Notes under the pieces: model-generated
The model's input: only the letters and a program-made list of their open reading frames with translations
The model's database searches: none
Told to the model about the DNA's origin: nothing
In this document: positions 1-64,000 of the stretch, piece after piece
Numbering within the stretch: position 1 is the first letter of the stretch
Layout of the letters: each line of letters opens with the position of its first letter
Assembly: GCA_035712365.1 (NCBI GenBank)
Contig: DASTAW010000062.1
Location: 1 to 64,000, forward strand
From: Terriglobia bacterium
GTDB taxonomy: Bacteria > Acidobacteriota > Terriglobia > UBA7540
Reading direction: 5' to 3'
Length of the DNA stretch: 64,000 nt
Made by a program: the position numbers and the translations under genes

Positions 1-501
1 CCGCCCCTCGGCGTCGTACTCGTAGGTGGACCATATGTCGTTCAACTGGTTGCCGGCCGCGTCGTAACTGACGGCAGTGCTTCCGATGCTCGTGAGTCGG
101 TTCGTGCTTGAATTATAGCTCATCGCTGGGCACAAACCACCGCCCGAGCCCGGAACACACGTTCCGTTCCCGTACTGGTCGTAGCTGTACATCAGATCGT
201 AGGCCGGACTCCCCGAAGCTACGGCGTGCGTCAGCCGATTCACGGCATCATAACAGTAGGTGAAGGTGTGGCTGTAACCCGCATTCACATTGTCCGTGTA
301 GGTTTCGCCCGTAATGCTGCCGTTGTCGCCCGCACCTTGCGGCAGCGAGCACGGCGGATTCGGGCTTGGCGCGTAGCTGTACGTCAGAGAATAATCGGCT
401 GACAGATTGCTCGAATTGCCCAGTTCCATCAGCGTCGGTTGAAGCCGATTGTTATACTGGCGCGTCTCCTGGGACTGTGCGCAGCCTTGACCCCCGCACA
501 T
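1..501 (-). CDS. RHS/YD-repeat protein, partial, 5' end possibly broken
   Basis: An open frame runs off the left edge. It contains tyrosine-aspartate (YD) motifs such as FTYCYDAVNRLTHA, MYSYDQYGNG, VSYDAAGNQLND and YEYDAEGR, the signature of RHS repeats that build a large beta cocoon around a C-terminal, often toxic, domain. The C-terminus lies outside the window. In the same frame a TAG stop lies at 532-534, so the first usable ATG is at 501. Upstream of the stop the same frame (532-720) opens with a hydrophobic signal-peptide-like stretch, and another frame (452-718) also reads through. The gene is therefore either 5' truncated or frameshifted. The YD repeats are seen directly; the breakage is inferred. 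Confidence 0.7.
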   Translation of the reverse strand, partial: MCGGQGCAQSQETRQYNNRLQPTLMELGNSSNLSADYSLTYSYAPSPNPPCSLPQGAGDNGSITGETYTDNVNAGYSHTFTYCYDAVNRLTHAVASGSPAYDLMYSYDQYGNGTCVPGSGGGLCPAMSYNSSTNRLTSIGSTAVSYDAAGNQLNDIWSTYEYDAEGR

Positions 502-720
502 CGTGTCGATGGCGCCCCAGGGGGGCCAACCCTAGGGCGTGAGGCATTCCGTTGCCGTCTTGAAATACGTAATCCGTGAGGCAAAAGAATGCAGCGGCAA
601 GGCCGCCGAAGGCCAGCCGACGGAGTTCCAACTTTGTCGCTTTGGGGAAAACCCGAAGAATCCGGCCGGACAAGAAAGAAAGAGCAGGAACGTTAGCAAT
701 CCACGAGCGAGCAGGCACAC

Positions 721-1017
721 GTCACCTCCGGCGCGCAGCTTCTAGTGCGGTCTTTCTTGAGTGCGCAATACGATCAAAGAAATGTTGGGAAACTTAATAG
801 CACCTGAGAAGATTACATGTCAAGCACAAATTTTCGAAAACGCAACTAACGCTTTAAGCGCCCGCAGAAAGATTCTTCGCCTGACCAGCTATCATCGCAA
901 GGGTGCGCTGGGCGGGAAATCCACCGCACTGCGATGGAGTGCGAAGTCCAGGGCGGCTCCGCGGCTTTTCCGCAATTCATTAAGATCGGCGATAATAGAA
1001 ACATCTGACAAAGGGAC
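721..1017. other. Intergenic region upstream of uvrC
   Basis: About 300 bases without a convincing gene. A GATAAT hexamer at 991-996 could serve as a -10 box for uvrC, but there is no clear -35. A purine-rich AAAGGGA sits directly before the uvrC ATG, closer than usual for a ribosome binding site. Confidence 0.4.
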
Positions 1018-2832
1018 ATGAACGAACATCTCAAGGAAAGAGCGGAAGAACTTCCGGCGCGGCCGGGCGTATATCTTTTTAAGGACTCTGCCGGGCGGCC
1101 GATTTACGTGGGGAAGGCCAAGTCATTGCGCCACCGTGTGCGGTCTTACTTTCAGGATTCGCGTCCCAGCGACGAAAAGCGCGACCGCCTGCTCGACGTG
1201 GCCGCCGAGCTCGAAACCATTCTGGTGGACAATGAGAAAGAAGCCCTTGCGCTCGAAAATAATCTGATCAAGCAGTTCAAGCCACGTTACAACGTGCTGC
1301 TGCGCGACGACAAGACCTATCCCTACATCAAGCTCACTTTGCACGAGCGCTTTCCGCGCGTGTATGTCACCCGCCGATTAAGGAAAGACGGGTCTCGCTA
1401 TTACGGGCCATATTTTCCCGGCGGGCTTGCCTACCGGATTGTGGACCTGATCCACCGCCGGTTCTTTGTGCCATCGTGCAAAGTGGACCTGACACGTTAC
1501 CATCCACGCCCCTGCCTTCAGTACTACATCAAGCGCTGCCTGGGACCGTGCGTCGAAGGCTTGACCACTCCGGAACGGTATGCCGAAGCGGTGCGCGACG
1601 TGCGTATGTTTCTGGAAGGCCGCGAAAGCGAGCTGATGAGGGACCTGCACAATCGCATGGAGCGCGCTTCAGAAGATCAGCGCTATGAAGAGGCCGGACG
1701 CTATCGCGATCAGTTGCTCACTGTCGAAGAGCTGCGCGAGCGGCAGAAAATGGCCGCATCGTCCGGCGAAGATTTCGACATCTTCGGGTTCCATCGAGAA
1801 GCTGCGCAAATGGCCGTGGACCTCTTCCACTTCCGCAACGGCCGCACGGTGGACCGCCGGGAATTTTTCTGGGAAGACCTCGCTGAGCCTGACCTCGGCG
1901 ATGTCTTCGCAGCGCTGGTGAAACAGGTCTACCTCGATCAGCAGTACGTGCCGGGAGAAATCTACGTGCCGGTCGGATTTGAAGACCAGGGATTGCTTGC
2001 GGAAATCCTGTCGGAGAAACGCGGGCGCTCCGTGCACATCTACACTCCAGAGGCCGGCAGGCGGCGCGGGTTGCTGGAGCTGGTCGCCCGAAACGCGCGC
2101 CACTCTTTCGAACGCAGGTTCCGGGTCCTCAAACCGAGGACGGAGGAGATGCTCGGCGAACTGGCCGACGTCCTCGATCTCGATAAGCCCCCCCGGCGGA
2201 TCGAGGCGTTCGACGTTTCGCACATCCAGGGCACTGACATTGTGGCCTCGATGGTCGTATGCGAAGATGGCCACATGACAAAGTCCGATTACAGGAAGTT
2301 CATCATTAAAACGGTCCCGCAGAATGACGATTTTGCCAGCATGCGCGAAGTCGTGGGTCGGCGTTACCGCCGCTTGCAGCAGGAAAACAAAAAGCTCCCC
2401 GATCTGGTCTTGATCGACGGTGGCGTGGGGCAGCTCCATGCCGCAGCAGACGCACTGGCCGGACTCGAGATCATCAACCAGCCGCTGGCCAGCATCGCAA
2501 AAAGGGAGGAGATCCTGTACGTCTACGGGCGTGAAGATGAGCCAGTGGTCCTTGACCATCACTCGCCCGCTCTTCACCTGATCCAGCGCATCAGGGACGA
2601 GGCGCACCGGTTTGCCGTTACGTTCCATCGAAAGCGCCGCACGCGCCGGGATCTCACCTCAGAACTACTTGAAATCCCCGGCGTGGGTGAGCGCACGGCC
2701 AGAAGGCTGCTAGAGCACTTTGGCAGCCTGGCCAAGCTCGAATCCGTTAGTCAAGAGGAACTGTGCCAGATTGTGACACAAAAGCAGACTATGAGGATAA
2801 TGGAGTATCTGGCGGCGCGAACCCGCAATTAA
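1018..2832 (+). CDS. uvrC: Excinuclease ABC subunit C
   Basis: UvrC makes both incisions flanking UvrB-bound DNA damage in nucleotide excision repair. The 604-residue protein has the full family architecture: an N-terminal GIY-YIG nuclease (GVYLF near residue 18, then IYVGKAKSLR), a cysteine group around residues 158-182 ending in CLQYYIKRCLGPC that matches the conserved UvrC iron-sulfur cysteines, a UVR motif near 200-235 for UvrB contact, the RNase H-like C-terminal nuclease (DVSHIQGTD near 400, LIDGGVGQL near 470), and a terminal helix-hairpin-helix pair (IPGVGERTARRLL). Length is typical. The ATG at 1018 gives the expected N-terminus. It appears to be transcribed alone. Confidence 0.97.
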   Translation: MNEHLKERAEELPARPGVYLFKDSAGRPIYVGKAKSLRHRVRSYFQDSRPSDEKRDRLLDVAAELETILVDNEKEALALENNLIKQFKPRYNVLLRDDKTYPYIKLTLHERFPRVYVTRRLRKDGSRYYGPYFPGGLAYRIVDLIHRRFFVPSCKVDLTRYHPRPCLQYYIKRCLGPCVEGLTTPERYAEAVRDVRMFLEGRESELMRDLHNRMERASEDQRYEEAGRYRDQLLTVEELRERQKMAASSGEDFDIFGFHREAAQMAVDLFHFRNGRTVDRREFFWEDLAEPDLGDVFAALVKQVYLDQQYVPGEIYVPVGFEDQGLLAEILSEKRGRSVHIYTPEAGRRRGLLELVARNARHSFERRFRVLKPRTEEMLGELADVLDLDKPPRRIEAFDVSHIQGTDIVASMVVCEDGHMTKSDYRKFIIKTVPQNDDFASMREVVGRRYRRLQQENKKLPDLVLIDGGVGQLHAAADALAGLEIINQPLASIAKREEILYVYGREDEPVVLDHHSPALHLIQRIRDEAHRFAVTFHRKRRTRRDLTSELLEIPGVGERTARRLLEHFGSLAKLESVSQEELCQIVTQKQTMRIMEYLAARTRN

Positions 2833-2873
2833 TAAATAGACAGTCCAGTCGTAATATTAATAATTGCTTTAGA

Positions 2874-2879
2874 TATAAT
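2874..2879 (+). promoter_or_regulatory. Candidate -10 box for the YtxH operon
   Basis: A perfect TATAAT lies in an AT-rich stretch (2831-2900) just after uvrC and about 65 bases before the first YtxH ATG. No good -35 hexamer is visible 16-18 bases upstream, so this is a weak call based on composition and position. Confidence 0.4.
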
Positions 2880-2942
2880 GAACTTTGTAGTTGAAAATCC
2901 AACCGGACTTTGATATCTTTCTCTTGTCAAAGGAGGTTTACC

Positions 2943-3176
2943 ATGAAGACGAAAAGCATGCTTTACGGCTTGGGTATCCTGTCCGCCGGCGTGGGCATTG
3001 GTGCTGCGATGGGTCTCCTTTACGCTCCTCAGAGCGGACGTCAAACGAGGAAGCTGATTTCCAGGGCCGCGGAAGACGGTGCTGATTTTGTTGCGGAACG
3101 GAGTCGTGACATTTGCCGGCAGGCCGAGGAAGCATTTGAGCGAGGTAAGGATCTGGCGACCAGGCTGGTTGCCTGA
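2943..3176 (+). CDS. YtxH domain-containing protein
   Basis: A 77-residue protein with one N-terminal glycine-rich hydrophobic segment (LYGLGILSAGVGIGAAMGLLYAP) followed by SGRQTRKLISRAAEDG and a charged helical tail. This is the YtxH pattern: a membrane-anchored small protein with a LLYAPxSGxxTR motif. Function is unknown beyond a link to envelope or general stress in Bacillus. The ATG at 2943 was chosen because a strong AAAGGAGG sits 5-12 bases upstream; an upstream start at 2910 would put this site inside the coding region. It is followed 21 bases later by a second YtxH gene. Confidence 0.85.
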   Translation: MKTKSMLYGLGILSAGVGIGAAMGLLYAPQSGRQTRKLISRAAEDGADFVAERSRDICRQAEEAFERGKDLATRLVA

Positions 3177-3197
3177 GAGAATTCAGGAGGATATTCT

Positions 3198-3497
3198 ATG
3201 AGCGAAAGCAACGGAGGGTCGAAATTGGCTTTCTTTCTGGCTGGAGCAGGGATTGGGGCGATACTGGCCTTGCTTTTTGCTCCCAAAACGGGCCAGGAGA
3301 CGCGCGACTACATCGCGCAGCGGGCCAGTGAAAGCAGGGACCGTGTCGCGGAAAAGAGCAAGGAATACCGCCAGAGGGCCGAAGGTTACGTCGACCGGGC
3401 CCGGGGCACGGTTGCCAAGCAGAAGGAACAGTTGTCCGCCGCGCTTGAAGCCGGCAAACAAGCTTACCGGGAGGAAAAGGGCAAGGTGGCTCAGTAA
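3198..3497 (+). CDS. YtxH domain-containing protein (second copy)
   Basis: 99 residues. The hydrophobic segment AFFLAGAGIGAILALLFAP is followed by KTGQETRDYIAQRA, the same YtxH signature as the preceding gene. A longer lysine/glutamate/arginine-rich helical tail is likely to be coiled or to bind envelope partners. It has its own ribosome binding site (AGGAGG at about 3186). It probably arose by tandem duplication and is co-transcribed with the first copy and the DUF948-like gene that follows 35 bases later. Confidence 0.85.
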   Translation: MSESNGGSKLAFFLAGAGIGAILALLFAPKTGQETRDYIAQRASESRDRVAEKSKEYRQRAEGYVDRARGTVAKQKEQLSAALEAGKQAYREEKGKVAQ

Positions 3498-3532
3498 ACC
3501 GCTGTAGGCCACAGGCGGCCGAGAGTAGCGTA

Positions 3533-4045
3533 ATGGTTCATGAGACCCTGTTGACAGTTTTCATTATCATTGCCGCCGCAGCCCTTGTTCTGCAGGGCCT
3601 TGCCATGTTCGGACTGTACAAGGTGGTCGAGCGCATGCATGGTGAGGTATCATCCTTGCGGGCGGAGGTCTCAAGCCACATCGATCCGCTGGCCGACTCT
3701 CTCGTCGAAATCGTGGCGAATTCCCGCGATCCTCTACGATCCATCACTGCCGACCTGGCGGAGGTCGCCCGCGTCCTGCGCGAACGCACCGGGAGCGTGG
3801 ACGAAGTCATCGATGACCTGCTGGACCGCTTCCGGCTGCAGGTCATCCGCGTTGACCAAACCATCACTGACGTGCTGGAAAAAGTGGACAGGACCACCAC
3901 CGCCGTCCAGCGCAACATCATCGCTCCCGTCTCGGAAGCGTCCGCCGTTCTGAAGGGCGTCCAGGCGGGGCTCGATTTCTTCTTGTCACGCCGCCGCCAG
4001 GCCTACACCAGCGACGTCCCGCAAGATGAGCAGATGTTCATCTAG
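3533..4045 (+). CDS. DUF948-like membrane-anchored protein
   Basis: 170 residues. One N-terminal transmembrane helix (about residues 5-28, VFIIIAAAALVLQGLAMFGLY) is followed by a long predicted amphipathic/coiled region with valine and leucine heptads and no cysteines. This resembles DUF948 (YtxG-like) proteins, which also carry one TM segment and a helical tail. Its position after two YtxH genes supports this, because YtxG and YtxH are neighbours in Bacillus subtilis. The molecular function is unknown. Confidence 0.6.
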   Translation: MVHETLLTVFIIIAAAALVLQGLAMFGLYKVVERMHGEVSSLRAEVSSHIDPLADSLVEIVANSRDPLRSITADLAEVARVLRERTGSVDEVIDDLLDRFRLQVIRVDQTITDVLEKVDRTTTAVQRNIIAPVSEASAVLKGVQAGLDFFLSRRRQAYTSDVPQDEQMFI

Positions 4046-4559
4046 TGGATTGGTTTGTCACTCCGGGCCCGCTCGCCCTCCGCCTGCGAACGGCGCTGGT
4101 CCCGCAGAGCGGGAGAAGGGGCTGAAGGTAGACTGCGCGAAGAATCTGGGCATTTATATTCAGACAAATACTGGGATGCTTCGCGACGCTCAGCATGACA
4201 CCGGACCTGGAGACCGCGGCCGCCGGGGCTCCCAGGAGCTGGTGGCGTGGAGCGGTCCGAAAAGTCTTCAAAAAGCGCAGGGGTGGCACGCGCGCCCCGC
4301 CCCTGACGGATCACGGCCAGGCCCACCCCGAGCGAAGCGAACGGGATGGCCGTGCCACACGTAATCCCGCTTGCTCAAACGTTCATCCCATTCCACACGC
4401 AAGGCAACTCCGGCAAGAGAGAAATCCTTGTCCCGCCATCAGCGGCCCTCAGGAGCGGCTGGCCCAGGAAAAAGCAGAGCTGAACCATCCCTCCCGTCGC
4501 GCCCGGCGCGCCCGACGCGAGCGCCGAAACGCGCGATTTCTCTGCCTAAAAGAGTACGT
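4046..4559. other. Gene-free stretch with several intergenic repeats
   Basis: About 510 bases with no convincing gene. It holds a short perfect hairpin at 4100-4114 (TCCCGC, 3-base loop, GCGGGA), a segment at about 4164-4200 resembling the TTCCTCG...GGAATGAC repeats near 8.6 kb, and an inverted pair GTGGCACG...CGTGCCAC at roughly 4282-4360. A frame extending the glycosyltransferase upstream through here is arginine/serine-rich and not protein-like. Confidence 0.5.
4276..4363. repeat. GTGGCACG-bounded intergenic repeat
   Basis: The segment opens with GGGTGGCACGCGCGCCCC and closes with GGATGGCCGTGCCACACG, so its ends form an inverted repeat. A related half-unit (TGTGGCACGGGCGTCTCGCC) lies at about 5217-5236, directly after the glycosyltransferase stop. 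Such GTGGCAC units look like a dispersed non-coding repeat family. Boundaries are approximate. Confidence 0.45.
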
Positions 4560-5216
4560 TTGCTGCCTGCCGTGGCCACCTTTGCCCGCGCCGTTCATCC
4601 CGGAAAAACCAAGACAAGGCTGATTCCCGCGCTCGGTCCGCAGGGAGCGGCGGAATTGCACCAGGCGCTGGTCTCTGACGCTCTCCGCAAGGTGGCGGGG
4701 CTTGCGGGCAAGGCAGGGTGTTACGTCTTTACGGCAGGCGGCGCCCTGCCAGAGCGGATGGTTCCGCGCGCTTTCGAGCGCCGGCGGCAGCGGGGCCGCG
4801 ACCTGGCCGAGCGGCTCAGCAGGGCCTTTACGCAGCTTCTTCGCGCCCATTCACGAGCGGTGATTATCGGCACCGACTCGCCAACGCTCGCTCCTGCCGT
4901 GCTGCGGCTCGCGCTCGAAGAGCTGCGCACAGTCGATGCGGTGCTGGGGCCGTGCCCGGACGGCGGCTACTATCTCATCGGATTGCGGCGCGCCGTACCC
5001 GGCCTTTTCACCGGCCTGCGCCTCGGAACGGAGTTTGCTTTTGGCGACACGCTCGCAAGCCTGCTGGCGCATGGACTTTCCTGCTCAGTGCTCGAACCTT
5101 GCCCCGATATCGACCGCCCGGAGGACCTGGCCGCGCTGAAAATATGGCTGGCCTCGAATCCCGCCGCCCGCCGCCTCGCCCCACACACCTGGCGCTTCCT
5201 AGCAAAGATGGGTTGA
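4560..5216 (+). CDS. TIGR04282 / DUF2064 family glycosyltransferase
   Basis: Nucleotide-sugar-transferase-like protein of about 218 residues. Family motifs are present in order: FARAVHPGKTKTRL (phosphate-binding start), GTDSPTL, GPCPDGGYYLIGL and CPDIDRPEDL. The family is related to the GT-A fold of MobA/CofC-like enzymes and its substrate is not established. An open frame extends upstream to an ATG at 4371, but that part is low-complexity and unlike the family. I chose TTG 4560, which places the phosphate-binding motif near residue 8 as is usual; GTG 4572 is an equally plausible alternative. No strong ribosome binding site decides between them. Confidence 0.8.
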   Translation: MLPAVATFARAVHPGKTKTRLIPALGPQGAAELHQALVSDALRKVAGLAGKAGCYVFTAGGALPERMVPRAFERRRQRGRDLAERLSRAFTQLLRAHSRAVIIGTDSPTLAPAVLRLALEELRTVDAVLGPCPDGGYYLIGLRRAVPGLFTGLRLGTEFAFGDTLASLLAHGLSCSVLEPCPDIDRPEDLAALKIWLASNPAARRLAPHTWRFLAKMG

Positions 5217-5278
5217 TGTGGCACGGGCGTCTCGCCTTGGGTGCCGCACCTTGATTTTCCCAGAAATTCAAAACCGCG

Positions 5279-5305
5279 TTGACGCTCCGAATTGGGGTGT
5301 ATAAT
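5279..5305 (+). promoter_or_regulatory. Sigma70-type promoter of the kinase gene
   Basis: TTGACG at 5279-5284 and a perfect TATAAT at 5300-5305, separated by 15 bases and with TG directly before the -10. The -10 ends only 11 bases before the kinase ATG at 5317, so a normally placed start site would leave a leader of about five bases. No Shine-Dalgarno sequence is visible. Confidence 0.6.
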
Positions 5306-5316
5306 GCGAAGAAAAC

Positions 5317-8073
5317 ATGGCATTACAGGTGGGGACACGGCTCGGGGTTTACCAGGTTGTCTCGCCACTTGGTGCAGGCGGCATGGGGGAGGTGTATCGC
5401 GCCCGGGACACAAGACTCCAGCGCGACGTCGCCCTCAAAATCCTGCCCGAAACCACGGCCCGTGATCCCCAGCGCATGGCGCGGTTTGAGCGCGAAGCGC
5501 AGGTCCTTGCCTCCTTGAATCACCCCAACATCGCAGCCATTCATGGCCTTGAAGAATCGAACGGCGTCCGCGCGCTGGTGATGGAACTGGTGGAAGGCGA
5601 GACGCTGGCGGAACGACTTAGGATTACGACTCGCGTAGGGGAGGGCTCTACACTACCGCGGGAGCGCGGGGCGCTCCCGTACGAAGACGCCCTGCCCATG
5701 GCCCGGCAGATTGTCGAAGCGCTGGAATACGCGCATGAGCACGGTGTGATCCATCGCGATCTGAAGCCGGCGAACGTGAAGATCACGCCGGAAGGCACGG
5801 TGAAGGTGCTGGATTTTGGTCTGGCCAAGGTTCTGGAGGCACAGGACTCCACGGCCACGACGGATATGGCCAACTCGCCCACGCTGAGTGCTATGGCGAC
5901 CCAAGGAGGAATGATTCTGGGGACGGCGGCCTACATGAGCCCGGAACAGGCGAAGGGGCAGCGTGTAGACCGCCGCTGTGACATCTGGGCGTTTGGCTGC
6001 GTGCTGTTCGAAATGCTGTCGGGCCGGAAGCCTTTCGACGGAGAAACGATTTCCGACGTGCTGGCGGCGGTGATCCGGGCCGAGCCGGAATGGACGGCGC
6101 TGCCGGCAGGAACTCCACCACACATTCAGAGACTCGTCCGCCGTTGTCTGAATAAAGACCCGAAGCAGCGCCTGCGCGATATCGGCGAAGCGCGGATTGC
6201 GATCGAGGAAACGCTGAGGGGTTTCCCCTTACTCACAAGCCCTCTCCCACCGGGTGGGGGTGGTCCCGGAGAACGGGACCGGGTGGGGGTCTCTACGTTC
6301 CGCCGCGTCTTGCCGTGGGTCGTCGCCAGCGTTGCGGTCGCCGCGCTGGGGGTCGTCATGTATATATGGAAATTCGCCGCTCCCGTGCAGCAATCCCCCA
6401 TGCACTTCAGCATGGTCACCAACTTTGCTGGGGTGCAGGCCGCGCCAGCGATTTCTCCCGATGGCCGCTCGGTGGCGTTCGTTTCCAACCGTGAGGGTCA
6501 TTTCAATATTTACGTGGGCCTGGTGCGTGGCGGCAGCCTGGTCCAGATCACCCACGATCCCAATCTAAAATGGCGACCGAGCTGGTCACCGGACGGCGCC
6601 ACGCTCGCTTTCACGCGGCTCAACGACTGGGGCACTTGGGACATCTGGGAAGTTCCGGCTCTGGGCGGAATCCCGCGTCGAGTCATCCTGAACGCCACTG
6701 ACCCTGACTGGTCGCCTGACGGGCATTCGCTCGCTTACACGAACCTGTCGCAGGAAGGGTACGGGGGAATTTGGATTTCCGGCATTTCAGGTGAAAATGC
6801 GCGTCAAGCCGCGCCGCCTTGGGCCGTCCAGGGGTGGGTCCTGGGGTGGGATACCCAGCCGCGCTTTTCTCCGAACGGGCGCCAGATTGCGTTTATCGCC
6901 AGCGGCCCCGACGGCGGGCCATCCGGCAGAATGGCAGTTGCAGACCTCGACTCAGGGAAAACCCGATTCTTGACACGCGATCGTTCGATGGAGCGTTCGC
7001 CTGCTTGGTCTCCGGACGGACGCTCTATTTACTTCGCCTCCAACCGCGGCGGCACGGTCAACATTTGGAAAATTGCCGTCACCGGAGGCGAACCCAATCA
7101 GATCACGGCTGGTGAGGGCGATGACGCCGATCTCGATATCTCAAAGGACGGCAAGAAGATCGTTTTCGGGACGATGCGGCAGAAAATCGGCACCGCTCGC
7201 CTGGATCTTCGGGCAAAGCCGGGCGAGCAAAGCGTGCAGGTCCTTACCGCCGATCCGGCGCGAAATCAGTTTGCGCCTGCCTACTCCGCTGACGGGAAGC
7301 ATCTGGCTTATTTCACCAATTTCAAAGGCGTGGAAAGGGAAGGAATCTGGGTTTCAGACGCCGACGGCTCAAACGCTGCGGCGCTGGCGCAGGATGAGCG
7401 GATCAATATCTTCCCGGCATGGACACCGGATAGCAAGAACCTCGTCTACTCGTCCTTGAGCAGTGACCCGGCCTCCCGGGAATCGGACTATCGCCGCGTC
7501 TCCATATCGGGTGGGACGCCGGAGACGCTGCTAAGCATTCCAATATGGAGCAAGCCGGATGTCGGGCGCAATGGGCGTTTACTCTTTATGGGTGCAACAG
7601 GAAAAGTTCAAGTCTTCGATACGAACACGGGAAAGAGTCACGTGATTGGCAGTCTCTCTAAGACCGTGCCATGGCGCTCTCTGCTCTGGTCGCCGGACGA
7701 GCATTCCGTGGCCTACATGATAAGACCAGGTAAAGAAGACGACCCGAATGCCGGGCTGTGGGTGGATGACCTCAAGAATCCTCCACGGCAAATTTTCCAC
7801 GGCTGGGTCGTTTGGTTTGCTCGCGGTTCGGGGAATGAGCTTTACTTGCTTGAAGGAAAGCCGGACTTGAATGGCGTCCTGTGGAAGCTGAACTGGAACG
7901 GCCAAGGCCTGACACGCACGCCTCGGGTTCTCCCAATTCTCAACAATGCTGGGAGCTATGAACACTTGGAGACGGTCAACGTTTTTGACGTGTCTCCCGA
8001 CGGGCGCTACCTCGTTTTTGACGCGGCCCAGGTGTGGGAAGAAAACATCGGCATGATCGAAAACGTGCGATGA
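5317..8073 (+). CDS. Ser/Thr protein kinase with C-terminal WD40-like (PD40) propeller
   Basis: 918 residues. The N-terminal Hanks-type kinase has a glycine loop (GAGGMGEVYRARD), the ATP lysine in VALKILPE, catalytic HRDLKPANVK, DFGLAK and GTAAYMSPEQ, so it should be active. A linker and one transmembrane helix (about 330-350, LPWVVASVAVAALGVVMYIW) lead to a presumably periplasmic TolB/PD40-type beta propeller with about ten SPDGxxxAF-like repeats. This receptor-kinase architecture is abundant in Acidobacteriota; ligands are unknown. Residues about 308-326 (proline/glycine-rich LPPGGGGPGERDRVG) are encoded by a palindromic repeat of intergenic type. The gene appears to have its own promoter and probably a leaderless mRNA. 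Confidence 0.95.
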   Translation: MALQVGTRLGVYQVVSPLGAGGMGEVYRARDTRLQRDVALKILPETTARDPQRMARFEREAQVLASLNHPNIAAIHGLEESNGVRALVMELVEGETLAERLRITTRVGEGSTLPRERGALPYEDALPMARQIVEALEYAHEHGVIHRDLKPANVKITPEGTVKVLDFGLAKVLEAQDSTATTDMANSPTLSAMATQGGMILGTAAYMSPEQAKGQRVDRRCDIWAFGCVLFEMLSGRKPFDGETISDVLAAVIRAEPEWTALPAGTPPHIQRLVRRCLNKDPKQRLRDIGEARIAIEETLRGFPLLTSPLPPGGGGPGERDRVGVSTFRRVLPWVVASVAVAALGVVMYIWKFAAPVQQSPMHFSMVTNFAGVQAAPAISPDGRSVAFVSNREGHFNIYVGLVRGGSLVQITHDPNLKWRPSWSPDGATLAFTRLNDWGTWDIWEVPALGGIPRRVILNATDPDWSPDGHSLAYTNLSQEGYGGIWISGISGENARQAAPPWAVQGWVLGWDTQPRFSPNGRQIAFIASGPDGGPSGRMAVADLDSGKTRFLTRDRSMERSPAWSPDGRSIYFASNRGGTVNIWKIAVTGGEPNQITAGEGDDADLDISKDGKKIVFGTMRQKIGTARLDLRAKPGEQSVQVLTADPARNQFAPAYSADGKHLAYFTNFKGVEREGIWVSDADGSNAAALAQDERINIFPAWTPDSKNLVYSSLSSDPASRESDYRRVSISGGTPETLLSIPIWSKPDVGRNGRLLFMGATGKVQVFDTNTGKSHVIGSLSKTVPWRSLLWSPDEHSVAYMIRPGKEDDPNAGLWVDDLKNPPRQIFHGWVVWFARGSGNELYLLEGKPDLNGVLWKLNWNGQGLTRTPRVLPILNNAGSYEHLETVNVFDVSPDGRYLVFDAAQVWEENIGMIENVR
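6238..6293 (+). repeat. Intergenic-type palindromic repeat inside the kinase gene
   Basis: The GC-rich stretch CCCTCTCCCACCGGGTGGGG continues to GGGACCGGGTGGGGGTC. It shares its GGGACCGGGTGAGGG-like end with the reverse complement of the intergenic segment at about 8404-8450. It keeps the reading frame and encodes a proline/glycine linker between the kinase domain and the membrane helix. Confidence 0.6.
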
Positions 8074-8077
8074 CGTT

Positions 8078-8359
8078 TTAGCAAAGTGGAGCACGATCAG
8101 GGCTGAGGAGCTTTTCCGGGCCCCTCTGGACAATTTCGTTATAAACGGCTTCCGATTCGAGGCTCCATTGCCAGGTGTCTTCAAAGGCTGTGATCTGGGC
8201 GGCGGACTCTTCTCCGCTTTTTTCCTTGAAGAGCACGTTGTAGGTGGCGCTTGAGTTGAAGGGTGGATCGAGATAGATGAGGTCCACGCTCTCTTTCGCC
8301 ACATGCTCGCGGAGGATTCCGAGGTTGTCGCCAAAATAGAGCTTGTTTTTCCAATCCAT
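8078..8359 (-). pseudogene. DNA methyltransferase fragment (N-terminal part)
   Basis: Only 93 codons remain, beginning MDWKNKLYFGDNLGILREHV and including the catalytic motif IV in LIYLDPPFNSSATYNVLF, as in N6-adenine/N4-cytosine methyltransferases of the site-specific type. Such enzymes normally continue for a further 200-400 residues with the SAM-binding FxGxG motif. Here the frame ends at a TAA four bases beyond the convergent kinase stop. The last residues (PDRAPLC) are not family-like, which suggests a deletion or rearrangement. It is unlikely to be active. An in-frame ATG 21 bases upstream (8380) is possible. Confidence 0.75.
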
Positions 8360-8443
8360 TTGCGCAAAAGGATAGCACAAACGGGGAACGCTGGCGCACG
8401 CAAGATGCCCTCACCCGGTCCCGCCCCGCAAGGCGGGAGGACT

Positions 8444-8470
8444 ACCCTCTCCCGGAAGGCGAGGGTTTTT
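8444..8470 (+). terminator. Intrinsic terminator-like hairpin
   Basis: ACCCTC at 8444-8449 pairs with GAGGGT at 8461-8466 around an 11-base loop, followed by TTTTT. It could end plus-strand transcription that reads past the kinase gene. Its stem overlaps an intergenic repeat. Confidence 0.5.
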
Positions 8471-8560
8471 AGATTGGTGTTCCGCCGTGGGCCGGCTATC
8501 TTACACACGTGGCGGCGTAAAGCCGCCGCTACGGTTTCGCTCTCTTTGGACGCACAGCAG

Positions 8561-8717
8561 ATTCCTCGTCGCCCGTCGGCTCTCGGAATGACCCGTGGAG
8601 GGCTGGCTTCCAGAAAGAAGAGCCGCGGACCCCAAAATCGGGGGACCGCGCTACCAGCTTTTGGTTGGGTGCAGAAGCAGATTCCTCGGGCCGGAAGGGC
8701 ACCGGTCCTCGGAATGA
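8561..8717. repeat. Two copies of an ATTCCTCG...GGAATGAC repeat
   Basis: Unit 1 (about 8561-8595) and unit 2 (about 8678-8717) both start with CAGATTCCTCG and end with CTCGGAATGAC, with variable GC-rich middles. A more diverged relative (TGGGATGCTTCGCGAC...CAGCATGAC) lies at about 4170-4199. These are short non-coding dispersed repeats. Confidence 0.5.
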
Positions 8718-8751
8718 CGGCGTGCAGTAAACAATTACGTGGGACACGACG

Positions 8752-10458
8752 CTACCGCTTGAAGGGGCGGGTGGAGAGGATTTTGCCGCCTTCCTGGATG
8801 GTGTAGGAGGTGTTGGCTTTCAGGTTTTTGAGGGCATCTTCGTGGCCGCTGGGCCAGATGATGTGTACTTCTTCGGCCGAACCCGCCTTGCCGAGTCCAA
8901 AGGTCAGCGGCAGTTCGCTCTGCGAGCAGTAGCTGGAGCCGGAGTGGACGGTCTGCCAGTTGGCGGCGCCGCCGGAGCGCACCCAGACTCGCGCTCCGAT
9001 GCCGTTGCGGTTTGAGCGGGTCCCGACGGTCTTGATGCGAATGGCGTTGGCGGAATTTTCGCCCTCGTTTCTGAACAGATACGCGGGGCCGTTGTTAGTG
9101 GTGACCAGAACGTCCAGGTAACCATCATTGTTGATGTCGGCGTACGCCGCGCCGCGCGCCACGATCTGCCTGCTGAAGCCGAGCTCTTTTCCCACCTCAT
9201 CAAAGCGCTCCTGGCCATCATTCTTGAAAACCAGCGGCCGTTCCGCGTAGGTCACCTGGGCCTGGATGCGCGCGATGTCGGGCTCGATGTGGCCGTTGGC
9301 AACAAAAAGGTCCTGAAGGCCGTCGAGGTTGTAATCAAAAAAGAAAAGGCCGAACGACAGCGACAGGCGGCTTTCCTGCCCGATGGCTGACTGCGGCGCG
9401 ACGTCGATAAAGAAATTGTGCTTCTCGTTGTGATAAAGCCCCAGCATCTGGTTTGAGAAATTGCCGATGGCCAGGCTGGGGTAGCCGGAGCGGTCAAAAT
9501 CAGCGGCGTCAATGCCCATGGCGCCGCGCGCGATGCCGTTGGCGTCGTAGGCGATTCCGGCCTGGACGGCGTCCTGCGTAAACGTCCCGTCATGATTATT
9601 GTGATAGAGCTTGTTGGGTTCGGTGTCGTTTGACACGGCAAGGTCCGGCCAGCCGTCCATATCGTAATCGACGACGGCCACGCCCAGATTTTTGCCGGTA
9701 GGGTCGTAGATGCCGGCCTTTTTGGTGACGTCCTCGAAGCGTCCGCCGCCGAGATTGTGGAACAGGCGACAGCTTTGTCCCTTGTAGGCGCCGGGAGTGC
9801 AATAGGACTTGTGTTGCCCGTCGAGCGAGCAGTAAATATCCGTTTTCTCCGACCACTCGACGTAATTGCAGACGAACAGATCGAGCTTTCCGTCTTTATC
9901 GTAATCCACCCAGGCTGCGCTGGCGCCGAAGCCCGTGTTGTTCACATCCGCGGCTTTGGTAACGTCACGAAACCTGCCGTTATGCTCATTGTGGAAGAGG
10001 CGCGCTTCGCCGAGCCCGGTGACGTAAATATCGTCCCAGCCGTCATTGTCATAATCGCCGATGGCGACTCCCATTCCATACATCGGGATATTCAGGCCGG
10101 CGCGCGCGGTGACGTCGGTAAACATGCCGTTGCCGTTGTTGTGGTAGAGCTTCATGGTCGTCTGCCGGCGGACGTAGCCGGGGAAATCGGTCCCGTTGAT
10201 CAGCAGGATGTCCTGATTTCCATCGTTGTCGTAATCGATGAAGGCGCAGCCCGAGCCCATCGTTTCCGGCAGAAATTTCTTGCCGAAACTGCCGTTGTTG
10301 TGGATGAAATGAATGCCCGCCTGGGGCGCGATGTTGACGTAATGCCTGGCGGGCGTGGCAGCCGCGGCGGAAACGAGGCGCGGACCGCCGATCTGCGCCG
10401 CACCAGCCATCAACATCAAGTTCTTGAGAAAATCGCGGCGCGAAGATGGATTCATCAT
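8752..10458 (-). CDS. Tat-exported CRTAC1 family protein (FG-GAP/VCBS propeller + ASPIC/UnbV)
   Basis: 568 residues. The N-terminus SSRRDFLKNLMLMAGAA is a twin-arginine signal. Seven calcium-binding FG-GAP repeats follow (DYDNDGNQDILL, DYDNDGWDDIYV, DYDKDGKLDLFV, DYDMDGWPDLAV, DFDRSGYPSLAI, DYNLDGLQDLFV, DINNDGYLDVLV), consistent with a seven-bladed beta propeller. The fifth repeat lacks the usual second aspartate pair. A C-terminal ASPIC/UnbV domain follows (RSNRNGIGARVWV ... YCSQSELPLTFGLG ... IIWPSG). Three cysteines in CSLDG...YCTP...C are shared with the paralogue at 14023-15771. It lies downstream of the multiheme cytochrome gene on the same strand, 87 bases away. The biochemical role is unknown. 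Confidence 0.92.
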   Translation of the reverse strand: MMNPSSRRDFLKNLMLMAGAAQIGGPRLVSAAAATPARHYVNIAPQAGIHFIHNNGSFGKKFLPETMGSGCAFIDYDNDGNQDILLINGTDFPGYVRRQTTMKLYHNNGNGMFTDVTARAGLNIPMYGMGVAIGDYDNDGWDDIYVTGLGEARLFHNEHNGRFRDVTKAADVNNTGFGASAAWVDYDKDGKLDLFVCNYVEWSEKTDIYCSLDGQHKSYCTPGAYKGQSCRLFHNLGGGRFEDVTKKAGIYDPTGKNLGVAVVDYDMDGWPDLAVSNDTEPNKLYHNNHDGTFTQDAVQAGIAYDANGIARGAMGIDAADFDRSGYPSLAIGNFSNQMLGLYHNEKHNFFIDVAPQSAIGQESRLSLSFGLFFFDYNLDGLQDLFVANGHIEPDIARIQAQVTYAERPLVFKNDGQERFDEVGKELGFSRQIVARGAAYADINNDGYLDVLVTTNNGPAYLFRNEGENSANAIRIKTVGTRSNRNGIGARVWVRSGGAANWQTVHSGSSYCSQSELPLTFGLGKAGSAEEVHIIWPSGHEDALKNLKANTSYTIQEGGKILSTRPFKR

Positions 10459-10545
10459 TATCGGTCAGAAACCTTTCAAGAATTCAGCCCCGAGAAGAGG
10501 GAAGCCGCAGTTGATGATAGCTGCTCCGCTGCCGAAGAGCGATGC

Positions 10546-13500
10546 TTACCGAGCAGCCCGCGTTTCCGCCACAATCTTGTGCGCGGGGCGCGCGTGTAGT
10601 TTCTTACCGGCGGCAACTTTGGTGGCGTGGTGCGCGAGGCGTTTCTGCTGCGTCATTGTCCGGTGCGCCGCATGCATGTGGAGATTATCGCGTCTCGTGG
10701 CGGCGAGGTAGCCGTAGCTGCCGTCCTTCTTGTAGCGCTCGAGCGCAATCTGCTGCGCTTTTTGCAGCCTGCCCGGCAGCCAGTTCCACTGCTGGCCGTA
10801 GTTCCAGTAGAACTGGAGACCTTCGGCATTCTCGTCGTTGATCGAGACATGCTCATGGATGGGCTGGGCCTCGATGTTATCCTCCGGATGGCTCCGATCG
10901 TACGGGCCCAGGAGGGCGTTGGCGCTTTCGTCCGCCTTGAAGCGCATGTAAAGCTTCTCTTCGTGGTCCGATTTGGCGTTGTCCTGCAAGCCGCGATAGC
11001 AGAGCATCAGGTTGTAGTGCGCAATCAGGTCCTCTGGATCGATGCTCAGCGTATATTGGAACTGCTTCACGGCTTCCGTGTACTTGCGCTGGAGAAAAAG
11101 AATGTGGCCCATTTCATTGCTGACAACGCGATCGCCGGGATGGAGGTCATGGGCCTTCTTGTATTCCGAGTAGGCCTGTTCGTAGTCGCCCTGCGTCTGG
11201 TAAACCTGTCCCAGAAAATAATGCGAGCTCGCCAGGTTAGGATTCAGCGACATCGCCGTCTTCAGGAACGGGACGGCCTGGTCCACGTCGCCCTCCTGGA
11301 CAAGCGCCCGGGCCACGTTCACCCAGCCATCGGCATATTTTGGATCGATTTTTGTGACCATCTCGAACTCTCGCGCAGCGCCCTTCAGGTCGCCCTGCAG
11401 CAACAGGCCGATGCCGTAATCATTCCAGCGGTAAACGTCGTCTGGAAGCAGCCTGGTATTTTGCTCGAAAGGTTTCGAGGAGGCTGGCAGCACCGGCACT
11501 GTCTCGGTGTCCTCTGACATTACTATGGTGGGAACGTCGGGAACCTGCTTCACCCTGGCCGAAACATTCGAAAGGTCGCCATCGAAGAGCCAGTCGGTGT
11601 TGTCATAATACGGCGTCGTTTGGCGGTCTTTCTGATGCGGATCGGGCCGTCCCGCAAAGGCCCATTGAGTGTTCCACCAGTCGAACTTGCGGTAATTCAG
11701 TTTGGCGGTGAAAGTGATTTTGCCGCCGCAATCGTCCGGGACCTTCACTCGAAAATGGACGGCGTCGGCCGCGCCGGGAGGTATCAGATGCGCGTAAACC
11801 GTGGCGTGCGCCGACCAGGCGTTGCGCTTGTTGATCCAGTGCCCTTGTTGGTCGATCGAAAGCGAGCGGTAATAATGGGCCGCGGGATCGACAGGCCCTT
11901 TGCCGTTATCGGCCGCTTCGCCGCTCCAGAAGATGGTGTGGCCCTTGTCGTCCACTCCCTTAAGTTCCACCCAGCAATCGAATGCATCGACGGTGCCGCC
12001 TGGGAAGAAGTGTCCAAGGGATTTTGTGCGCACGACCACTTCAACCCGCGCGGTTTCGCCCCGGCGCAGATAGGCGACACCGCGATTGACCGGCGCCATC
12101 AGCTTTGCCGGAGGCGCAGCACTAACCTGTGCCGCTTCCAGGCCGCGGGCCGACTCTTCGCCGACGGCGAACATGGTGGAAGCCTGCGGGGCTCCACTCG
12201 GCGCGCGGGATAACTGCTCGGACTGGCCTTTGGGCTCATCGGTGATGGCGAAGATGTCCACTGTCACCGCGCCTTTCAGAAACTTCTCAACATCTGCCAC
12301 CTGAGACGCATCGCCGTGGGAAGTCGGCACGGCCGTATTCGCCGCCACAAAGCGGTGCGAATGGACGTAGCCGTCGATGTTTCCAAAATCGCCGGATTTG
12401 ACCATCGGCATGTGGCAATCAACGCAGACCATCGGCTTGGGGGGATAGTAGAACGACCGCGCGCTGTTGCCCGAAACGCCGCTCCCTTGCCAGTTGTCGT
12501 AGTCGTTGAATCCGCGTAGCCAACGATAGTGGTCCACAGGAACGTCCAGATGGACCTTGTGGCATGATGAGCAGAACTCTGCCACGTACCGGCGATCGCG
12601 GTGAAAGGGTTTTAGGAAGACCTTCCGATGCGGCTTGGGATTGAGAAGGATTGAAAAATTGGCGATGTAGCGCATCAGCGGGCTCTTGCTGGCCACCAGG
12701 CGGTCGAGCTGCGGGTATTTCATCACGTAGCTGCCGTTTCCCATGGTGCTGGTGACGTGCGCGATCGCATGGCACGACATGCAGCCCAGACCGGCCTGGC
12801 CTTCCGGCGTGAACTCGATCTGGCGGACCGGGTGTTTCTGCATCATGTCGGTGAAGGCGACTGCATGGTCATGGCAACCGGCGCACCACATCGACGGCTT
12901 GATCCCGATGGTGTCCTGCATGTACTCGATCGACTTGCGGTACCACTGATTGTTGAAGGACGAGAAGTGGTGCATCGAGTGCTGCCATTGGGAATAGATG
13001 TCCTTATGGCACGGCTGGCAGGTCTCCGAATTCATGAAGAACTGGTTGGGAATGGTCCTGCCGTCAGCCGTCTGCGCGGAGTTGGGCCACATCAGGCTGT
13101 TCTTGCCTCCACCTTCCTGGTACATGCTGACGGGCGCGGTTGGCGGGTTCTTGATCATATATTCCGGGTTGGGGAAATAGTGATGGTAAAGGGAAACCAC
13201 GCCATAGAAGATCAGAGCTGCAACAAATCCGGCTCCGGCAATCCGCCACGGATTGCGAGCGAATTGAATTTCGCGGCCGCGCAGCCAGGAGCGCAGACGG
13301 ACCAGCAGGAAGATAAGGCCGGCGATTGAAAATCCCACGTGGAGGTAAAGGGCGAGGCTGTGAGGGACCGTCATTCCGGCGAAGAACAGGTAAACTCCGA
13401 AGCCCGCGGCAAGCGCGAGACAGACGATGGAAATCCAGCCTGAAACGCCCCTGATGTATTCCCGATGCCGATTGAGATAAATGACGAAGAGAACGGCGGC

Positions 13501-13665
13501 CAGCACGCCCAGGAAGGGATGCAGGAGCGCATTGGCGACGTAGAAGAGATCCGGCGTGGCGTACGCAGCCAGATAGGCGGCGTTGAATACCAGCACCAGC
13601 CCAAGAACGAACAGGACCCTGCTCAGACCGCGACGGCGACCACTGCCATTGGGATCAGCACTCAT
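10546..13665 (-). CDS. Membrane-bound multiheme cytochrome c with TPR repeats
   Basis: 1039 residues. Four transmembrane helices in the first 130 residues are followed by a short loop and a helix near 145-165. Five CXXCH heme-attachment motifs come next (CQPCH, CAGCH, CMSCH, CSSCH, CVDCH), as in cytochrome c554/NapC-NrfB-like redox proteins. A beta-rich region and about five tetratricopeptide repeats (for example YADGWVNVARALVQEGDVDQ, ASSHYFLGQVYQTQGDYEQ) follow, with a strongly basic histidine-rich tail. It is probably anchored in the inner membrane with a large periplasmic electron-transfer domain. The ATG at 13665 was preferred over an upstream TTG. Partners are unknown, but the CRTAC1 gene is immediately downstream. 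Confidence 0.9.
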   Translation of the reverse strand: MSADPNGSGRRRGLSRVLFVLGLVLVFNAAYLAAYATPDLFYVANALLHPFLGVLAAVLFVIYLNRHREYIRGVSGWISIVCLALAAGFGVYLFFAGMTVPHSLALYLHVGFSIAGLIFLLVRLRSWLRGREIQFARNPWRIAGAGFVAALIFYGVVSLYHHYFPNPEYMIKNPPTAPVSMYQEGGGKNSLMWPNSAQTADGRTIPNQFFMNSETCQPCHKDIYSQWQHSMHHFSSFNNQWYRKSIEYMQDTIGIKPSMWCAGCHDHAVAFTDMMQKHPVRQIEFTPEGQAGLGCMSCHAIAHVTSTMGNGSYVMKYPQLDRLVASKSPLMRYIANFSILLNPKPHRKVFLKPFHRDRRYVAEFCSSCHKVHLDVPVDHYRWLRGFNDYDNWQGSGVSGNSARSFYYPPKPMVCVDCHMPMVKSGDFGNIDGYVHSHRFVAANTAVPTSHGDASQVADVEKFLKGAVTVDIFAITDEPKGQSEQLSRAPSGAPQASTMFAVGEESARGLEAAQVSAAPPAKLMAPVNRGVAYLRRGETARVEVVVRTKSLGHFFPGGTVDAFDCWVELKGVDDKGHTIFWSGEAADNGKGPVDPAAHYYRSLSIDQQGHWINKRNAWSAHATVYAHLIPPGAADAVHFRVKVPDDCGGKITFTAKLNYRKFDWWNTQWAFAGRPDPHQKDRQTTPYYDNTDWLFDGDLSNVSARVKQVPDVPTIVMSEDTETVPVLPASSKPFEQNTRLLPDDVYRWNDYGIGLLLQGDLKGAAREFEMVTKIDPKYADGWVNVARALVQEGDVDQAVPFLKTAMSLNPNLASSHYFLGQVYQTQGDYEQAYSEYKKAHDLHPGDRVVSNEMGHILFLQRKYTEAVKQFQYTLSIDPEDLIAHYNLMLCYRGLQDNAKSDHEEKLYMRFKADESANALLGPYDRSHPEDNIEAQPIHEHVSINDENAEGLQFYWNYGQQWNWLPGRLQKAQQIALERYKKDGSYGYLAATRRDNLHMHAAHRTMTQQKRLAHHATKVAAGKKLHARPAHKIVAETRAAR

Positions 13666-14022
13666 GTGCAATTGAAAGCGTCCTTCTTGCCCCGACCGCG
13701 ACGCCGAGGGCTTTACCTTATCGAATTCCGCCCGGGTATTGCAAGGTCGTTTTGTACCTGCCAGATGATTTTAAACCACTACGAACTTGGTTTTTTTGGA
13801 TTAGGCACGCGGGCCGGCCCGGAAGATAAAAAGAGCGGCACGTTTTCTTGCGGGTCTTCGATGCTCGTCCCACTCCGTGTTAGTCTGAACCTACTACATC
13901 GCTGCACAGATTCGATTAGACGATCCGCTAAAAAGTTCTACCATCGGAAAAGCGCTTGCCCTCAAGCACAGGACGCCGTTATTGTGAATTCACTCAGGCG
14001 TCGGGTCCGGAATGTACACGCA
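13666..14022. other. Divergent intergenic region of the CRTAC1/cytochrome cluster
   Basis: 357 bases separate two divergently transcribed operons and must hold both promoters. No clear consensus pair stands out; TTGCCC at about 13955 and TATTGT at about 13979 are a weak plus-strand possibility. No operator-like palindrome was recognised with confidence. Confidence 0.35.
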
Positions 14023-15771
14023 ATGAACCGTCGGAATTTGCTCAAGCTGCTTGCGGGGATTGGGGCTGTAGGCGGCGCGGGCGGCCTGGTTTACGAGTCA
14101 CCGCGCATCCGGGAGGAACTCGTGCGGCTGACGCGTCGAAATCCCCCCAGCCACTCGTTTCAGAACCAACTCGTTGATGTTACCGCGCAAGCTGGCATCG
14201 TCTTCAGTCACAACAGCGGCGCGTTCGGGGCGAAATATCTGCCGGAAACTCTGGGTTCCGGCTGCGCCTTCCTGGACTATGACAACGATGGCTGGCTGGA
14301 CATCCTGCTGATCAACGGAAAAGACTGGCCGGGGCACGGCAACCGCCGCACCACGATGAAGCTCTATCGTAACAACCAAAACGGAACCTTCACGGACGTT
14401 ACACGCGAGGCCGGCCTCGACGTTGAAATGTACGGCATCGGCGTGGCGGTGGGGGATTACGACAACGATGGATTTGACGATTTTTACGTTACCACGTATG
14501 GCCAGAGCCGGCTTTTCCGCAACAACGGTAACGGCACCTTTACGGACGTAACGCGAGCCGCGCGCCTCAGCGGCTACTCGAGCCTGAGCACCTCCGCGTT
14601 GTGGTTTGACTATGATCGGGACGGCCATCTGGACTTGCTGGTGGCCAACTACGTCAAGTGGTCTCCGGAAACGGACATCTTCTGCAGCCTGGATGGAAAG
14701 ACCAAGTCGTATTGCACGCCGGAGGCATATCCGGGAACAACCTGCTGGCTTTTCCATAACCGCGGCGACGGTACCTTTGAGGACGTCACCGGCGAGTCCG
14801 GCCTGCACGATCCCACCTCCAAGTCGCTCGGCATCACGATGATCGATTACGATCTTGACGGCTGGCCCGATGTCTTCATCGCCAACGACACGCAGCCCAA
14901 CAAGCTTTATCACAACAACCACGACGGAACTTTCACGGAGGTTGCAGTCTCGGCAGGAGTCGCCTTCAGCGAAGACGGCGTGGCCAGGGCCGGAATGGGC
15001 GCTGACGCCGCCGACTACGACAACTCCGGCATGCCCAGCCTGGTGGTCACCAACTTTTCGCAGCAGATGGTGGGCCTCTATCGGAACGAGGGCCACGGCT
15101 TCTTTATTGACGAGGCGCCCTCGACCGCAGTGGGACAATCCACGCGAATGATGCTTGGCTTCGGCTGCTTCTTTTTTGACGTTGATCTCGACAGCATGCT
15201 TGACCTGCTGGTGGCCAACGGCCATATCGACGCCACCATCAGCCGGGTTGACGCCAGTATCACCTATGCAGAGCCGCCGCGCTTGTTTCATAATGAAGGG
15301 CGTGGCAAGTTCCGTGATATCAGCGCGCTGGTGGGAAAATCGTTCGACCAGCCGAAAGTGGCCCGGGGCGCCGCTTACGGAGATTTTGACAACGACGGCG
15401 ACCTCGACGTGCTGATGACGACGAATAACGGGGCCGCGTATCTTTATCGCAACGATGCGGGAGAGAACCACAGCATCAGGTTTTCCACGGTCGGCGTCCG
15501 CTCAAACCGGGATGGAATTGGAACTAATGTTCACATCTGGGCGCCTCAGGGAAAACGCTGGCTGACGGTAAAGAGCGGGTCGAGTTATCTGTCCTGCTCC
15601 GATCCGAGAGTCACTTTCGGTCTTGGCCCTCACCGGTATATCGAAAGAGCATTGTTGGAGTGGCCGAGCGGGGAGAAGCAGGAACTCGGAAGGCTGCAAG
15701 CCGGGCGCACGTATGTGGTCCAGGAAGGTAAGGGCATCATCGGCGATGTTCCCTTCCACGGTATGACTTAA
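14023..15771 (+). CDS. CRTAC1 family protein, paralogue of the 8752-10458 gene
   Basis: 582 residues starting MNRRNLLKLLAGIGAVGGAGG, a twin-arginine-like signal (RRNLLK). The frame is open further upstream, but that part has no family similarity and the ATG at 14023 gives the signal peptide. Seven FG-GAP repeats (DYDNDGWLDILL to DFDNDGDLDVLM) and an ASPIC/UnbV end (RSNRDGIGTNVHIW, LLEWPSG) mirror the other copy blade for blade, including a degenerate fifth repeat (DYDNSGMPSLVV) and the CSLDG/YCTP/C cysteines. It is followed four bases later by a histidine kinase gene, so all three genes downstream of this promoter probably form an operon. Confidence 0.92.
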   Translation: MNRRNLLKLLAGIGAVGGAGGLVYESPRIREELVRLTRRNPPSHSFQNQLVDVTAQAGIVFSHNSGAFGAKYLPETLGSGCAFLDYDNDGWLDILLINGKDWPGHGNRRTTMKLYRNNQNGTFTDVTREAGLDVEMYGIGVAVGDYDNDGFDDFYVTTYGQSRLFRNNGNGTFTDVTRAARLSGYSSLSTSALWFDYDRDGHLDLLVANYVKWSPETDIFCSLDGKTKSYCTPEAYPGTTCWLFHNRGDGTFEDVTGESGLHDPTSKSLGITMIDYDLDGWPDVFIANDTQPNKLYHNNHDGTFTEVAVSAGVAFSEDGVARAGMGADAADYDNSGMPSLVVTNFSQQMVGLYRNEGHGFFIDEAPSTAVGQSTRMMLGFGCFFFDVDLDSMLDLLVANGHIDATISRVDASITYAEPPRLFHNEGRGKFRDISALVGKSFDQPKVARGAAYGDFDNDGDLDVLMTTNNGAAYLYRNDAGENHSIRFSTVGVRSNRDGIGTNVHIWAPQGKRWLTVKSGSSYLSCSDPRVTFGLGPHRYIERALLEWPSGEKQELGRLQAGRTYVVQEGKGIIGDVPFHGMT

Positions 15772-15775
15772 GCCC

Positions 15776-17194
15776 ATGAGCGAGTCGGCCTCGCAGTACG
15801 AGCAGTTGCGGAAAATTCCATCGCCCTCCACGCGCCTGTGGATCGGCCTCTGCATTATTCTTTCCATCTTCCTCATTTTTGTCGTGTACAGCAGCCGCCA
15901 GATCCGCTGGCTTGAAGACTTCCAGGTCAACGTGGTGCAAAAGAACCGCAAGGCCTCATTGCAGCTTTCGCGGCTGCAGAACGATGCCTATTTGCTGGCG
16001 ATCTCACTGCAAGGCGTAGCGTTCTCCAAAAGCCGTTATCCCATCCGCGACTGGGAACCGGAATTCACGCGCCTCCGGAACGATATGGAAAATGCCGCGA
16101 TGCTTGAGGGCCGATATGCTGTTGACACGCCCGCCAGCCACGACAAGCGGATGCAATTACGCCAGGTCCTGGCGGATTTCGGCACCACTGCAGACGGCAT
16201 TTTTGGCCTGGCGCGGCAAGGCAAAACTGCAGAAGCACGAACATTGATCCAGACAGAGCTTGAGAACAAGCGGGCCGTCATTTCCGAGATCATTTTCAGC
16301 CTCCTGAAGCTGAATGACCAGGCGCAGTCCGATGCCGCCGACCGCATCAACGCGACGTATGAAAACGTCAAGACCGACATCCTGCTGATCACGGCCCTGT
16401 TGTTCCTGCTGGCGCTGGGGACCGGCCTTTACACGTTTGCAGCTAATAAAAAGACCTTCGCAAAGCTGCAGCATCTGGCCGAGCAACTCCAGGAGCAATC
16501 CGGGCAATTGCGGAAGCTCTCCTGGAAGCTGATCGAGGTCCAGGAGGAGACGCTTCGGCGCGTCGCCCGGGACCTGCACGACGAGTTCGGGCAGATCCTC
16601 ACTGCCATCGGCGTCATGCTGAACCGGGCAGGGCGCAAGGCCCACCATCCCGATCCCGCCCTGATTGCGGAGCTTGAGTACGTCAAGAACATTGTTGAAG
16701 AGACGCTCGCGAAAGTCCGTGACCAGTCGCAGATGTTCCGTCCCGGCGTCCTGGACGATTTCGGGCTTGACCAGACGCTCGACTGGTTCACGCGCCAGTT
16801 CTCGCGCCAGGCAGGAATCAACATCCATTTCAGCGGCGCGTTGCGAAGCGGACGGTTGCCTCCGGAAGAATCCATCCACGTTTATCGCATCGTCCAGGAG
16901 GCGCTTAACAACGTGGCGCGCCACTCCCGGGCCACCGAAGCGTGGGTGGAGATGGAAGAGCGCGAACGCGAACTGCGCCTGGAAGTCCGCGACAATGGTG
17001 TAGGATTTGAAACAGGCAACCCGGCGGAACGGTCTCCGAATGACGGTATCGGCTTGATGGGGATGCGCGAGCGCGCCGAACACCTGAACGGCACGCTTAA
17101 GGTACAATCAACTCCGGGTAAGGGCACTGCCATCAACGTCCGAATACCGCTGAAAGAAGCGCCGGAATCACGCTTCGCTGAAAAGGTAGGATAA
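15776..17194 (+). CDS. NarL/UhpB-type sensor histidine kinase
   Basis: 472 residues. Two transmembrane helices (about 24-46 and 203-224) flank a periplasmic sensor region of about 155 residues with no recognised domain. A HisKA_3 dimerisation domain follows with the phosphoacceptor in ARDLHDEFGQ (His268). The HATPase domain has the N box EALNNVARHS, DNGVGFE and GIGLMGMRERA. This class pairs with LuxR-type response regulators, and one starts five bases after the stop. The gene is coupled to the CRTAC1 paralogue upstream, so the sensed signal may concern the cytochrome/CRTAC1 system. That link is inferred from context only. Confidence 0.93.
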   Translation: MSESASQYEQLRKIPSPSTRLWIGLCIILSIFLIFVVYSSRQIRWLEDFQVNVVQKNRKASLQLSRLQNDAYLLAISLQGVAFSKSRYPIRDWEPEFTRLRNDMENAAMLEGRYAVDTPASHDKRMQLRQVLADFGTTADGIFGLARQGKTAEARTLIQTELENKRAVISEIIFSLLKLNDQAQSDAADRINATYENVKTDILLITALLFLLALGTGLYTFAANKKTFAKLQHLAEQLQEQSGQLRKLSWKLIEVQEETLRRVARDLHDEFGQILTAIGVMLNRAGRKAHHPDPALIAELEYVKNIVEETLAKVRDQSQMFRPGVLDDFGLDQTLDWFTRQFSRQAGINIHFSGALRSGRLPPEESIHVYRIVQEALNNVARHSRATEAWVEMEERERELRLEVRDNGVGFETGNPAERSPNDGIGLMGMRERAEHLNGTLKVQSTPGKGTAINVRIPLKEAPESRFAEKVG

Positions 17195-17199
17195 ACATC

Positions 17200-17874
17200 A
17201 TGCCGCCCGCTGCCGCCGAAAAAAAGGTCCGAGTTTTTCTGGCTGACGATCACGCGCTGGTCCGCCAGGGCTTCCGCCGTCTGCTGGAAGACGATGCCCG
17301 CATCACGATCGTGGGTGAAGCCAACACCGGGCTTTCTGCCATCGAGCAATGCGCGAAGCTCAAACCGGACGTCGTTGTGATGGACCTTTTGATGCCTGAA
17401 ATCGGAGGGCTCGAGGCTACGGCGGAAATCCTGAAGGCCAATCCGGAAACCAGGGTGCTGATCCTCAGCATGTATTCCAATCCAGCGTATGTTCGCAAGG
17501 CCATCGAAGCCGGCGCCAAGGGTTATATTTTGAAGGACGCGATTGAGGTCGATCTGGCCCAGGCCGTGGTGGTGCTCGCGCAGGGCGGCGCTTACATGAG
17601 CTCAGCAGTTTCAAACCTGGTGCTTGAAGGTCTCAAGGCGGGAACGATGCAGGAAGCGGGTGGAGATCCCTACGACCGCCTGACACTGAGAGAAAAGGAA
17701 GTCCTGCAGCTCATCGCCCAGGGAAAGTCCAACAAGGAAATCGCCGTGCTGCTGGACATCAGCATCAACACGGTGGCCGTCCATCGCGCGCGGCTGATGG
17801 AAACCTTGGGGCTTCACCGCACGGCGGAGCTGGTGCTTTACGCTGTAAAAAAGGGTATTGTCCAACCGCAATAG
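17200..17874 (+). CDS. NarL/FixJ family response regulator
   Basis: 224 residues. The receiver domain has acidic pair DDH near residue 16, the phosphoacceptor Asp62 in VVMDLLMPEIGG and a conserved lysine in GYILKDA. A LuxR-type helix-turn-helix follows (LTLREKEVLQLIAQGKSNKEIAVLLDIS... NTVAVHRARLMETLG). It is the cognate partner of the adjacent histidine kinase. Likely targets are the divergent CRTAC1/cytochrome promoters, but no binding site was recognised. Confidence 0.95.
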   Translation: MPPAAAEKKVRVFLADDHALVRQGFRRLLEDDARITIVGEANTGLSAIEQCAKLKPDVVVMDLLMPEIGGLEATAEILKANPETRVLILSMYSNPAYVRKAIEAGAKGYILKDAIEVDLAQAVVVLAQGGAYMSSAVSNLVLEGLKAGTMQEAGGDPYDRLTLREKEVLQLIAQGKSNKEIAVLLDISINTVAVHRARLMETLGLHRTAELVLYAVKKGIVQPQ

Positions 17875-17897
17875 ATTTCACGGCAGCTTTCCTTGTC

Positions 17898-19058
17898 TTA
17901 CCTGCTTTTGCGAACGGTAGCCTTGCAGGCGGCCATCAGGCTTGAGTATACCGCTCCGCAGGTTTGCGCCTGGTTGCCCAGTTCACTGATGCGGATTGGC
18001 GGGCAGTTCGGCTGGATCTTCTTTGCCACGTCGGCAACCGTTCGCAGCATGAACTCAGGAGCGCCCCGACTGATGCCTCCTCCCAGCACGATCATGTCGG
18101 GGTCAAGCACGCCCACAATGTTTGCGACGCCAACGCCGAGAATGGTGAAGATGGTTTCCAGTGTCTTGCGCGCTCTTCGATCGCCCCGGCGAAAGGCGTC
18201 GAACACAAAGTAGGCGTCGCGCGTTTCCGCGAGCCCGGCTGACCGGCCGCCCGGCGGCGGCTTCATGAGCTTGCGGCCGAGGGTTGCGATGCCTTGCCCA
18301 GAGGCGTAGCTTTCAAAATATCCCGTGACCCCGAAATCTTCGTTCCAGCGCGGCCACTCCACGTGCAGAAACTGCAGCTCGCCCGCTGCGCCGGTGCGGC
18401 CAACGTAGAGCTGGCCGTTGACGAATATCCCGGAGCCTATGCCGGTGCCCAGCGCAATGAAGACAAAATTGTCGAGACCGCGGGCGACTCCTCGCCAGTG
18501 TTCGCCGATGGCGGCCATGTTGGCGTCATTATCGATGCAGACGGGAAGCCGGAATTCCTTCTCCAATTCGCGTTTCAGGTTAATGTTTCTCCAGCCCTCA
18601 AGATTGTTGGCCATCAGCACCAGGCCGTTGCGCGGATCGACGGCGCTGGGGACCGCCATCGCGACGGCGCGGAGCGTGTTGCGTTTGCCTGCCGGAACCA
18701 GCCGGTGAATGCCTTTCTTGATCTGGCTGATGGTTCTTCTGGGCCCGTCTTCGGGCCGGACCTTCTCCGTGGTGTCGGCAATAATCTCGCCGGCAAAGTC
18801 AGCCAGCGCAAATTGGAGATGGCTCGCTCCCATATCGATTCCCACCAGGCAGCCGAAATCAGGATTCAGCGTCATTCCGCGGCGGTCTCGAGAAGGGACC
18901 ACAAGTCCGGCGCGGCGCAGCCTCGCCGTTTGGCTCCTGACCGCGGCGAGGTTCAGGTTCAGCTTTTCGGCCAGTGCGCGCGCTTCGATGGACGGATGGC
19001 GCGATACTTCCTCAAGGAGCTGAAAAAGACTGGCTTGCAGATGAAAGTCGCTCTTCAT
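17898..19058 (-). CDS. ROK family transcriptional regulator without zinc cysteines
   Basis: 386 residues. An N-terminal winged helix (ARALAEKLNLNLAAVRSQTARLRRAGLV) precedes a ROK sugar-kinase-like domain with the phosphate-binding start GIDMGASHLQFALADFAG, FIALGTGIGSGIF and VLGGGISRG. This NagC/Mlc-type layout suggests a sugar-responsive repressor. The ROK zinc motif CxCGxxGCxE is replaced by EDFGVTGYFE, so all three metal cysteines are missing. It may still bind sugar, but metal binding is unlikely. It converges with the response regulator gene. Start choice: the ATG at 19058 lies just before the wHTH. Confidence 0.88.
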   Translation of the reverse strand: MKSDFHLQASLFQLLEEVSRHPSIEARALAEKLNLNLAAVRSQTARLRRAGLVVPSRDRRGMTLNPDFGCLVGIDMGASHLQFALADFAGEIIADTTEKVRPEDGPRRTISQIKKGIHRLVPAGKRNTLRAVAMAVPSAVDPRNGLVLMANNLEGWRNINLKRELEKEFRLPVCIDNDANMAAIGEHWRGVARGLDNFVFIALGTGIGSGIFVNGQLYVGRTGAAGELQFLHVEWPRWNEDFGVTGYFESYASGQGIATLGRKLMKPPPGGRSAGLAETRDAYFVFDAFRRGDRRARKTLETIFTILGVGVANIVGVLDPDMIVLGGGISRGAPEFMLRTVADVAKKIQPNCPPIRISELGNQAQTCGAVYSSLMAACKATVRKSR

Positions 19059-19286
19059 AGGAGATTTTCGGCCGCGGATGCGCTCCGCCGCTTAGGGTCC
19101 TCTTAAGGCTTCCGGGAAAGGTACAAAACCGAACAGTCCTTCATGCAAGAAGCTAAGTTCATAGAGTGTAGCGCGATTTCCGGCTGGTGCCAACTGGCTG
19201 CGTTTGCACCCCAAACACACCTCAACCTGCGATGGCCGTTCCTAACACATGAGTGATATGAAGTATGATCAGGATTTGAAAAGACC

Positions 19287-19976
19287 ATGCGGACCGTACT
19301 CCGAAACAGGTGGAAAATCACTCCGCGCGAGGCAATTCAACTCCAGGCCCGCCTCCGCGAGCATGTGGTGCTGGAAGACACTTTCAACCAGATCCGATAT
19401 GTGGCGGGAGCTGATATCGCGTTTGATCCGGCAACCGAAGAGGCCTTTGCCGGAGTCATTGTTTACCGCTTTCCGTCGCTCGAAGAGGTTGAACGCCGGA
19501 TGGCCCGGCGCAGGTTGCAATTTCCTTACGTGCCCGGACTGCTCTCGTTTCGTGAAACCCCGATCCTGATGGCGGCCTTCGCGCGCTTGAAGACCGAACC
19601 TGACCTGTTGCTGATTGACGGCCACGGCCGCGCGCACCCACGCCTTTTCGGGATCGCCTGCCACATCGGTGTGCTGTTTGACAAGCCGTCTATCGGCTGC
19701 GCAAAGTCCCTGCTGGTGGGTGAAGCTGGCGAGCCTGGCTTGAAGTCTGGATCAACCGCGGCGCTCAACTACCAGGGCGAAATCGTGGGCACGGCGCTGC
19801 GGACTCGTGACAATACGCGACCCATTTTTGTGACCCAGGGGCACCGCATCTCGCTCGCAACCGCGGTGAAAGTGGTCATCAACTGCATTGACGGATATCG
19901 CATCCCCAGGCCGACGCGCGAGGCCGACCACTACGTGCGCGATCTTCGCTGCGCTTACCAGCGAAATTGCAGGTAG
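19287..19976 (+). CDS. nfi: Endonuclease V
   Basis: 229 residues. Endonuclease V cleaves DNA (and RNA in some organisms) one nucleotide 3' to deaminated bases such as hypoxanthine. Family motifs are clear: VAGADIAFD (catalytic Asp), the wedge region VPGLLSFRE, LLIDGHGRAHPRLFGIACHIGV (catalytic Asp) and SIGCAKSLL. The C-terminal PTREADHYVRDLR is also typical. The ATG at 19287 gives a short family-like N-terminus. A TATGAT at 19264-19269 might be a -10 box. It is apparently monocistronic. Confidence 0.95.
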   Translation: MRTVLRNRWKITPREAIQLQARLREHVVLEDTFNQIRYVAGADIAFDPATEEAFAGVIVYRFPSLEEVERRMARRRLQFPYVPGLLSFRETPILMAAFARLKTEPDLLLIDGHGRAHPRLFGIACHIGVLFDKPSIGCAKSLLVGEAGEPGLKSGSTAALNYQGEIVGTALRTRDNTRPIFVTQGHRISLATAVKVVINCIDGYRIPRPTREADHYVRDLRCAYQRNCR

Positions 19977-20359
19977 GCTGGCGCCACCGGCCGGGCGTCG
20001 AGGGGCCCCGTAGCGTGCAATGGCTGAATGGACGCTAAGAAAGTGATCCTTGTGGACCAGGCTCAGTTCGCGGGCCGGGCCACGCACGCCGCGCTCTTCA
20101 GACTTTTGAATTTGAGGTGATTGAAGTGTGCCCGCGCACGGTGGACGGCGGGAACCGCGTTGCCCTCAGCGACAAGCAGGCGTAACAGGCACCCTGCATC
20201 TAATGAGGATTGGATAATAGGGTGACGAACTTCCGTAGTGCCGGTCCCGCCAAGCGGAACCGGCACTGAAAATTGCCGCCGGGAAGGCGGCGCTACAAAC
20301 GTTCTTGATTTTGTAATCCTCAGTAGACCGGAAATTCAGGAACCGCCCGGACCGCCGAT
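19977..20359. other. Intergenic stretch with a small degenerate reading frame and a twin-hairpin repeat
   Basis: Positions 20028-20120 encode a 30-residue peptide (MDAKKVILVDQAQFAGR...). The reading continues in a second frame to 20185 (EFEVIEVCPRTVDGG...), as if one gene were broken by a frameshift; I do not recognise it. The rest is occupied by the dispersed repeat at 20231-20326. Confidence 0.4.
20231..20326 (-). repeat. Dispersed twin-hairpin repeat, copy A
   Basis: About 96 bases whose reverse complement aligns almost end to end with 59820-59922. It contains two hairpins, GTGCCGGTCCCGC/GCGGAACCGGCAC and GCCGCC/GGCGGC. One end is CTACTGAGGATTACAAAAT and the other TACGGAA. It lies 33 bases beyond the stop of the dehydrogenase small subunit gene. 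Confidence 0.8.
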
Positions 20360-21028
20360 TCAGGCAGAAGTTTTGTCGCCTTCCATGCTCAGCGCCACGC
20401 CGTTTGTCTTGAGATTCTTCTCGATCTGGGCCAGCACGCTGGACGGGCAGCCCTCCCACACTGCAACCATCTTGTTGCCTTGATAAGGCAAGTCCTTCAC
20501 GCCTTGCTCGCTTGAGAAGAATCCGCCCACAACCAGGTCCCGCAGGCGGTTGAAAAATGCCACGTAGTTCACATCCTCAGGCGCGGCCTTGTCGGGATAT
20601 GCGATGCGGTCCAGGATTTTTTTCTGCTCGGCCGGCGCGCAGCCAATGAAATCATGGCCGAATTGCCGGTTGCATTCCAAATCGAGCCAGGTGAGGCCTC
20701 CCAGGATTTCCGCTTTGAGCCTGCCGCCTCTGAAATCGAGCCAGTCATCGATGAACTCCGGAACGCCAGCCTGGGTGGCGCTGCCGCTTCGCTCGTCGGC
20801 GGGAATCATCAGGTCACTCAGCAGTTTGACGGTTTCCCATTCATGGTCGTTGAAGACTTTCCGCTGATAACCCGATGCGGCTTTGCCTGCCGCGCTCGCG
20901 GCGGTATTCTGAGGCGGCGCCGCGACGGCGCTCAGCGGGACCAACGCCGCCGCTGGAACAGCCGAGAAGACTTTCAGTATGTCGCGCCGTTTGATAGGTG
21001 TTCCGTTGTCGGCAGTGTTCTTTTTCAT
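20360..21028 (-). CDS. Gluconate 2-dehydrogenase subunit 3 family protein
   Basis: 222 residues with a twin-arginine signal (IKRRDILKVFSAVPAAALVPLSAVA) and the subunit-3 domain (FNDHEWETVKLLSDLMIPADERSGSATQAGVPEFIDDWL). In the family this small subunit is co-exported with the FAD-containing GMC large subunit of periplasmic sugar/alcohol dehydrogenases. The start at 21028 has AAGGAG seven bases upstream. The GMC gene lies upstream on the same strand, but a four-helix-bundle gene with inverted-repeat ends sits between them. Confidence 0.9.
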   Translation of the reverse strand: MKKNTADNGTPIKRRDILKVFSAVPAAALVPLSAVAAPPQNTAASAAGKAASGYQRKVFNDHEWETVKLLSDLMIPADERSGSATQAGVPEFIDDWLDFRGGRLKAEILGGLTWLDLECNRQFGHDFIGCAPAEQKKILDRIAYPDKAAPEDVNYVAFFNRLRDLVVGGFFSSEQGVKDLPYQGNKMVAVWEGCPSSVLAQIEKNLKTNGVALSMEGDKTSA

Positions 21029-21044
21029 GTCAACTCCTTGCATA

Positions 21045-21493
21045 GTAGGTGGCATATGGTAGACGGCATATGGGGTTGGAAGGCGGCCGCACTCATATTC
21101 ATCAGATCCTGATGGATCGGATCAGGCCTGTCAGCATCCGGCCGGCTTGGTCGATTCGCTCCGGAAGATGATCCGGCTCCATCTGAAGACCAAGGTCGTG
21201 ACAGAGAAGTGCGTAGTGCCTGAGCTCTTCGAGCGAACCCTGCGCAATATTGTAAAAACGCTTCTTGTCGGCCGCGCCTCTCCTTTTGAAACCTTCGGCA
21301 ATATTGGCTGGCACAGAGACTGCCGCCCGGCGCATCTGCGAAGTCAAACCGAATTTCTCCTCTGGCGGCAAGTGCGTTGTCCCTTTGTAAACATCCAACA
21401 CAATCTGGTGAGCCACCTGCCATACTTCGAGTTGCTCGAACCGCTCGATGCTCATGCTGCACTTCCAGCCCCCATCTGCCATCTACCACCTAC
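21045..21493. mobile_element. Candidate non-autonomous element: four-helix-bundle gene with imperfect terminal inverted repeats
   Basis: The left end (21045-21082) reads GTAGGTGGCATATGG...GGGTTGGAAG. The reverse complement of the right end (21462-21493) reads GTAGGTGGTAGATGG...GGGGCTGGAAG. They align over about 32 positions with one 6-base gap. The ends enclose a single small gene and lie between two genes that normally adjoin. No target-site duplication was identified. Mobility is inferred. Confidence 0.45.
21102..21455 (-). CDS. Four-helix-bundle protein (S23 / TIGR02436 family)
   Basis: 117 residues from MSIERFEQLEVWQVAHQIV. The signature of the 23S rRNA intervening-sequence/S23 family is present: FEQLEVWQ, FGLTSQMRRAAVSVPANIAEG and a C-terminal helical region. 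The family forms pentameric four-helix bundles related to diversity-generating retroelement Avd proteins, but its cellular role is unknown. Here it lies outside rRNA, inside a dehydrogenase operon and between imperfect inverted repeats. A frame extension to 21482 runs into the right inverted repeat and was not used. Confidence 0.88.
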   Translation of the reverse strand: MSIERFEQLEVWQVAHQIVLDVYKGTTHLPPEEKFGLTSQMRRAAVSVPANIAEGFKRRGAADKKRFYNIAQGSLEELRHYALLCHDLGLQMEPDHLPERIDQAGRMLTGLIRSIRI

Positions 21494-21520
21494 GACATGC
21501 CACGTACCACATGTCGCCTC

Positions 21521-23227
21521 TCACACATTGCGTTTCTTCATCTCGTCCACGATGTGCTCCGAAGTCCGCCAGGCCAGAGCCAGAATTGTGAGCGTCGGAT
21601 TCTTGTCGGCATTGCTGACGAACGGAGCGGCGTCGGTGATGAACAGGTTCCTGCAGTCCCACGCCTGGCAATAGGGATTCAGAGCTGAAGTGCTGCGGTC
21701 TGACCCCATCCTTGCTGTGCCCACTTCGTGGATGATTTCGCCGCCGCGCGAGATGCCCCAGTTTTCTTCGGCTCCGTACGTCCGCACAACTTCGCCGCCG
21801 GCGGTTTCAATAATCTCGCGGAAAGTTTCCCGCGCATGCCGGGCCTGCAGAATCTCATCCTGGGTCCACTTAAAGTGGAACTTCAGCACCGGGATGCCCC
21901 ATTCATCGACGACGTTCTTATCGATCTCGCACCAGCTATCGTCGTTGGGGATCATTTCGCCACGGCTGGAAAAACCGACAAACGCTCCGAACAGCTTCCT
22001 GCAGCCCTTTTTCAGCTCCTCGCCATAACCACCGCCGAGGAACCGTTCCGAATGGCCGAAGCTGCCGGCGCCAGGCATATCGCGCCCGCCTCCGAACTCG
22101 ATGTGGTAACCGCGGGAGAAAGGCATCTGGTGCTTGAACTGCTTCTCATAATTCCACCAGGGCATATAGAGGTGCATCCCGCCGGTGCCATCGTCATTGT
22201 GCGGCGGCAGGTCCATCAGCACGGGGAAGAACCCTACCGTACCATCTGCTCCGACGGTATCCATCAGGTAGCGACCCACCACTCCGGTGGAATTGGCCAG
22301 GCCGTCCGGATGCCGTGGGCTGCGGGAATTCAGCAGCAGCCGGCAGGTCTCGCAATTGCTGGCCGCCAGGACCACAACCTTGCCGCGCGTCTGCACTTCC
22401 TTGCGCGTTGTCCTGTCGATGTAGGAGACGCCGGTTGCCAGGCCGTCAGCTCCCGTCAGCACCTCGCGCACCATGGCGTTGCAGATGATGTCAAGGTTTC
22501 CCGTTTCCATGGCCGGCGGAATCAACACCGTTGGCGAGGAGAAGTTCGATGAAGTTGCGCAACTCCGTCCGCACTGAGAGCAGTAGTGGCAGGCGGGCCG
22601 GCCGTTGAGCGGCCGCGTCAGGATCGAGAGGCGTGAAGGTATGCAGGTTATATTGAGTTTCTGGCAAGACTTCTGGATGAGCAGCTCGTAGCAGCGAGGG
22701 GCTGGCGGCGGTTGGAACTTTCCGTCCGGCGCGTTTTCAACGTGTTCGATCGAGCCGTAAACACCGATTAACTCTTCCGTCTTGTCGTAATACGGCGCCA
22801 GCTCTTCATAGGTGATCGGCCAGTCAAAGCCCTTGCCGTCGCGCGAGTAGGGCTTGAAGTCGTATGGCCCGAAACGCAGCGAGATGCGGCCCCAGTGGTT
22901 GGTGCGCCCGCCAAGCATGCGCGAGCGGAACCAGGTCCAATCGGTTCCGGGCGCGTTGGTGTAAGGCTCGCCGGGTATCTGCCATCCACCTACCGCGGCG
23001 TCGAAATAGCCGAAAGTGGTGTTGGGCTTCACGGCGCCACGGTGCGGGGCCTGATAATCCCATTCAAACATCTTGGATTGCTTCGCGGTGTCATACCAGC
23101 CGCCTGCCTCGAGCATCAGCACCTTGGCTCCGGCCCTGGTCAGAACATAAGCCGCCATGCCGCCGCCGGCGCCTGATCCCACAATGATTGCGTCATAAAC
23201 TCGTGAAGGTTTTTTGATTTGTGCCAT
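21521..23227 (-). CDS. GMC family oxidoreductase (gluconate/glucose dehydrogenase-like large subunit)
   Basis: 568 residues. An N-terminal FAD-binding Rossmann motif (YDAIIVGSGAGGGMAAYVLTRAG), the GMC-type GGRTNHWGRISLRF, a four-cysteine cluster in CHYCSQCGRSC, and a C-terminal GMC_oxred_C end with the active-site HEVGTARMG and NLFITDAA are all present. It oxidises a sugar or alcohol, probably at the periplasmic face together with the Tat-exported small subunit. It has no signal peptide of its own, so hitch-hiker export is likely. ATG 23227 was preferred over 23242 and far-upstream codons because it starts three residues before the IKKPSRVYDAIIVG region. Confidence 0.93.
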   Translation of the reverse strand: MAQIKKPSRVYDAIIVGSGAGGGMAAYVLTRAGAKVLMLEAGGWYDTAKQSKMFEWDYQAPHRGAVKPNTTFGYFDAAVGGWQIPGEPYTNAPGTDWTWFRSRMLGGRTNHWGRISLRFGPYDFKPYSRDGKGFDWPITYEELAPYYDKTEELIGVYGSIEHVENAPDGKFQPPPAPRCYELLIQKSCQKLNITCIPSRLSILTRPLNGRPACHYCSQCGRSCATSSNFSSPTVLIPPAMETGNLDIICNAMVREVLTGADGLATGVSYIDRTTRKEVQTRGKVVVLAASNCETCRLLLNSRSPRHPDGLANSTGVVGRYLMDTVGADGTVGFFPVLMDLPPHNDDGTGGMHLYMPWWNYEKQFKHQMPFSRGYHIEFGGGRDMPGAGSFGHSERFLGGGYGEELKKGCRKLFGAFVGFSSRGEMIPNDDSWCEIDKNVVDEWGIPVLKFHFKWTQDEILQARHARETFREIIETAGGEVVRTYGAEENWGISRGGEIIHEVGTARMGSDRSTSALNPYCQAWDCRNLFITDAAPFVSNADKNPTLTILALAWRTSEHIVDEMKKRNV

Positions 23228-23438
23228 GACCGCCTGCCCCATTAATTCGATTTCCGAGGGGAGTGTATCACAAAAATCCCGTTGAGGGGTTTTACAGATG
23301 TGATGCAGATCGCAAGATTTCAGTAGGATTGCATGACGAATTGGGGGACCCGCCGGAGCCGATCTTCCGGCGTGGTATTCGAGGCGTGGTGGAGCAGGAA
23401 TCGGTGTTGGCCACTCGGACGTGTTAACATTCAGATAT

Positions 23439-24347
23439 ATGGCAGCAGAGGTGGAAGGGGTCGTCGGGCGCCCGAGATGGAAACTGGTTCCAGCATTTCT
23501 AATTGCAGCGATTGGGTTGCACGCTGCAAGTCCCTCCGAGCTTGCCGCGGCGGAATTGAAGCCGAAGACCGTGCAGGCGTTCAACCAGTATGTCGCGCTG
23601 GCTGAGGCGCGCATGAAGCGTGATGAAAGCCATCCGGATGACTTCTTGTATATCGAATCACTGCCCAAGTCTGAATATGATTCCATCATGAAAAGTCTCA
23701 AGAGGGGCGACGTTTTCGTGCAGCCAATTCAGACGCACGCCGCCGGCAAGGACTCCTTCGACGTTCCCGACGCCATGATCCATCATTGGGTTGGCGATGT
23801 TTTCATCCCGGGAAAGTCAGTGACTTCTGCGCTCGATATTCTGCGCGACTACGACAACTTTAAGAATATCTACCATCCTGAGGTCATCCGCTCGCGGCTG
23901 GTGGGGAGAATTGACGAGGATGACTACAAGGTCTATATGCGCTTGCAGAAGAAGAGCGTTGTGACGGTTACGCTCGACACGTGGTATGACATCCATTTTA
24001 CGCCAGTCGGCCACGACAGCGGGTACAGCCGAAGCGTTTCGAGCCGCATCCAGCAGGTGGAGGACGCCGGAACTCCACACGAGCGCCTTGAACCGGTTGG
24101 GCAGGACAGTGGCTATCTATGGCGCATTAATTCCTACTGGCGCTATCAAAAACGCGACAACGGCGTGATTATCGAGTGGGAATCGATCTCGCTTTCGCGG
24201 GACGTGCCGTTTCTAGTCGCCTGGTTTGTCGATCCCCTGATCCGCAGGGTCGCCCGCGAAGCGGTGACCGATATGCTGACGGCCACGCGAAAGGCGGTGC
24301 TGACTGAAAAACGTCAGAATGAGCAGGCGAATTCCGCGCCTCATTGA
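23439..24347 (+). CDS. Exported START/SRPBCC-like lipid-binding protein
   Basis: 302 residues with an N-terminal hydrophobic signal (LVPAFLIAAIGLHAASPSELAAA). The body resembles START-like domains: FIPGKSVTSALDILRDYDNF, KVYMRLQKKSVVTVTLDTWYDIHF, and a C-terminal helix VDPLIRRVAREAVTDMLTATRKAV. Acidobacterial relatives are uncharacterised; binding of a hydrophobic ligand is inferred from the fold type. The frame opens with a GTG at 23421, but ATG 23439 looks more natural. Monocistronic and divergent from the GMC gene. Confidence 0.7.
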   Translation: MAAEVEGVVGRPRWKLVPAFLIAAIGLHAASPSELAAAELKPKTVQAFNQYVALAEARMKRDESHPDDFLYIESLPKSEYDSIMKSLKRGDVFVQPIQTHAAGKDSFDVPDAMIHHWVGDVFIPGKSVTSALDILRDYDNFKNIYHPEVIRSRLVGRIDEDDYKVYMRLQKKSVVTVTLDTWYDIHFTPVGHDSGYSRSVSSRIQQVEDAGTPHERLEPVGQDSGYLWRINSYWRYQKRDNGVIIEWESISLSRDVPFLVAWFVDPLIRRVAREAVTDMLTATRKAVLTEKRQNEQANSAPH

Positions 24348-24452
24348 TTCCCGCCAGCGCCCTACTCCACAGACCATGAATCCTCTGGCGCCCCAGGTAG
24401 CGCCGAGCTTAAAAGTGGGCGCTGCATGTGCCAAGATCCCCGGTGCACGACA

Positions 24453-24854
24453 CTAATGCTTCTTCCGGATCAGGCGGTCGAGGCTGAACGGCCCGCCGCC
24501 GGCCATAAACAGATAGAGGAAGACGAAGCAATACACGATGGCCAGTTCGCCGCCGTTTTGAATCGGCAGACCTCCTCTGGGAAAATGGGCTTTGAAGTAG
24601 GCCACCGCCATCTCGCCCGAGAGGATGAATGCCACCGGGACTGTGAAGAGCCCGAGAATCAGCAGGATTCCTCCAAAGCATTCCAGCACGCCGGCCAGCC
24701 CGAACAGAGAGAACAGATGGGTTTGTCTGTGCCCTCCCAAAAGCCCAAAAAGTTTCTGAAATCCGTGCTCAGAGAAAGTGAGACCTACCACGATTCTCAA
24801 AAGGGAACGTCCCCAGGGTTCCACGGATCGGATTGCCGCCGTCGAACTAGCCAT
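24453..24854 (-). CDS. DoxX family membrane protein
   Basis: 133 residues with four predicted transmembrane helices. The family pattern is LLRIVVGLTFSEHGFQKLFGLLGG, then GVLECFGGILLILGLFTVPVAFILSGEMAVAYFKAHFPRG, and a final segment with YCFVFLYLFMAGGGPFSLDRL. DoxX proteins are inner-membrane proteins linked to quinone/sulfur metabolism or redox stress; the exact role here is unknown. The start has AGGAGG ten bases upstream. Confidence 0.92.
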   Translation of the reverse strand: MASSTAAIRSVEPWGRSLLRIVVGLTFSEHGFQKLFGLLGGHRQTHLFSLFGLAGVLECFGGILLILGLFTVPVAFILSGEMAVAYFKAHFPRGGLPIQNGGELAIVYCFVFLYLFMAGGGPFSLDRLIRKKH

Positions 24855-25040
24855 GCTCGTGCCTCCTCAAGCTTGCTTTGGTAATCTGGTCCCTTGAATT
24901 TTCTCACAAAATGGTAACCGGCGCGCGACCGTCTGTGGGCGAGTCGTGCCGCGCCAGGGCGCGAGTCAGGTACTGCACGGCAACGAATCCCCGGTCCTTC
25001 CAGATTTCGTCAGGTGGTTTCAACCCGTTATACTGGCTTC

Positions 25041-25511
25041 ATGCCAAAACTCAGCGCAGGATTGGTGATGTATCGGGTGCGAGAAGGCCGGGTCGAACTG
25101 CTGCTGGTCCATCCCGGCGGCCCCTTCTGGAAAAAGAAAGATGCTGGGGCATGGAGCATACCCAAGGGTGAGGTCTCCGCCGGGGAGGATAATCTGGATG
25201 CCGCCCGGCGCGAATTCTTCGAAGAGACAGGCATATCCCCTGAAGGTCAATTCATCCTGCTGGGCCAGATTATCCAAAAGAGCGGGAAAGTTGTCCGTGC
25301 ATGGGCCTTCCAAGCCGATTGCGATCCGGCGGTCCTGAAAAGCAACACCTTCACCATGGAATGGCCGCCGCGTTCGGGAAAGCAACAGGAATTTCCCGAA
25401 ATCGATCGGGCCGCCTTTTTTACGCCGGAGGAGGCGAGAAAAAGAATCAATCCCGCTCAGACTGCATTGATTGACGAATTGGAGAGGATTACGGGGCATG
25501 GAAATAAATAG
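25041..25511 (+). CDS. NUDIX hydrolase
   Basis: 156 residues. The Nudix box is complete (GEVSAGEDNLDAARREFFEETGI, matching GX5EX7REUXEEXGU), and binds the divalent metal used to hydrolyse a nucleoside diphosphate linked to another moiety. The N-terminus MPKLSAGLVMYRVREGRVELLLVHPGG and AWSIPKGE are typical of diadenosine-polyphosphate/DUF4743-like small Nudix enzymes. Substrate not determinable. ATG 25041 fits the family; an in-frame GTG at 25014 adds nine residues without similarity. Confidence 0.92.
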   Translation: MPKLSAGLVMYRVREGRVELLLVHPGGPFWKKKDAGAWSIPKGEVSAGEDNLDAARREFFEETGISPEGQFILLGQIIQKSGKVVRAWAFQADCDPAVLKSNTFTMEWPPRSGKQQEFPEIDRAAFFTPEEARKRINPAQTALIDELERITGHGNK

Positions 25512-25666
25512 GCTCGTTGAATCGGTCCGTGTGCCTGATGCGGGTTTTGAACCTCCGAAGGCGATGCAGACGTGAGGGATGGGTCCCAAGGGCGCGTCGT
25601 CCCAGGTCCAACGCCTCGATTGCACCTGTTTTTTTGTTTCGCTGATCGGGTCGATTCATTGTATTC

Positions 25667-25672
25667 TATAAT
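25667..25672 (+). promoter_or_regulatory. Candidate -10 box upstream of the atp leader
   Basis: A perfect TATAAT in the sequence GTATTCTATAATTCC. No matching -35 is visible at the usual distance (TGATCG lies there). A transcript from here would begin near 25679 and reach the structured RNA about 70 bases later. Confidence 0.4.
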
Positions 25673-25748
25673 TCCTGGCTGTCACGGACAGGATCGCTGC
25701 CTTAAGTTCTGAACTCCGGACATCTCGCAAGGATGATGATGAACAAGG

Positions 25749-25825
25749 CCCCCCGAAAGGGTACCGACGGGGAGCGGTGGAAGCTGTGCGGCCTGTAACG
25801 GCCGCCCTCCCAATCGGTAGTTTTT
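25749..25825 (+). ncRNA. Candidate structured RNA / attenuator upstream of atpZ-atpI-atpB-atpE
   Basis: CCC-GAAA-GGG (25752-25761) forms a GNRA-capped hairpin. It is followed by three nested stems: TACCGA 25762-25767 with TCGGTA 25814-25819, GGGAG 25770-25774 with CTCCC 25807-25811, and GCGGCC 25788-25793 with GGCCGC 25800-25805 around TGTAAC. TTTTT follows at 25821-25825. It could be a terminator of upstream transcription, an attenuator, or a riboswitch-like leader. No known riboswitch consensus was matched. Confidence 0.5.
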
Positions 25826-25896
25826 GATGAATCGCCGAGGCCCTTATCGTGGCAGCGCGATGGCCGGCCCGTTGTTTTTTTGATTGAGGCGTGGGA

Positions 25897-26166
25897 ATGG
25901 CGTTCCCACAAAAACCGAATTCCGGAAGCATTTGGGCGCAGGTTGCTTTCTATTCGAGCCTGGGCTTTATTATTCCAGGCGCTATGGTAGGAGGCGTCCT
26001 GCTGGGCTGGTTTCTCGATGACCACCTGCACACGTCGCCGGTTTTAGTTATTATTGGAGGTTTGGCAGGGGCGGCTGGAGGCATTATCGAGGTCCTCCAA
26101 ATTCTGGCCCGGACAGAAAAAAATGCAGAGCGGGACAATGAATCCAGCAATTCTGGACGGCGCTGA
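25897..26166 (+). CDS. atpZ: AtpZ/AtpI family F0 assembly-associated protein
   Basis: 89 residues with two transmembrane helices (about residues 15-35 and 43-66): WAQVAFYSSLGFIIPGAMVGGVLLGWFLDD and LVIIGGLAGAAGGIIEVLQIL. This matches AtpZ (AtpI-related) proteins that precede F0 genes and are linked to Mg/Ca uptake or c-ring assembly. A GTG at 25891 is an alternative start two codons upstream. It overlaps the next gene by 44 bases, indicating translational coupling. Confidence 0.8.
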   Translation: MAFPQKPNSGSIWAQVAFYSSLGFIIPGAMVGGVLLGWFLDDHLHTSPVLVIIGGLAGAAGGIIEVLQILARTEKNAERDNESSNSGRR

Positions 26167-26536
26167 AGTCAGGCTGCCGCGATGGATGGGATCTCTCGCC
26201 GGCCTCGGCATTCTCGTTTTCCTGGTTCTTGGCCGGACGCAGATGGCTGGCGCTTTCGCTGTGGGTGCGGGAATTTCCATTCTGGGTTATCACTGGCTGG
26301 CGCAAGCTGTGAAGGCTGCGCTCAATGCCGGCGAACGAGCCGCGCCCAAGCGGGTCTTGATAAGTCTTGTCCTGCGGTATCCTATCGCATTCGGAGCTGT
26401 GCTCATCTTTTATGAAACGCATTGGCTTCCGTTCACGGGAATTCTAGCGGGTCTGTTTGTGCCGTTTGCGGGGACCCTTGCTGAATCCCTGAATTTGCTG
26501 GGAAGGTTGATTCGGTCAGACGACTATGGGGCATGA
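26123..26536 (+). CDS. ATP synthase subunit I-like membrane protein
   Basis: 137 residues with about four transmembrane helices (GSLAGLGILVFLVLGRTQ, GAFAVGAGISILGYHWLAQAV, RVLISLVLRYPIAFGAVLIFYETHWLPF, TGILAGLFVPFAGTLAESL). The layout resembles ATP synthase I (AtpI) proteins, chaperones for c-ring assembly. It overlaps atpZ upstream (44 bases) and atpB downstream (11 bases). Start could be ATG 26123 or ATG 26138; both lie inside the atpZ coding region. Confidence 0.7.
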   Translation: MQSGTMNPAILDGAEVRLPRWMGSLAGLGILVFLVLGRTQMAGAFAVGAGISILGYHWLAQAVKAALNAGERAAPKRVLISLVLRYPIAFGAVLIFYETHWLPFTGILAGLFVPFAGTLAESLNLLGRLIRSDDYGA

Positions 26537-27347
26537 CCTCTGGTTCACAGCCATCCTGAATAAGCTTTTCGGGCATGCGGTCGCGGCCCTCCTTGTGGCG
26601 ATTTCGTACCTTCCGCACATGGCCTTCGCGCGGCCTGCAGATCCGGTGCATCCCATTCCGGACTACGTTGCGGGTGAAATCCTCGTACTCCTGATCATTG
26701 TCGTGGGTGCGATCATTCTTCGGACCCGGCTGTCCATGGAGCACCCTGGGAAGTTCCAGATGGCGATGGAAGTTTATCTCGAGTTTAGTCGCAACCTGGT
26801 GGATGAAGTGGTCGGGCACGGCGGCCGGCGCTACGTTGCCATGGTCGGCACTCTCGGACTTTTCATCCTGCTTTGCAATCTTGAGGGTTTGGTTCCGACA
26901 CTCATCACACCCACGGCGACCGTTTATGTGCCTTTGGGGTGCGCGGTGGCCGCCTTCCTTCATTACAATTTCCACGGATTCCGCGTGAAAGGAATCTTCG
27001 GGTATCTGCGGCACCTGAGCGGGCCAATGCTCGCGATCGCCTGGCTATTTTTCCCCATTGAAGTGTTCAGCAACTTCCTGCGGATGCTTTCCCTCACCGC
27101 GCGTTTGTGGGGCAACATGTTGGCCAGTGTGACGGTGCCCGGTCTCTTTATGTCGCTCGGTTTGAATTTCTATGGCTACTTGGTGCATGCGGGATACGTT
27201 ATCTTGAGCCCTGTCGGACTTTTAATCGCGGTTTTGGCCCCGGTGATATTCATGGCGCTGCACGTATTCGAAGCACTCCTGCAAGCCTACGTTTTTATGA
27301 TTCTCCCGGCACTTTATATCAGCTTGGCGACGTCGGAGGAGCACTAA
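26526..27347 (+). CDS. atpB: F0F1 ATP synthase subunit a
   Basis: 273 residues. Subunit a forms the two half-channels that load and unload ions on the c-ring. Diagnostic motifs are HYNFHGFRVKG, PIEVFSNFLRMLSLTARLWGNMLA with the essential stator arginine in SLTARLWGN, and a C-terminal ALLQAYVFMILPALYIS. About six transmembrane helices follow an N-terminal segment that is hydrophobic and may be cleaved. It overlaps the atpI-like gene by 11 bases and is separated from atpE by 135 bases that hold a hairpin. Confidence 0.96.
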   Translation: MGHDLWFTAILNKLFGHAVAALLVAISYLPHMAFARPADPVHPIPDYVAGEILVLLIIVVGAIILRTRLSMEHPGKFQMAMEVYLEFSRNLVDEVVGHGGRRYVAMVGTLGLFILLCNLEGLVPTLITPTATVYVPLGCAVAAFLHYNFHGFRVKGIFGYLRHLSGPMLAIAWLFFPIEVFSNFLRMLSLTARLWGNMLASVTVPGLFMSLGLNFYGYLVHAGYVILSPVGLLIAVLAPVIFMALHVFEALLQAYVFMILPALYISLATSEEH

Positions 27348-27442
27348 CGGCCACCTGTCTTTTAATTCGGCTTTATCCGTAAGCGTGAGGCCCGCCCTGC
27401 CCCAGCGGTGGCGGGTAACCACCCACTGGCGGAAATTTCATA

Positions 27443-27471
27443 AAACTCTCCAGAGGCAACCTGGAGAGTTT
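27443..27471 (+). promoter_or_regulatory. Intercistronic hairpin abutting the atpE ribosome binding site
   Basis: AAACTCTCCAG (27443-27453) pairs perfectly over 11 base pairs with CTGGAGAGTTT (27461-27471) around AGGCAAC. The AGGAGG ribosome binding site starts two bases later (27473-27478). There is no T-run, so it is not an intrinsic terminator. It probably shields or defines the 5' end of an atpE mRNA or modulates its initiation. Confidence 0.65.
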
Positions 27472-27482
27472 CAGGAGGAATG

Positions 27483-27800
27483 ATGAAAGCGAAGGTAGTT
27501 GGTTTGATTGGTATAGCGATGGGGCTGTTCTACACGGTCCCACTGCTCGCGGCGCAGGGGTCCGCCGGTTCGGCGGGGGGCGGCACCGACTGGGTGCCGA
27601 TCGGTGCGGGCGTGGGCATGGCAATCGCTTCGGGACTTTGCGGATTAGGACAAGGAAGGGCCGCTGCTGGCGCTTGTGAAGGTGTCGCCCGCAATCCCGG
27701 CGCTCGGCCGGGAATCTTTCTGTTCCTGATTTTGGGACTAATCTTCATCGAGTCCCTGGCCCTGTACACATTTGTGATTATTTTCCTCAAAGTGAAGTAG
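27483..27800 (+). CDS. atpE: F0F1 ATP synthase subunit c
   Basis: 105 residues, longer than the usual 70-90 because of an N-terminal signal-like hydrophobic segment (VVGLIGIAMGLFYTVPLLAAQ). The two-helix hairpin follows: GAGVGMAIASGLCGLGQGRAAAGACEGVARNPGARPGIFLFLILGLIFIESLALY, with the polar loop ARNPGARP and the ion-carrying glutamate in FIESLALY. A glutamine in GLGQG, the glutamate, the following serine and the tyrosine four further on match four of the ligands used by Na+-type rings, but the threonine is replaced by leucine. ATG 27483 is preferred over 27480 because of spacing to AGGAGG. Confidence 0.93.
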   Translation: MKAKVVGLIGIAMGLFYTVPLLAAQGSAGSAGGGTDWVPIGAGVGMAIASGLCGLGQGRAAAGACEGVARNPGARPGIFLFLILGLIFIESLALYTFVIIFLKVK

Positions 27801-28324
27801 GCGATCCGAGGCAGGGCTGGCGGAAGTGCTGCGGGCCTGCCGCTGCGACCGCAAGCCGCCGAAGTCTGGTGGACAGGGCGGTTACAGTGCGAGACCGCGT
27901 TCGAGTCGCTGGCGGTCATCTTCGTCAAAAGTCGATAGTCCTGAACGGTTTCGCGGAGGGTGGGAGGTTTGGCCTCCCACTCTCTCGTGAGGCGGCTCCC
28001 CTCCGACGATGAGTGGCGTTTTGCAGGAAGTTGGGCTGTGCAGTGAAATGTACGCCGACCACGATGGCCTGCGTCCATTGCAGCCGATCATGACCGTCGA
28101 GATTGTACGGCTCCGACACCTGCACACGTCGTGACCTAACCCCTGCCACCTTCCATCTGCCAGGGCTACTCGCCCAGTGCCGGGCCCTGCTTGAGTTTTC
28201 TGTTGCCTTGCAATGCCCGAATCGCTACCATTTTTACAAGCTTGGGTGTGTTGCCCGGATTCGTACCGGAGAATTCGAGCCGCCGTTGGTGGCGGCTCCG
28301 GTTTCAGATTCCTTCGGGAGCATC
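27801..28324. other. Intergenic stretch after atpE
   Basis: About 520 bases without a recognised gene. It holds the hairpin at 27960-27980 and, just before the ThiS-like gene, a perfect 8-base-pair hairpin GAGCCGCC-GTTGGT-GGCGGCTC at about 28277-28298. No F1, b or delta subunit gene follows atpE. Confidence 0.5.
27960..27980. terminator. Perfect palindrome after atpE
   Basis: GTGGGAGG pairs with CCTCCCAC around TTTGG (8 base pairs). It has no T-run in either direction, so it could be a Rho-dependent or processing hairpin rather than an intrinsic terminator. Confidence 0.35.
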
Positions 28325-28570
28325 ATGGTCCTGCAGTTAAACGGCGAGCAGCGTGAAGTCCCGGACGGCCTGAGCCTCGCAGGTCTGGTCGAATGGCTGG
28401 AGCTTCCCGCCGATCGCGTTGCAATCGAGCGCAATCTGGAAGTTGTCAAGAGAGCGAATTGGACCGAAACGCGGCTGGAGAACGGCGACCGGCTTGAGAT
28501 TGTCCGGATGGTCGGGGGCGGGCGCCCTATCGACCTGTGCCATGGGGATTGTCCATGCCTCCCACTGTAA
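28325..28570 (+). CDS. ThiS-like sulfur carrier protein with C-terminal extension
   Basis: 81 residues. A ubiquitin-like fold is indicated by [43 protein letters not shown] and the final strand [11 protein letters not shown]. ThiS proteins normally end at the di-glycine, which is thiocarboxylated by ThiF/ThiI to supply sulfur for thiazole synthesis. Here 14 residues follow the GGG ([14 protein letters not shown] and a final L), including three cysteines, so proteolysis would be needed for classical activity. No other thi gene is in the window. The gene overlaps the start of the next gene, whose ATG lies 16 bases before this stop. Confidence 0.8.
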
Positions 28571-29943
28571 CCAGCACTTCCGGGCTCGTTCTTGTCACTC
28601 TGCTGATCAAGCTGGGCGTCATAGCCTCATTGGCCAGCATCATTGCCCGGTTTGACAAGTTCCGCCGCCTGTTGCTGGTTGAAATCCGGACACCCAAACA
28701 AAAGCTTCTTTTCGCCGCCTTCCTTGGCGTGCCTTTCATGCTGGGCGTCCTCACGCGCCTTGTGGCTGGCTACCAGGGCAGCGACCTGAGTCTGGAAATC
28801 ACGGTCATCGGCGGCTTGCTGGGCGGCACCATGGTTGGCCTGGTGGTCGGCATGATGGTCAGTCTGCCGGCCGTGCTCATTCCTCATGTGTTTACTTTGC
28901 CGATGGGGTTTGTGATGCCTGCGCGGCACGAACTCCTTGCCGTTCCGATGGCGGTTCTCTACGCGGTGGTGGCCGGCTCGGCGCGCTGGCTCTGCCCCAA
29001 CAAAGAAGAAGTCTGGAAGTTCTCGCCTTTCATCGACCTCAGTTTGTATCGCTCCATCAAACAGCGGTTCAAGCAACCTTCCATGGACTGGCAGATCCTG
29101 TTTTTTCTGATTTGCGTCTTTTTAGAGCTATCGCGTGTCGAGCTGGGGCGGGTTGCCAATGGTAACCTCTTTTTCCTGAACCCGACCGGCCTGTGGACGG
29201 AAATCCTGGTCCTTTTTGCGACCGCGATTGCCGTAGCTCTCCCGCTGCGCATCTGGAACAACACCCGCATCGAGCAGAAACTGGAGGAGAAGGAACGCAG
29301 CCTGATTCAGGCCCGCATGGACAGCCTGATCAGCCAGATCAACCCCCATTTTCTCTTCAATACGCTGAACACCGTTTCGTCGCTGATTCGACTGGACCCG
29401 GACACTGCCCGCAAGGTGCTGGTGAAGCTCTCGAGCATACTGCGCCGAAGGCTTAAGACCCAGACCCACTTTGCGCCCCTGCGCCAGGAACTCGACTTCA
29501 TCGCCGACTACCTGGACATTGAGGTCGTGCGTTTCGGGCGCGATAAGCTTCGGGTGGTGCAGGAAATTGATCCGGGAGCGCTGGACGTGATTGTACCCTC
29601 GATGATTCTGCAGCCGCTGGTGGAAAATGCCATCCGCCACGGAATCGGACCGAAAATCGAAGGAGGAACTATTACGCTGCGCGCCACCCGCCGCAACGGC
29701 AGGATCGCCATCCAGGTCAGCGACGACGGCCTGGGCATTCCCAAAAGCCGGTTGCCCCAAATTTATGCTTCCGGCATTGGAATCACAAACGTGCAGGAGC
29801 GGCTGAAGGTGCTTTACGGCCAGGAGTTTTCCATGAAGGTCGAAAGCGAACCGGGAAAGGGAACGACGGTCCGCTTTGAGCTGCCGGAGGTGGTGGCGGC
29901 TGAAGAAGCGGTTTCTATGGAAGCGGCGCAGGCCGAGCCTTAG
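28555..29943 (+). CDS. LytS/YehU-type sensor histidine kinase
   Basis: 462 residues. The N-terminal half has about six transmembrane helices like 5TMR-LYT sensors ([62 protein letters not shown] and others). The His_kinase domain carries the phosphoacceptor in [18 protein letters not shown], and the HATPase has [16 protein letters not shown] and [11 protein letters not shown]. Family members signal to LytTR regulators, but none is adjacent, so it is an orphan here. ATG 28555 with GGGGA upstream was chosen; GTG 28537 is possible. It is translationally coupled to the ThiS-like gene. Confidence 0.92.
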
Positions 29944-30019
29944 CTCAGGTTCGCGAGGCCGCTGCGCCGTCTCCTTGCGCGGTCCTACGCTGCATTCTCC
30001 CGTGGCAGATTGGGCCGCG

Positions 30020-30457
30020 TTAGTTGCCCGTGCTTCCGAAGCCTCGCGTATTTCTCTGCGTCTCGGACACGGATTCGGCTTCGATGAACTCCGCTTCAAT
30101 CCGGCGAACGATACGGAGCTGGGCGATGCGGTCTCCCGGCTGGATACTGAAGGGTTTGCTGCCCAGGTTCGCCATCACCACTTTGAGTTCCCCCCGATAT
30201 CCGGGATCGATCACGCCTGCCAGCGTGGTGATGCCCTTGAGCGCCAAGCCTGATCGGTCTTCGACCAGCGCGCCGAATTCAGGAGGGAACTCAAAGGCCA
30301 ATCCCGTGCCGATCGCTTTCGTTTCCCCGGCTGCAAGTGAAACCATCTCCGCTGCCGACAGGTCCGCGGCCAGATCGCCGAAAGGTCCTGAATGAGAATA
30401 TCGCGGCAGTGAGGCGTTAGGCTGCACTTTCGCGACCGTAATGCGGATTTTCATCAT
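30020..30457 (-). CDS. dut: dUTP diphosphatase
   Basis: 145 residues. It hydrolyses dUTP to dUMP, limiting uracil in DNA and supplying dTMP synthesis. The trimeric dUTPase motifs are in order: DLAAD (motif 1), EDRSGLALKG (2), GVIDPGYRGELKVVMAN (3, with catalytic Asp and Tyr), GDRIAQL (4) and RGFGSTG (5). Start: the mRNA reads AAAGGAATGGTGATGATGAAA; the third codon (30457) has the best spacing to AAAGGA, while 30454 and 30463 are also possible. It lies 73 bases downstream of the ligand-binding protein gene on the same strand. Confidence 0.95.
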   Translation of the reverse strand: MMKIRITVAKVQPNASLPRYSHSGPFGDLAADLSAAEMVSLAAGETKAIGTGLAFEFPPEFGALVEDRSGLALKGITTLAGVIDPGYRGELKVVMANLGSKPFSIQPGDRIAQLRIVRRIEAEFIEAESVSETQRNTRGFGSTGN

Positions 30458-30530
30458 CACCATTCCTTTCCAAAACCCGGTGACGATTCCCAACGAGTGA
30501 AATGCCTGGTGCGGGCCGAATTTCTGTGTC

Positions 30531-31655
30531 TTACCTGGTGCCTTGGGTGCACTCCCTGGGTTCAACCACTCCCAGACTCTTAACAATCTCGTAGCTGCCG
30601 TTTTTTGCCTGGGCGATGTACATGTTCATTCGAGCGTGGTGCTGGCCGGGCACCATTTCGGCCGGGCCTCCCGGCCCTTTAGTAATCTTTGCATGGTCCA
30701 GCGCCTTGATGACCTCTGCCTGATTCAGCGACCCCGCCTCTTTCACGGCGGCCTCCCAGAACCTCAGACCGCGGTACATGCCCGAACACGAACTGCCGGC
30801 CGTCAACTTGGCGCTCCCAGAATAGAGTTTGTTGTACTGCTTGAGCATCTCTTTGCTGAAGGGGTCGCTGATGGTCTGGTAGTAATCGAGGCAACTGTAC
30901 AATCCCTCCACCTGCGCGGGTGGCACCAGGTTCACGAAGTTCTCGTCGAAGTACGTGCAAACCATGTAGCCGCCCCGCTTTGTGAAGCCGGAATTATAAA
31001 GCTGCTCGAGGAAGGGCGTGAGCCCGGGAGGGACAGTCGTATTGAAGACCACTTCTGCGCCGCTGGACGTGATCTTTTCGATAGTCTTGCCGTAGTCGGC
31101 GTGGTCGAGAGGGAAATATTCCTCTCCAACGATTGTGCCGCCGCCGGCAGTGACAACCTGACGGACCTTCTTGTTCATCGTATGCGGCCAGATATAGTCA
31201 GCGGATGGCAGGTAGAATTTCTTTGCCCCAGTTTGTTCCATCAGCCAGGGGATGAGCGGTTCAACCTGTTGCGCCGGCACGGGGCCAGTACAGAAGATGA
31301 GCGGGTCGCATTCCTGCCCCTCGTATTGCTCCGGGTAGATATATAGCTTCCTCCCCTTTACAACGGCCGGGCCTTTGATCGCCTGGCGCGTCGAGCTGTA
31401 AATGCCGCCGAGGATTAGATCCACTTGATCCTGCTGAACCAGCTTGGCAGCTTTGGCTTCGGCTACGCCGTCAGTCGTTGCACTGTCTTCGATGAGGAGA
31501 TCGATATGTCGCCCTAACAACCCACCTTTCGCATTGATGTCGTCAATCACCATCCTGGCAACATTTGCGCTGGCGATCCCCATGAACGAAAGTGGACCTG
31601 TTATGTCCATAATCACACCGACCTTGATGGATCGTCCCGCTGTTTCTGGCACCAT
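30531..31655 (-). CDS. Urea/amide-type ABC ligand-binding protein lacking a signal peptide
   Basis: 374 residues of the type I periplasmic-binding fold (Peripla_BP_5/6; UrtA/FmdD/AmiC-like): IKVGVIMDITGPLSFMGIASANVARMVIDDINAKGGLLGR, LILGGIYSSTRQAI, FYLPSADYIWPHTMNKKVRQVV. It starts MVPETAGRSIKVGV with no signal peptide or lipobox, and upstream in-frame sequence does not supply one. GAGGAG precedes the ATG at 31655. No permease or ATPase gene is nearby. It may be a cytoplasmic amide sensor like AmiC or a fold-only relative. Ligand is unknown. Confidence 0.85.
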   Translation of the reverse strand: MVPETAGRSIKVGVIMDITGPLSFMGIASANVARMVIDDINAKGGLLGRHIDLLIEDSATTDGVAEAKAAKLVQQDQVDLILGGIYSSTRQAIKGPAVVKGRKLYIYPEQYEGQECDPLIFCTGPVPAQQVEPLIPWLMEQTGAKKFYLPSADYIWPHTMNKKVRQVVTAGGGTIVGEEYFPLDHADYGKTIEKITSSGAEVVFNTTVPPGLTPFLEQLYNSGFTKRGGYMVCTYFDENFVNLVPPAQVEGLYSCLDYYQTISDPFSKEMLKQYNKLYSGSAKLTAGSSCSGMYRGLRFWEAAVKEAGSLNQAEVIKALDHAKITKGPGGPAEMVPGQHHARMNMYIAQAKNGSYEIVKSLGVVEPRECTQGTR

Positions 31656-32012
31656 GGCATTCTCCTCTTCTAAAAATTGATCGGGATTCAAGAACAGGGT
31701 TGGGACAGTATACACCACAGCCTCTGCCGGCGTCGGGTTGGGTCTCCTCAACCGCGCCCGAACTGACTTCGGAGCGGATTGCAGACGAGTTACGAGCCGC
31801 CGTCGATGCCCGGTCTATGAAAGCGGGTCCGTCGGCAGAGTCTTAGGAAGCTGCTGAATGCCCCGCTGCCTGTACGTGGAATTAATCTGTGTTAAGATCA
31901 AGCTTTTGCCCCTGGATTTCTGTAATCCGTTCCAGCCTTGGCGAATTCAAGCGGCTGATCGGTCAGGGCGCTGGTTTCGTCGCCCGCAAATCCAAATGTC
32001 CGAGGAAGGCTG
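31656..32012. other. Divergent intergenic region
   Basis: About 360 bases between the divergent ligand-binding protein and CMD genes. No gene and no clear promoter or palindrome was recognised. Confidence 0.4.
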
Positions 32013-32351
32013 ATGGCTAAACGTGACTCCGACAAAGTGAGAACTACCCCCAGCTCAATGGGCATGATTGAACCCCGGTTTCGCAATATCTATAAATCTT
32101 TTTACAAAGAGACTTATTACACCACCACCACGCTCGATGCCAAGACAAAAGAGTTGATCGCAATCGGGTGCTCACTGGTGGCACACTGTGAGGGCTGTAC
32201 CAGAGGTCACATCAAGAAGGCCCTGGAACTCGGAGCCACCAAGGAAGAGATTTCGGACGCCATTGTTGTGGCGGTTGGAATCGGTGCTGCCAGTATTGTT
32301 GACATGACCGACAAGGCTGCGACCCACCTGGATCTTCATCACTTCGAATAG
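32013..32351 (+). CDS. Carboxymuconolactone decarboxylase (AhpD-like) family protein
   Basis: 112 residues. The CMD/AhpD fold is shown by LDAKTKELIAIGCSLVAHCEGCTRGHIKKALELGATKEEISDAIVVA, with the CxxC active-site motif CEGC followed by His, typical of thiol-disulfide AhpD-like proteins that reduce peroxiredoxin systems. Strict decarboxylase activity is unlikely. The MFS gene follows after about 60 bases and may be co-transcribed. Confidence 0.93.
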   Translation: MAKRDSDKVRTTPSSMGMIEPRFRNIYKSFYKETYYTTTTLDAKTKELIAIGCSLVAHCEGCTRGHIKKALELGATKEEISDAIVVAVGIGAASIVDMTDKAATHLDLHHFE

Positions 32352-32410
32352 CCAAGGCAGCAGAGTCCCTCGGAGTAGGGTGGCATCAAGACTCCAGACT
32401 GAAGAACACT

Positions 32411-33673
32411 TTGGCGCTTCTGAAGGCCTCAGAGCCGTCGGTTACCATTTTGCGAGGACGACGGGTGGACTTTCTGATCATCGGTATTCTGTTTCTTCTG
32501 CTGTTTCTGGGGCTGGCTGACAACCAGACCATTCCTGCGCTTCTCCCCCTGTTGATAGATTCCCTCCACATTACTGTTGAGCAGGCAGGACTGCTGGCCG
32601 TCTTCTATTCGGTGGCGGCGGCACTCGCCTCCCTGGTCACGGGAATTGTTTCAGACCACTATGGCCGGAAGCATTTTCTATTTGCGGGAGCGCTCGTGTT
32701 TGGCTGCGCCTCATGGATGTCCGCGCATGCCGCAAGTTTTACGGGACTTACGGTTGCCCGCGGTGTCACCGGCCTGGGCGCTGGGGCCATTTCCACCTGT
32801 TCCATCGCTTTTGCGGGCGACTGGTTCGACTACAGTATCCGTGGCCGGGCCCTTAGCTGGATCTCGACGGCCTACTTTGCCGCTCCGATTCTGGGTGTTC
32901 CTCTTGCCGCCCAGGTGGCGGACCGTTTGGGATGGCGTAACACATTCTACTTTTTCGCCGCTTTGGCCGCAGTGGTCGCTCTGCTTTCCCTGCGATTGCC
33001 GCGCGACCGGCGGGAAGCCACTCAGGCATCGGAAAAGTGGCGGACCACGTTTCGCGCCTGCCAGTCATTTTTCAGGCGCCGGGACACCAGCGCAGGCCTC
33101 GTCATCGCCTTCCTTGTCTCGGGCGGGCTGTACGGCTTTCTCTATTACATCGGTCAATGGATGAATTCCTCGTTCGGCGTTCCGACGCGAACCATTGGCT
33201 GGGTCTTTATGCTGGGAGGTCTCGTGGCCCTGGTCAGCGCGCCGCTGGCCGGCGTCCTCTCGGACCGCTGGGGGAAGAGACCGGTTTCGATTGCAGGGAA
33301 CGTGCTTCTGGCGCTCTCGGTGGCCCTGGTCCCGTTTTTCCCCTGGGGCGCCGGCCTGCTGATCGTTTTTGCCTTCACCAGCCTTGGCGCCGCTTCCCGG
33401 CAGGGGCCGCTGGCAGCGTTAATGACCGAGCTGGTCCCAACGTCTGAGCGTGGCTCGTTCATCGCTCTCCGAAACGTTTTTTCGCAGATGGGTATCGGGC
33501 TGGTGGTGCTGGCGGGCGGCGCCATTTATGAGCGACGCGGCTATCTGGCAGTGACGACAGTATGCGCAGTGATGACGGGCGTGGTTGCCGTCCTCCTGGC
33601 GACACATATCGTTGAGCCTGGCAAGCCCTCGCTCGGCCCGCACAATGGAATGGACCAGCCCGTGGGACCATAA
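32411..33673 (+). CDS. Major facilitator superfamily transporter
   Basis: Up to 420 residues with twelve predicted helices. The MFS motif A is present as GIVSDHYGRKHF after helix 2 and again as GVLSDRWGKRP in the second half. Conserved GVTGLGAGAISTCSIAFAGDW marks helix 4. Substrate cannot be told; the pattern is like sugar/drug antiporters. The start is uncertain: TTG 32411, TTG 32450 or GTG 32465 all precede the first helix, and none has a strong ribosome binding site. Confidence 0.88.
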   Translation: MALLKASEPSVTILRGRRVDFLIIGILFLLLFLGLADNQTIPALLPLLIDSLHITVEQAGLLAVFYSVAAALASLVTGIVSDHYGRKHFLFAGALVFGCASWMSAHAASFTGLTVARGVTGLGAGAISTCSIAFAGDWFDYSIRGRALSWISTAYFAAPILGVPLAAQVADRLGWRNTFYFFAALAAVVALLSLRLPRDRREATQASEKWRTTFRACQSFFRRRDTSAGLVIAFLVSGGLYGFLYYIGQWMNSSFGVPTRTIGWVFMLGGLVALVSAPLAGVLSDRWGKRPVSIAGNVLLALSVALVPFFPWGAGLLIVFAFTSLGAASRQGPLAALMTELVPTSERGSFIALRNVFSQMGIGLVVLAGGAIYERRGYLAVTTVCAVMTGVVAVLLATHIVEPGKPSLGPHNGMDQPVGP

Positions 33674-33677
33674 GCCC

Positions 33678-34604
33678 ATGGGGGAGGCGGCATTGTCAAA
33701 ACGTCGAATCATTCGAAACATCATCCTTGTTCTGTTGGCCCTGGCGGCGCTGTTCTTTCTCGTGGTCGTGCCGTGGTTTCTGACCGGCATCGTCACCCAG
33801 CGAAGGTTCCACTTTCACGACCGGAACGACGGCAAGACGCCGCAGTCCTACGGCCTTGATTACCAGTCCATCGAATTTCGTTCCTCTGATGGCATTTCGC
33901 TGAAAGGTTGGTACGTTCCGGCAGGCCCTCATGCCCGCGGAACCATCATCTATTGCCATGGTCTCAACCGTACCCGGATTGAAATGCTGCCGATGGAGAT
34001 TTACGGCCACAGCCTGGGATATAACGGTCTGCTCTTCGACTTTCGCCACTCGGGCGAGAGCGGCGGAAACGTCGGGACGCTGGGGTATCAGGAGCGGCTT
34101 GATGCCATTGCGGCTGTGCATTTCGCCCTGAACGATGAGCACGCCGAGCGCCCTATCGTCCTGTGGGGCGTTTCGATGGGCGCTTCTGCCGCACTGATGG
34201 CTGCCGCTGAGACGCAGGATGCAGCCGCCGTGATCTCCGACAGCTCCTTCCTCTCGTACAGCCACGTCATCGCTCACCACGCCTGGCTGTTCTTTCACCT
34301 TCCAGCCTTTCCGATCGTTGATGAGGTCATCTACTGGTCTGCCTGGCGAGGCGGCTTCTGGCCTTCGGATTTTGACCTGAGGAAAGCGGTCGAACGCGTC
34401 AACCCGCGTCCCATCCTGTTTATTGCGGTCGAGGGCGACCGGCGCATCACGCCTGAAGTTGCACGCGAACTCTATTCCCAATCCACAAGCCCCGGCAAAG
34501 CCATTCTTGTGGTTCCCGGCCGCCGTCACGGAGAAGGTTTTACCTCCGGCAATGAAATGTACGAGCAAGCAGTGAAGAATTTCCTCAACGGCCTGTCCCA
34601 CTGA
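33678..34604 (+). CDS. Membrane-anchored alpha/beta hydrolase
   Basis: 308 residues. One N-terminal transmembrane helix (IILVLLALAALFFLVVVPWFLTG) anchors a serine hydrolase domain facing the periplasm: oxyanion HG in IIYCHGLNRTRIE, nucleophile elbow GVSMGAS, and a late histidine in VVPGRRHGEGF. Resembles BAAT/FrsA or YqkD-like hydrolases. Starts four bases after the MFS stop, so it is probably co-transcribed; substrate unknown. Confidence 0.9.
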   Translation: MGEAALSKRRIIRNIILVLLALAALFFLVVVPWFLTGIVTQRRFHFHDRNDGKTPQSYGLDYQSIEFRSSDGISLKGWYVPAGPHARGTIIYCHGLNRTRIEMLPMEIYGHSLGYNGLLFDFRHSGESGGNVGTLGYQERLDAIAAVHFALNDEHAERPIVLWGVSMGASAALMAAAETQDAAAVISDSSFLSYSHVIAHHAWLFFHLPAFPIVDEVIYWSAWRGGFWPSDFDLRKAVERVNPRPILFIAVEGDRRITPEVARELYSQSTSPGKAILVVPGRRHGEGFTSGNEMYEQAVKNFLNGLSH

Positions 34605-35225
34605 AGGTGATCCTATTGGTTCTGGGGCGGGGTTGGGAGAAGCTGCTGAGGGCAGGGACCTGCGCCGGTATTGGCAGTGGAAGGTGTTAACGAGATAGAT
34701 AACGTGCAAAACATTGCATGCACTTGATTTCATTTCGGACGCAAGCCACTGCGCAAATGCGTTCACTCGCTGCCCGGATGCTCGAGCTAAAAACGCGAAA
34801 GAACCATGCTTCCTTGCCGGAATTCCTCTCCCGTTTAGAGTTCGGCGGACCCTGCGTGATGCTGCCCTGACGCCCCGCCTAAGGACCTTCCTTTCTTGTG
34901 ATTGCCTACAGCCGCCTGAGAACTGGTAAGGGCCTCAGGCCGGTTTCCCTGGATTTTGCTCACTGATTAAAAATCCGCGGCGGCAACAAGTTCGCGCCGG
35001 TTGCATAGCGCTGCAAATGTGAGAGTTGCTCAATCTTGGGTCAGGAATTCTCAAGCAATCAGCAGCATCCCCCGATAAATAGGACGGTGAAAACGGCGAC
35101 TTTGCCAGTACCTCCAGCGCACTGCTTTGGAACGCAGGTTGCTTAATACGTGAATACGAAGCGGGCACGTACGCCGCTCTCTAATAGGGGTAGATGAACC
35201 GGGCTGTGCTTCTTTAGGTGAGTTT
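34605..35225. other. Long gene-free stretch
   Basis: About 620 bases with no convincing gene. One 14-base inverted repeat TGCAA-AACA-TTGCA at 34705-34718 looks operator-like, but no regulator is adjacent. No promoter was recognised with confidence. Confidence 0.4.
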
Positions 35226-35456
35226 ATGGCAGAGCGTTTTGATCAACTAGTTAATGATGCTTTGCGTGGATGGTCGATCGTGCATGACTTGCCTGGCGCC
35301 TTGTACGCCTGGTTTCTCCTGTTAAAGCATCGTCTTAATCGCAGCACAAAAACCAGTTTTGTTTGGGCACCGGGGGCCAAACGGGGTCCGGGTTTGAAAT
35401 TTATTGTGTTTGACCCGCAGAGGTACAGACGCGTTCGCACCGTGAGTACCGTGTAA
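35226..35456 (+). CDS. Small uncharacterised protein
   Basis: 76 residues beginning MAERFDQLVNDALRGWSIVHD. It is basic towards the C-terminus (RYRRVRTVSTV), with one short hydrophobic stretch (GALYAWFLLLK). I do not recognise a family. A GGTGAG six bases before the ATG and its placement 36 bases before the TadG-like gene make it plausible, but codon evidence is thin. Confidence 0.35.
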   Translation: MAERFDQLVNDALRGWSIVHDLPGALYAWFLLLKHRLNRSTKTSFVWAPGAKRGPGLKFIVFDPQRYRRVRTVSTV

Positions 35457-35491
35457 TTGTGTGCGGGGAGCAGCAGGAGGGGCTGCAAATC

Positions 35492-36847
35492 ATGAAGAAC
35501 CTATACGCCAGTAGAAGTAGCCACGACGATCGGGGAGTCAGCATCCTGATCATTGCCGTCTCAATGATTTTTGTCCTCGGGATGGCAGGACTCGGTATTG
35601 ACCTCGCATCGCTTTATGTCGGAAGAAGCCAGGCCCAGCGCGCGGCCGATGCCGGCGCCCTGGCAGCAGCGCAGTATCTCGCGCAAAGTTGCACCGCTTC
35701 AAGCGGCTCGATTTCCGCGGACTGCGAGGCCACTGCCAAAGAACGGGCCGTCGCAGTAACCAACGCCAACCTGATTGCCGGGGTTGCGCCCAACATCACC
35801 ACCGATGACGTTACATTTCTCGAGACCAGCGCCAGCGATCCGCAAGTGCAGGTCCTCGCCGGGCGCGACACAGGCCACAGCAACGCTATGCCGACTTTCT
35901 TTGTCAAAATTTTTGGGATTAACTCGGCGAACGTTTCAGCCACGGCTGTGGCAGAAGCATTCAATCCTGCGGGCGGCGGTCCTCCGGTCGGAGCAACGTG
36001 CCTTAAGCCCTGGCTGATGCCGAATTGTGATTGGGCGCACAGTTTCGTCTCAAGCAAACAAACATACGACAACCCTGCATGTATCGATTCGACGACCAGT
36101 CCTCCCACCCACCATGCTCAGTTTCTCAATAACAATCCTCCAAGCCAGGAATACAGTACAGACCTCGTTAATCCGGGGCTGTATTCATCGGGTGGTGTCC
36201 AAGGTGAGCCGATTACGGTGAAGTCCAGCGACCCCTCGCAGGCGGCAGGTCCGAGCAAATTTTATCCCGTTTATCTTCCTGCAGGGAGCGTGGCGAGTGC
36301 TTGCCCTTCCTGCGCGAACGGTGGCGGAGGCGCCGGCGCCAACAACGCGGCGCTTTATAGGCAGAACATCGAATGCTGCAATACCACGCAAATCAATTGC
36401 GGCAGCCAGACGGTCCAGCCGATCACCGGCAACATGGTTGGCCCAACAGGGCAAGGAGTTGATTGCCTCATTCATCAGCAAGGGTCGTCAGGACAGGACA
36501 CCATGGCGGTCAATTCAGGCTCGGGGGGTGGCTTGTGGACGATTACAGCGGGATCGAACAACCCCTATGGCTTGAGCGGTCCCATTTCAACTTCTGACTC
36601 CATCGTGACAGTGCCTCTTTACGATGGCACGCCGCTGTGTCCCGGCGGATCATGCTCCCAAACTAACATTTTTGTGGTGGGATACCTGCAACTGTTTCTC
36701 AATAATGAGACCAGCGGGACTGTCCATGCCACCGTCATGAATGTAATCCCCTGCCCGGCGGCCGGCGGCAGCCCTGGCAGCGGCGGCACCCCTGTCGTCG
36801 CATCCGGCGGTAGCTCCCCGGTTCCTATACGGTTGATTCATGAATAA
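35492..36847 (+). CDS. TadG-like (TadE/G N-terminal domain) pilus-associated secreted protein
   Basis: 451 residues. The N-terminus SSHDDRGVSILIIAVSMIFVLGMAGLGIDLASLYVGRSQAQRAADAGALAAAQYLA is the putative Flp pilus-assembly TadE/G-like domain: a membrane helix followed by a conserved RxxAQxAADAAALAGA-like helix. The remainder is a cysteine- and glycine/serine-rich extracellular region. Tad genes usually come as a large locus, but none of the secretion ATPases or pilins are here. AGGAGG lies 11-18 bases before the ATG at 35492. The actual role is unknown. Confidence 0.8.
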   Translation: MKNLYASRSSHDDRGVSILIIAVSMIFVLGMAGLGIDLASLYVGRSQAQRAADAGALAAAQYLAQSCTASSGSISADCEATAKERAVAVTNANLIAGVAPNITTDDVTFLETSASDPQVQVLAGRDTGHSNAMPTFFVKIFGINSANVSATAVAEAFNPAGGGPPVGATCLKPWLMPNCDWAHSFVSSKQTYDNPACIDSTTSPPTHHAQFLNNNPPSQEYSTDLVNPGLYSSGGVQGEPITVKSSDPSQAAGPSKFYPVYLPAGSVASACPSCANGGGGAGANNAALYRQNIECCNTTQINCGSQTVQPITGNMVGPTGQGVDCLIHQQGSSGQDTMAVNSGSGGGLWTITAGSNNPYGLSGPISTSDSIVTVPLYDGTPLCPGGSCSQTNIFVVGYLQLFLNNETSGTVHATVMNVIPCPAAGGSPGSGGTPVVASGGSSPVPIRLIHE

Positions 36848-36869
36848 CTGAAGGCAACGCAACAACCTG

Positions 36870-36915
36870 CTTGCCGCAGAGATGCCCAAGTCCTCCCGGG
36901 TTTCTCTGCGGCAAG
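36870..36915. terminator. 13-base-pair perfect hairpin between convergent genes
   Basis: CTTGCCGCAGAGA (36870-36882) is the exact reverse complement of TCTCTGCGGCAAG (36903-36915), with a 20-base loop. It sits between the convergent TadG-like and DUF2490 genes, a usual place for a bidirectional terminator, but it has no T-run. Confidence 0.5.
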
Positions 36916-36963
36916 TTGAGCCGATGGCTCCTCTATCGCCCCATCCACTTCCTGCCCGATTTC

Positions 36964-37659
36964 CTAAAATCGTGTCTTGATGCTGATGCCGAGGGAGTTC
37001 AGATCGCCAGGTCGTGAATACCCGTCGTTCTGGTGGACGTAATACAGGTCGATAGACAGCTTCGTGCTCAGCCTTCGACCCGCGCCCAGAGCAATGCGGT
37101 TTCGATACCACTTGTTCAGAGTCGAGCTGTAAAAAACTTCATCCCATGCAAAAACGCTCATCTGCTTGCGCAACACCTTAACAGGCCGCCGCAACTCCAC
37201 CCGGTTGCGATACCGCCAGTCCCGCGCGGCTTCTATGAAACGCCTTTCACCCAGATTGCGGTCGCTGATTTCCCAGTGCTTCCAGGAAGCCGCAGCAGTG
37301 GCGGCCACGGCCAGTCGATTTTCCGACTGCTGAGGCCTGAAAATCGTGTCACTCACCGAATACTGGTAGTAAGGCGCGATTGTGAGAAGCTTGTGCCAGT
37401 GGAAAGCGAAGCCCGAAGCGATTCGATGGTAGATCAAGTGCCCCTGATCATCGCCGTAGCGGATTCCGGCGCTTATCTGAAAATCGGTTTTTTCATTGAG
37501 TGGATGGGTTCCGTACAGGTCAGCCCACGCCTGGAAGTCATGACGCGGTCGCGGGTCCTGTGCCCGGCAGAACATTGCTCCCGGAATGAGACCAAGAGCA
37601 GCAACCAGAATGACTTCGGTGGGCAGAGAACGCCGCGATTGCGGGAATTGTGATTTCAT
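36964..37659 (-). CDS. DUF2490 domain-containing outer membrane protein
   Basis: 231 residues with a signal peptide (VILVAALGLIPGAMFCRAQ). The body has alternating beta-strand patterns (DFQAWADLYGTHPLNEKTDFQISAGIRYGDD..., RYRNRVELRRPV, WYRNRIALGAGRRLSTKLSIDLYYVHQN) and a C-terminal ISIKTRF that ends in phenylalanine, as in beta barrels. This matches DUF2490, a predicted outer-membrane barrel of unknown function. It lies 69 bases from the TonB receptor gene on the same strand. Confidence 0.82.
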   Translation of the reverse strand: MKSQFPQSRRSLPTEVILVAALGLIPGAMFCRAQDPRPRHDFQAWADLYGTHPLNEKTDFQISAGIRYGDDQGHLIYHRIASGFAFHWHKLLTIAPYYQYSVSDTIFRPQQSENRLAVAATAAASWKHWEISDRNLGERRFIEAARDWRYRNRVELRRPVKVLRKQMSVFAWDEVFYSSTLNKWYRNRIALGAGRRLSTKLSIDLYYVHQNDGYSRPGDLNSLGISIKTRF

Positions 37660-37728
37660 TCGGTCTCGACGTTACCGGCTATCCCATGTGGAGGACCGCA
37701 ACAGCCGGCAATTTCGAAACCATGAATC

Positions 37729-40700
37729 TTACCACAACAGCTTCAGCCCGAACTGGATTTGCCTCGCGCTGGTGGATGTGCTGGTGATGACGCCCGCCGT
37801 TGTTGCCGGAACGCCCGCCGGCTGGGTGAAGACGATCAGGTTGGGGGTGTTAAAATTCGGCCGGTTAAGGACATTGAAGAACTCGGCCCGCAGCTCGATT
37901 TTCAGGCTTTCCGTCAGGGACGTGTCCTTCATGAGGGAGGAGTCAAAAGTTTCGAGGCCTGGTCCGATGAATGTGTCTCGTCCGACATTGCCATAAGTTC
38001 CGTTGGGCGGAACGATGAAGGCGTTGGGACCAAAGTATCGGTTCGGCCCCCCCAGGACCACAGGTCCGGCGAACGCGGGATTAAACGAGGGCCGAACGGA
38101 ATTCCGACTGTCCCCGTTGTTCGAGGGATTGAAACTCATCTGCGGCGTGAAAGGAAAGCCAGATCGCGCTGTTATGATGGCATCCAGCGTCCAGCCGCTT
38201 ACCAGCTTCCCCTTCCACCCCGTCTCCCCGCCGAGAAACCGGCGGCTCTCCCCGAACGGAAGTTGATAACTGCCGCTGACCACCGCAATGTGTCGAACGT
38301 CGAAAGTGGAAAGGCCGTAGTCCATGGCCAGGTTTTGGGGATTCATGGCGAGCCCGGGAGCGTTTGTGGCGGCACTGGGATTCAGCGTGTCGCCATTATC
38401 GAGGCTCTTTGACCACGTATAGGCTCCGCGGAATTCAAGCTCGCGAGAAAACCGCTGGCGGATTTCAGCCTGCAGCGCGTTATACGAACTGACGCCCTCG
38501 GAAAACCACGTCCACGTATTCGCCAGTTCCGGGTTGGCCAGTGGAGCGCCCCGCGGCGTGTAAATGGTCCCTGCAGGCAATGTTGCCGGGCAGGGAATCG
38601 CTGGGCACGTAACCGGGACCGGGATGTTAGCGTCAAGGCTGACGATCTCATGATAGCCGTGCGACCCCACGTAGCTTGCGCGTACGACAGTGTTGCGGGC
38701 GAGGGCGTGTTCAATTGCGAGGCTGTAGGCTTCGATCATGGGTGTTTGCAGGCTGGGCTGTGCGCCTGCCGGTTCAACCAGGGCCGCGACGGGCAGCGGG
38801 CCGCCGGGGACCAGCGGAAACGACCCCAGAGATACATTCTTCATGTGGAGGGTCGTGTTGAATGGAGCATTTTGGTCCAGCCGATAGCTCAAAGCGTCCT
38901 GAAGATGGGCGTACAATCCGAAACCGGCGCGGACAACCGTTTTCCCGTCGCCGAATGGGTCCCAGGCAAGCCCGACGCGCGGTTCCGGGAGGAACCTGGC
39001 ACGGTTGACGGTGAAGACGGACTTTGCGACGCGGGGGCTGGTTTCGATGACTCCCTGGGAGTCGAAAACGAAGTTTGCGGCCCGGTCTCTGGCTTCGTTC
39101 CAGCCGTTCGTGAATTCGTCCCGGAACCCCAGCGAGACAGTCAGGTTCCGCCGGAGCCGCAGGTTGTCCTGCACGTACCACGCGCCTTCCAGCGACCGCC
39201 AGGCCATCGCTGTCGGGGACGGGACAGCAACGAAGGTCGAAACGTTTCCCTGCAGAAAATCCTGCAAGCTTGAAAACGACGCCTGGCCGTACTGGGAAAG
39301 CGCCAGTCTGTCGTTCGACTGGATCTGCTGGAACCAGGCGCCAGCGGTCATCTGGTGGGGCCCTTTGTGAACGGCCAACCGGTCTTCGTAGGTGAACAGG
39401 TTCCGGTTGATAAACAAGTTGCTTCCGATATTGCTTCCCGCCTGGCTGATCTGGGTTGCGGCATTGGGCGACGCGCCGCCCCCGATGACGACTGCCCCAA
39501 TGGGCCTGCCCTGAATGAAGCCGGGCAGATCGACGGCTGACTTTCCCGTAAAAAAGTAAGCGGCGCGGGAAAAGCCAATACGTGCGACGTTCAACGCCGT
39601 GGGCGAAATCAGATGAGTCTCTTCCAGGCTTGCGACCTGCTCCCGCAGGCTCTCAACGTCCACGCTGAGCGGATTGGCGCTGGGGGTAAAATCGTCGCTA
39701 TCATCGATGGTGTAGATGGCGCTCAGAGAATCCTTGACGGAAAACTGGCGGTCAAGTCTCGTCGTGCCGAAATCCTCCCGGATGGTTTGGAGAGGATGGT
39801 TGAATGCCTCCGCAATTCCACCGCCCAGTTCGGGACCATTCGCTTGCGGCCAGAGTGAAAGCAAAGGCGCTGCTTCCGGCGCGACCCCAACGTAAACCAG
39901 TGTGCCGTCTGACCCGGGCAGGTAGCCTTGGCGTGCCCCCCCGTCCGGGACAAGTCCCACGCTGCTGAGCCGCAGATGCTGGCGGTAGCCTTCGTAGTTG
40001 CCAAAAATGAAGGTTTTGTTCTTCTGGATGGGGCCGCCGACCGCTCCGCCGAACTGGTTTCTCTGAAAAGAAGGTTTGGATCCGTGATCGAAAAAGCTCC
40101 GGGCATCCAGATCGCCGTTTCTCAAAAACTCGAAAACCGTTCCGTGCCATTGATTGGTTCCCGAGTCCGTAAGGATGCTTACCTGCGCTCCTGGCCTCTT
40201 TCCGTATTCGGGGCCATAGACGCCCGTGGCAACATTGAACTCCCGGATGGCATCGACACCCAGCAACTGTCCGCTGGTTGCGGCTGGCTGCATGTTGATC
40301 TCGGCCGCGCCGGTGTATTCAACGCCGTTCAGAAGGAACAGGTTTTCCTGGGGCCTGCGGCCGAGCACCGCGAACATGTTCCCCACGGCCGAATTCGAAC
40401 CTCCAACGCCACCGCGCTTTTCGGACGTATAGTCCACAATGCCGGGATTCAGCGTGAGCAGTTCGTCATAACTGCGGCCGTTGAGGGGCAGGTCCTTGAT
40501 CTCTCGGGTGCCCACCATGCCCGCATTCGAGTTCGCGGACAAGTTGACCAGGGGGGCCTGGCCTTGGATGGTGAGTTGCTGGCGGAATTCGCCCAGCCGG
40601 AGAGAAAAATTCATCACCGTCTGTTCCGCCGCGGCCAGCACAATCCCCGTGTGGACCGCAGTCCGAAAGCCCTCCTTCCGGACAGTCACCTGATATTGTC

Positions 40701-40950
40701 CGGCTGGCAGCGCAACGAGATCGTAACGGCCTTCCGTATCCGTCACCGTTGAACGGACGAAGCCGGTTTGCTGTTCTTGCGCCTTGACCTGTGCATTCGC
40801 GACGGCTCTTCCCGAGGGGTCCATAATGGTCCCAAGAACTTCAGCCGTAACCTGCGCCCGCGCCGGCAGCGCCAGGCATGCAGCGATGGAAATCAGCAGA
40901 ACAACTGTCCTTAACGGCATTTCTCCCGATCGCGCCAAAAATCGCATCAT
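37729..40950 (-). CDS. TonB-dependent receptor, Oar-like, with carboxypeptidase-regulatory domain
   Basis: 1073 residues. Signal peptide (TVVLLISIAACLALPARA) is followed by a CarboxypepD_reg-like domain (VLGTIMDPSGRAVANAQVKAQ ... GRYDLVALPAGQYQVTVRKEGF), a plug (NAGMVGTREIKDLPLNGRSYDELLTLNPG) and a long beta barrel ending in IQFGLKLLW. Oar-like receptors are typical of Acidobacteriota and are thought to import or process large substrates, often glycans. Start at 40950 follows TAGGAG; ATG 40947 or 40920 are alternatives. A clear promoter lies upstream on this strand. Confidence 0.93.
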   Translation of the reverse strand: MMRFLARSGEMPLRTVVLLISIAACLALPARAQVTAEVLGTIMDPSGRAVANAQVKAQEQQTGFVRSTVTDTEGRYDLVALPAGQYQVTVRKEGFRTAVHTGIVLAAAEQTVMNFSLRLGEFRQQLTIQGQAPLVNLSANSNAGMVGTREIKDLPLNGRSYDELLTLNPGIVDYTSEKRGGVGGSNSAVGNMFAVLGRRPQENLFLLNGVEYTGAAEINMQPAATSGQLLGVDAIREFNVATGVYGPEYGKRPGAQVSILTDSGTNQWHGTVFEFLRNGDLDARSFFDHGSKPSFQRNQFGGAVGGPIQKNKTFIFGNYEGYRQHLRLSSVGLVPDGGARQGYLPGSDGTLVYVGVAPEAAPLLSLWPQANGPELGGGIAEAFNHPLQTIREDFGTTRLDRQFSVKDSLSAIYTIDDSDDFTPSANPLSVDVESLREQVASLEETHLISPTALNVARIGFSRAAYFFTGKSAVDLPGFIQGRPIGAVVIGGGASPNAATQISQAGSNIGSNLFINRNLFTYEDRLAVHKGPHQMTAGAWFQQIQSNDRLALSQYGQASFSSLQDFLQGNVSTFVAVPSPTAMAWRSLEGAWYVQDNLRLRRNLTVSLGFRDEFTNGWNEARDRAANFVFDSQGVIETSPRVAKSVFTVNRARFLPEPRVGLAWDPFGDGKTVVRAGFGLYAHLQDALSYRLDQNAPFNTTLHMKNVSLGSFPLVPGGPLPVAALVEPAGAQPSLQTPMIEAYSLAIEHALARNTVVRASYVGSHGYHEIVSLDANIPVPVTCPAIPCPATLPAGTIYTPRGAPLANPELANTWTWFSEGVSSYNALQAEIRQRFSRELEFRGAYTWSKSLDNGDTLNPSAATNAPGLAMNPQNLAMDYGLSTFDVRHIAVVSGSYQLPFGESRRFLGGETGWKGKLVSGWTLDAIITARSGFPFTPQMSFNPSNNGDSRNSVRPSFNPAFAGPVVLGGPNRYFGPNAFIVPPNGTYGNVGRDTFIGPGLETFDSSLMKDTSLTESLKIELRAEFFNVLNRPNFNTPNLIVFTQPAGVPATTAGVITSTSTSARQIQFGLKLLW

Positions 40951-41028
40951 TTCTCTCCTATTTTCGATGCCCGTACCAGAGGCGGGAAGCCTTCCATGCG
41001 GATAATCCAACGCACGGGGACAAAAGCG

Positions 41029-41058
41029 ATCATAAGAAGAATAGCCTGAATAAGTCAA
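41029..41058 (-). promoter_or_regulatory. Sigma70-type promoter of the Oar-like receptor gene
   Basis: On the minus strand TTGACT (41053-41058) and TATGAT (41029-41034) are separated by 18 bases. The region directly upstream (41059-41105) is very AT-rich, like an UP element. The start site would be near 41022, giving a leader of about 70 bases. Confidence 0.6.
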
Positions 41059-41218
41059 ATAATACGCAATAAATAATATGACTCTATATGATTTAATGTG
41101 ATTTAAGAGGGTCGTGAATCGCCGCTGGTCTGCGATTCCCATCCGATGCTTTCTGCATGTCATTTGCAGACTGGCGTGGCCGAATTTTCAAATCGGGTTG
41201 TGTGGAGGAGGCTTGCGG

Positions 41219-42343
41219 CTAGCTGTTTTCCAGAGTGCGTTGGTAAAGCTGTTCGTATTGCGGGATGATCTTCGAGGCGCAGAACTCGGACAGAGCACGG
41301 CGCCTGCCCGCCTCTCCCATTTTGTGCTGAAGGTCGGGGTCGGTAAGAATATCCAAAGCACGGGCAGCCATGGTGTCCACATCCCTTGCCGGCACCAGAA
41401 AACCTTCCACTCCGTCCTGGACAACCTCAGGGAGTCCGCCCACCTTGGAGCAGATGCAAGGGACCGCGCACGCCATGGCCTCCAGCGCCACCAGCCCGAA
41501 CGACTCCAGGTCACTGGGCAGCAAAGCCACGTCAGCGCAGGACAGCAGATCCTGCACCTGGTTCTGTTTGCCAAGGAAGAGAACATCATCTGAAATTTTC
41601 TTGTCACGCGCCAGCCACTCCGCAGACGTGCGGTCGGGACCATCGCCGATCATCAACAGCTTGGACGGAATCTTCTTGCGGACCCGGGCGAAAATCTCCA
41701 CGACGTCCATAACTCGCTTGACGGGGCGGAAATTGGAAAGGTGCGCCAGCACCTTTTCGCCGTGCGACGCGAAATCCTGCCGGCGAGAATGTTTGTCCTG
41801 CGGATGAAACACATCACAGTTGACGAAGTTCGGAATCACGTCAATCGGCCGCGTGATGCCGAATTCCTTCAGGGTTGTCTGGCGGAGATATTCCGAAATG
41901 GCGGTGACCGCGTCACTCTCCTCGATGGCAAAACGTGTGATGGGCAAATACGAGCGGTTTGAGCCCACCAGCGTGATGTCGGTGCCGTGCAGCGTCGTGA
42001 CAAAAGGAATCCTGCGCTCGTCCATCATGGCGCGGGCCAGGTAAGCGCTGACGGAATGAGGAATGGCGTAATGGACGTGCAGGATGTCGAGCTGCTCGTT
42101 GACCGCCACGTTGTACATCTGCGAGGCCAGCGCAAGGGTGTACGGCGGATGGTCAAATAGCGGATAATTCAACACTTCCACTTCGTGGAAATGGATGTTT
42201 TCAGAGAGTTCAAGAACGCGCACCGGAAGAGCGTAACTGATAAAGTGGATATCGTGGCCGCGCGCGGCCAGTTCCAGGCCAAGTTCCGTGCCTACTACGC
42301 CGCTTCCGCCATAGGTTGGGTAACAGGTGATTCCAATTTTCAT
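41219..42343 (-). CDS. bshA: N-acetyl-alpha-D-glucosaminyl L-malate synthase
   Basis: 374 residues, GT4 family. BshA joins GlcNAc from UDP-GlcNAc to L-malate in the first step of bacillithiol synthesis. Characteristic sequence: MKIGITCYPTYGGSGVVGTELGLELAARGHDIHFISYALP, LDILHVHYAIPHSVSAYLARAM, VIPNFVNCDVFHP, GDGPDRTSAEWLARD and the EX7E-type ESFGLVALEAMACAVP. The fit to BshA is close along the whole length. No bshB or bshC is in this window. It is followed downstream by no gene on the same strand within 260 bases. Confidence 0.95.
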   Translation of the reverse strand: MKIGITCYPTYGGSGVVGTELGLELAARGHDIHFISYALPVRVLELSENIHFHEVEVLNYPLFDHPPYTLALASQMYNVAVNEQLDILHVHYAIPHSVSAYLARAMMDERRIPFVTTLHGTDITLVGSNRSYLPITRFAIEESDAVTAISEYLRQTTLKEFGITRPIDVIPNFVNCDVFHPQDKHSRRQDFASHGEKVLAHLSNFRPVKRVMDVVEIFARVRKKIPSKLLMIGDGPDRTSAEWLARDKKISDDVLFLGKQNQVQDLLSCADVALLPSDLESFGLVALEAMACAVPCICSKVGGLPEVVQDGVEGFLVPARDVDTMAARALDILTDPDLQHKMGEAGRRRALSEFCASKIIPQYEQLYQRTLENS

Positions 42344-42379
42344 GGAGTGTCAGGAGGTCGGCCGATTCCGGCGCGATTA

Positions 42380-42868
42380 CTACGAGGCAGGCGCCGGTTT
42401 GTCTTTTGCCTGCTCTTTTCCGGAACTCAGAACAACAATATTCTTGATCGTGCGCTCGCCGGACTTCTGGTCAAAGTAAATCAGCACTGCCGTTCCAGGA
42501 ATCAGTGCGCTCAGGTCCATCCTGCCACCGTTGAGATTCTGGATGCGAACATTCTTCTTAAAAGGGAAGATCTCGCTGCCCCGGCCCTCGATGGGATTGA
42601 CGTTCATTATCCCCTGCTTCATGTCAAGCGACTGGATCTTTCCACTGTAAGCCGCCGGGCGGTTGCTGGTAGTCAGCTTGCTGACGATGGGGACTTTGGT
42701 CCGGTGCTCCTGGGCATGAATAGGCGCCGTCTGAAAGGCCAGAAACAAACAGACGCCCAGCAGCGCGGCCAGCGCGCATTCGCCGGCGCTTTTTCCGTGC
42801 AGTTTACCGCCCCCGAAGTTGTGCCGCGGCAGGTCCCGGGTTGGAGCCGAACTTTTGCGATGACTCAT
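42380..42868 (-). CDS. Small exported protein of unknown function
   Basis: 162 residues. The N-terminus is basic, then hydrophobic (CALAALLGVCLFLAFQTAPIHAQ), a signal peptide. The mature part (YSGKIQSLDMKQGIMNVNPIEGRGSEIFPFKKNVRIQNLNGGRMDLSALIPGTAVLIYFDQKSGERTIKNIVV) resembles DUF5666-like OB/beta-barrel domains. It lies 36 bases upstream of bshA on the same strand and may be co-transcribed. Function not known. An in-frame TTG at 42880 adds four residues. Confidence 0.6.
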   Translation of the reverse strand: MSHRKSSAPTRDLPRHNFGGGKLHGKSAGECALAALLGVCLFLAFQTAPIHAQEHRTKVPIVSKLTTSNRPAAYSGKIQSLDMKQGIMNVNPIEGRGSEIFPFKKNVRIQNLNGGRMDLSALIPGTAVLIYFDQKSGERTIKNIVVLSSGKEQAKDKPAPAS

Positions 42869-43093
42869 GGAACTACCCAAGGCAGCAACCTCCCCTCACA
42901 TGCTAGGAAGGCTCAAAGCCTCGTGTCAAGCGGTTTTCAATCGTGCGCCAGACGCAGAGGCGCTTCCAGCGATAGTGCCGTGAAGCAAAACTGCGATGCC
43001 ATTCAGCCAATGCTGGCATTCCCCGCTTACGCGAAGTTTCTATTACCGGAAGATGGTGCAACCCCGGAGTAAGGACCCGATCCGACGCAAGTG

Positions 43094-43459
43094 TTATTCC
43101 ACTTCAATATCGCCACCGTAGGAACCATTGCCATTATTGCTGGCGTCTGACTCCTTGTACATGTAACGAATGCAACTCTTCATAATCAGAAGGTTCGGTT
43201 CGTTAGCGCGATGCACTTTAATGCACTGCCTGTCGTACCATTCGATGACGCCATGGACGGTTTCCCCCTGGTCCAGCACCACAACCATGGGAGTCCTGGA
43301 CTGCATCTGTTTCAGGTAATAGAAGTTTTCAGCGTTGGTCTGGTCGGGTGGCGCCGGCTTCTTTCTCTGCACCCGCCCGGACATTTGTTCTTGAACATCG
43401 GAGAGTGATGGGCGAATTAGTTTTCGATTCACAGCTTGATACTCCTTGAACTGTTCCAT
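43094..43459 (-). CDS. Divergent Hfq-like RNA chaperone
   Basis: 121 residues. A core of about 60 residues resembles the Sm fold of Hfq: FYYLKQMQSRTPMVVVLDQGETVHGVIEWYDRQCIKVHR for the Sm1 strands and LLIMKSCIRYMYKE in place of the canonical Sm2 (YKHAI). A 45-residue basic N-terminal arm (RVQRKKPAPP) and an acidic tail flank it. Hfq normally forms hexamers that pair sRNAs with mRNAs; the altered Sm2 suggests different RNA recognition. GAGGGG lies eight bases before the ATG. Monocistronic. Confidence 0.75.
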   Translation of the reverse strand: MEQFKEYQAVNRKLIRPSLSDVQEQMSGRVQRKKPAPPDQTNAENFYYLKQMQSRTPMVVVLDQGETVHGVIEWYDRQCIKVHRANEPNLLIMKSCIRYMYKESDASNNGNGSYGGDIEVE

Positions 43460-43725
43460 AATGCAAGCCCCTCAGCGTCTTGCGAAAGGATGAATTGCGT
43501 AAAGTCCCGTACTAGTAGATGAGAATTTTCGCGTTCCGGTTTCTTCGCAATTGAAAAATTGACCAGAAGAAATGGGACTTACGTCTGAAGTATTTATAAC
43601 ACATCCAGGGCCGCACCACAACTTCGCGTCTGCGGGCGTTCTTTAGTGGCTGGCCGGCACAACGTGCCCGGTGTTTCAGATGGAACGGTTCGGAAGGGGC
43701 GGCATCTGAAGTTCGCCAATTTTCC

Positions 43726-44820
43726 TCAGGACAGGGGCGGGGAACTGAGCACTTCTGCGGTCAGCGCGTCGTAGGTGAGCTGCTGGTTCACGTTGCGGTT
43801 CTGCAGGCTGTGGGCGCGTTCGATGCCCTCCTCGAGTTTTTGGATGCGCGTCAGGCCGAGGGCCTTCGCCCAGCTCTCGAGTCGCGGCAGCAGATCGACA
43901 TTCGTCACCGCGCCGGTTTCCGCGCCCACCAGCACATGCATGACATCGCGCAGGAGGATAGATCCCGTCCTGAGCGATTCCTCAACACGGTCCCGCTCAT
44001 CGGCCAACTGCTTTGTAGCATCAAACAGGGCTTTCCACTGCGGCGGCGCCAGGCTACGGCTGGATGGCCGTGCTACCGTGTCCAGCAATGTCAGCCACGG
44101 TCTTCGCTGTTCCACGTAGGATTTCAGGTCGAGGCTCCTGGCCGCCGCGATGCTTCCGTTCGCCACTCGCAGCGCCAGAGCAAGGTCCTTGTTCCCAATT
44201 CCGCGTTCTTCCCGCAGGATTTGCTCGATCACCGCTTCTTCCACCGGCGCAAATTGCAGAGTCAGACAGCGCGACCGGAGGGTTGGGCGCAGTTCATAGG
44301 CGTTGGGACAGATCAGCACGATGGTGGTGGTTTCCGGCGGCTCTTCCAGCACTTTCAGCAGCAGGTCAGCGGCTTGCCAATGGATGGCTTGCGCCTGGTC
44401 CACAATCATGACCCGTTGCGAAAAGTTGAAGGGGCGCGTATAGGCCGTTGCGCGGAGCTGGCGGATCTGCTCGATCAGAATGTACCGTGTGATCGGCTCG
44501 ATCAGTTGAACGTCAAGGTAGACCAGGCCCTCCGTCCGTTTCTGTGCGTCTTTGATTTCGCGCCGCCGCGCCAGGTCCTCTGTGCTCGTGGCAATAAACT
44601 CATCGGCCTTGCGGCAACGGCTGCACTCGCCACAGAAGTCGTCGCCCTCGGGACCGCGCCGTTCGCAGTTCAATGCCTTGGCCAGCATCAGGGCAAGTGT
44701 CTTTTTCCCGGTCCCTTCCGGCCCCGTGAACAGGAGCGATCCCGGTACGCGGCCGCGACGCAGCATGTCGCGCACCGACTGGACCGCTCTGGTATTCCCC
44801 AGGAAAGAATCAAATCTCAT
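43726..44820 (-). CDS. holB: DNA polymerase III subunit delta'
   Basis: 364 residues. As part of the clamp loader it positions the delta subunit. The AAA+ core includes the P-loop GPEGTGKKT, a four-cysteine zinc module (CERRGPEGDDFCGECSRCRK) and the sensor SRC motif in LRSRCLTLQF. Walker B appears as IVDQAQ, without the glutamate needed for catalysis; this matches many delta' proteins being inactive ATPases. It is 39 bases downstream of tmk on the same strand, the usual tmk-holB pairing. Confidence 0.93.
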   Translation of the reverse strand: MRFDSFLGNTRAVQSVRDMLRRGRVPGSLLFTGPEGTGKKTLALMLAKALNCERRGPEGDDFCGECSRCRKADEFIATSTEDLARRREIKDAQKRTEGLVYLDVQLIEPITRYILIEQIRQLRATAYTRPFNFSQRVMIVDQAQAIHWQAADLLLKVLEEPPETTTIVLICPNAYELRPTLRSRCLTLQFAPVEEAVIEQILREERGIGNKDLALALRVANGSIAAARSLDLKSYVEQRRPWLTLLDTVARPSSRSLAPPQWKALFDATKQLADERDRVEESLRTGSILLRDVMHVLVGAETGAVTNVDLLPRLESWAKALGLTRIQKLEEGIERAHSLQNRNVNQQLTYDALTAEVLSSPPLS

Positions 44821-44859
44821 GATCTCTTATTGGTGCCTGGCGCGCTTTTTCACGCCACT

Positions 44860-45543
44860 CTACCTTCGGCGCAATCCGCCATTCGACTTCACGCGCACGT
44901 GGCGCCGCGCCAGTAATGGATCCACAATCTTGCGGATTTCGGCCTCGATTTCGGCGATGGACCGATCAGCCTGGACGAGCTTGATTCTTCGCGGCTGCTG
45001 CCGTGCCAAGGCCAGATAACCCGTGCGGACCCTCTGCTGGAATTTTAGCCCATGGTTTTCAAAACGAGTATTCTTCATCCGCTGGTGTTTGTTCCTCTTG
45101 CGCGCGCGTTTCAGCGCCAACTGCGGTTCGAGGTCCAGCAGCAGGGTCAATTCGGGTTGGGTTCTTCCGCAGATGATCCGGTCCATTTCCCGCACCGTTT
45201 GCGAGCCGAGCATCCGTCCGTAACCCTGGTACGCGAACGACGCGTCATTGTAACGGTCGCTGATCACCACCTGACCCCGTGCAAGCGCCGGCCGCACAAC
45301 TTCCTCCAGATGCTGCTCTCGGGCCGCGTACATCAGGGCCAGCTCGGTCAGCGATGACAGGCGGGTGATTTTTGGATCCAGCAGCAGGCGGCGGATCTGC
45401 TCGCCTACCTTGGTTCCTCCGGGTTCGCGAGTCGCCACCGCAGCGATCCCGCGTTTGCGGAGGTAAGCTGCAAGGCGGCGGGCTTGCGTGCTTTTTCCTG
45501 TCCCGTCAATCCCCTCAAAAGTGATAAAGATCCCGTGGGACAT
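44860..45543 (-). CDS. tmk: Thymidylate kinase
   Basis: 227 residues. Tmk phosphorylates dTMP to dTDP. The P-loop FEGIDGTGKSTQ, REPGGTKVGEQIR, and SDRYNDASFAYQGYG (DRY plus LID-preceding helix) are clear. ATG 45543 gives MSHGIFITFEGIDG, the family start; upstream codons to 45819 encode an unrelated extension. An extra basic insert (KRARKRNKHQRMKNTRFENHG) in the LID region is typical of acidobacterial or Gram-negative Tmk variants. Clustered with holB. Confidence 0.94.
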   Translation of the reverse strand: MSHGIFITFEGIDGTGKSTQARRLAAYLRKRGIAAVATREPGGTKVGEQIRRLLLDPKITRLSSLTELALMYAAREQHLEEVVRPALARGQVVISDRYNDASFAYQGYGRMLGSQTVREMDRIICGRTQPELTLLLDLEPQLALKRARKRNKHQRMKNTRFENHGLKFQQRVRTGYLALARQQPRRIKLVQADRSIAEIEAEIRKIVDPLLARRHVRVKSNGGLRRR

Positions 45544-45799
45544 TCCTTCTTCCCCCCGACTTGAAACATCTGGCCCTGAATTGTGTTCCCGGATACTCTT
45601 TCTTTGTGACCGTGGAAGCGGAAATGAGATCCTGATTTGCCAGGACGCGGATTGCAATAGTAACATCGGACGTTCCTCCACCACAAGGCGAAAACTTGGC
45701 GTAGTGGCGATGGTAAAATAACGGTTTTGCACAACACATTGCCAGGCGGAAGGGTTTGTCTGGCGGAACGCTGCGAAGCAGTCTTTGGGGACCTTCATT

Positions 45800-46492
45800 T
45801 TGAATATCGCTGAAAACATCGAACGCGTTCAGGAGGGCATCCACCGCGCATGCCAGCGGTCAGGCCGCGACGCTAAGGATGTAAGGTTGATCGCCGTTTC
45901 CAAAACCCAGCCGGCAGAGGCCATCCGCCAGGCGCATGGCGCAGGTCTGCGCGAATTCGGCGAGAACGGTGTGCAGGAGGCGTCGGCAAAGCGCCGGAGA
46001 CTCGAAGACATTGACGCCGTTTGGCACCTGATCGGCCATCTGCAGTCCAACAAGGCGAAACACGCCTGCCGGCTGTTCGACTGGATCCATTCCGTTGATT
46101 CGCTGCACCTGGCGGAAAAAATCGACCGCGAAGCTGCGGCGCTCGGTCGCAAGATGCCCGTCCTTATTGAGGTTCATTTGGGAGAGGAACCCAGCAAGTT
46201 CGGAGTGGAGCAGGATGATCTGGTTCGGATGGCCGAGGGGATGGCGATGATGCGGTCGCTCGAGTTGCGGGGCCTGATGACCCTGCCGCCGTTTTTCGAT
46301 GATCCGCAGGCTGTCCGGCCCTATTTCCGGCGGCTGCGCGAACTGGCCGAGCGCATTGGCGCCCAGCGACTGCCGGGTGTCCAAATGCGGGAACTCTCCA
46401 TGGGCATGAGCCACGATTTTGAAATCGCCATCGAAGAGGGAGCCACTATCGTTCGAGTGGGAACGGCCATCTTTGGCGAGCGGCAGCGATAG
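45800..46492 (+). CDS. YggS/PROSC family pyridoxal 5'-phosphate homeostasis protein
   Basis: 230 residues, alanine-racemase-like single-domain TIM barrel that binds PLP. Conserved pieces: LIAVSKTQPAEAI with the PLP-lysine, GLREFGENGVQEA, WHLIGHLQSNKAKHA, KFGVEQDDL and RELSMGMSHDFEIAIEEGATIVRVGTAIFG. No catalytic activity is expected; it handles free PLP. A TTG start at 45800 (LNIAENI) or 45785 is needed; there is no ATG in a suitable place. Divergent from tmk. Confidence 0.92.
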   Translation: MNIAENIERVQEGIHRACQRSGRDAKDVRLIAVSKTQPAEAIRQAHGAGLREFGENGVQEASAKRRRLEDIDAVWHLIGHLQSNKAKHACRLFDWIHSVDSLHLAEKIDREAAALGRKMPVLIEVHLGEEPSKFGVEQDDLVRMAEGMAMMRSLELRGLMTLPPFFDDPQAVRPYFRRLRELAERIGAQRLPGVQMRELSMGMSHDFEIAIEEGATIVRVGTAIFGERQR

Positions 46493-46629
46493 TCCCCGTT
46501 GTGCTTTGCGCCTTTGCGAGAGAGATCCTTGAATCCTTTTCTTTCCAAGCATTTTTTCTCTGGGTGGGCAGCGGCCTCGCTACCGTTGCGCGCTTCGAAG
46601 CATTGGCGGAACTGAAAGGCCATTAGGCG

Positions 46630-48051
46630 ATGATTTATGCCATCAGCCTTGCGTTGATCGTGCTGGCGCTGCTTGTCGTCAGCGTCCTTCGATCGGTCAA
46701 GCTGAGGACCCACAACGACTTCATGGTGGCCGACCGCCAGCTTTCGGTCTGGGTGCTGATTTTCACCCTGCTTTGCTCCTGGATCGGCGCGGGAAGTCTT
46801 TTTGCTGGCGCCGAATTCGCCTACAAACAGGGCTTGGCGTCACTGTGGCTGCCGGCTGGAGGCTGGGCCGGGTTGCTGGTGATTTATTTCATCGCCGGCC
46901 GTGCACGATCCTTTGCGCAGTACACGATTCCGGATTTGCTTGAAGTTCGCTACAGCCCTATGGCGCGAGTGTTGGGCACGATTTGCATCATCGTTTCCTA
47001 CACGGCCATTGTGAGCTATCAGTTCCGCGGCGGCGGGAGGATTCTGGAGTTGGCATTTGGAATGAGCGAAACCGCGGGGACCATTATCCTTGCGGTATTT
47101 GTCATCCTGTTTACGGCCCTGGCCGGGATGTCTTCGGTGGCCTACACCGATCTCGTGATTGGCCTGTTGGTGACCATCGGATGCCTGTTTGCGCTGCCTG
47201 CCATGATCAGCCACGCGGGCGGTTGGCCTGCGGTGACCGCGGCCCTTCCCTCCAGCCATCTGACGGCGATGGGCACTATGACCTGGGGCGAGGCGCTTGG
47301 CTACTTCCTGCCTACCTTCACGTTGATGCTCGGCAACCAGGCGATGTACCAGAAATTCTTTTCCGCCCGCAGCGAGCGAGACGCGCGCCTTTCCGTGGTG
47401 GGATGGATCATCGGCACCGTTGTGCTGGAAACGGTGATTGTTCTGCTGGCAATTGTGGGCGGGGTGATGTTTCACAGCCAGGTCGAGTCCGGCCAGCTTC
47501 CCGCCTGGGGCCTGATTCCCTACACGGCCCGATACGGTGTGCTGCCCATAATTGGAGGCATCTTCCTCGCGGCGATATTCGCCAAGGTGATTTCCACCGG
47601 CAACAACTATCTTTTTTCGCCTGCCACCAGCGTGGTGCACGACGTCCTCGAGCGTTTCGTCATGAAGAAATCCAGCGACCGCAGCCTGTTGCTGATGTCG
47701 CGCGTTGTGGTGGTGCTGCTGGGGCTGCTGGCGCTGGCCCAGAGCTTCCAGCCGTCCATCCTGCGCACGGCCGTTTACGCATACGACGTTTACGGCGCCG
47801 GCATAACGCCGGTGGTGGTTGCGGCGTTTTTCTGGAAGCGGGCGACCACGGCAGGCGGCCTGAGTTCGATCGCGGCTGGCACCGTGGTAGCGGTGGCCTG
47901 GAAAAGTTTTAACCTTGATCCAATCGTGCCCATGATTTTTCCCGCGCTCTCCGCGTCGGTCGTGAGCCTGGTGGGGGTCAGCCTGCTCACTGCTCCGCCG
48001 CGTCCCGAGCAGTGGCAGCCGTTCTTCCGCAAGACCGCGGAAGGCCGGTGA
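46630..48051 (+). CDS. Sodium:solute symporter family protein
   Basis: 473 residues with about 12-13 predicted transmembrane helices, LeuT-like fold. Family features include RTHNDFMVADRQLSVWVLIFTLLCSWIGAGSLFAGAEFAYKQGL in the first helices, TIPDLLEVRYSP, and NYLFSPATSVVHDVLERF. Uptake of a solute with Na+ is expected; the substrate is unclear (pantothenate, proline and sialic acid carriers all belong here). The M24 peptidase gene follows 112 bases downstream and may share the transcript. Confidence 0.92.
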   Translation: MIYAISLALIVLALLVVSVLRSVKLRTHNDFMVADRQLSVWVLIFTLLCSWIGAGSLFAGAEFAYKQGLASLWLPAGGWAGLLVIYFIAGRARSFAQYTIPDLLEVRYSPMARVLGTICIIVSYTAIVSYQFRGGGRILELAFGMSETAGTIILAVFVILFTALAGMSSVAYTDLVIGLLVTIGCLFALPAMISHAGGWPAVTAALPSSHLTAMGTMTWGEALGYFLPTFTLMLGNQAMYQKFFSARSERDARLSVVGWIIGTVVLETVIVLLAIVGGVMFHSQVESGQLPAWGLIPYTARYGVLPIIGGIFLAAIFAKVISTGNNYLFSPATSVVHDVLERFVMKKSSDRSLLLMSRVVVVLLGLLALAQSFQPSILRTAVYAYDVYGAGITPVVVAAFFWKRATTAGGLSSIAAGTVVAVAWKSFNLDPIVPMIFPALSASVVSLVGVSLLTAPPRPEQWQPFFRKTAEGR

Positions 48052-48163
48052 AGCGCCGCGGCGCCTCTCTGCGCCTTAGCGCCTTTGCGCGAGCTGCCTC
48101 TGATATTTTGAGAAGAGATGAGATCTCCTCGCCGGAATCAGGAGGACCCAAGGAGAATCCACC

Positions 48164-49345
48164 ATGGACCTTGACGCCATTCAATCCGAACTTCGCAGGG
48201 CCAACCTCGACGGCTGGCTTTTTTACGATCACCATCATCGGGACCCTATTGCTTATCGTGTGCTGAAGATTGCTGCTCCTATGTGTACCCGCCGATGGTA
48301 TTGCCTGGTCCCGTCATCGGGCGAGCCATGCCGCCTTGTTCACCGGATCGAGCGCGGCAATCTCGACGGTCTTCCCGGCGCGCTGCATCTTTATTCCTCC
48401 TGGATCGAACAGCGCGAACATCTGCGCCAGATGCTCGCCGGCAAACGGCGCATTGCCATGCAGTATTCGCCGTTGAACGATATCCCTTACGTCGGTCTGG
48501 TGGATGCCGGAACCATCGAACTTGTCCGCAGCTTTGGCGTCGAAGTGATCTCTTCCGCGGATCTCGTGCAGTTGTTCGAGGCACGCTGGTCCGCGGCCGC
48601 CCTGGCCTCGCACCTCGAAGCCGGCAAGGCCGTGCACGCCGCAATCGACCGGGCTTTTGCGGCCGTCCGCGAGTCCGTGCGTGCTGGAAAGGCCCTAACC
48701 GAACTTGATGTGCAACAGGAGATGCTGCGCATGTTTGCGGCGAGCGGCCTTGAGACAGACGAGGCCCCTATCGTGGCTGTCAATGCCAACAGCGCCAATC
48801 CGCACTATGCTCCCAGTAAGGGATCCGCTCTGCCCATCCGCGAAGGCGATTTTGTGCTGCTCGACGTTTGGGCGAAGCAGTCAAAGCCCGAGGCGGTATA
48901 TTTCGATGTCACCTGGACGGGTTTTGTGGGCGCGACGGTCCCAAGCCGTTACGTAGAGATATTCACGATCGTCCGCGAAGCGCGCGATGCGGCGGTCAAT
49001 CTCGTGAAAGCTGCCATGCAGCAGGGAAGGGCGCTTTACGGCTACCAGGTGGACGACGCGGCGCGCAGTGTGATCGGGCGGGCGGGCTACGCCGATAAGT
49101 TCGTCCACCGCACCGGCCACTCCATTGGGGAAGACGTTCATGGCAACGGCGCCAACATGGACAACTTCGAGACCCACGATTCCCGCCAGGTGTTGCCCGG
49201 CGTCTGTTTCTCGGTCGAGCCCGGAATCTATCTCGATGACTTTGGCGTGCGCAGCGAAGTGAATGTGTATGTCGAGGAACAGGACGCCCGCGTCACCGGT
49301 GAAATTCAACAGGCCGTCATGCCGATTTTGGCCAGGCACACGTAA
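48164..49345 (+). CDS. M24 family metallopeptidase (Xaa-Pro peptidase-like)
   Basis: 393 residues. The creatinase-like N-domain precedes a pita-bread catalytic domain. Metal ligands are recognisable: VLLDVWA and YFDVTWTGFVG (Asp pair), TGHSIGEDVHG (His), FSVEPGIY (Glu) and VRSEVNVYVEE (Glu). Such enzymes cleave Xaa-Pro bonds. A start at 48164 follows AAGGAG eight bases upstream. Cytosolic, no signal peptide. Confidence 0.92.
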   Translation: MDLDAIQSELRRANLDGWLFYDHHHRDPIAYRVLKIAAPMCTRRWYCLVPSSGEPCRLVHRIERGNLDGLPGALHLYSSWIEQREHLRQMLAGKRRIAMQYSPLNDIPYVGLVDAGTIELVRSFGVEVISSADLVQLFEARWSAAALASHLEAGKAVHAAIDRAFAAVRESVRAGKALTELDVQQEMLRMFAASGLETDEAPIVAVNANSANPHYAPSKGSALPIREGDFVLLDVWAKQSKPEAVYFDVTWTGFVGATVPSRYVEIFTIVREARDAAVNLVKAAMQQGRALYGYQVDDAARSVIGRAGYADKFVHRTGHSIGEDVHGNGANMDNFETHDSRQVLPGVCFSVEPGIYLDDFGVRSEVNVYVEEQDARVTGEIQQAVMPILARHT

Positions 49346-49546
49346 ACGCCTGCCCTTACGCGGTGCTGATTGCGGCAGGTGCGGCGACCCTTTTCTTATC
49401 CACGGCAGGAAGACCCGCGGCGGCAGCCAACACTGCTTCGATCTACCGCCGCGAGTCCGCCCATGTGTAAACCTTACCGGGTGGAATTTTCAGGTTAAGC
49501 CCATCAAGTTGCAGGTTGCTGCGCGCCCGTGGGCGCCTTCGCGTTG

Positions 49547-49930
49547 TCAGGACGCAAGTTGAATATTGATGATGTGAAGAACCATCGTGTGCGGATCCAG
49601 TGTTGCCACGATCTTTACGTTCTTCTCCTCATATTTCTGGGCTTCCTGTTGATTATCCAGGAAGAAGCCTTTACCCGCCTGTGGATCCGTCAACAAAGCG
49701 TATTTGCCCGTTTTCGTCTTCACGATTTTGCCGGTATAGGTCTTGGGTTGGTTCTCGCTTGGCTGTTGACTTTCGGGCGGCTGTTGTTGAGCGCTGGGCG
49801 GTTGTTGTTGAGCGCCGGGCGGTTGCTGCCGTTCATTTTGGTTTTGTGCCCCGAGCGCCAGTGAGCACGGAACCAGCCCTGCGGCCAAGGCCAGGGTGAG
49901 GACCCATGACCGAATGTTTCGTAATTTCAT
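49547..49930 (-). CDS. Small exported protein with Q/P repeats (DUF5818-like)
   Basis: 127 residues. Signal peptide (IRSWVLTLALAAGLVPCSLALGAQ), then about three glutamine/proline repeats of the type AQQQPP, then a compact beta domain (TYTGKIVKTKTGKYALLTDPQAGKGFFLDNQQEAQKYEEKNVKIVATLDPHTMVLHIINI). This beta domain resembles DUF5818, common in Acidobacteriota exported proteins. Function unknown. Monocistronic. Confidence 0.72.
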   Translation of the reverse strand: MKLRNIRSWVLTLALAAGLVPCSLALGAQNQNERQQPPGAQQQPPSAQQQPPESQQPSENQPKTYTGKIVKTKTGKYALLTDPQAGKGFFLDNQQEAQKYEEKNVKIVATLDPHTMVLHIINIQLAS

Positions 49931-50482
49931 TCATGCCCCCTTTTTAGATTCTTGGATTTTCGCCGCGCTCCGTGAATGCTGCAACAACTTTGCCATTACA
50001 TTGCAGAATTGATTTGGTGATATAAAGCGAGTTACTGGACAGGAGGTAAACATTTCACGGTAAATTCTTCATGCCTCTCTGTCGATTATTCGCACGGAAA
50101 CCGACTGCTAGCAAGACTACTGGACAACCGGCCACCTATATAGACAGACGATACACTCCGCTGCCGGGAAAAGCCCGGGACCCATATCGAGTTGTGAGTT
50201 GGCCCGTTGTGGTTCGCTGATTGCAGATGTGCACGCCCCGACGTTGGCTCCAGCAGGAGCTGGGAAATTCGAGGTCGAAACGTGCAGATGATCAGGAAAA
50301 TGTGGCAGGGCAATTTCGGCTACTGAACAACCAGCGCGAGACCAACCGCAATGGCCCGCCCTCTGGGCCAAAATACACACCTGCGGACTCGGCCGGCTGC
50401 TCGTTTGAATCTTTCACAGCTCGTCCGGCCCTCGATCAATTGCCAGACTCCGCTTCTCACAGCCCGGACCTCTACCGTCCCA
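49931..50482. other. Gene-free stretch
   Basis: About 550 bases between the small exported protein and the Gfo/Idh/MocA gene. No gene, repeat or clear promoter was recognised. The region just upstream of the exported-protein gene is AT-rich (about 49960-50060) and may hold its promoter. Confidence 0.35.
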
Positions 50483-51850
50483 TCACGCCGAAGTGAGCTT
50501 CCGTTCCTCTGCGTTCCACACGGCGATGGCATTGTTGAAGTAGGAATAGTTGGCCATGTGGCAGGCGATGGCGGCATGGTTGCCGAACTCGGCGTCTTCC
50601 ACCGAGGGCCGCCGCGTCTTGACGGACTGAAAGAAATTCCACAGGTGCTCGCGCGTGTCGTTGTAGTCCGGCGGAGCGTAGTAGCCGGTGGCCTCGATCG
50701 GCTGCGCAGCGCCAGGAGCCGTGTCGTGCTCAGCATGCCACTTCTTCGCGTAGGTACCCGACATTGGCTGCGGCCATGCGGGTGTGCAAGGGCTGTGGTC
50801 CTCGCCGTCCTGCGGCCAAATGGTGAACCCGCTGGGATTTTCGATGCCTTGGATTTGCATGATGCCGCGCGTGCCCATGAATCGGTAGATCTCATCATCG
50901 CTGGTGTTGAGCGTCACCCGAAGCGTGGCGCGGAAATTAGGGTATTCATAGACGGTGGTGATCACATCGGGGACATCCCGTCCCTCTTTCCAACGGAAGA
51001 GGCCGCCCATCGTGGCAGCGCGTTTGGGCGGCGCGGTCACGTCCAGCGAATAATGAATGCCGGTCAGCGAGTGGATGAACAGGTCGCCGGAAGCGCCTTC
51101 GCCGTAATCCTGCCAGTTGCGCCAGCGCGTAAACCGCTGCGCCGAGAACGGCCGCTTGGGCGCCGGCCCCAGCCATGTTTCCCAGTCAAGGGTTTCCGCA
51201 GAGAGGTCCGGCGGGATGGTATAGTTCCAGGCCCCGCACGCGCTGTTGCGTCCGAGCGACGATTCTACCAGGCAGACGTCGCCGATGACTCCCTTGCGCA
51301 GCAGTTCGCGGGCCTTCTGGTAAATCACGGAACTTGGTTCCTGGCTGCCCACCTGCACAATGCGGTTGTACTTTTTTGCCGCCTCGATCATAGGGAAGCC
51401 CTGTTGCGCTTCGTGGGTCATGGGCTTCTCGACGTAAACGTCTTTGCCGGCCTGGCAGCAGTCGAGCACGATGCGCTGGTGCCAGTGGTCGGGTACGGGG
51501 GCGATGATGCAATCAATATCCTTGTTCTCGAGCAACTCCTGATAGCGTCCGGTCACCTCGATGGGCTTGCCGACAATCTGCCGGGCAAGCTCCTGCCGGC
51601 CGCTGTAAAGCTCGCAAGCCGCAACGCACTCGACGCCCGGCAGCGAGATCGCGTCGCGCAGCAGCCCGGAGCCGCGCATGCCAACGCCGATGATGCCAAA
51701 GCGCACTGTGTCACTGGGAGCAGCGGGTCGTGCAGGTGTGGCTTCCGGCGCCGATGCCTCCAGGCGAATGGCCTGTCCTGCCAGGATGCCGCCGGCCGCT
51801 CCTGCGGCACGCCCCATGAAATTGCGTCGAGAGATCCTTTTGCTGTCCAT
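50483..51850 (-). CDS. Tat-exported Gfo/Idh/MocA family oxidoreductase
   Basis: 455 residues. Twin-arginine signal (RISRRNFMGRAAGAAGGILAGQAI), then a Rossmann domain (RFGIIGVGMRGSGLLRDAI) and VYVEKPMTHE, the conserved EKP of the family. The C-terminal alpha/beta domain follows (WETWLGPAPKRPF...). Export of a NAD(P)-type fold suggests a bound cofactor, as in secreted glucose-fructose oxidoreductase relatives. Substrate unknown. ATG 51850 was chosen for the Tat motif; an upstream frame extension has none. GGAGG lies upstream. Confidence 0.92.
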   Translation of the reverse strand: MDSKRISRRNFMGRAAGAAGGILAGQAIRLEASAPEATPARPAAPSDTVRFGIIGVGMRGSGLLRDAISLPGVECVAACELYSGRQELARQIVGKPIEVTGRYQELLENKDIDCIIAPVPDHWHQRIVLDCCQAGKDVYVEKPMTHEAQQGFPMIEAAKKYNRIVQVGSQEPSSVIYQKARELLRKGVIGDVCLVESSLGRNSACGAWNYTIPPDLSAETLDWETWLGPAPKRPFSAQRFTRWRNWQDYGEGASGDLFIHSLTGIHYSLDVTAPPKRAATMGGLFRWKEGRDVPDVITTVYEYPNFRATLRVTLNTSDDEIYRFMGTRGIMQIQGIENPSGFTIWPQDGEDHSPCTPAWPQPMSGTYAKKWHAEHDTAPGAAQPIEATGYYAPPDYNDTREHLWNFFQSVKTRRPSVEDAEFGNHAAIACHMANYSYFNNAIAVWNAEERKLTSA

Positions 51851-51952
51851 CTTGAAATTTCCTCCTTGATAATGACGAGAATGATGTTTTGCTACGCCAA
51901 GCCTGCGGACGCATGAGTCTATCGCCGCCAGCACCGGAGCGCAATCGGTTCC

Positions 51953-53527
51953 TCAGAAATTCGGGTTGGCATCCGGAGCAGCGCTCGTGCTCTTCGCGTA
52001 GATTTTCACCCACTGCCCGCGCCGCTCGAAGGAGGCGACTTCGTGCAACTGATAGCGGAAGGCTAGAAAAGCCGGACGGATCGGCGGCGTGTACTTACCG
52101 GCCCGGGCGAGCCATGGCATGCGCCGGAGCCAGTTGTCCGGCGGGTCCCATTGGCGCGAGTATAAATAAACCAGGTCAAACGAACCGCCGGGGATATTCC
52201 TGAAGTCCGGGGGTGCGAAACTCGGAACGCCAACCACACGCAACGGCTTTTTCACGTACCCCAGTTCGGGATGGCTCAGCTCATCGGTGGCGGGCCACGC
52301 CGTGAGGATGCGCGGAGTCTCCGGCCGGGCAGAAAGCCACTCCGCCGCCTGCTGGTGCAAGTGGATGAAGTCTACGTAAGCGAGATTGTTTTCATACGCG
52401 AAGGGATAGCTTGGGTTGACGAACCATGCCGTCACAAAACCTGCGGCAACAAGAACAAACGCCACGCGCATCACTGGGCGCGGGAGGAATTCTACGAGCA
52501 GCACGAGAGCCAGATAGAAGCAGGGAAGCATCGGCAGAAGATAACGTGCCAGCACTGCGCCACCCACCACGCTGAGCATGACGATATAAACCGCTACCAG
52601 CACTGCCGCGAGAAAGAAAAATTCTTTGCGAGCGCCTTCGGGACCTTCCTCATTCCTCGTAGTGCCCTCTGCAGCGTTCTGTTGTCGAGCTGCTTTCATC
52701 CTCCGCAAACCCAAAAGCGCTGCTCCGACCAGCAACCAGTTGAATCCTGCAATGAACACTTGGTACAGGCGGCGCGCAAAGCTGGACGCGATCCTGACCG
52801 GTCCGAGGGTAGAGTAGAGATTGTACTGAAGGTACTCTGGGTTTCCTGTCCAGAAGCCGGTGGCGTGATGGTAATAAACAGCCCAGGCTGCCAGCGCAGC
52901 AACCGGCGTCGCCAGCCGTATCCAGGTGCTCCTGTCCATGTGCTTTTGGGACCGCCAGACGAAGACGATTGCCACCGGAACGATGACGATAGCGGTCTCC
53001 TTGGTCAGAACAGCAATCGACGCAGACAGGGCAAACCAACCCAGGCGGCGCCGGAGAAGCGCCCACACAGCCACAGTAGTGGTGAACGATGCTGGAAGGT
53101 CCAAAAAGGCCAACGTGGTTTGGGCGAAAAACAGGGGCGACACAGCGAGCAGGATGCATGCCCAGAGCGCAACCTCACGGCCGGCCACGGCGCGCCCCAG
53201 CGCGTAGAGCGCGACCAGCGTCCCAGCCGCGAACGCCGCCATGGCGAGCCGCGTCATCAGCGGAGAAAACCCCAGCAGCCGCCACGCCAGCGCAAGATAG
53301 ACGGGAATCAGCGGCGTGTGTCCTGTCGTCAGGGTGCTCTGTGGAATCAGGAGCCCATGACGGAAGAAGTCGAGCGCCGCCGGGATGTAGTATCCGGCTT
53401 CATCCCAGAAATAGGGCAAGCGCAAAAAAGGGAAATGCGCCAGCGCTACGGCGCCGAAAACTCCGATGAAATACAGGCCCGACTTGAATCCGACGTTCGC
53501 TGGGGTTTTCTCCATGTGAAGTGGCAT
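51953..53527 (-). CDS. GT39-type (ArnT/PMT-like) membrane glycosyltransferase
   Basis: 524 residues with about 10 transmembrane helices. The first periplasmic loop has LPYFWDEAGYYIPAALDFF, where the WDE acidic residue is the typical catalytic one of the GT-C fold. Family members transfer sugars from polyprenyl phosphate to lipids or proteins. Acceptor and donor are not determinable. The start at 53527 has a second ATG four codons later (53515). It converges with nothing and lies 102 bases upstream of the oxidoreductase on the same strand. Confidence 0.88.
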   Translation of the reverse strand: MPLHMEKTPANVGFKSGLYFIGVFGAVALAHFPFLRLPYFWDEAGYYIPAALDFFRHGLLIPQSTLTTGHTPLIPVYLALAWRLLGFSPLMTRLAMAAFAAGTLVALYALGRAVAGREVALWACILLAVSPLFFAQTTLAFLDLPASFTTTVAVWALLRRRLGWFALSASIAVLTKETAIVIVPVAIVFVWRSQKHMDRSTWIRLATPVAALAAWAVYYHHATGFWTGNPEYLQYNLYSTLGPVRIASSFARRLYQVFIAGFNWLLVGAALLGLRRMKAARQQNAAEGTTRNEEGPEGARKEFFFLAAVLVAVYIVMLSVVGGAVLARYLLPMLPCFYLALVLLVEFLPRPVMRVAFVLVAAGFVTAWFVNPSYPFAYENNLAYVDFIHLHQQAAEWLSARPETPRILTAWPATDELSHPELGYVKKPLRVVGVPSFAPPDFRNIPGGSFDLVYLYSRQWDPPDNWLRRMPWLARAGKYTPPIRPAFLAFRYQLHEVASFERRGQWVKIYAKSTSAAPDANPNF

Positions 53528-53739
53528 GTTACAACGAACAGCATGCCGCGTGTTTCGAAATCGCCCGATATTGCGCAACCTGCGCGTATTGTCACAGGAA
53601 GCCACCACGGATTACCATAAACAGCTTGAGGATTGTGCCCGAGATGCGGTGATGCAGGGCCATGACTGCGCTCCCCGGCCGCTCCGGGATGAATCCCGGT
53701 CGCTCTTGCAAATTAGGCAGAGGAAGTTGGAGGCGAGGA

Positions 53740-53982
53740 ATGATCCGGATTTATACGCGGTGCTGGTGTGAAGATTCCGCCGAAGCGAAAAAATTTCTCG
53801 AGCAGCGTCATGTGCCCTTCGAAGAGATCGACATTGAGAAGGACCCCAAGGCCTGCGAATTCGTCATGAGTGTAAATGAAGGCAAACAGCGGACCCCGAC
53901 GTTCGAAATTGATGGCCGGACGTTCCACTGCTCGCCGTTTGATGAGCGGAAGCTTGCGCGGGAATTAAAGCTCGAAAGATGA
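53740..53982 (+). CDS. Glutaredoxin family protein with a monothiol-type active site
   Basis: 80 residues: MIRIYTRCWCEDSAEAKKFLEQRHVPFEEIDIEKDPKACEF, with RTPTFEIDGR (cis-proline). The usual CPYC is WCEDS here, so the resolving cysteine is replaced by serine. Fits thioredoxin-fold NrdH/Grx-like small proteins. ATG 53740 with GCGAGGA upstream; frame is open further upstream, but not protein-like. Confidence 0.85.
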   Translation: MIRIYTRCWCEDSAEAKKFLEQRHVPFEEIDIEKDPKACEFVMSVNEGKQRTPTFEIDGRTFHCSPFDERKLARELKLER

Positions 53983-54074
53983 TCGACGGGTTGCCGGCCA
54001 TCTTGCTGTGCCGGTTGGTTCAGTCAAGCTAAAGAAAACGCGCAAAAGAGAATGCGAATGCTGAAGGGGGAGTG

Positions 54075-55046
54075 ATGAAATACCGGAAGTTCGGAAGGAC
54101 GGGCTGGGCGGTCAGTGAGATGGGATACGGCATGTGGGGAATGGCGGGCTGGACGGGTTCAGACGACGAAGAATCGCTCGGCTCCCTCCAGCATGCGGTG
54201 GACCTGGGCTGCAACTTCTTTGATACAGCCTGGGCGTACGGCGATGGCCGCAGTGAAGCACTGTTGGGCAGGATCGTCCGTGCCAATCCTGGCAAGAAGC
54301 TTTATACCGCGACGAAGATTCCGCCGAAGAACCTGCAGTGGCCCAGCCGGCGCGAGTACACGCTCGATGACTGTTTTCCGCCCGATCACATCGAAGAATA
54401 CACGCACAGCAGCATGAAGAATGCCGGGCTTGAAAGTTTTGACCTGATGCAGTTCCACACCTGGGAAGATTCCTGGGTGGCGGATGACCGGTGGTCGAAA
54501 ACGATGGACGATTTGCGGCGGCAAGGGCTTATCCGCGCGGTCGGGATCAGCATCAATCGTTGGGAGCCGTGGAACGGAGTGCGCGCCGTAAGGAGCGGCC
54601 TAGTGGATGCCGTGCAAGTCATCTACAACATCTTTGACCAGAATCCCGAGGATGAGCTTTTCCCAGCATGCCGAGAGATGGACGTCGCGGTGATAGCGAG
54701 GGTCCCGTTTGACGAGGGCACGCTGACGGGCGCCCTGACGCTCGATAGCAAATGGCCCAAGGATGACTGGCGCAACACCTATTTTGTTCCGGAGAACCTG
54801 AAGAGCAGCGTGGAACATGTTGAGGCGCTGAAGCCGCTGGCGCCCCGAGGAATGACCATGCCGGAAATGGCGCTGCGCTTTATCCTGGGCAATCCCACAG
54901 TCAGCACCATTATTCCAGGAATGCGGAAACTTCGACACGTTGAGTCGAACATCGCCGCCAGCGACGCCGGCGCGCTGCCTCCAGAACTCCAGGCGCAACT
55001 GGCCAGGCACCGCTGGGTTCGGCAGGTTACCGAATGGTCGCAGTAA
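54075..55046 (+). CDS. Aldo/keto reductase
   Basis: 323 residues, (beta/alpha)8 NADPH-dependent oxidoreductase. The catalytic tetrad is visible: Asp and Tyr in FFDTAWAYGDGRSE, Lys in YTATKIPPK, and His in LMQFHTWED. C-terminal STIIPGMRKLRHVESNI binds the cofactor phosphate, as in YghZ/Tas-type members. Start ATG 54075 preceded by GGGGGAG; GTG 54072 is an alternative. Physiological substrate unknown. Confidence 0.93.
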   Translation: MKYRKFGRTGWAVSEMGYGMWGMAGWTGSDDEESLGSLQHAVDLGCNFFDTAWAYGDGRSEALLGRIVRANPGKKLYTATKIPPKNLQWPSRREYTLDDCFPPDHIEEYTHSSMKNAGLESFDLMQFHTWEDSWVADDRWSKTMDDLRRQGLIRAVGISINRWEPWNGVRAVRSGLVDAVQVIYNIFDQNPEDELFPACREMDVAVIARVPFDEGTLTGALTLDSKWPKDDWRNTYFVPENLKSSVEHVEALKPLAPRGMTMPEMALRFILGNPTVSTIIPGMRKLRHVESNIAASDAGALPPELQAQLARHRWVRQVTEWSQ

Positions 55047-55223
55047 TGCAAGCGCGGAAAATCGCTTGCTGTATCCCTCCGGTGAAGAGTAATTTAAGTG
55101 AAGGGCCAACGAGTCGAGGGGAGCAGTTCAGAGCGTGCCAGGTCGCGTGCGCCACGCTCTGCGACAGGGCTTCTCCGGCTGAAATTTCGGCTTCAAAGTA
55201 GTGGTAAAGGAAGGAGGCTGTGT

Positions 55224-56057
55224 ATGAACTTTTTCAAGACACGAAACTTCTGGGCGGCGGCAATCACTGTTTGCTTCCTCGTCCCTCTCTTGCACGCCGA
55301 CAGTATAAAGTTCAAGAACGGCCAGACCGTCCAAGGCAAATACCTGGGTGGCACGGACTCTCAAGTGACCTTCTACACGAACAATCAGCTCATGCACTAT
55401 GCGATTGCTGATATCGATTCTATAGTATTCGGCGGGCCTGCGGCTACTCCCTCGGCGGCAGCGCCCGCGGTCGCGCCCGCTCCTGTCATTAAGGAAGCTG
55501 CAGCACCCGCTCAAACGGCCAGCACGACATCCGGCGCGAACGTTCTGGTTCCTGCCGGGACGCACATCGTGGTGCGGATGATTGATGGTATCAATTCGGA
55601 CCAGAACAAGGTCGGCGACACTTTTCAGGCAAGCCTCGAAGATCCGCTCATCGTAGACTCCACGCAAGTTGCGGCCAAAGGGACCACGGTTTATGGGAAG
55701 CTGGAGCAGGTGAAATCAGCGGGACGCATCCAGGGGCAATCTGAGCTTCGCCTGGTGCTTACTGGCATCATGTTGAATGGCTCAACCCACAACATCGTGA
55801 CAGGTGATTATGAGGTTCAAGGAAGCTCTCGCGGCCACCAGACGGCCAAGCGGGCCGGGATTGGCGCGCTGGCCGGCGGGGTGATCGGGGCCATTGCTGG
55901 CGGCGGCAAAGGAGCCGCCATCGGCGCGGGTGTCGGCGCAGGCGCCGGCACAGCCGTTTCCGTAATGACGCACGGCCAGCAGGTCCACGTCCCGAGTGAA
56001 ACTGTCCTGGACTTTACCTTGGAGCAGCCTGTGCAGCTCCCGATTTCGAATGGCTAG
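55224..56057 (+). CDS. Exported glycine-zipper protein
   Basis: 277 residues. Signal peptide (FWAAAITVCFLVPLLHA), an Sm-like/LSM-type motif (SIKFKNGQTVQGKYLGGTDSQVTFYTNNQLMHYAIADIDSIVF), an alanine/proline-rich linker, a beta domain (VLVPAGTHIVVRMIDGINSDQNKVGDTFQASLEDPLIVD, resembling TraB/YMGG-like) and a glycine zipper (AGIGALAGGVIGAIAGGGKGAAIGAGVGAGAG) that may insert in a membrane. AAGGAGG lies seven bases before the ATG. Function unknown; the frame extends upstream without a signal peptide. Confidence 0.75.
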   Translation: MNFFKTRNFWAAAITVCFLVPLLHADSIKFKNGQTVQGKYLGGTDSQVTFYTNNQLMHYAIADIDSIVFGGPAATPSAAAPAVAPAPVIKEAAAPAQTASTTSGANVLVPAGTHIVVRMIDGINSDQNKVGDTFQASLEDPLIVDSTQVAAKGTTVYGKLEQVKSAGRIQGQSELRLVLTGIMLNGSTHNIVTGDYEVQGSSRGHQTAKRAGIGALAGGVIGAIAGGGKGAAIGAGVGAGAGTAVSVMTHGQQVHVPSETVLDFTLEQPVQLPISNG

Positions 56058-56299
56058 TCTCGCCCATCTGCCGTTGCGCCGGCCTGCGCAAGAGAGCCGA
56101 TAGATTCTGAATCCGATGTCCTGAAAAGAGGCCCAGGTACGCCCATTCTCTCTCCAGCCTAACTGTCTCTGTTGGTTCTGCAATGAAGCCCGCTCTGCGC
56201 CCGATCGGCCCTTTAGGGTACTCATGGTGTTGACGCCTGTGAAATCCAGAAGCTACAATGAACGGTTTGACCCGCTGAAGGAATTTATATTAGAGGACC

Positions 56300-56653
56300 A
56301 TGGATAAGCGGAAAGTCGAACACTATCGGAAGCAGTTGCTGGCCAAGCAGGAAGAAATTCGCCGAATGGTTGTCAGGTCAGACCATGACGGCCGCGAGGC
56401 AGACATCGAGATCACACAGGACCTTGCCGACCGCGCGGCGAATTCGTACACCAAAGAATTTCTTTTCCATCAAAGCAACGATAACCGGCGGATATTGCAG
56501 CTTATCCAGGAAGCCCTCCGGCGGGCCGATGATGGCTCGTACGGGTTTTGCGTGGAATGCCAGAAGGACGTCCAGATCAAGCGCCTGGATGCTGTTCCAT
56601 GGGCCCGCCACTGCATTGAATGTCAGGAAAAGCAGGAGAAGGGCCTGCTGTAA
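56300..56653 (+). CDS. TraR/DksA family zinc-finger protein
   Basis: 117 residues. An N-terminal coiled coil (KVEHYRKQLLAKQEEIRRMV...) and the C4 zinc finger CVEC-x18-CIEC (GFCVECQKDVQIKRLDAVPWARHCIECQ). The family binds RNA polymerase through the secondary channel and modulates initiation, often with ppGpp. The DxxDxA coiled-coil tip of DksA is present only partly (DLADRAANSY), so transcriptional function is inferred. Confidence 0.93.
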   Translation: MDKRKVEHYRKQLLAKQEEIRRMVVRSDHDGREADIEITQDLADRAANSYTKEFLFHQSNDNRRILQLIQEALRRADDGSYGFCVECQKDVQIKRLDAVPWARHCIECQEKQEKGLL

Positions 56654-56697
56654 CGGCCTGCAGTCCACGGCGAGCGAGGATCGCTTTCATTTCGTGT

Positions 56698-57555
56698 TTG
56701 CCTTCCATTCCGCATCGGCGTCGCATTGTTCAAGAACTGATCGACGGTCTCTTCGCAGTTGTTTTCCCCACAACGTGCTCCATCTGCAGCGGTGAAGTTG
56801 CTGATGCCGGCGGCCTGGGTGTGTGCCGCAAGTGCTGGTCCGGGGTAGAGCCTTGGGAAGGAATCTCGTGTGAGCGGTGCGGGCTTCCCATCGCGTCCGA
56901 GCGGGCCGCCGACGCTGCCCAGGTGCTTTGCGGCGCCTGCGTCGCCAACGGTCCTCCTTTCGATCTTGCCCGCGCTTTTGGAGTTTATCGCGGAAACCTC
57001 CGGTTGCTGATCCTCCAGTTGAAGTTCCGGCGCCGGGAGAGTCTGGGCAGAAGGTTGGGCGCGCTGCTTGCAGATGCCTGCGTAAAGATTCCTGGCGCAA
57101 TCAACGGCGAATCTCGGCTCATCGTTCCGGTTCCGCTCTTCCATTCCCGCGAGCGTGAGCGTGGATACAACCAGGCCCGTCTGCTGGCAGAGGGATTAAA
57201 GCACAGTCTCCATCGAACACCGGCAGGAAAGAGGCTGGCAGTCGCCACCGGGATGCTGGTTCGCACTCGCGCGACGCTCCCCCAGGCCGGCCTGGGATTC
57301 CAGGCCCGCAGCGAAAACGTTCGCAACGCCTTTGCGGTGGCGAAGCCGGAGCTGATAACAGGCCGTCAGGTAATTCTGGTGGACGACGTGATGACCACAG
57401 GCGCCACGCTGTCGGCCTGCGCGTCCGTGCTAAAGAAGCAGGGCGCTGCAAAAGTCTATGCCGTGGCGATGGCGCGTGCGACGCCACAATTCCCGGACAC
57501 GACAGGCTTACCCCAGCCGGGAGGTGTTGACGAAGCTGGCCGTGACTGGACATAA
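56698..57555 (+). CDS. ComF family phosphoribosyltransferase-like protein
   Basis: About 285 residues. An N-terminal zinc finger with paired cysteines (CSICSGEVADAGGLGVCRKCW, CERCGLPI, VLCGAC) precedes a PRTase domain with VPVPLFHSRERERGYNQA and the PRPP loop VILVDDVMTTGATL. ComF proteins link to DNA uptake or ssDNA handling in competent bacteria; here no com genes are nearby. The start is unclear: a TTG at 56698 lies close to the first domain; the frame stays open up to 56620 inside the upstream gene. Confidence 0.88.
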   Translation: MPSIPHRRRIVQELIDGLFAVVFPTTCSICSGEVADAGGLGVCRKCWSGVEPWEGISCERCGLPIASERAADAAQVLCGACVANGPPFDLARAFGVYRGNLRLLILQLKFRRRESLGRRLGALLADACVKIPGAINGESRLIVPVPLFHSRERERGYNQARLLAEGLKHSLHRTPAGKRLAVATGMLVRTRATLPQAGLGFQARSENVRNAFAVAKPELITGRQVILVDDVMTTGATLSACASVLKKQGAAKVYAVAMARATPQFPDTTGLPQPGGVDEAGRDWT

Positions 57556-57596
57556 TGATCTTCTTGCTGAGAGGGGTTGTAACCCCTTGAGAGGTT

Positions 57597-58136
57597 ATGG
57601 GTATGGCGGCCGCCAGTGAAAGCCTGTTGCAGGCGCCTGTTCTCGTGCTGAACGCGACCTATGAGCCCATCAACGTGACTGCGGCCAGGCGCGCCATTGT
57701 GCTTGTCCTCAAAGGCAACGCGATTACCGAGGAAGAGAACGGCGGCTATCTGCACTCGGCGCGGGTTGAGTTCCGGATACCTTCCGTTATCCGGCTCACC
57801 GAGTTCCGGCGTATTCCCCATCAGTCGCGTCCGCTTTCGCGCAAGAACATTCTGATTCGTGACCGCTACACGTGCCAGTTCTGCTGCAAAATTTTGCCGG
57901 CTGCCGAATTGACCCTCGATCACATCATCCCGCGATCCAGGGGCGGCCACTCCGACTGGGACAATCTTGTGGCCTGCTGCCACACCTGTAACAGCCGGAA
58001 GGGTGATCGGTTGCCTGAAGAGGCGGGGCTCACATTGCGACGCCAGCCGCGGCCCTTCACGCTGCACACCAGCCGCCACATCATGCGGATGCTCGGCCGC
58101 GCAGACCAGCGCTGGCGGAAGTATCTCTTTTACTGA
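57597..58136 (+). CDS. HNH endonuclease
   Basis: 179 residues. The HNH motif is complete: CQFCCKILPAAELTLDHIIPRSRGGHSDWDNLVACCHTCNSRKGDRLPEEAGL, with two CxxC zinc pairs. This conserved family (PRK/YisB-like, LVLNATYEPINVTAARRAIVLVLKG N-terminus) is widespread as a standalone protein and not tied to mobile elements. ATG 57597 or 57603 are both possible. It begins 41 bases after comF and may be co-transcribed. Confidence 0.93.
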   Translation: MGMAAASESLLQAPVLVLNATYEPINVTAARRAIVLVLKGNAITEEENGGYLHSARVEFRIPSVIRLTEFRRIPHQSRPLSRKNILIRDRYTCQFCCKILPAAELTLDHIIPRSRGGHSDWDNLVACCHTCNSRKGDRLPEEAGLTLRRQPRPFTLHTSRHIMRMLGRADQRWRKYLFY

Positions 58137-58311
58137 CGCGCCAGCCACAGGCGCTTCGGAATCTCATTTCCTCTGTCGTCCCCTGGTGGTATCCGCTCAC
58201 CTCGACCGCGGACGTTGAAGTGCGGTCCGGGCTTTCTTATTTCATTGTACTGTCGGGCACCGAAGGAAAAAATCGGACGGATGAATCCGGATGGAGGGAG
58301 CGGGGACCTGT

Positions 58312-59817
58312 CTACGTTTCGCTGGAGGCAGCATTCGTCAGGTAATCCAGCAGCCGAACCATGGCAAGTGTATCCAGGCTGCAGTATTCCAGCAGAGCGT
58401 TGCGAAGCCTTGCCTTTTCCTGCTGGCTCACCTGGCCGCGGACCATTTTCTCCCAAGTCAGCCCGGCCTCCTCGCCGTCCGCCACTTGCATTCCGGCATA
58501 CGTCATATCAGGAATCAGCGCCGGTAAAACGTGCTTGAGGGAAAACGAACCCCTGAAACGTGGATGATAGACATGCTTTCGGACGGCATCCAGCAGGTCC
58601 CAGAGCCTTGCCTGGACCTGGCCAATCCGGCCGGCGTATTCAGGAACCCAACGGGCGAGGTCCTCCAGGCGCTGGGATTCGAAGGTACGGTTATAGACGA
58701 CGATGTGGCCGTCCCGTCCAATGATTCCCAGCAGTGAATCGAGGAATAGCAATCTGGGATCGCTCTCGTCCTCGGCAAGGAATTCGTGATGCTCCGGCGG
58801 GCCGTCAGCCGTTTCTCTGGTGTGAACAGACCACTGGAAGGGAATCGGGTCGTAAGGCCGCATGCCGGCGAATCGCGGCAGGGCCGGATTCACCGTTTCG
58901 AAATCCATAAAGTGGAGTGGATACTCTAATTGGCCAATCGCTTCTTTCAAGCCTTCGGCGAACCATGGCGCGCCGGTCTGGACACAATGGCAGGCGCGGC
59001 GTTGCCGCGCGCTGAGGGGGAAATCTGCAGGAATCTCATGGACGGAAGTGATGCCCCTGGCGGCCAGTTGATTGAGCCGCGTTGCTGAGATGGCGGGCAG
59101 CAATTGGACGTGGTCATCCGGTAACTCGGGATTGCAGTGGTCGTAAAATTCGCACCGAATGGGATCTTCACAGTGACGGCCCGGCGCAATTTCCGGAGGA
59201 TCGGGCCGGGAAAGGACCGCGCGCTGCTGCCTGATCAGTTCCGGCAGTTTCGCTCGCAACTTCTCCACTTCCGGCCCCATGTTCCGAATCGTGAAGAGCC
59301 TTTCGAGGTCATACTTCTGCCCGTCATAGACATATTCCCGATTCACGTGCATGAGGCAGGGACTAATCTCCAGGCGGGAAGCGTTCAGGACGTATTGCTG
59401 GATGCTGACGTCGTAAGGGTGGTGTTTCTTAATCTCGGTCGAGGCTTTCACTTCCACCAGGCGCCATCCGCCTTGCGGCCCTCGTGCCAGAATATCCGTC
59501 CGGACAACAATATCGTCCTGCCTGAAGGTTCCCTCAAAGATGGTTTTGACGTCCCGGTCGGCGATGAGTTGCGCAGTCCGCGTGACAGCTTCGGGAAGAT
59601 TTAGTTTGTCTGCCTCGACCAGTACGCCACCGGGGAATGCCTCTCTCGCCAATTCGCCGACCTGCTGCCCCTGTTGGAGGGTGGCCAACGCAGACTCCTC
59701 CGGCTGGGCAGCGAGCTCAGGACGATGCACCTGAAAATACAGGCGCTTCAGGCACTGGACGCCGGCCATGAATCTGGATTTCGAGAGCCTGACGGCGGAG
59801 TGATCGTTGGACGGCAT
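58312..59817 (-). CDS. DUF2779 protein: RecB-like nuclease joined to an RNase H-like exonuclease
   Basis: 501 residues. The N-terminal half resembles PD-(D/E)XK/Cas4-RecB nucleases (VRLSKSRFMAGVQCLKRLYFQ, EGTFRQDDIVVRTDILARG, WRLVEVKAST) with cysteines at CEDPIRCEFYDHC. The C-terminal DUF2779 has a DEDD-type exonuclease pattern (MDFETVNPALPRF, VYNRTFESQRLEDLA, EYCSLDTLAMVRLL). It may process DNA with both polarities. Start ATG 59817 is only three bases from a dispersed repeat, and no ribosome binding site is visible. Phage-defence or repair roles are unproven. Confidence 0.85.
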   Translation of the reverse strand: MPSNDHSAVRLSKSRFMAGVQCLKRLYFQVHRPELAAQPEESALATLQQGQQVGELAREAFPGGVLVEADKLNLPEAVTRTAQLIADRDVKTIFEGTFRQDDIVVRTDILARGPQGGWRLVEVKASTEIKKHHPYDVSIQQYVLNASRLEISPCLMHVNREYVYDGQKYDLERLFTIRNMGPEVEKLRAKLPELIRQQRAVLSRPDPPEIAPGRHCEDPIRCEFYDHCNPELPDDHVQLLPAISATRLNQLAARGITSVHEIPADFPLSARQRRACHCVQTGAPWFAEGLKEAIGQLEYPLHFMDFETVNPALPRFAGMRPYDPIPFQWSVHTRETADGPPEHHEFLAEDESDPRLLFLDSLLGIIGRDGHIVVYNRTFESQRLEDLARWVPEYAGRIGQVQARLWDLLDAVRKHVYHPRFRGSFSLKHVLPALIPDMTYAGMQVADGEEAGLTWEKMVRGQVSQQEKARLRNALLEYCSLDTLAMVRLLDYLTNAASSET

Positions 59818-59819
59818 GA

Positions 59820-59922
59820 CTACTGAGGATTACAAAATATGGTGACAAGATCGTTTGAAGCGCCGCCGTCCCGGCGGCAATTTTCAGGGCTGGTCCCGCT
59901 TGGCGAGACCGGCGCTACGGAA
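59820..59922 (+). repeat. Dispersed twin-hairpin repeat, copy B
   Basis: About 103 bases matching the reverse complement of 20231-20326. It begins CTACTGAGGATTACAAAAT, has the hairpins GCCGCCGTCCCGGCGGC and GGCTGGTCCCGC/GCGAGACCGGC, and ends TACGGAA. One insertion of about five bases distinguishes it from copy A. It starts three bases upstream of the DUF2779 start codon and so forms that gene's 5' leader. Confidence 0.8.
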
Positions 59923-60025
59923 TTCCTTAAGAGACGCGCCACTCTGTCAGGCTGATTCGCATATCGCGTTACCGAAGCTCTTTTCTAAATAGACGCCGCG
60001 CACCGGCTCCCCGCCTCCGGCCATG

Positions 60026-63000
60026 CTAGAAGTAGAACTTGGCCGCCAACTGGATAATTCGCGGATCGCGCGCCGAAAGCACACGGCCGAAATTCACCGA
60101 CGAGACGTTGCCGCTGGGGTTATTGAACTGGGTGTGATTGAAGATATTGAAAAATTCAAATCGCAGTTCCACTTTGGTGGATTCGGTAATCTTCGTGTCT
60201 TTGTATATTCCAAGGTCAGTATTATTGATGCCAGGACCGTGGAAGAAGTTGCGCCCCGCGTTACCGAGGATTCCCGGCGTTTCGGGTGCGAAACTATTGG
60301 GGTCAAAGTAATAGTGGTCTTGAGAGCCCAGGCCGAGAGCATTGTCGGTGTACGAACTGGACCGTGGATCGACCTTAGTTACAGAACCGAGCACGTTCGG
60401 GCGGTCAGGGCAGCCATAGAAGCTGACTGAAGAGTAGCAGATGAACGATCCGTTGCTTGAGTCTGAAAGCCCGACCGGAAACCCTGCCTGGAACGTCGTG
60501 GCGCCAGCAAACCTCCAGCCGTCGGTGATTGCGCTTGGAATTTTGTTGAAGGATCCAAATCGCCGGATGCTTGGCACTTCATAGCCGTAGCTGACGACAA
60601 ATCGCTGTCTCGCGTCATAGGAAGAATCGCCGTAGTTTGAATGTAAATTGAAAGGATTGGGTTCTCCAAATCCTCCAACATTCTCGAAGCTAGAACTCGT
60701 ATCAAGCGAGTGCGACCAGGCGTAAGTGGCCAGGAAAGTGAGGCCGTGGGTGGCGCGCTTGTTCAAGGTAATTTGGAGCGAATTGTAGTTTGAGTTTGAG
60801 TCCGTTGCCTGCTGCCCGACTGATCCGAAAACGGTGGGATCGTACCTGAAGGGAACACCGAACGGATAATAAGAGCCAAGTTGGAAGGCGTTGCATCCGG
60901 GGATCGCTGCGCAGGCAGGATTGACGCCCGGGGCTTGGCCGGCGGGATTCAGTTCGTACGCCGTCTCAAGATGTCGCCCTTGATGGCCGACATAGGCCGC
61001 CGTCAGGATCGTCTGGCTTGGCAGTTCGCGTTCAATATTGAAATTATAGTTGTACGCAGCCTGCGTCCGGAGGTTGGGATCCATCACATTCAGCCGCATT
61101 GGCTCATAGGGGAGGAAATCAACGGTTGTACTTCCGGGCTTTGGGGGTGCGAAGGGGAACGCATTCGGAATCACAATGCTTCCATCGGCGCTTGCGTAAG
61201 GATTGCCGAAGTTCGGTACCGCGGTCAGGGAGACGCCATAGTCAGTCAGCGAGAACGGAGGAGCCTGCAGATTCTCTAGTGTGAGCTCCTCTTCAGACTG
61301 ATTGTAATAAATTCCGAATCCTGCGCGAATGCTCGTTTTTCGTGACTTGCCGGGGCTCCACGCAAAGCCAATCCGTGGTCCGAAGTCATGGTAGTGGGTA
61401 TGATAAGTGGATGTTGTAATTCCGCTATCGCCGGGAAACAACAAACCTTCCGGGGCCGTAGGGAAGACTGTCGATTGCTGGCCTGGACGGAAAGCGTTGA
61501 CAGCCACGCCGTCATTGTAAATGTCCTTAATCGGCGTATTGATCTGCCAACCCAATCCATAGGTGACGGTTAGATCGGGCCGGACTCTCCATTCGTCCTG
61601 GGCATATGAATAGTACGCCTGGACCCGTGCGTCGATGAACCCCCCGCTGGTTTGCTCATAGAAGTCTGACGCTCCCAGCAGAAAATCCGCTGATGGATTC
61701 CCTGTTGTGAATGGGAAGCCTGCCGGGGCGGAAAAGTCATAGTAGCCGTTGTTGATGAACCCAAATGGGTTTTCTACTGCCGAGCGCCGCATATCAAAGC
61801 CGAACTTCAGGGTGTGGTTTCCTTTAATCCAAGAGAAGTTGTCCGTCACCTGGAAGGTCTGATCGATGCGCGGTTGTGGACCATCGACGCTGAACCCAAA
61901 AGCACATTGCGCCGTGTCTGACTTGAGACCAGTAATGTCGATGCAAGGCACGCCAGCTCCCGAGGTGAGTTGCGGACTGATTCCGGTGAAGCCCACCGAG
62001 GAGGGCTGAGTCGGGGTGATGGGGAAGGCGCTTGGGTAATTCAGCCGGTTGTATCCAACTCGGGCTTCATTCAGCATATTGCCGCTGAAGACGTGGGCCC
62101 AATTGAGGTTCATATTGTTAATCTTGGAGTTATCCGATTCCCCGAAGCCGGGCAGGCTTCCGCCCTCGAAGGACTCGTCAGACAGGGAAGTTTCTGGCTC
62201 GATGAGCCAATAGCCAAAAATCGAGTCGTTGGCGCCAAAATCCTGGTCGATTCGAGTGATGTATTGGTTAATATTGTTGACAGAGATGGGATTCCAGGAG
62301 AACTCCGTGGGGCCGAAGTTCGGGAGGGGCATGTACTTGTTGACCAAACCCATTGCCACGGGGTCTATATCCGCGGTTGGGATGTGCCCGGTCGGAAACA
62401 GCGTCGAATAAGGTGTCCCCGCCGGGTAGGTGTTACCGTCTTCACCGGCCAGCGGGGCGGCCGAGAACCCCGACGATGTCGCCAGGTCCGGGAACACGCC
62501 GTTGCGCTGGCCCTGTGTTAGTACGGTTGTGGTACCGCCTGCGAAGCCACGGCCCGGCGCCACAGGTTCGCGGTTCTTGGTTCCTTGGTAAGAGAAGAAA
62601 AAGAAGGTATGGTCCTTCCACAGAGGCCCGCCGAGGGTACCGCCGTACTGATTCTGGTGGAACAGAGCGTGTTCCGGCAGGAAGAAATTGCGAGCGTTCA
62701 GGAAGGGGTCGCGGTAGAACTCGAAGGCGTCACCGTGGAATGCATTCGATCCTGACTTGGTGACCGCGTTCATGATGGCCCCACCGTTCCGGCCATATTC
62801 CGGATTAATCGTGCTGGTGATCATGCGAACTTCGGCGATTGCGTCGGGACTCGGAATCACCAACGGTGTGTTCAGTGGTAAATCGTTTGCATCGTTCCCG
62901 TTGATCAAAAAATCGTTGGACTGCGAACGGGAGCCATTCGTAGGAAAATTGAAATCAAAATCAATGGCTGCCACAACCCCTGGAAGCGTCTGCTGCAGGC

Positions 63001-63511
63001 TAATCCAGTTGCGTCCGTTCAGAGGAATATCCACAATCGCATTACCCGTAATGGTAGCTCCAAGCTGCATGCTTGTCGTCTGAACCTGGGCCGGTTCCGC
63101 TTTTACGGTGATCTCTTGGGTCACTGCTCCAATTTCCATCTGTATCCGGAGCACGTAAATCTGGTTCAAAGACAACTCGACCTGCTCCGCGGTAAACTTC
63201 TTAAACCCGCTCCTCTCGGCCGTGACCGTATACACTCCGGGAGCAGGAAGGCTCAAAAAGGCAAAGGAGCCGTCAGACGAACTACTCACCTTCTTACTGA
63301 CCCCCGTGGCGACGTTTGTGGCGGTGATCGCCACGCCCTTAACCACGGCTCCAGATGGATCTGTGACCGTGCCCTGGATCCTGGCGTTTACATCGGCGAA
63401 TGCCGCTTGCGGGGACAGAGTCAGCAAAACCGCGAATGAAGATAAGACTGCCAAGATTATTCCCCGGCGCAAAGCACTTCTAAGCGCATGGAAAGTAACG
63501 GATGTTTCCAT
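60026..63511 (-). CDS. TonB-dependent receptor, Oar-like (second)
   Basis: 1161 residues. Signal peptide (RGIILAVLSSFAVLLTLSPQAAFA), a CarboxypepD_reg-like domain (IQGTVTDPSGAVVKGVAITATNVATG ... APGVYTVTAERSGFKKFTAEQVEL), a plug (QLGATITGNAIVDIPLNGRNWISLQQTLPGV) and a long beta barrel ending IIQLAAKFYF. The same family as the 37729-40950 protein but with a different barrel. ATG 63511 has AGGAGG 10 bases upstream. It lies alone. Confidence 0.93.
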   Translation of the reverse strand: METSVTFHALRSALRRGIILAVLSSFAVLLTLSPQAAFADVNARIQGTVTDPSGAVVKGVAITATNVATGVSKKVSSSSDGSFAFLSLPAPGVYTVTAERSGFKKFTAEQVELSLNQIYVLRIQMEIGAVTQEITVKAEPAQVQTTSMQLGATITGNAIVDIPLNGRNWISLQQTLPGVVAAIDFDFNFPTNGSRSQSNDFLINGNDANDLPLNTPLVIPSPDAIAEVRMITSTINPEYGRNGGAIMNAVTKSGSNAFHGDAFEFYRDPFLNARNFFLPEHALFHQNQYGGTLGGPLWKDHTFFFFSYQGTKNREPVAPGRGFAGGTTTVLTQGQRNGVFPDLATSSGFSAAPLAGEDGNTYPAGTPYSTLFPTGHIPTADIDPVAMGLVNKYMPLPNFGPTEFSWNPISVNNINQYITRIDQDFGANDSIFGYWLIEPETSLSDESFEGGSLPGFGESDNSKINNMNLNWAHVFSGNMLNEARVGYNRLNYPSAFPITPTQPSSVGFTGISPQLTSGAGVPCIDITGLKSDTAQCAFGFSVDGPQPRIDQTFQVTDNFSWIKGNHTLKFGFDMRRSAVENPFGFINNGYYDFSAPAGFPFTTGNPSADFLLGASDFYEQTSGGFIDARVQAYYSYAQDEWRVRPDLTVTYGLGWQINTPIKDIYNDGVAVNAFRPGQQSTVFPTAPEGLLFPGDSGITTSTYHTHYHDFGPRIGFAWSPGKSRKTSIRAGFGIYYNQSEEELTLENLQAPPFSLTDYGVSLTAVPNFGNPYASADGSIVIPNAFPFAPPKPGSTTVDFLPYEPMRLNVMDPNLRTQAAYNYNFNIERELPSQTILTAAYVGHQGRHLETAYELNPAGQAPGVNPACAAIPGCNAFQLGSYYPFGVPFRYDPTVFGSVGQQATDSNSNYNSLQITLNKRATHGLTFLATYAWSHSLDTSSSFENVGGFGEPNPFNLHSNYGDSSYDARQRFVVSYGYEVPSIRRFGSFNKIPSAITDGWRFAGATTFQAGFPVGLSDSSNGSFICYSSVSFYGCPDRPNVLGSVTKVDPRSSSYTDNALGLGSQDHYYFDPNSFAPETPGILGNAGRNFFHGPGINNTDLGIYKDTKITESTKVELRFEFFNIFNHTQFNNPSGNVSSVNFGRVLSARDPRIIQLAAKFYF

Positions 63512-64000
63512 CTTGCCATGCCTCCTTCTCTCCTGAATTTGTTGAGCTGAGAATTTCGCCTGCCCAGGCGGTTGCAAAGGCGGCTCTCTGGATGATGAAG
63601 CGAGGTTCAGATGTATCCGCCACGAAGGGACCGAATTCGATACCGAGTGAGCTGAAAATTAATGGCACTTCACAATCGAGATTCCTGACCGGAACGGTTT
63701 CTTCGGGCCAGCGAATCGCCCGCACCAATGGCTTCATGCGCGGGTGGCCTGCCTGGTACACTTTCAGGGACCGAAAGTGCGAAACCGGGGTCATGAGAGT
63801 CTTCCTCGTTGCCAAGCATGCTAACGGGTGGTGGAAGGTCTGGTATGGATTCGACGGAGAGGGTGATCCTGCGTGCGAGTTTCCAGACAACTTCCCACGA
63901 CGATTCGATAGTAATCTATCGGCACCGGCCGGAATCTGCTGTAATCCTGATCACCACACACGGTAATAAAATTCAAAGTCCCTATCGGCAACGGTAACAC
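63512..64000. other. Right-edge stretch without a recognised gene
   Basis: About 490 bases upstream of the second TonB receptor. Short open frames on both strands show no family features. A promoter for the receptor should be here, but no convincing -35/-10 pair was found. Confidence 0.4.

What the first reader, a model, noticed from the sequence alone, without database searches (positions are those of the whole stretch)
21045..21493. Four-helix-bundle (S23-type) gene bounded by imperfect inverted repeats, splitting a dehydrogenase operon
The GMC oxidoreductase (21521-23227) and its subunit-3 partner (20360-21028) normally sit side by side. Here a 117-codon four-helix-bundle gene separates them. 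The left end (21045-21082) and the reverse complement of the right end (21462-21493) both begin GTAGGTGG and end TGGAAG, aligning with one short gap; the ends are built of degenerate GTGGTAGATGG-like units. S23 proteins are known as inserts in 23S rRNA genes; a repeat-bounded copy inside a protein operon suggests a small non-autonomous mobile unit of which this protein is the only product.
Basis: partly seen in the sequence, partly recalled or inferred. Interest (0 to 1): 0.6.

Follow-up and report, generated by a model that had tools for sequence, protein, structure and literature searches.

The report
S23 gene bounded by inverted heptamer arrays
A tiny gene that sits between two enzyme genes is enclosed by mirror-image arrays of seven-base repeats, and so is nearly every member of its protein family that I checked, from archaea to cyanobacteria: a widespread, apparently mobile unit in which each protein subfamily keeps its own seven-base word.

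Summary
The S23 (PF05635) gene at 21102-21455 lies between GMC oxidoreductase and gluconate-dehydrogenase-subunit-3 genes, inside an imperfect inverted repeat. The repeat is built of 7-bp units; this is the only strong period-7 array in the 64 kb. In four samples of S23 loci, period-7 arrays flank 27/30, 60/80, 36/40 and 19/20; other non-multiple periods give 0-11. The arms are inverted. The heptamer differs between elements but shares a YAG-like core, and it tracks the S23 protein: pairs of 65-90% identity at unrelated loci, even in different phyla, share heptamers (similarity 0.87 against 0.58 background). Elements sit in the sense strand at stop-start junctions of operons (60 sense, 5 antisense), in tRNA operons and inside one 23S rRNA gene. 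Near-identical plasmids lacking them give empty sites, and about 80% identical elements occur at three unrelated junctions. S23-free heptamer arrays rise with S23 density (rho 0.69). Best reading: a mobile gene-plus-cognate-heptamer unit, of which the classical 23S rRNA intervening sequence is one case. How it moves, and whether S23 catalyses or only binds, is unknown. Reverse transcriptase is not required.

The parts
21102..21455 (-). S23 / four-helix-bundle gene (117 aa; alternative in-frame ATG at 21482)
   Evidence: PF05635 and TIGR02436 above cut-off; ORF list; one of 9 copies in the genome
21465..21510 (-). arm upstream of the S23 gene: imperfect heptamer array, RTGGYAK units on the - (sense) strand, beginning about 10 nt after the GMC stop codon
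   Evidence: only period-7 array above threshold in the window; profile statistics for the arm class
21045..21082 (-). arm downstream of the S23 gene: inverted, degenerate copy of the heptamer array, ending about 16 nt before the subunit-3 start codon
   Evidence: inverted alignment, score 20 vs shuffled maximum 18; fold z = -3.67
21521..23227 (-). upstream neighbour in the operon: GMC oxidoreductase
   Evidence: PF05199/PF00732; matches in 38 of 41 genomes searched
20360..21028 (-). downstream neighbour in the operon: gluconate 2-dehydrogenase subunit 3
   Evidence: PF13618; directly adjacent to GMC in G002

Best explanation
The feature is one copy of a widespread small mobile unit: left heptamer array, S23 gene, inverted heptamer array. 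The protein and its own heptamer form a cognate pair that is inherited and transferred together. The unit inserts on the sense strand at junctions between co-transcribed genes, usually within about 10 nt of a stop codon, and also in tRNA operons and 23S rRNA genes. In the transcript the arms form a long stem enclosing the S23 message. By analogy with the 23S rRNA intervening sequences, RNase III would cut this stem so that the host RNAs are spared. S23-free arrays scattered through S23-rich genomes are derivatives or footprints of the same process. Shown here: architecture, cognate pairing, empty sites, relocation, sense orientation, and link of array number to S23 number. Inferred: S23 binding to the heptamer, RNase III processing of mRNA copies, and that S23 itself drives movement or array growth.
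For: Period-7 arrays flank S23 loci in 27/30, 60/80 across many phyla against 9/80 at 1 kb distance, 36/40 and 19/20. Arms are inverted and element-specific (own-arm similarity 5.26, other elements 3.36), with a shared TYAGKGA-like consensus (3.03 bits vs 2.32 maximum in 100 controls). S23 identity predicts heptamer similarity after removal of pairs with homologous flanks: 0.58 at 35-45%, 0.87 at 65-90% identity. Empty sites and about 80% identical elements at three unrelated junctions. Sense orientation 60 vs 5 and in 6/6 RNA-gene contexts. Solo arrays vs S23 density rho 0.69, p 2e-5, other periods -0.16. The only one of 369 gammaproteobacteria with (GGGAATC)3 has an S23 flanked by GGGAATC units. 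S23 in 23S rRNA has heptamer arms.
Against: No catalytic motif is recognised in S23. Target duplications are short, differ between cases (4-5, 5-6, about 10 bp) and are blurred by divergence. Some insertions are old and vertically kept: L002/L062/L063/L056 share one site, and the GMC site carries a 73% identical S23 in another genus. Up to a quarter of S23 loci in the broad sample lack clear arrays. Many solo arrays have no inverted partner. RNase III processing of mRNA copies was not tested. The genome correlation is not corrected for phylogeny.
Confidence: 0.72

Rival explanations
1. Heptamer arrays and hairpins are generated independently (for example by replication slippage with hairpin correction), and S23 is a guest that homes into the loops of such hairpins, as it does into 23S rRNA helices.
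For: Solo hairpins without S23 occupy the same GMC/subunit-3 junction in G007, G017 and G018 and the same plasmid junction (L175, L178). Solo arrays far outnumber S23 genes. Repeat number changes by single heptamers between near-identical elements.
Against: S23 subfamilies keep the same heptamer at unrelated loci in different phyla, and whole elements move arm to arm. Sampled genomes without S23 show no arrays in 180 kb.
Confidence: 0.18
2. Not mobile: a conserved regulatory hairpin plus chaperone-like protein kept in operons by selection for transcript processing; patchy presence reflects loss.
For: Sense orientation and stop-start placement; long retention at one site in four genomes with both arms changing together.
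Against: 0-23 copies per genome within one family, near-identical plasmids with and without the unit, and unrelated S23 subfamilies with different heptamers at the same junction (L001/L059).
Confidence: 0.06
3. The unit is mobilised in trans by a known enzyme (Y1/REP-type transposase, reverse transcriptase, or an IS), with S23 as accessory.
For: Y1_Tnp density correlates with S23 density (rho 0.50, p 8e-4). In Calothrix PCC 7103 five 99.5-99.9% identical copies of a 2.6-kb ISL3-type IS carry S23 with heptamer arrays just inside its terminal repeats.
Against: RVT_1 is absent from S23-rich G022, G005, G012 and G000. Y1 genes are few in G022 and G006, which have 23 and 19 S23, and absent from G003 and G008 with two S23 each. 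The ordinary unit lacks IS ends.
Confidence: 0.2

Closest known systems
23S rRNA intervening sequences (IVS) with S23 ORF, e.g. Coxiella burnetii (PMC4990558)
   Same: S23 ORF between complementary ends forming a stem. That paper reports tandem heptamers (GACAGAT) just upstream of the ORF, varying in number between strains, and RNase III excision. The 23S-resident copy found here (L279) has heptamer arms.
   Different: Here the unit lies between protein genes. The inverted heptamer arms, the cognate protein-heptamer pairing and the spread to mRNA and tRNA operons are not described in the passages of that paper that were read.
Dispersed heptamer arrays: TAACTGA of Beggiatoaceae/cyanobacteria (PMC4679880), GGGAATC of Xanthomonas and GGGGA(C/T)T of Nostoc (PMC4692102), cyanobacterial STRRs (own knowledge)
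   Same: Intergenic 7-bp arrays, often convergent pairs, often just before start codons. The same heptamer types border S23 genes.
   Different: Neither paper mentions S23; the first states that no transfer mechanism is evident, the second that the repeats were generally not found with mobile elements.
REP sequences and RAYT transposases
   Same: One-gene unit with inverted repeats and many dispersed gene-free copies (comparison from general knowledge).
   Different: S23 is not a Y1 transposase; ends are tandem heptamers that differ between elements.
Avd of diversity-generating retroelements
   Same: Same fold family; weak match to the Avd model (25.4 bits).
   Different: Below the Avd cut-off of 80; no reverse transcriptase in this genome.

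Membership tests
S23 / 23S_rRNA_IVP protein family (PF05635, TIGR02436) | profile score above curated cut-off | tested here: met
   114.6 bits vs 33.8 and 112.7 vs 24
23S rRNA intervening sequence | located inside a 23S rRNA gene | tested here: not met
   lies between GMC and subunit-3 genes; a relative, L279, is inside 23S rRNA
23S rRNA intervening sequence | complementary ends forming a stem around the ORF | tested here: met
   fold z -3.67, arm alignment
23S rRNA intervening sequence | excision by RNase III | not testable with these tools
   needs RNA from wild type and rnc mutant
dispersed heptamer arrays (STRR, TAACTGA, GGGAATC type) | tandem 7-bp units, intergenic | tested here: met
   array 21465-21510; only strong period-7 array of the window
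REP/RAYT system | Y1 transposase encoded between the repeats | tested here: not met
   only product is S23
classical insertion sequence / MITE | terminal inverted repeat sequence shared among copies | tested here: not met
   ends differ between the genome's copies
classical insertion sequence / MITE | fixed-length target duplication | tested here: inconclusive
   4-5, 5-6 and about 10 bp in three plasmid cases, unclear in others
diversity-generating retroelement Avd | Avd model score and linked reverse transcriptase | tested here: not met
   25.4 bits vs 80; no RVT_1 in G000

The most novel reading that the evidence does not exclude
A separate class of mobile unit: a single non-enzymatic-looking small protein that recognises, spreads and perhaps writes its own heptamer word, so that protein subfamily and heptamer co-evolve across phyla, with rRNA intervening sequences and the long-known orphan heptamer arrays as its by-products.
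Probability: 0.4. Interest if true: 0.92.

Novelty: new variant of a known kind. Interest (0 to 1): 0.82.

Why it matters
S23 genes are found in many bacterial genomes and have had no function; rRNA intervening sequences have been called selfish for decades without a mechanism; and heptamer arrays in cyanobacteria, Beggiatoaceae and Xanthomonas were reported as unexplained. One architecture links all three and gives a simple binding test: does each S23 recognise its own heptamer? If so, it is a readable protein-to-word code and a new way for small elements to live inside operons.

Tried and rejected
Reverse transcriptase in trans: rejected, since several S23-rich genomes have none. Y1 transposase in trans: not excluded, correlation only moderate. 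ISL3 as general mover: only in the Calothrix copies, with an IS204/IS1001-type transposase also beside S23 in L326. Exceptions lying in rRNA: 16 array-poor loci contain no Rfam match. Uniform target duplication: not found. An inverted copy of the host left flank in the right arm was suspected in two cases but not established. Alignment A1 was too diverse for the scan; A2 was used.

Full report
WHAT IS THERE. The window lies in an acidobacterial genome: contigs of two family-mates match named Terriglobia and gp13 Acidobacteria records by length. On the minus strand the order is GMC oxidoreductase, S23 gene, gluconate-dehydrogenase subunit 3. The S23 gene is enclosed by imperfect inverted arms. 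The arms align better than 2000 shuffles and 3000 random places at the same spacing, and the sense strand folds with z = -3.67.

THE ARCHITECTURE IS GENERAL. The genome has nine S23 genes. All eight whose flanks were fetched have period-7 arrays close by, each with a different heptamer: GAGTGAC, TAGCGAA, GTGGTAG/ATGGCAT, GTAGGCA, TTTGAAT, TTGAGAT-like, TGAAGGA, TTATGAA. The same scan gives 27/30 loci in relatives against 1/21 control loci; 60/80 loci from many phyla, including one Methanophagales archaeon, against 9/80 at 1 kb distance; 36/40 in a fresh set; and 19/20 in gammaproteobacteria. Other periods, apart from the multiple 14, give 0-11. The sets overlap slightly.

ARMS AND HEPTAMERS. 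Left arm and reverse-complemented right arm of one element resemble each other (5.26 on a 7-point scale) more than arms of different elements (3.36); direct orientation gives 3.05. Phase-aligned heptamers share a consensus near T-Y-A-G-K-G-A, 3.03 bits against at most 2.32 in 100 column-permuted controls. At orthologous sites both arms have drifted while period and pairing stayed (L002/L062/L063/L056, L057/L060). Repeat number changes by whole heptamers between near-identical copies (L169/L174, L170/L176).

PROTEIN AND HEPTAMER BELONG TOGETHER. Over 160 elements, after removing pairs with any flank homology (12,539 pairs left), mean heptamer similarity is 0.58 for S23 pairs of 35-45% identity, 0.70 at 55-65% and 0.87 at 65-90%. 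The Mantel test on all pairs was reached by 0 of 500 permutations. A cyanobacterial, an acidobacterial and a gammaproteobacterial group at 64-72% S23 identity all carry AGGAGTC/AGAAGTC/AGAATTC arrays at unrelated loci. This is the strongest sign that gene and arms are one unit and that the protein recognises its heptamer; recognition itself is inference.

MOBILITY. Copy number ranges from 0 to 23 within one family. At the GMC/subunit-3 junction, same-genus G002 has a clean 45-bp spacer, G022 has a 73% identical S23 with the same heptamer type, G018 has a hairpin of that heptamer type without S23, and G017 and G007 have S23-free hairpins of other heptamers. On Nostocales plasmids, filled and empty sites were compared, the best at 97% identity. 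In the Trichormus case the empty AAAAAGTAATTAACAAATAAATatg becomes AAAAAGTAATAAATCAGAATTC...CTGAGTTCTTCTTTGTAATTAACAAATAAATatg, a 4-5 bp duplication GTAA(T). A second case repeats ATTCTA and a third about 10 bp; others are unclear. Elements in L169, L322 and L323 are about 80% identical from arm to arm but lie at three unrelated junctions.

PLACE AND POLARITY. With both neighbours at least 150 aa, 60 elements are sense between co-directional genes and 5 antisense; arrays usually begin within about 10 nt of the upstream stop and end within about 25 nt of the next start (simple ORF calls). Five gammaproteobacterial S23 loci lie next to tRNA genes and one, L279, lies inside a 23S rRNA gene, all sense, and L279 has ACAGAAG-type arms. 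S23-free arrays in operons keep the same polarity: YAG-sense type nearer a stop (11/17), the opposite type nearer a start (11/12), Fisher p 0.003. This agrees with the published excess of TAACTGA arrays just before start codons.

ARRAYS FOLLOW S23. In 31 genomes sampled by 20-kb stretches, solo period-7 arrays correlate with S23 density (rho 0.69, p 2e-5); other periods do not (-0.16). Genomes are not independent. The one of 369 gammaproteobacteria with (GGGAATC)3 has an S23, apparently frameshifted, between accB- and accC-like genes with GGGAATC arms; a second genome, picked up by the reversed control word, has CTGAGGG/CCAAGGG arms at its S23. S23 occurs in 31 of 143 of that class.

MECHANISM. 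Best supported: a sense-strand guest of co-transcribed units whose arms make a stem in RNA. RNase III cutting is reported for the Coxiella 23S copy (PMC4990558) and inferred for mRNA. Solved relatives 2gsc and 2rld each have five chains, which would suit an oligomer on a repeat array; that is inference. The enzyme that moves the unit is unknown: no reverse transcriptase is needed; a Y1 enzyme is not excluded. The Calothrix ISL3 copies show S23 and arms carried inside an IS.

NOVELTY AND LIMITS. In the open-access library no paper found links PF05635 or S23 with heptamers beyond the Coxiella note; subscription papers were not searchable. Thresholds were chosen here but applied equally to controls. 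Many genomes are drafts.

Noticed in passing
L223-L229 (Calothrix PCC 7103): A 2.6-kb ISL3-type IS in five 99.5-99.9% identical copies, with apparent 8-bp target duplications, carries an S23 gene and heptamer arrays inside its 94-bp inverted ends; two further copies are about 83% identical.
   Followed up: partly
L326 1-1842: Nostoc HK-01 plasmid: S23 directly behind an IS204/IS1001-type transposase, again with heptamer arrays.
   Followed up: no
L274, L276, L277, L278, L280: S23 units next to tRNA genes in gammaproteobacteria, same orientation as the tRNAs; possible effect on tRNA processing.
   Followed up: no
L257: S23 between accB-like and accC-like genes, flanked by GGGAATC units; the S23 frame appears broken after position 64 of the domain.
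   Followed up: partly
L169 2936-2977: The last heptamer of the left array (AGGAGTC) lies about 8 nt before the S23 ATG and could serve as its ribosome-binding site.
   Followed up: no
L001 / L059: Orthologous operon junction used by two unrelated S23 subfamilies with different heptamers in two genera.
   Followed up: yes
window 38292-38313: Weak second period-7 stretch GTCGAACGTCGAAAGTGGAAAG, score 11.
   Followed up: no

Follow-up and report, generated by a model that had tools for sequence, protein, structure and literature searches.

A conserved, apparently undescribed structured RNA between atpB and atpE, and a local leader fold upstream of atpZ, in the ATP synthase operon of a Terriglobia bacterium

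The spacer between atpB and atpE in the ATP synthase operon of a Terriglobia bacterium carries a conserved structured RNA of about 56 nt (27377-27432 on the + strand of the window, by which we mean the whole 64,000-nucleotide stretch of DNA analysed here) that is found in most of the sampled genera of its class and is apparently undescribed. The segment from which the study started, at 25749-25825 of the same strand, is a predicted folded part of the ~215-nt 5' leader of the atpZIBE operon and is probably neither a broadly shared riboswitch nor a conserved terminator. The account that best explains both, a passive fold in the leader together with a spacer RNA that acts in cis on atpE, has in our judgement about an even chance of being right as a whole.

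Results

Organization of the operon and its upstream region

The window belongs to a genome of 4.67 Mb in 65 contigs, and most of the named relatives recovered with AtpB are MAGs under the title Acidobacteria or Terriglobia. The order of genes on the + strand is a Nudix-like gene (stop at 25511; we take the name from the first-pass annotation of this DNA), atpZ (25897-26166), atpI, atpB (26526-27347; a subunit, PF00119) and atpE (27480-27800; c subunit), with the Shine-Dalgarno sequence of atpE at 27473-27478. A terminator-like hairpin followed by T7 at 25603-25635 (+ strand; -7.9 kcal/mol, z -2.26, equalled in stability by 8 of 200 shuffles) probably ends the Nudix transcript. Beyond it, at 25636-25729 (+ strand), lies a stretch conserved in the congener G002 that holds a putative atp promoter and the first ~50 nt of the leader. 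The TATAAT at 25667-25672 is without a -35 match, and the promoter is termed putative because a promoter scan gave no + strand match there; atpZIBE appears to be an operon with its own promoter in this genus.

The identity of this early stretch to G002 (36/43 at 25636-25678 and 47/52 at 25679-25729) is far above that at coding third positions, with no wider homologue, and such conservation is ordinary, since similar conserved blocks occur in other intergenic stretches. Matches of 15-23 bases to about 25683-25703 in family genomes (E 0.08-1), considered as a repeat or mobile element, were rejected as by eye unrelated and mostly coding, and a viral-contig scan with the leader block gave no match. 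Also rejected was an upstream ORF of 20 codons, running from ATG ATG at ~25736 to TAA at ~25796 behind a possible Shine-Dalgarno sequence, because in G002, by eye, the frame is cut short by an early stop and disrupted by indels whose lengths are not divisible by three. The start codon of atpZ (25897) sits at the loop of a hairpin at 25891-25909 (+ strand) with the perfect stem GTGGGAA/TTCCCAC, which is identical in G002, is equalled by 1 of 200 shuffles and may modulate atpZ translation.

Structure and covariation of the spacer RNA

As a control across the region syntenic between the window and G002, 98 intergenic and 167 coding stretches were scored on each strand. Values of z at or below -3 were obtained for 8/98 and 6/98 intergenic stretches on the two strands and for 1/167 and 1/167 coding ones, and the atpB-atpE spacer gave the best + strand score (z -6.2), better than that of the flagged hairpin. 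The control also brought out strong conserved folds between convergent ORFs at 36848-36963 and 49346-49546, which may be terminators.

The spacer RNA has an outer helix P1 (27377-83/27426-32) and an inner helix P2 (27390-96/27410-16), separated by an asymmetric internal loop with a GUGA/CCACC core in which GUG pairs with CAC (27385-87/27420-22); a further hairpin (27443-27471) stands between the element and the atpE Shine-Dalgarno sequence, all on the + strand. Related loci share the motif P1-pyrimidine-GUGAG-P2-loop-P2'-AACCACC-two bases-P1'.

Two alignments show strong covariation in these helices. The first, made with MAFFT, comprised 23 copies drawn from 30 loci by the pattern AG[CT]GTGAG + ACCACC (seven loci went unmatched), and it showed both-side changes at 9 of the 17 pairs and 31 both-side cells against 10.5±2.6 in shuffled alignments (reached in 0/500), a signal that was lost when the pairing partner was slid; invariance of the core among these copies is partly by construction, because the selection pattern demands it. 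The second brought together 65 sequences, namely 40 further loci hand-chosen from the listed matches of a covariance model (R2) to span families, 24 of the earlier ones and the window. Here both-side cells numbered 166 against 48±5.5 shuffled (again 0/500), in an alignment of related sequences whose fitting to the model favours pairing. Both-side changes were seen at 13 of the 17 pairs, the three GUG/CAC pairs were invariant, and GUGA and CCACC were unchanged in all 65 sequences. The pyrimidine before GUGA is correlated with the dinucleotide that follows CCACC: where the latter is CA, in 18 sequences, the pyrimidine is always C. The correlation suggests that a contact is made outside the helices.

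Distribution and context of the spacer RNA

Searched without the pattern filter, R2 matches 310 of 399 class genomes and 118 of 136 genera at E <= 0.01. The 89 genomes without a match are partly the product of strict filters, since four of them (G110, G128, G143 and G149) appear with a further model, R3. All 64 loci other than the window have the RNA flanked by AtpB on one side and AtpE on the other, both matches being on its strand; in a few cases the model's variable 3' flank touches the AtpE match. A phylum search with R3 recovered at least 46 genomes labelled as the same class or nearer at E <= 3e-7, with 42 in family f10. Among the matches listed, G047 is the same-class miss (R3 E 0.11); by eye its spacer (L179) has both core strands, GTGAG and AACCACC, set further apart than in the other copies, and seems to hold an interrupted copy. 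Ten genomes labelled as the same phylum only gave weak R3 matches (E 1.7e-4 to 0.0099), which we take to be chance, being without AtpB/AtpE context: nine loci from eight of the ten, G513 and G590 (genus label as G480) being left out, gave no match to AtpB or AtpE below E 0.13.

The RNA is absent from six atpB-atpE spacers of genera g6 and g14 in family f1 (L020, L025, L026, L030, L031 and L033), which are natural losses, and since two genera of the same family lack it, the element is not indispensable. Its core end (CCACC-NN-C) lies 14-20 nt from the Shine-Dalgarno sequence in most families outside f1 and ~45 nt from it in most of f1, where the extra hairpin intervenes. Pairing of the Shine-Dalgarno sequence to the element averages 0.12 over 64 of the 65 loci, the sequence having been located by a simple pattern that failed in one locus and may be wrong in a few. 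Because it is mostly unpaired to the element, the RNA does not simply hide the ribosome site, and such hiding is not seen as a rule in these folds.

The leader hairpin at 25749-25825

The flagged hairpin begins ~240 nt past the Nudix stop and ends 72 nt ahead of the atpZ start, much as the first-pass annotation had it (about 70 bases), and its distance from the TATAAT is 77 nt rather than the 55 given there. All the stems described below are present in the minimum-energy fold of 25745-25830 (86 nt). The GNRA-capped hairpin that was said to precede the nested stems can be read directly, though it has only 3 bp (CCC-GAAA-GGG, 25752-25761); it is retained in a 231-nt fold and absent from a 151-nt one. 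The nested stems of 6, 5 and 6 bp (TACCGA 25762-25767 with TCGGTA 25814-25819; GGGAG 25770-25774 with CTCCC 25807-25811; GCGGCC 25788-25793 with GGCCGC 25800-25805) are likewise confirmed in the sequence, as is a T-run (T5, 25821-25825) after them. What had been read as an internal bulge of ~13 bases is instead predicted to form a fourth, GGAA-capped hairpin (CGGU-GGAA-GCUG, 25775-25786, pairs 25775-78/25783-86), and the core (25762-25819, + strand) is accordingly a predicted three-way junction. Equally stable shuffles numbered 18/200 for the 86 nt (z -1.48), 5/200 for a 67-nt core (z -2.36) and 71/200 for 151 nt with context (z -0.40), so the predicted fold modestly exceeds chance.

Relatives of the leader are few. 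With a 221-nt query, G002 gave the one real homologue in 151 genomes (short matches in G034, G124 and G016 were by eye unrelated and in mostly coding contexts), and a 155-nt query again found G002 as sole homologue among 399 class genomes. The third congener, G001, offers no further leader for comparison, since its assembly gave no match to atp F0 genes in DNA, protein or Pfam searches. Ten upstream regions were read by eye, those of the window, G002 and eight further loci: in six (L013, L014, L017, L018, L019 and L021) an apparent nuoN-like gene ends at or near the atpZ start, and in L016 and L020 other genes lie upstream of atpZ, the L016 spacer being without visible similarity. The single homologue and the differing upstream regions make the leader genus-specific within what was searchable. 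A two-sequence model of the junction (R1) had strong matches only in G000 and G002; among 39 family genomes it gave five weak matches (E 0.02-0.6), judged by eye, and in 469 kb of the window and G002 genomes no convincing junction copy.

In G002 the flagged hairpin is identical at 52/81 positions and the stretch after it at 41/61. Fourfold-degenerate sites, taken from 36 ORFs in the region of synteny, are identical at 3432 of 5434 (63%), so the hairpin drifts at about the neutral rate. Of its 24 pairs, G002 keeps 13 as they are, has a one-sided change in 2 and has changes on both sides, with standard pairing retained, in 4; the remaining 5 are broken, among them one of the three GNRA-hairpin pairs. 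Compensatory change, which the first-pass annotation had named as a check, is thus weakly present, with 4/24 pairs double-changed beside 5/24 broken in one informative relative. When the changed letters were re-dealt in 20,000 trials, four double changes were reached in 3.5% and the observed number of standard pairs in 1.3%; a pair-shuffle control reached as much in 31/500, and RNAalifold with column shuffles gave z -3.1 (0.4% of 500), or -4.6 for a shifted stretch. These comparisons with one homologous leader support the view that pairing has been kept better than sequence drift predicts, and a selected structure at 25762-25819 is possible, with modest support from them.

Several readings of this hairpin have to be weighed. 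That it is a functionless chance fold of a GC-rich, neutrally drifting leader is a real if lesser prospect, which we hold at somewhat over one chance in three: it would account for an identity close to that of fourfold sites, for the 18 in 200 equally stable shuffles and for the fact that the minimum-energy fold of G002 itself (-36.7 kcal/mol) is a different one, the consensus costing it a rise to -23.8 when imposed as a constraint. It accords poorly with double compensatory changes in three helices and with alifold scores among the best of the 98 intergenic stretches on that strand. It looks improbable that the hairpin controls read-through into atpZ as an intrinsic terminator or attenuator, possibly with a second T-run. 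The window does have a GC-rich stem immediately followed by T5, and further on, at 25857-25879, the terminator scan picked up a weak terminator-like site with T7 (the flagged fold is not among its results, being of a kind that the loop limit of 3-8 leaves out). But a run of five T is short, no competing antiterminator pairing came to light, and in G002, the one homologue, no T-run survives, T5 being interrupted and the second run at 25873-25879 likewise. A conserved terminator at the hairpin is therefore unlikely, and the earlier suggestion that its T-run attenuates atp expression goes unsupported; for an independent small RNA, also suggested, there is no support beyond the fold itself. Nor is the hairpin a terminator of the Nudix gene, which stops at 25511: a terminator-like hairpin with T7 already stands at 25603-25635, and the DNA match to G002 begins only at 25630. 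Most likely, the leader fold has a passive role, as a spacer and as protection for the 5' end of the message.

Discussion

How bacteria obtain many c subunits for every a subunit when the two genes are adjacent is a long-standing question about operons, and an RNA with covarying helices and an invariant core, lying exactly between atpB and atpE in most of the class, offers a directly testable handle on the subunit ratio. We infer that the spacer RNA is transcribed and that its most likely role is a cis effect on the atpE portion of the message. It would serve as a binding site for a protein or the ribosome, or would shield a 5' end left by processing, and the many-copy c subunit would in this way be produced in larger amounts than the single-copy a subunit, whose gene immediately precedes the element. 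A positive role on atpE is preferred because the c subunit is required in many copies per a subunit.

Segmental mRNA stability can set subunit ratios, and the spacer RNA might be an element of mRNA processing or decay that lets the atpE part outlive atpB. Its intercistronic place would suit such a function, as would the extra hairpin before the Shine-Dalgarno sequence in f1 genera. Against it, the invariant core exceeds the needs of a simple protective stem; we consider the idea possible and lean clearly against it. A ligand-sensing riboswitch for atpE we regard as doubtful, at about half that likelihood. An invariant internal-loop core between covarying helices beside a ribosome site, and the correlation of the base before GUGA with the two bases after CCACC, are what such a switch might present. 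It would, however, stand within an operon and upstream of a single gene only, it matches no known riboswitch family, and no consistent expression platform is seen, Shine-Dalgarno pairing reaching at least 0.47 in only 6 of 64 loci, in single equilibrium folds in which a ligand-driven switch would not show.

Beyond the preferred reading of a passive leader and a cis-acting spacer RNA, a bolder and tentative proposal, which we think distinctly less probable, is that the spacer RNA is an undescribed, class-wide cis protein-binding site or switch of Terriglobia-like Acidobacteria that sets c-subunit output, perhaps adjusted to energy state, with 25762-25819 a second, young element on the same message. 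The flagged hairpin alone, as a local leader fold, is of little importance; the spacer RNA is a candidate new protein- or ligand-binding RNA.

Comparison with known RNAs

At the gathering score no Rfam 15 family was found in the window or in 20 related loci, and permissive thresholds gave nothing plausible at 27377-27432. A literature search, weak on subscription journals, found no report of structured RNAs within the atp operons of Acidobacteria. Of the elements that might be likened to the two described here, the intrinsic terminator or attenuator resembles the leader hairpin in its GC-rich stem and T5 (25762-25825), whereas the stem of the latter is a three-way junction and its T-run is not conserved in G002. 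The Na+-I riboswitch (DUF1646 motif, RF03071) is, according to PMC9337991, present in Acidobacteria as well as other phyla and able to stand ahead of ATP-synthase genes, and to that extent it is a comparable structured RNA. No match to RF03071 was obtained in the whole genome (E <= 10), nor in the leader.

Two further systems bear on the spacer RNA. The ATPC RNA motif, which cyanobacteria carry upstream of the gene for subunit c, is similar in being a structured RNA near a c-subunit gene, and the Rfam result at the element covers it only if the motif is in that library. In E. coli the atpB-atpE spacer holds a translational enhancer of atpE, an unstructured U-rich stretch. The acidobacterial element is like it in place and in the need for an excess of c subunit, and unlike it in being a covarying two-helix RNA.
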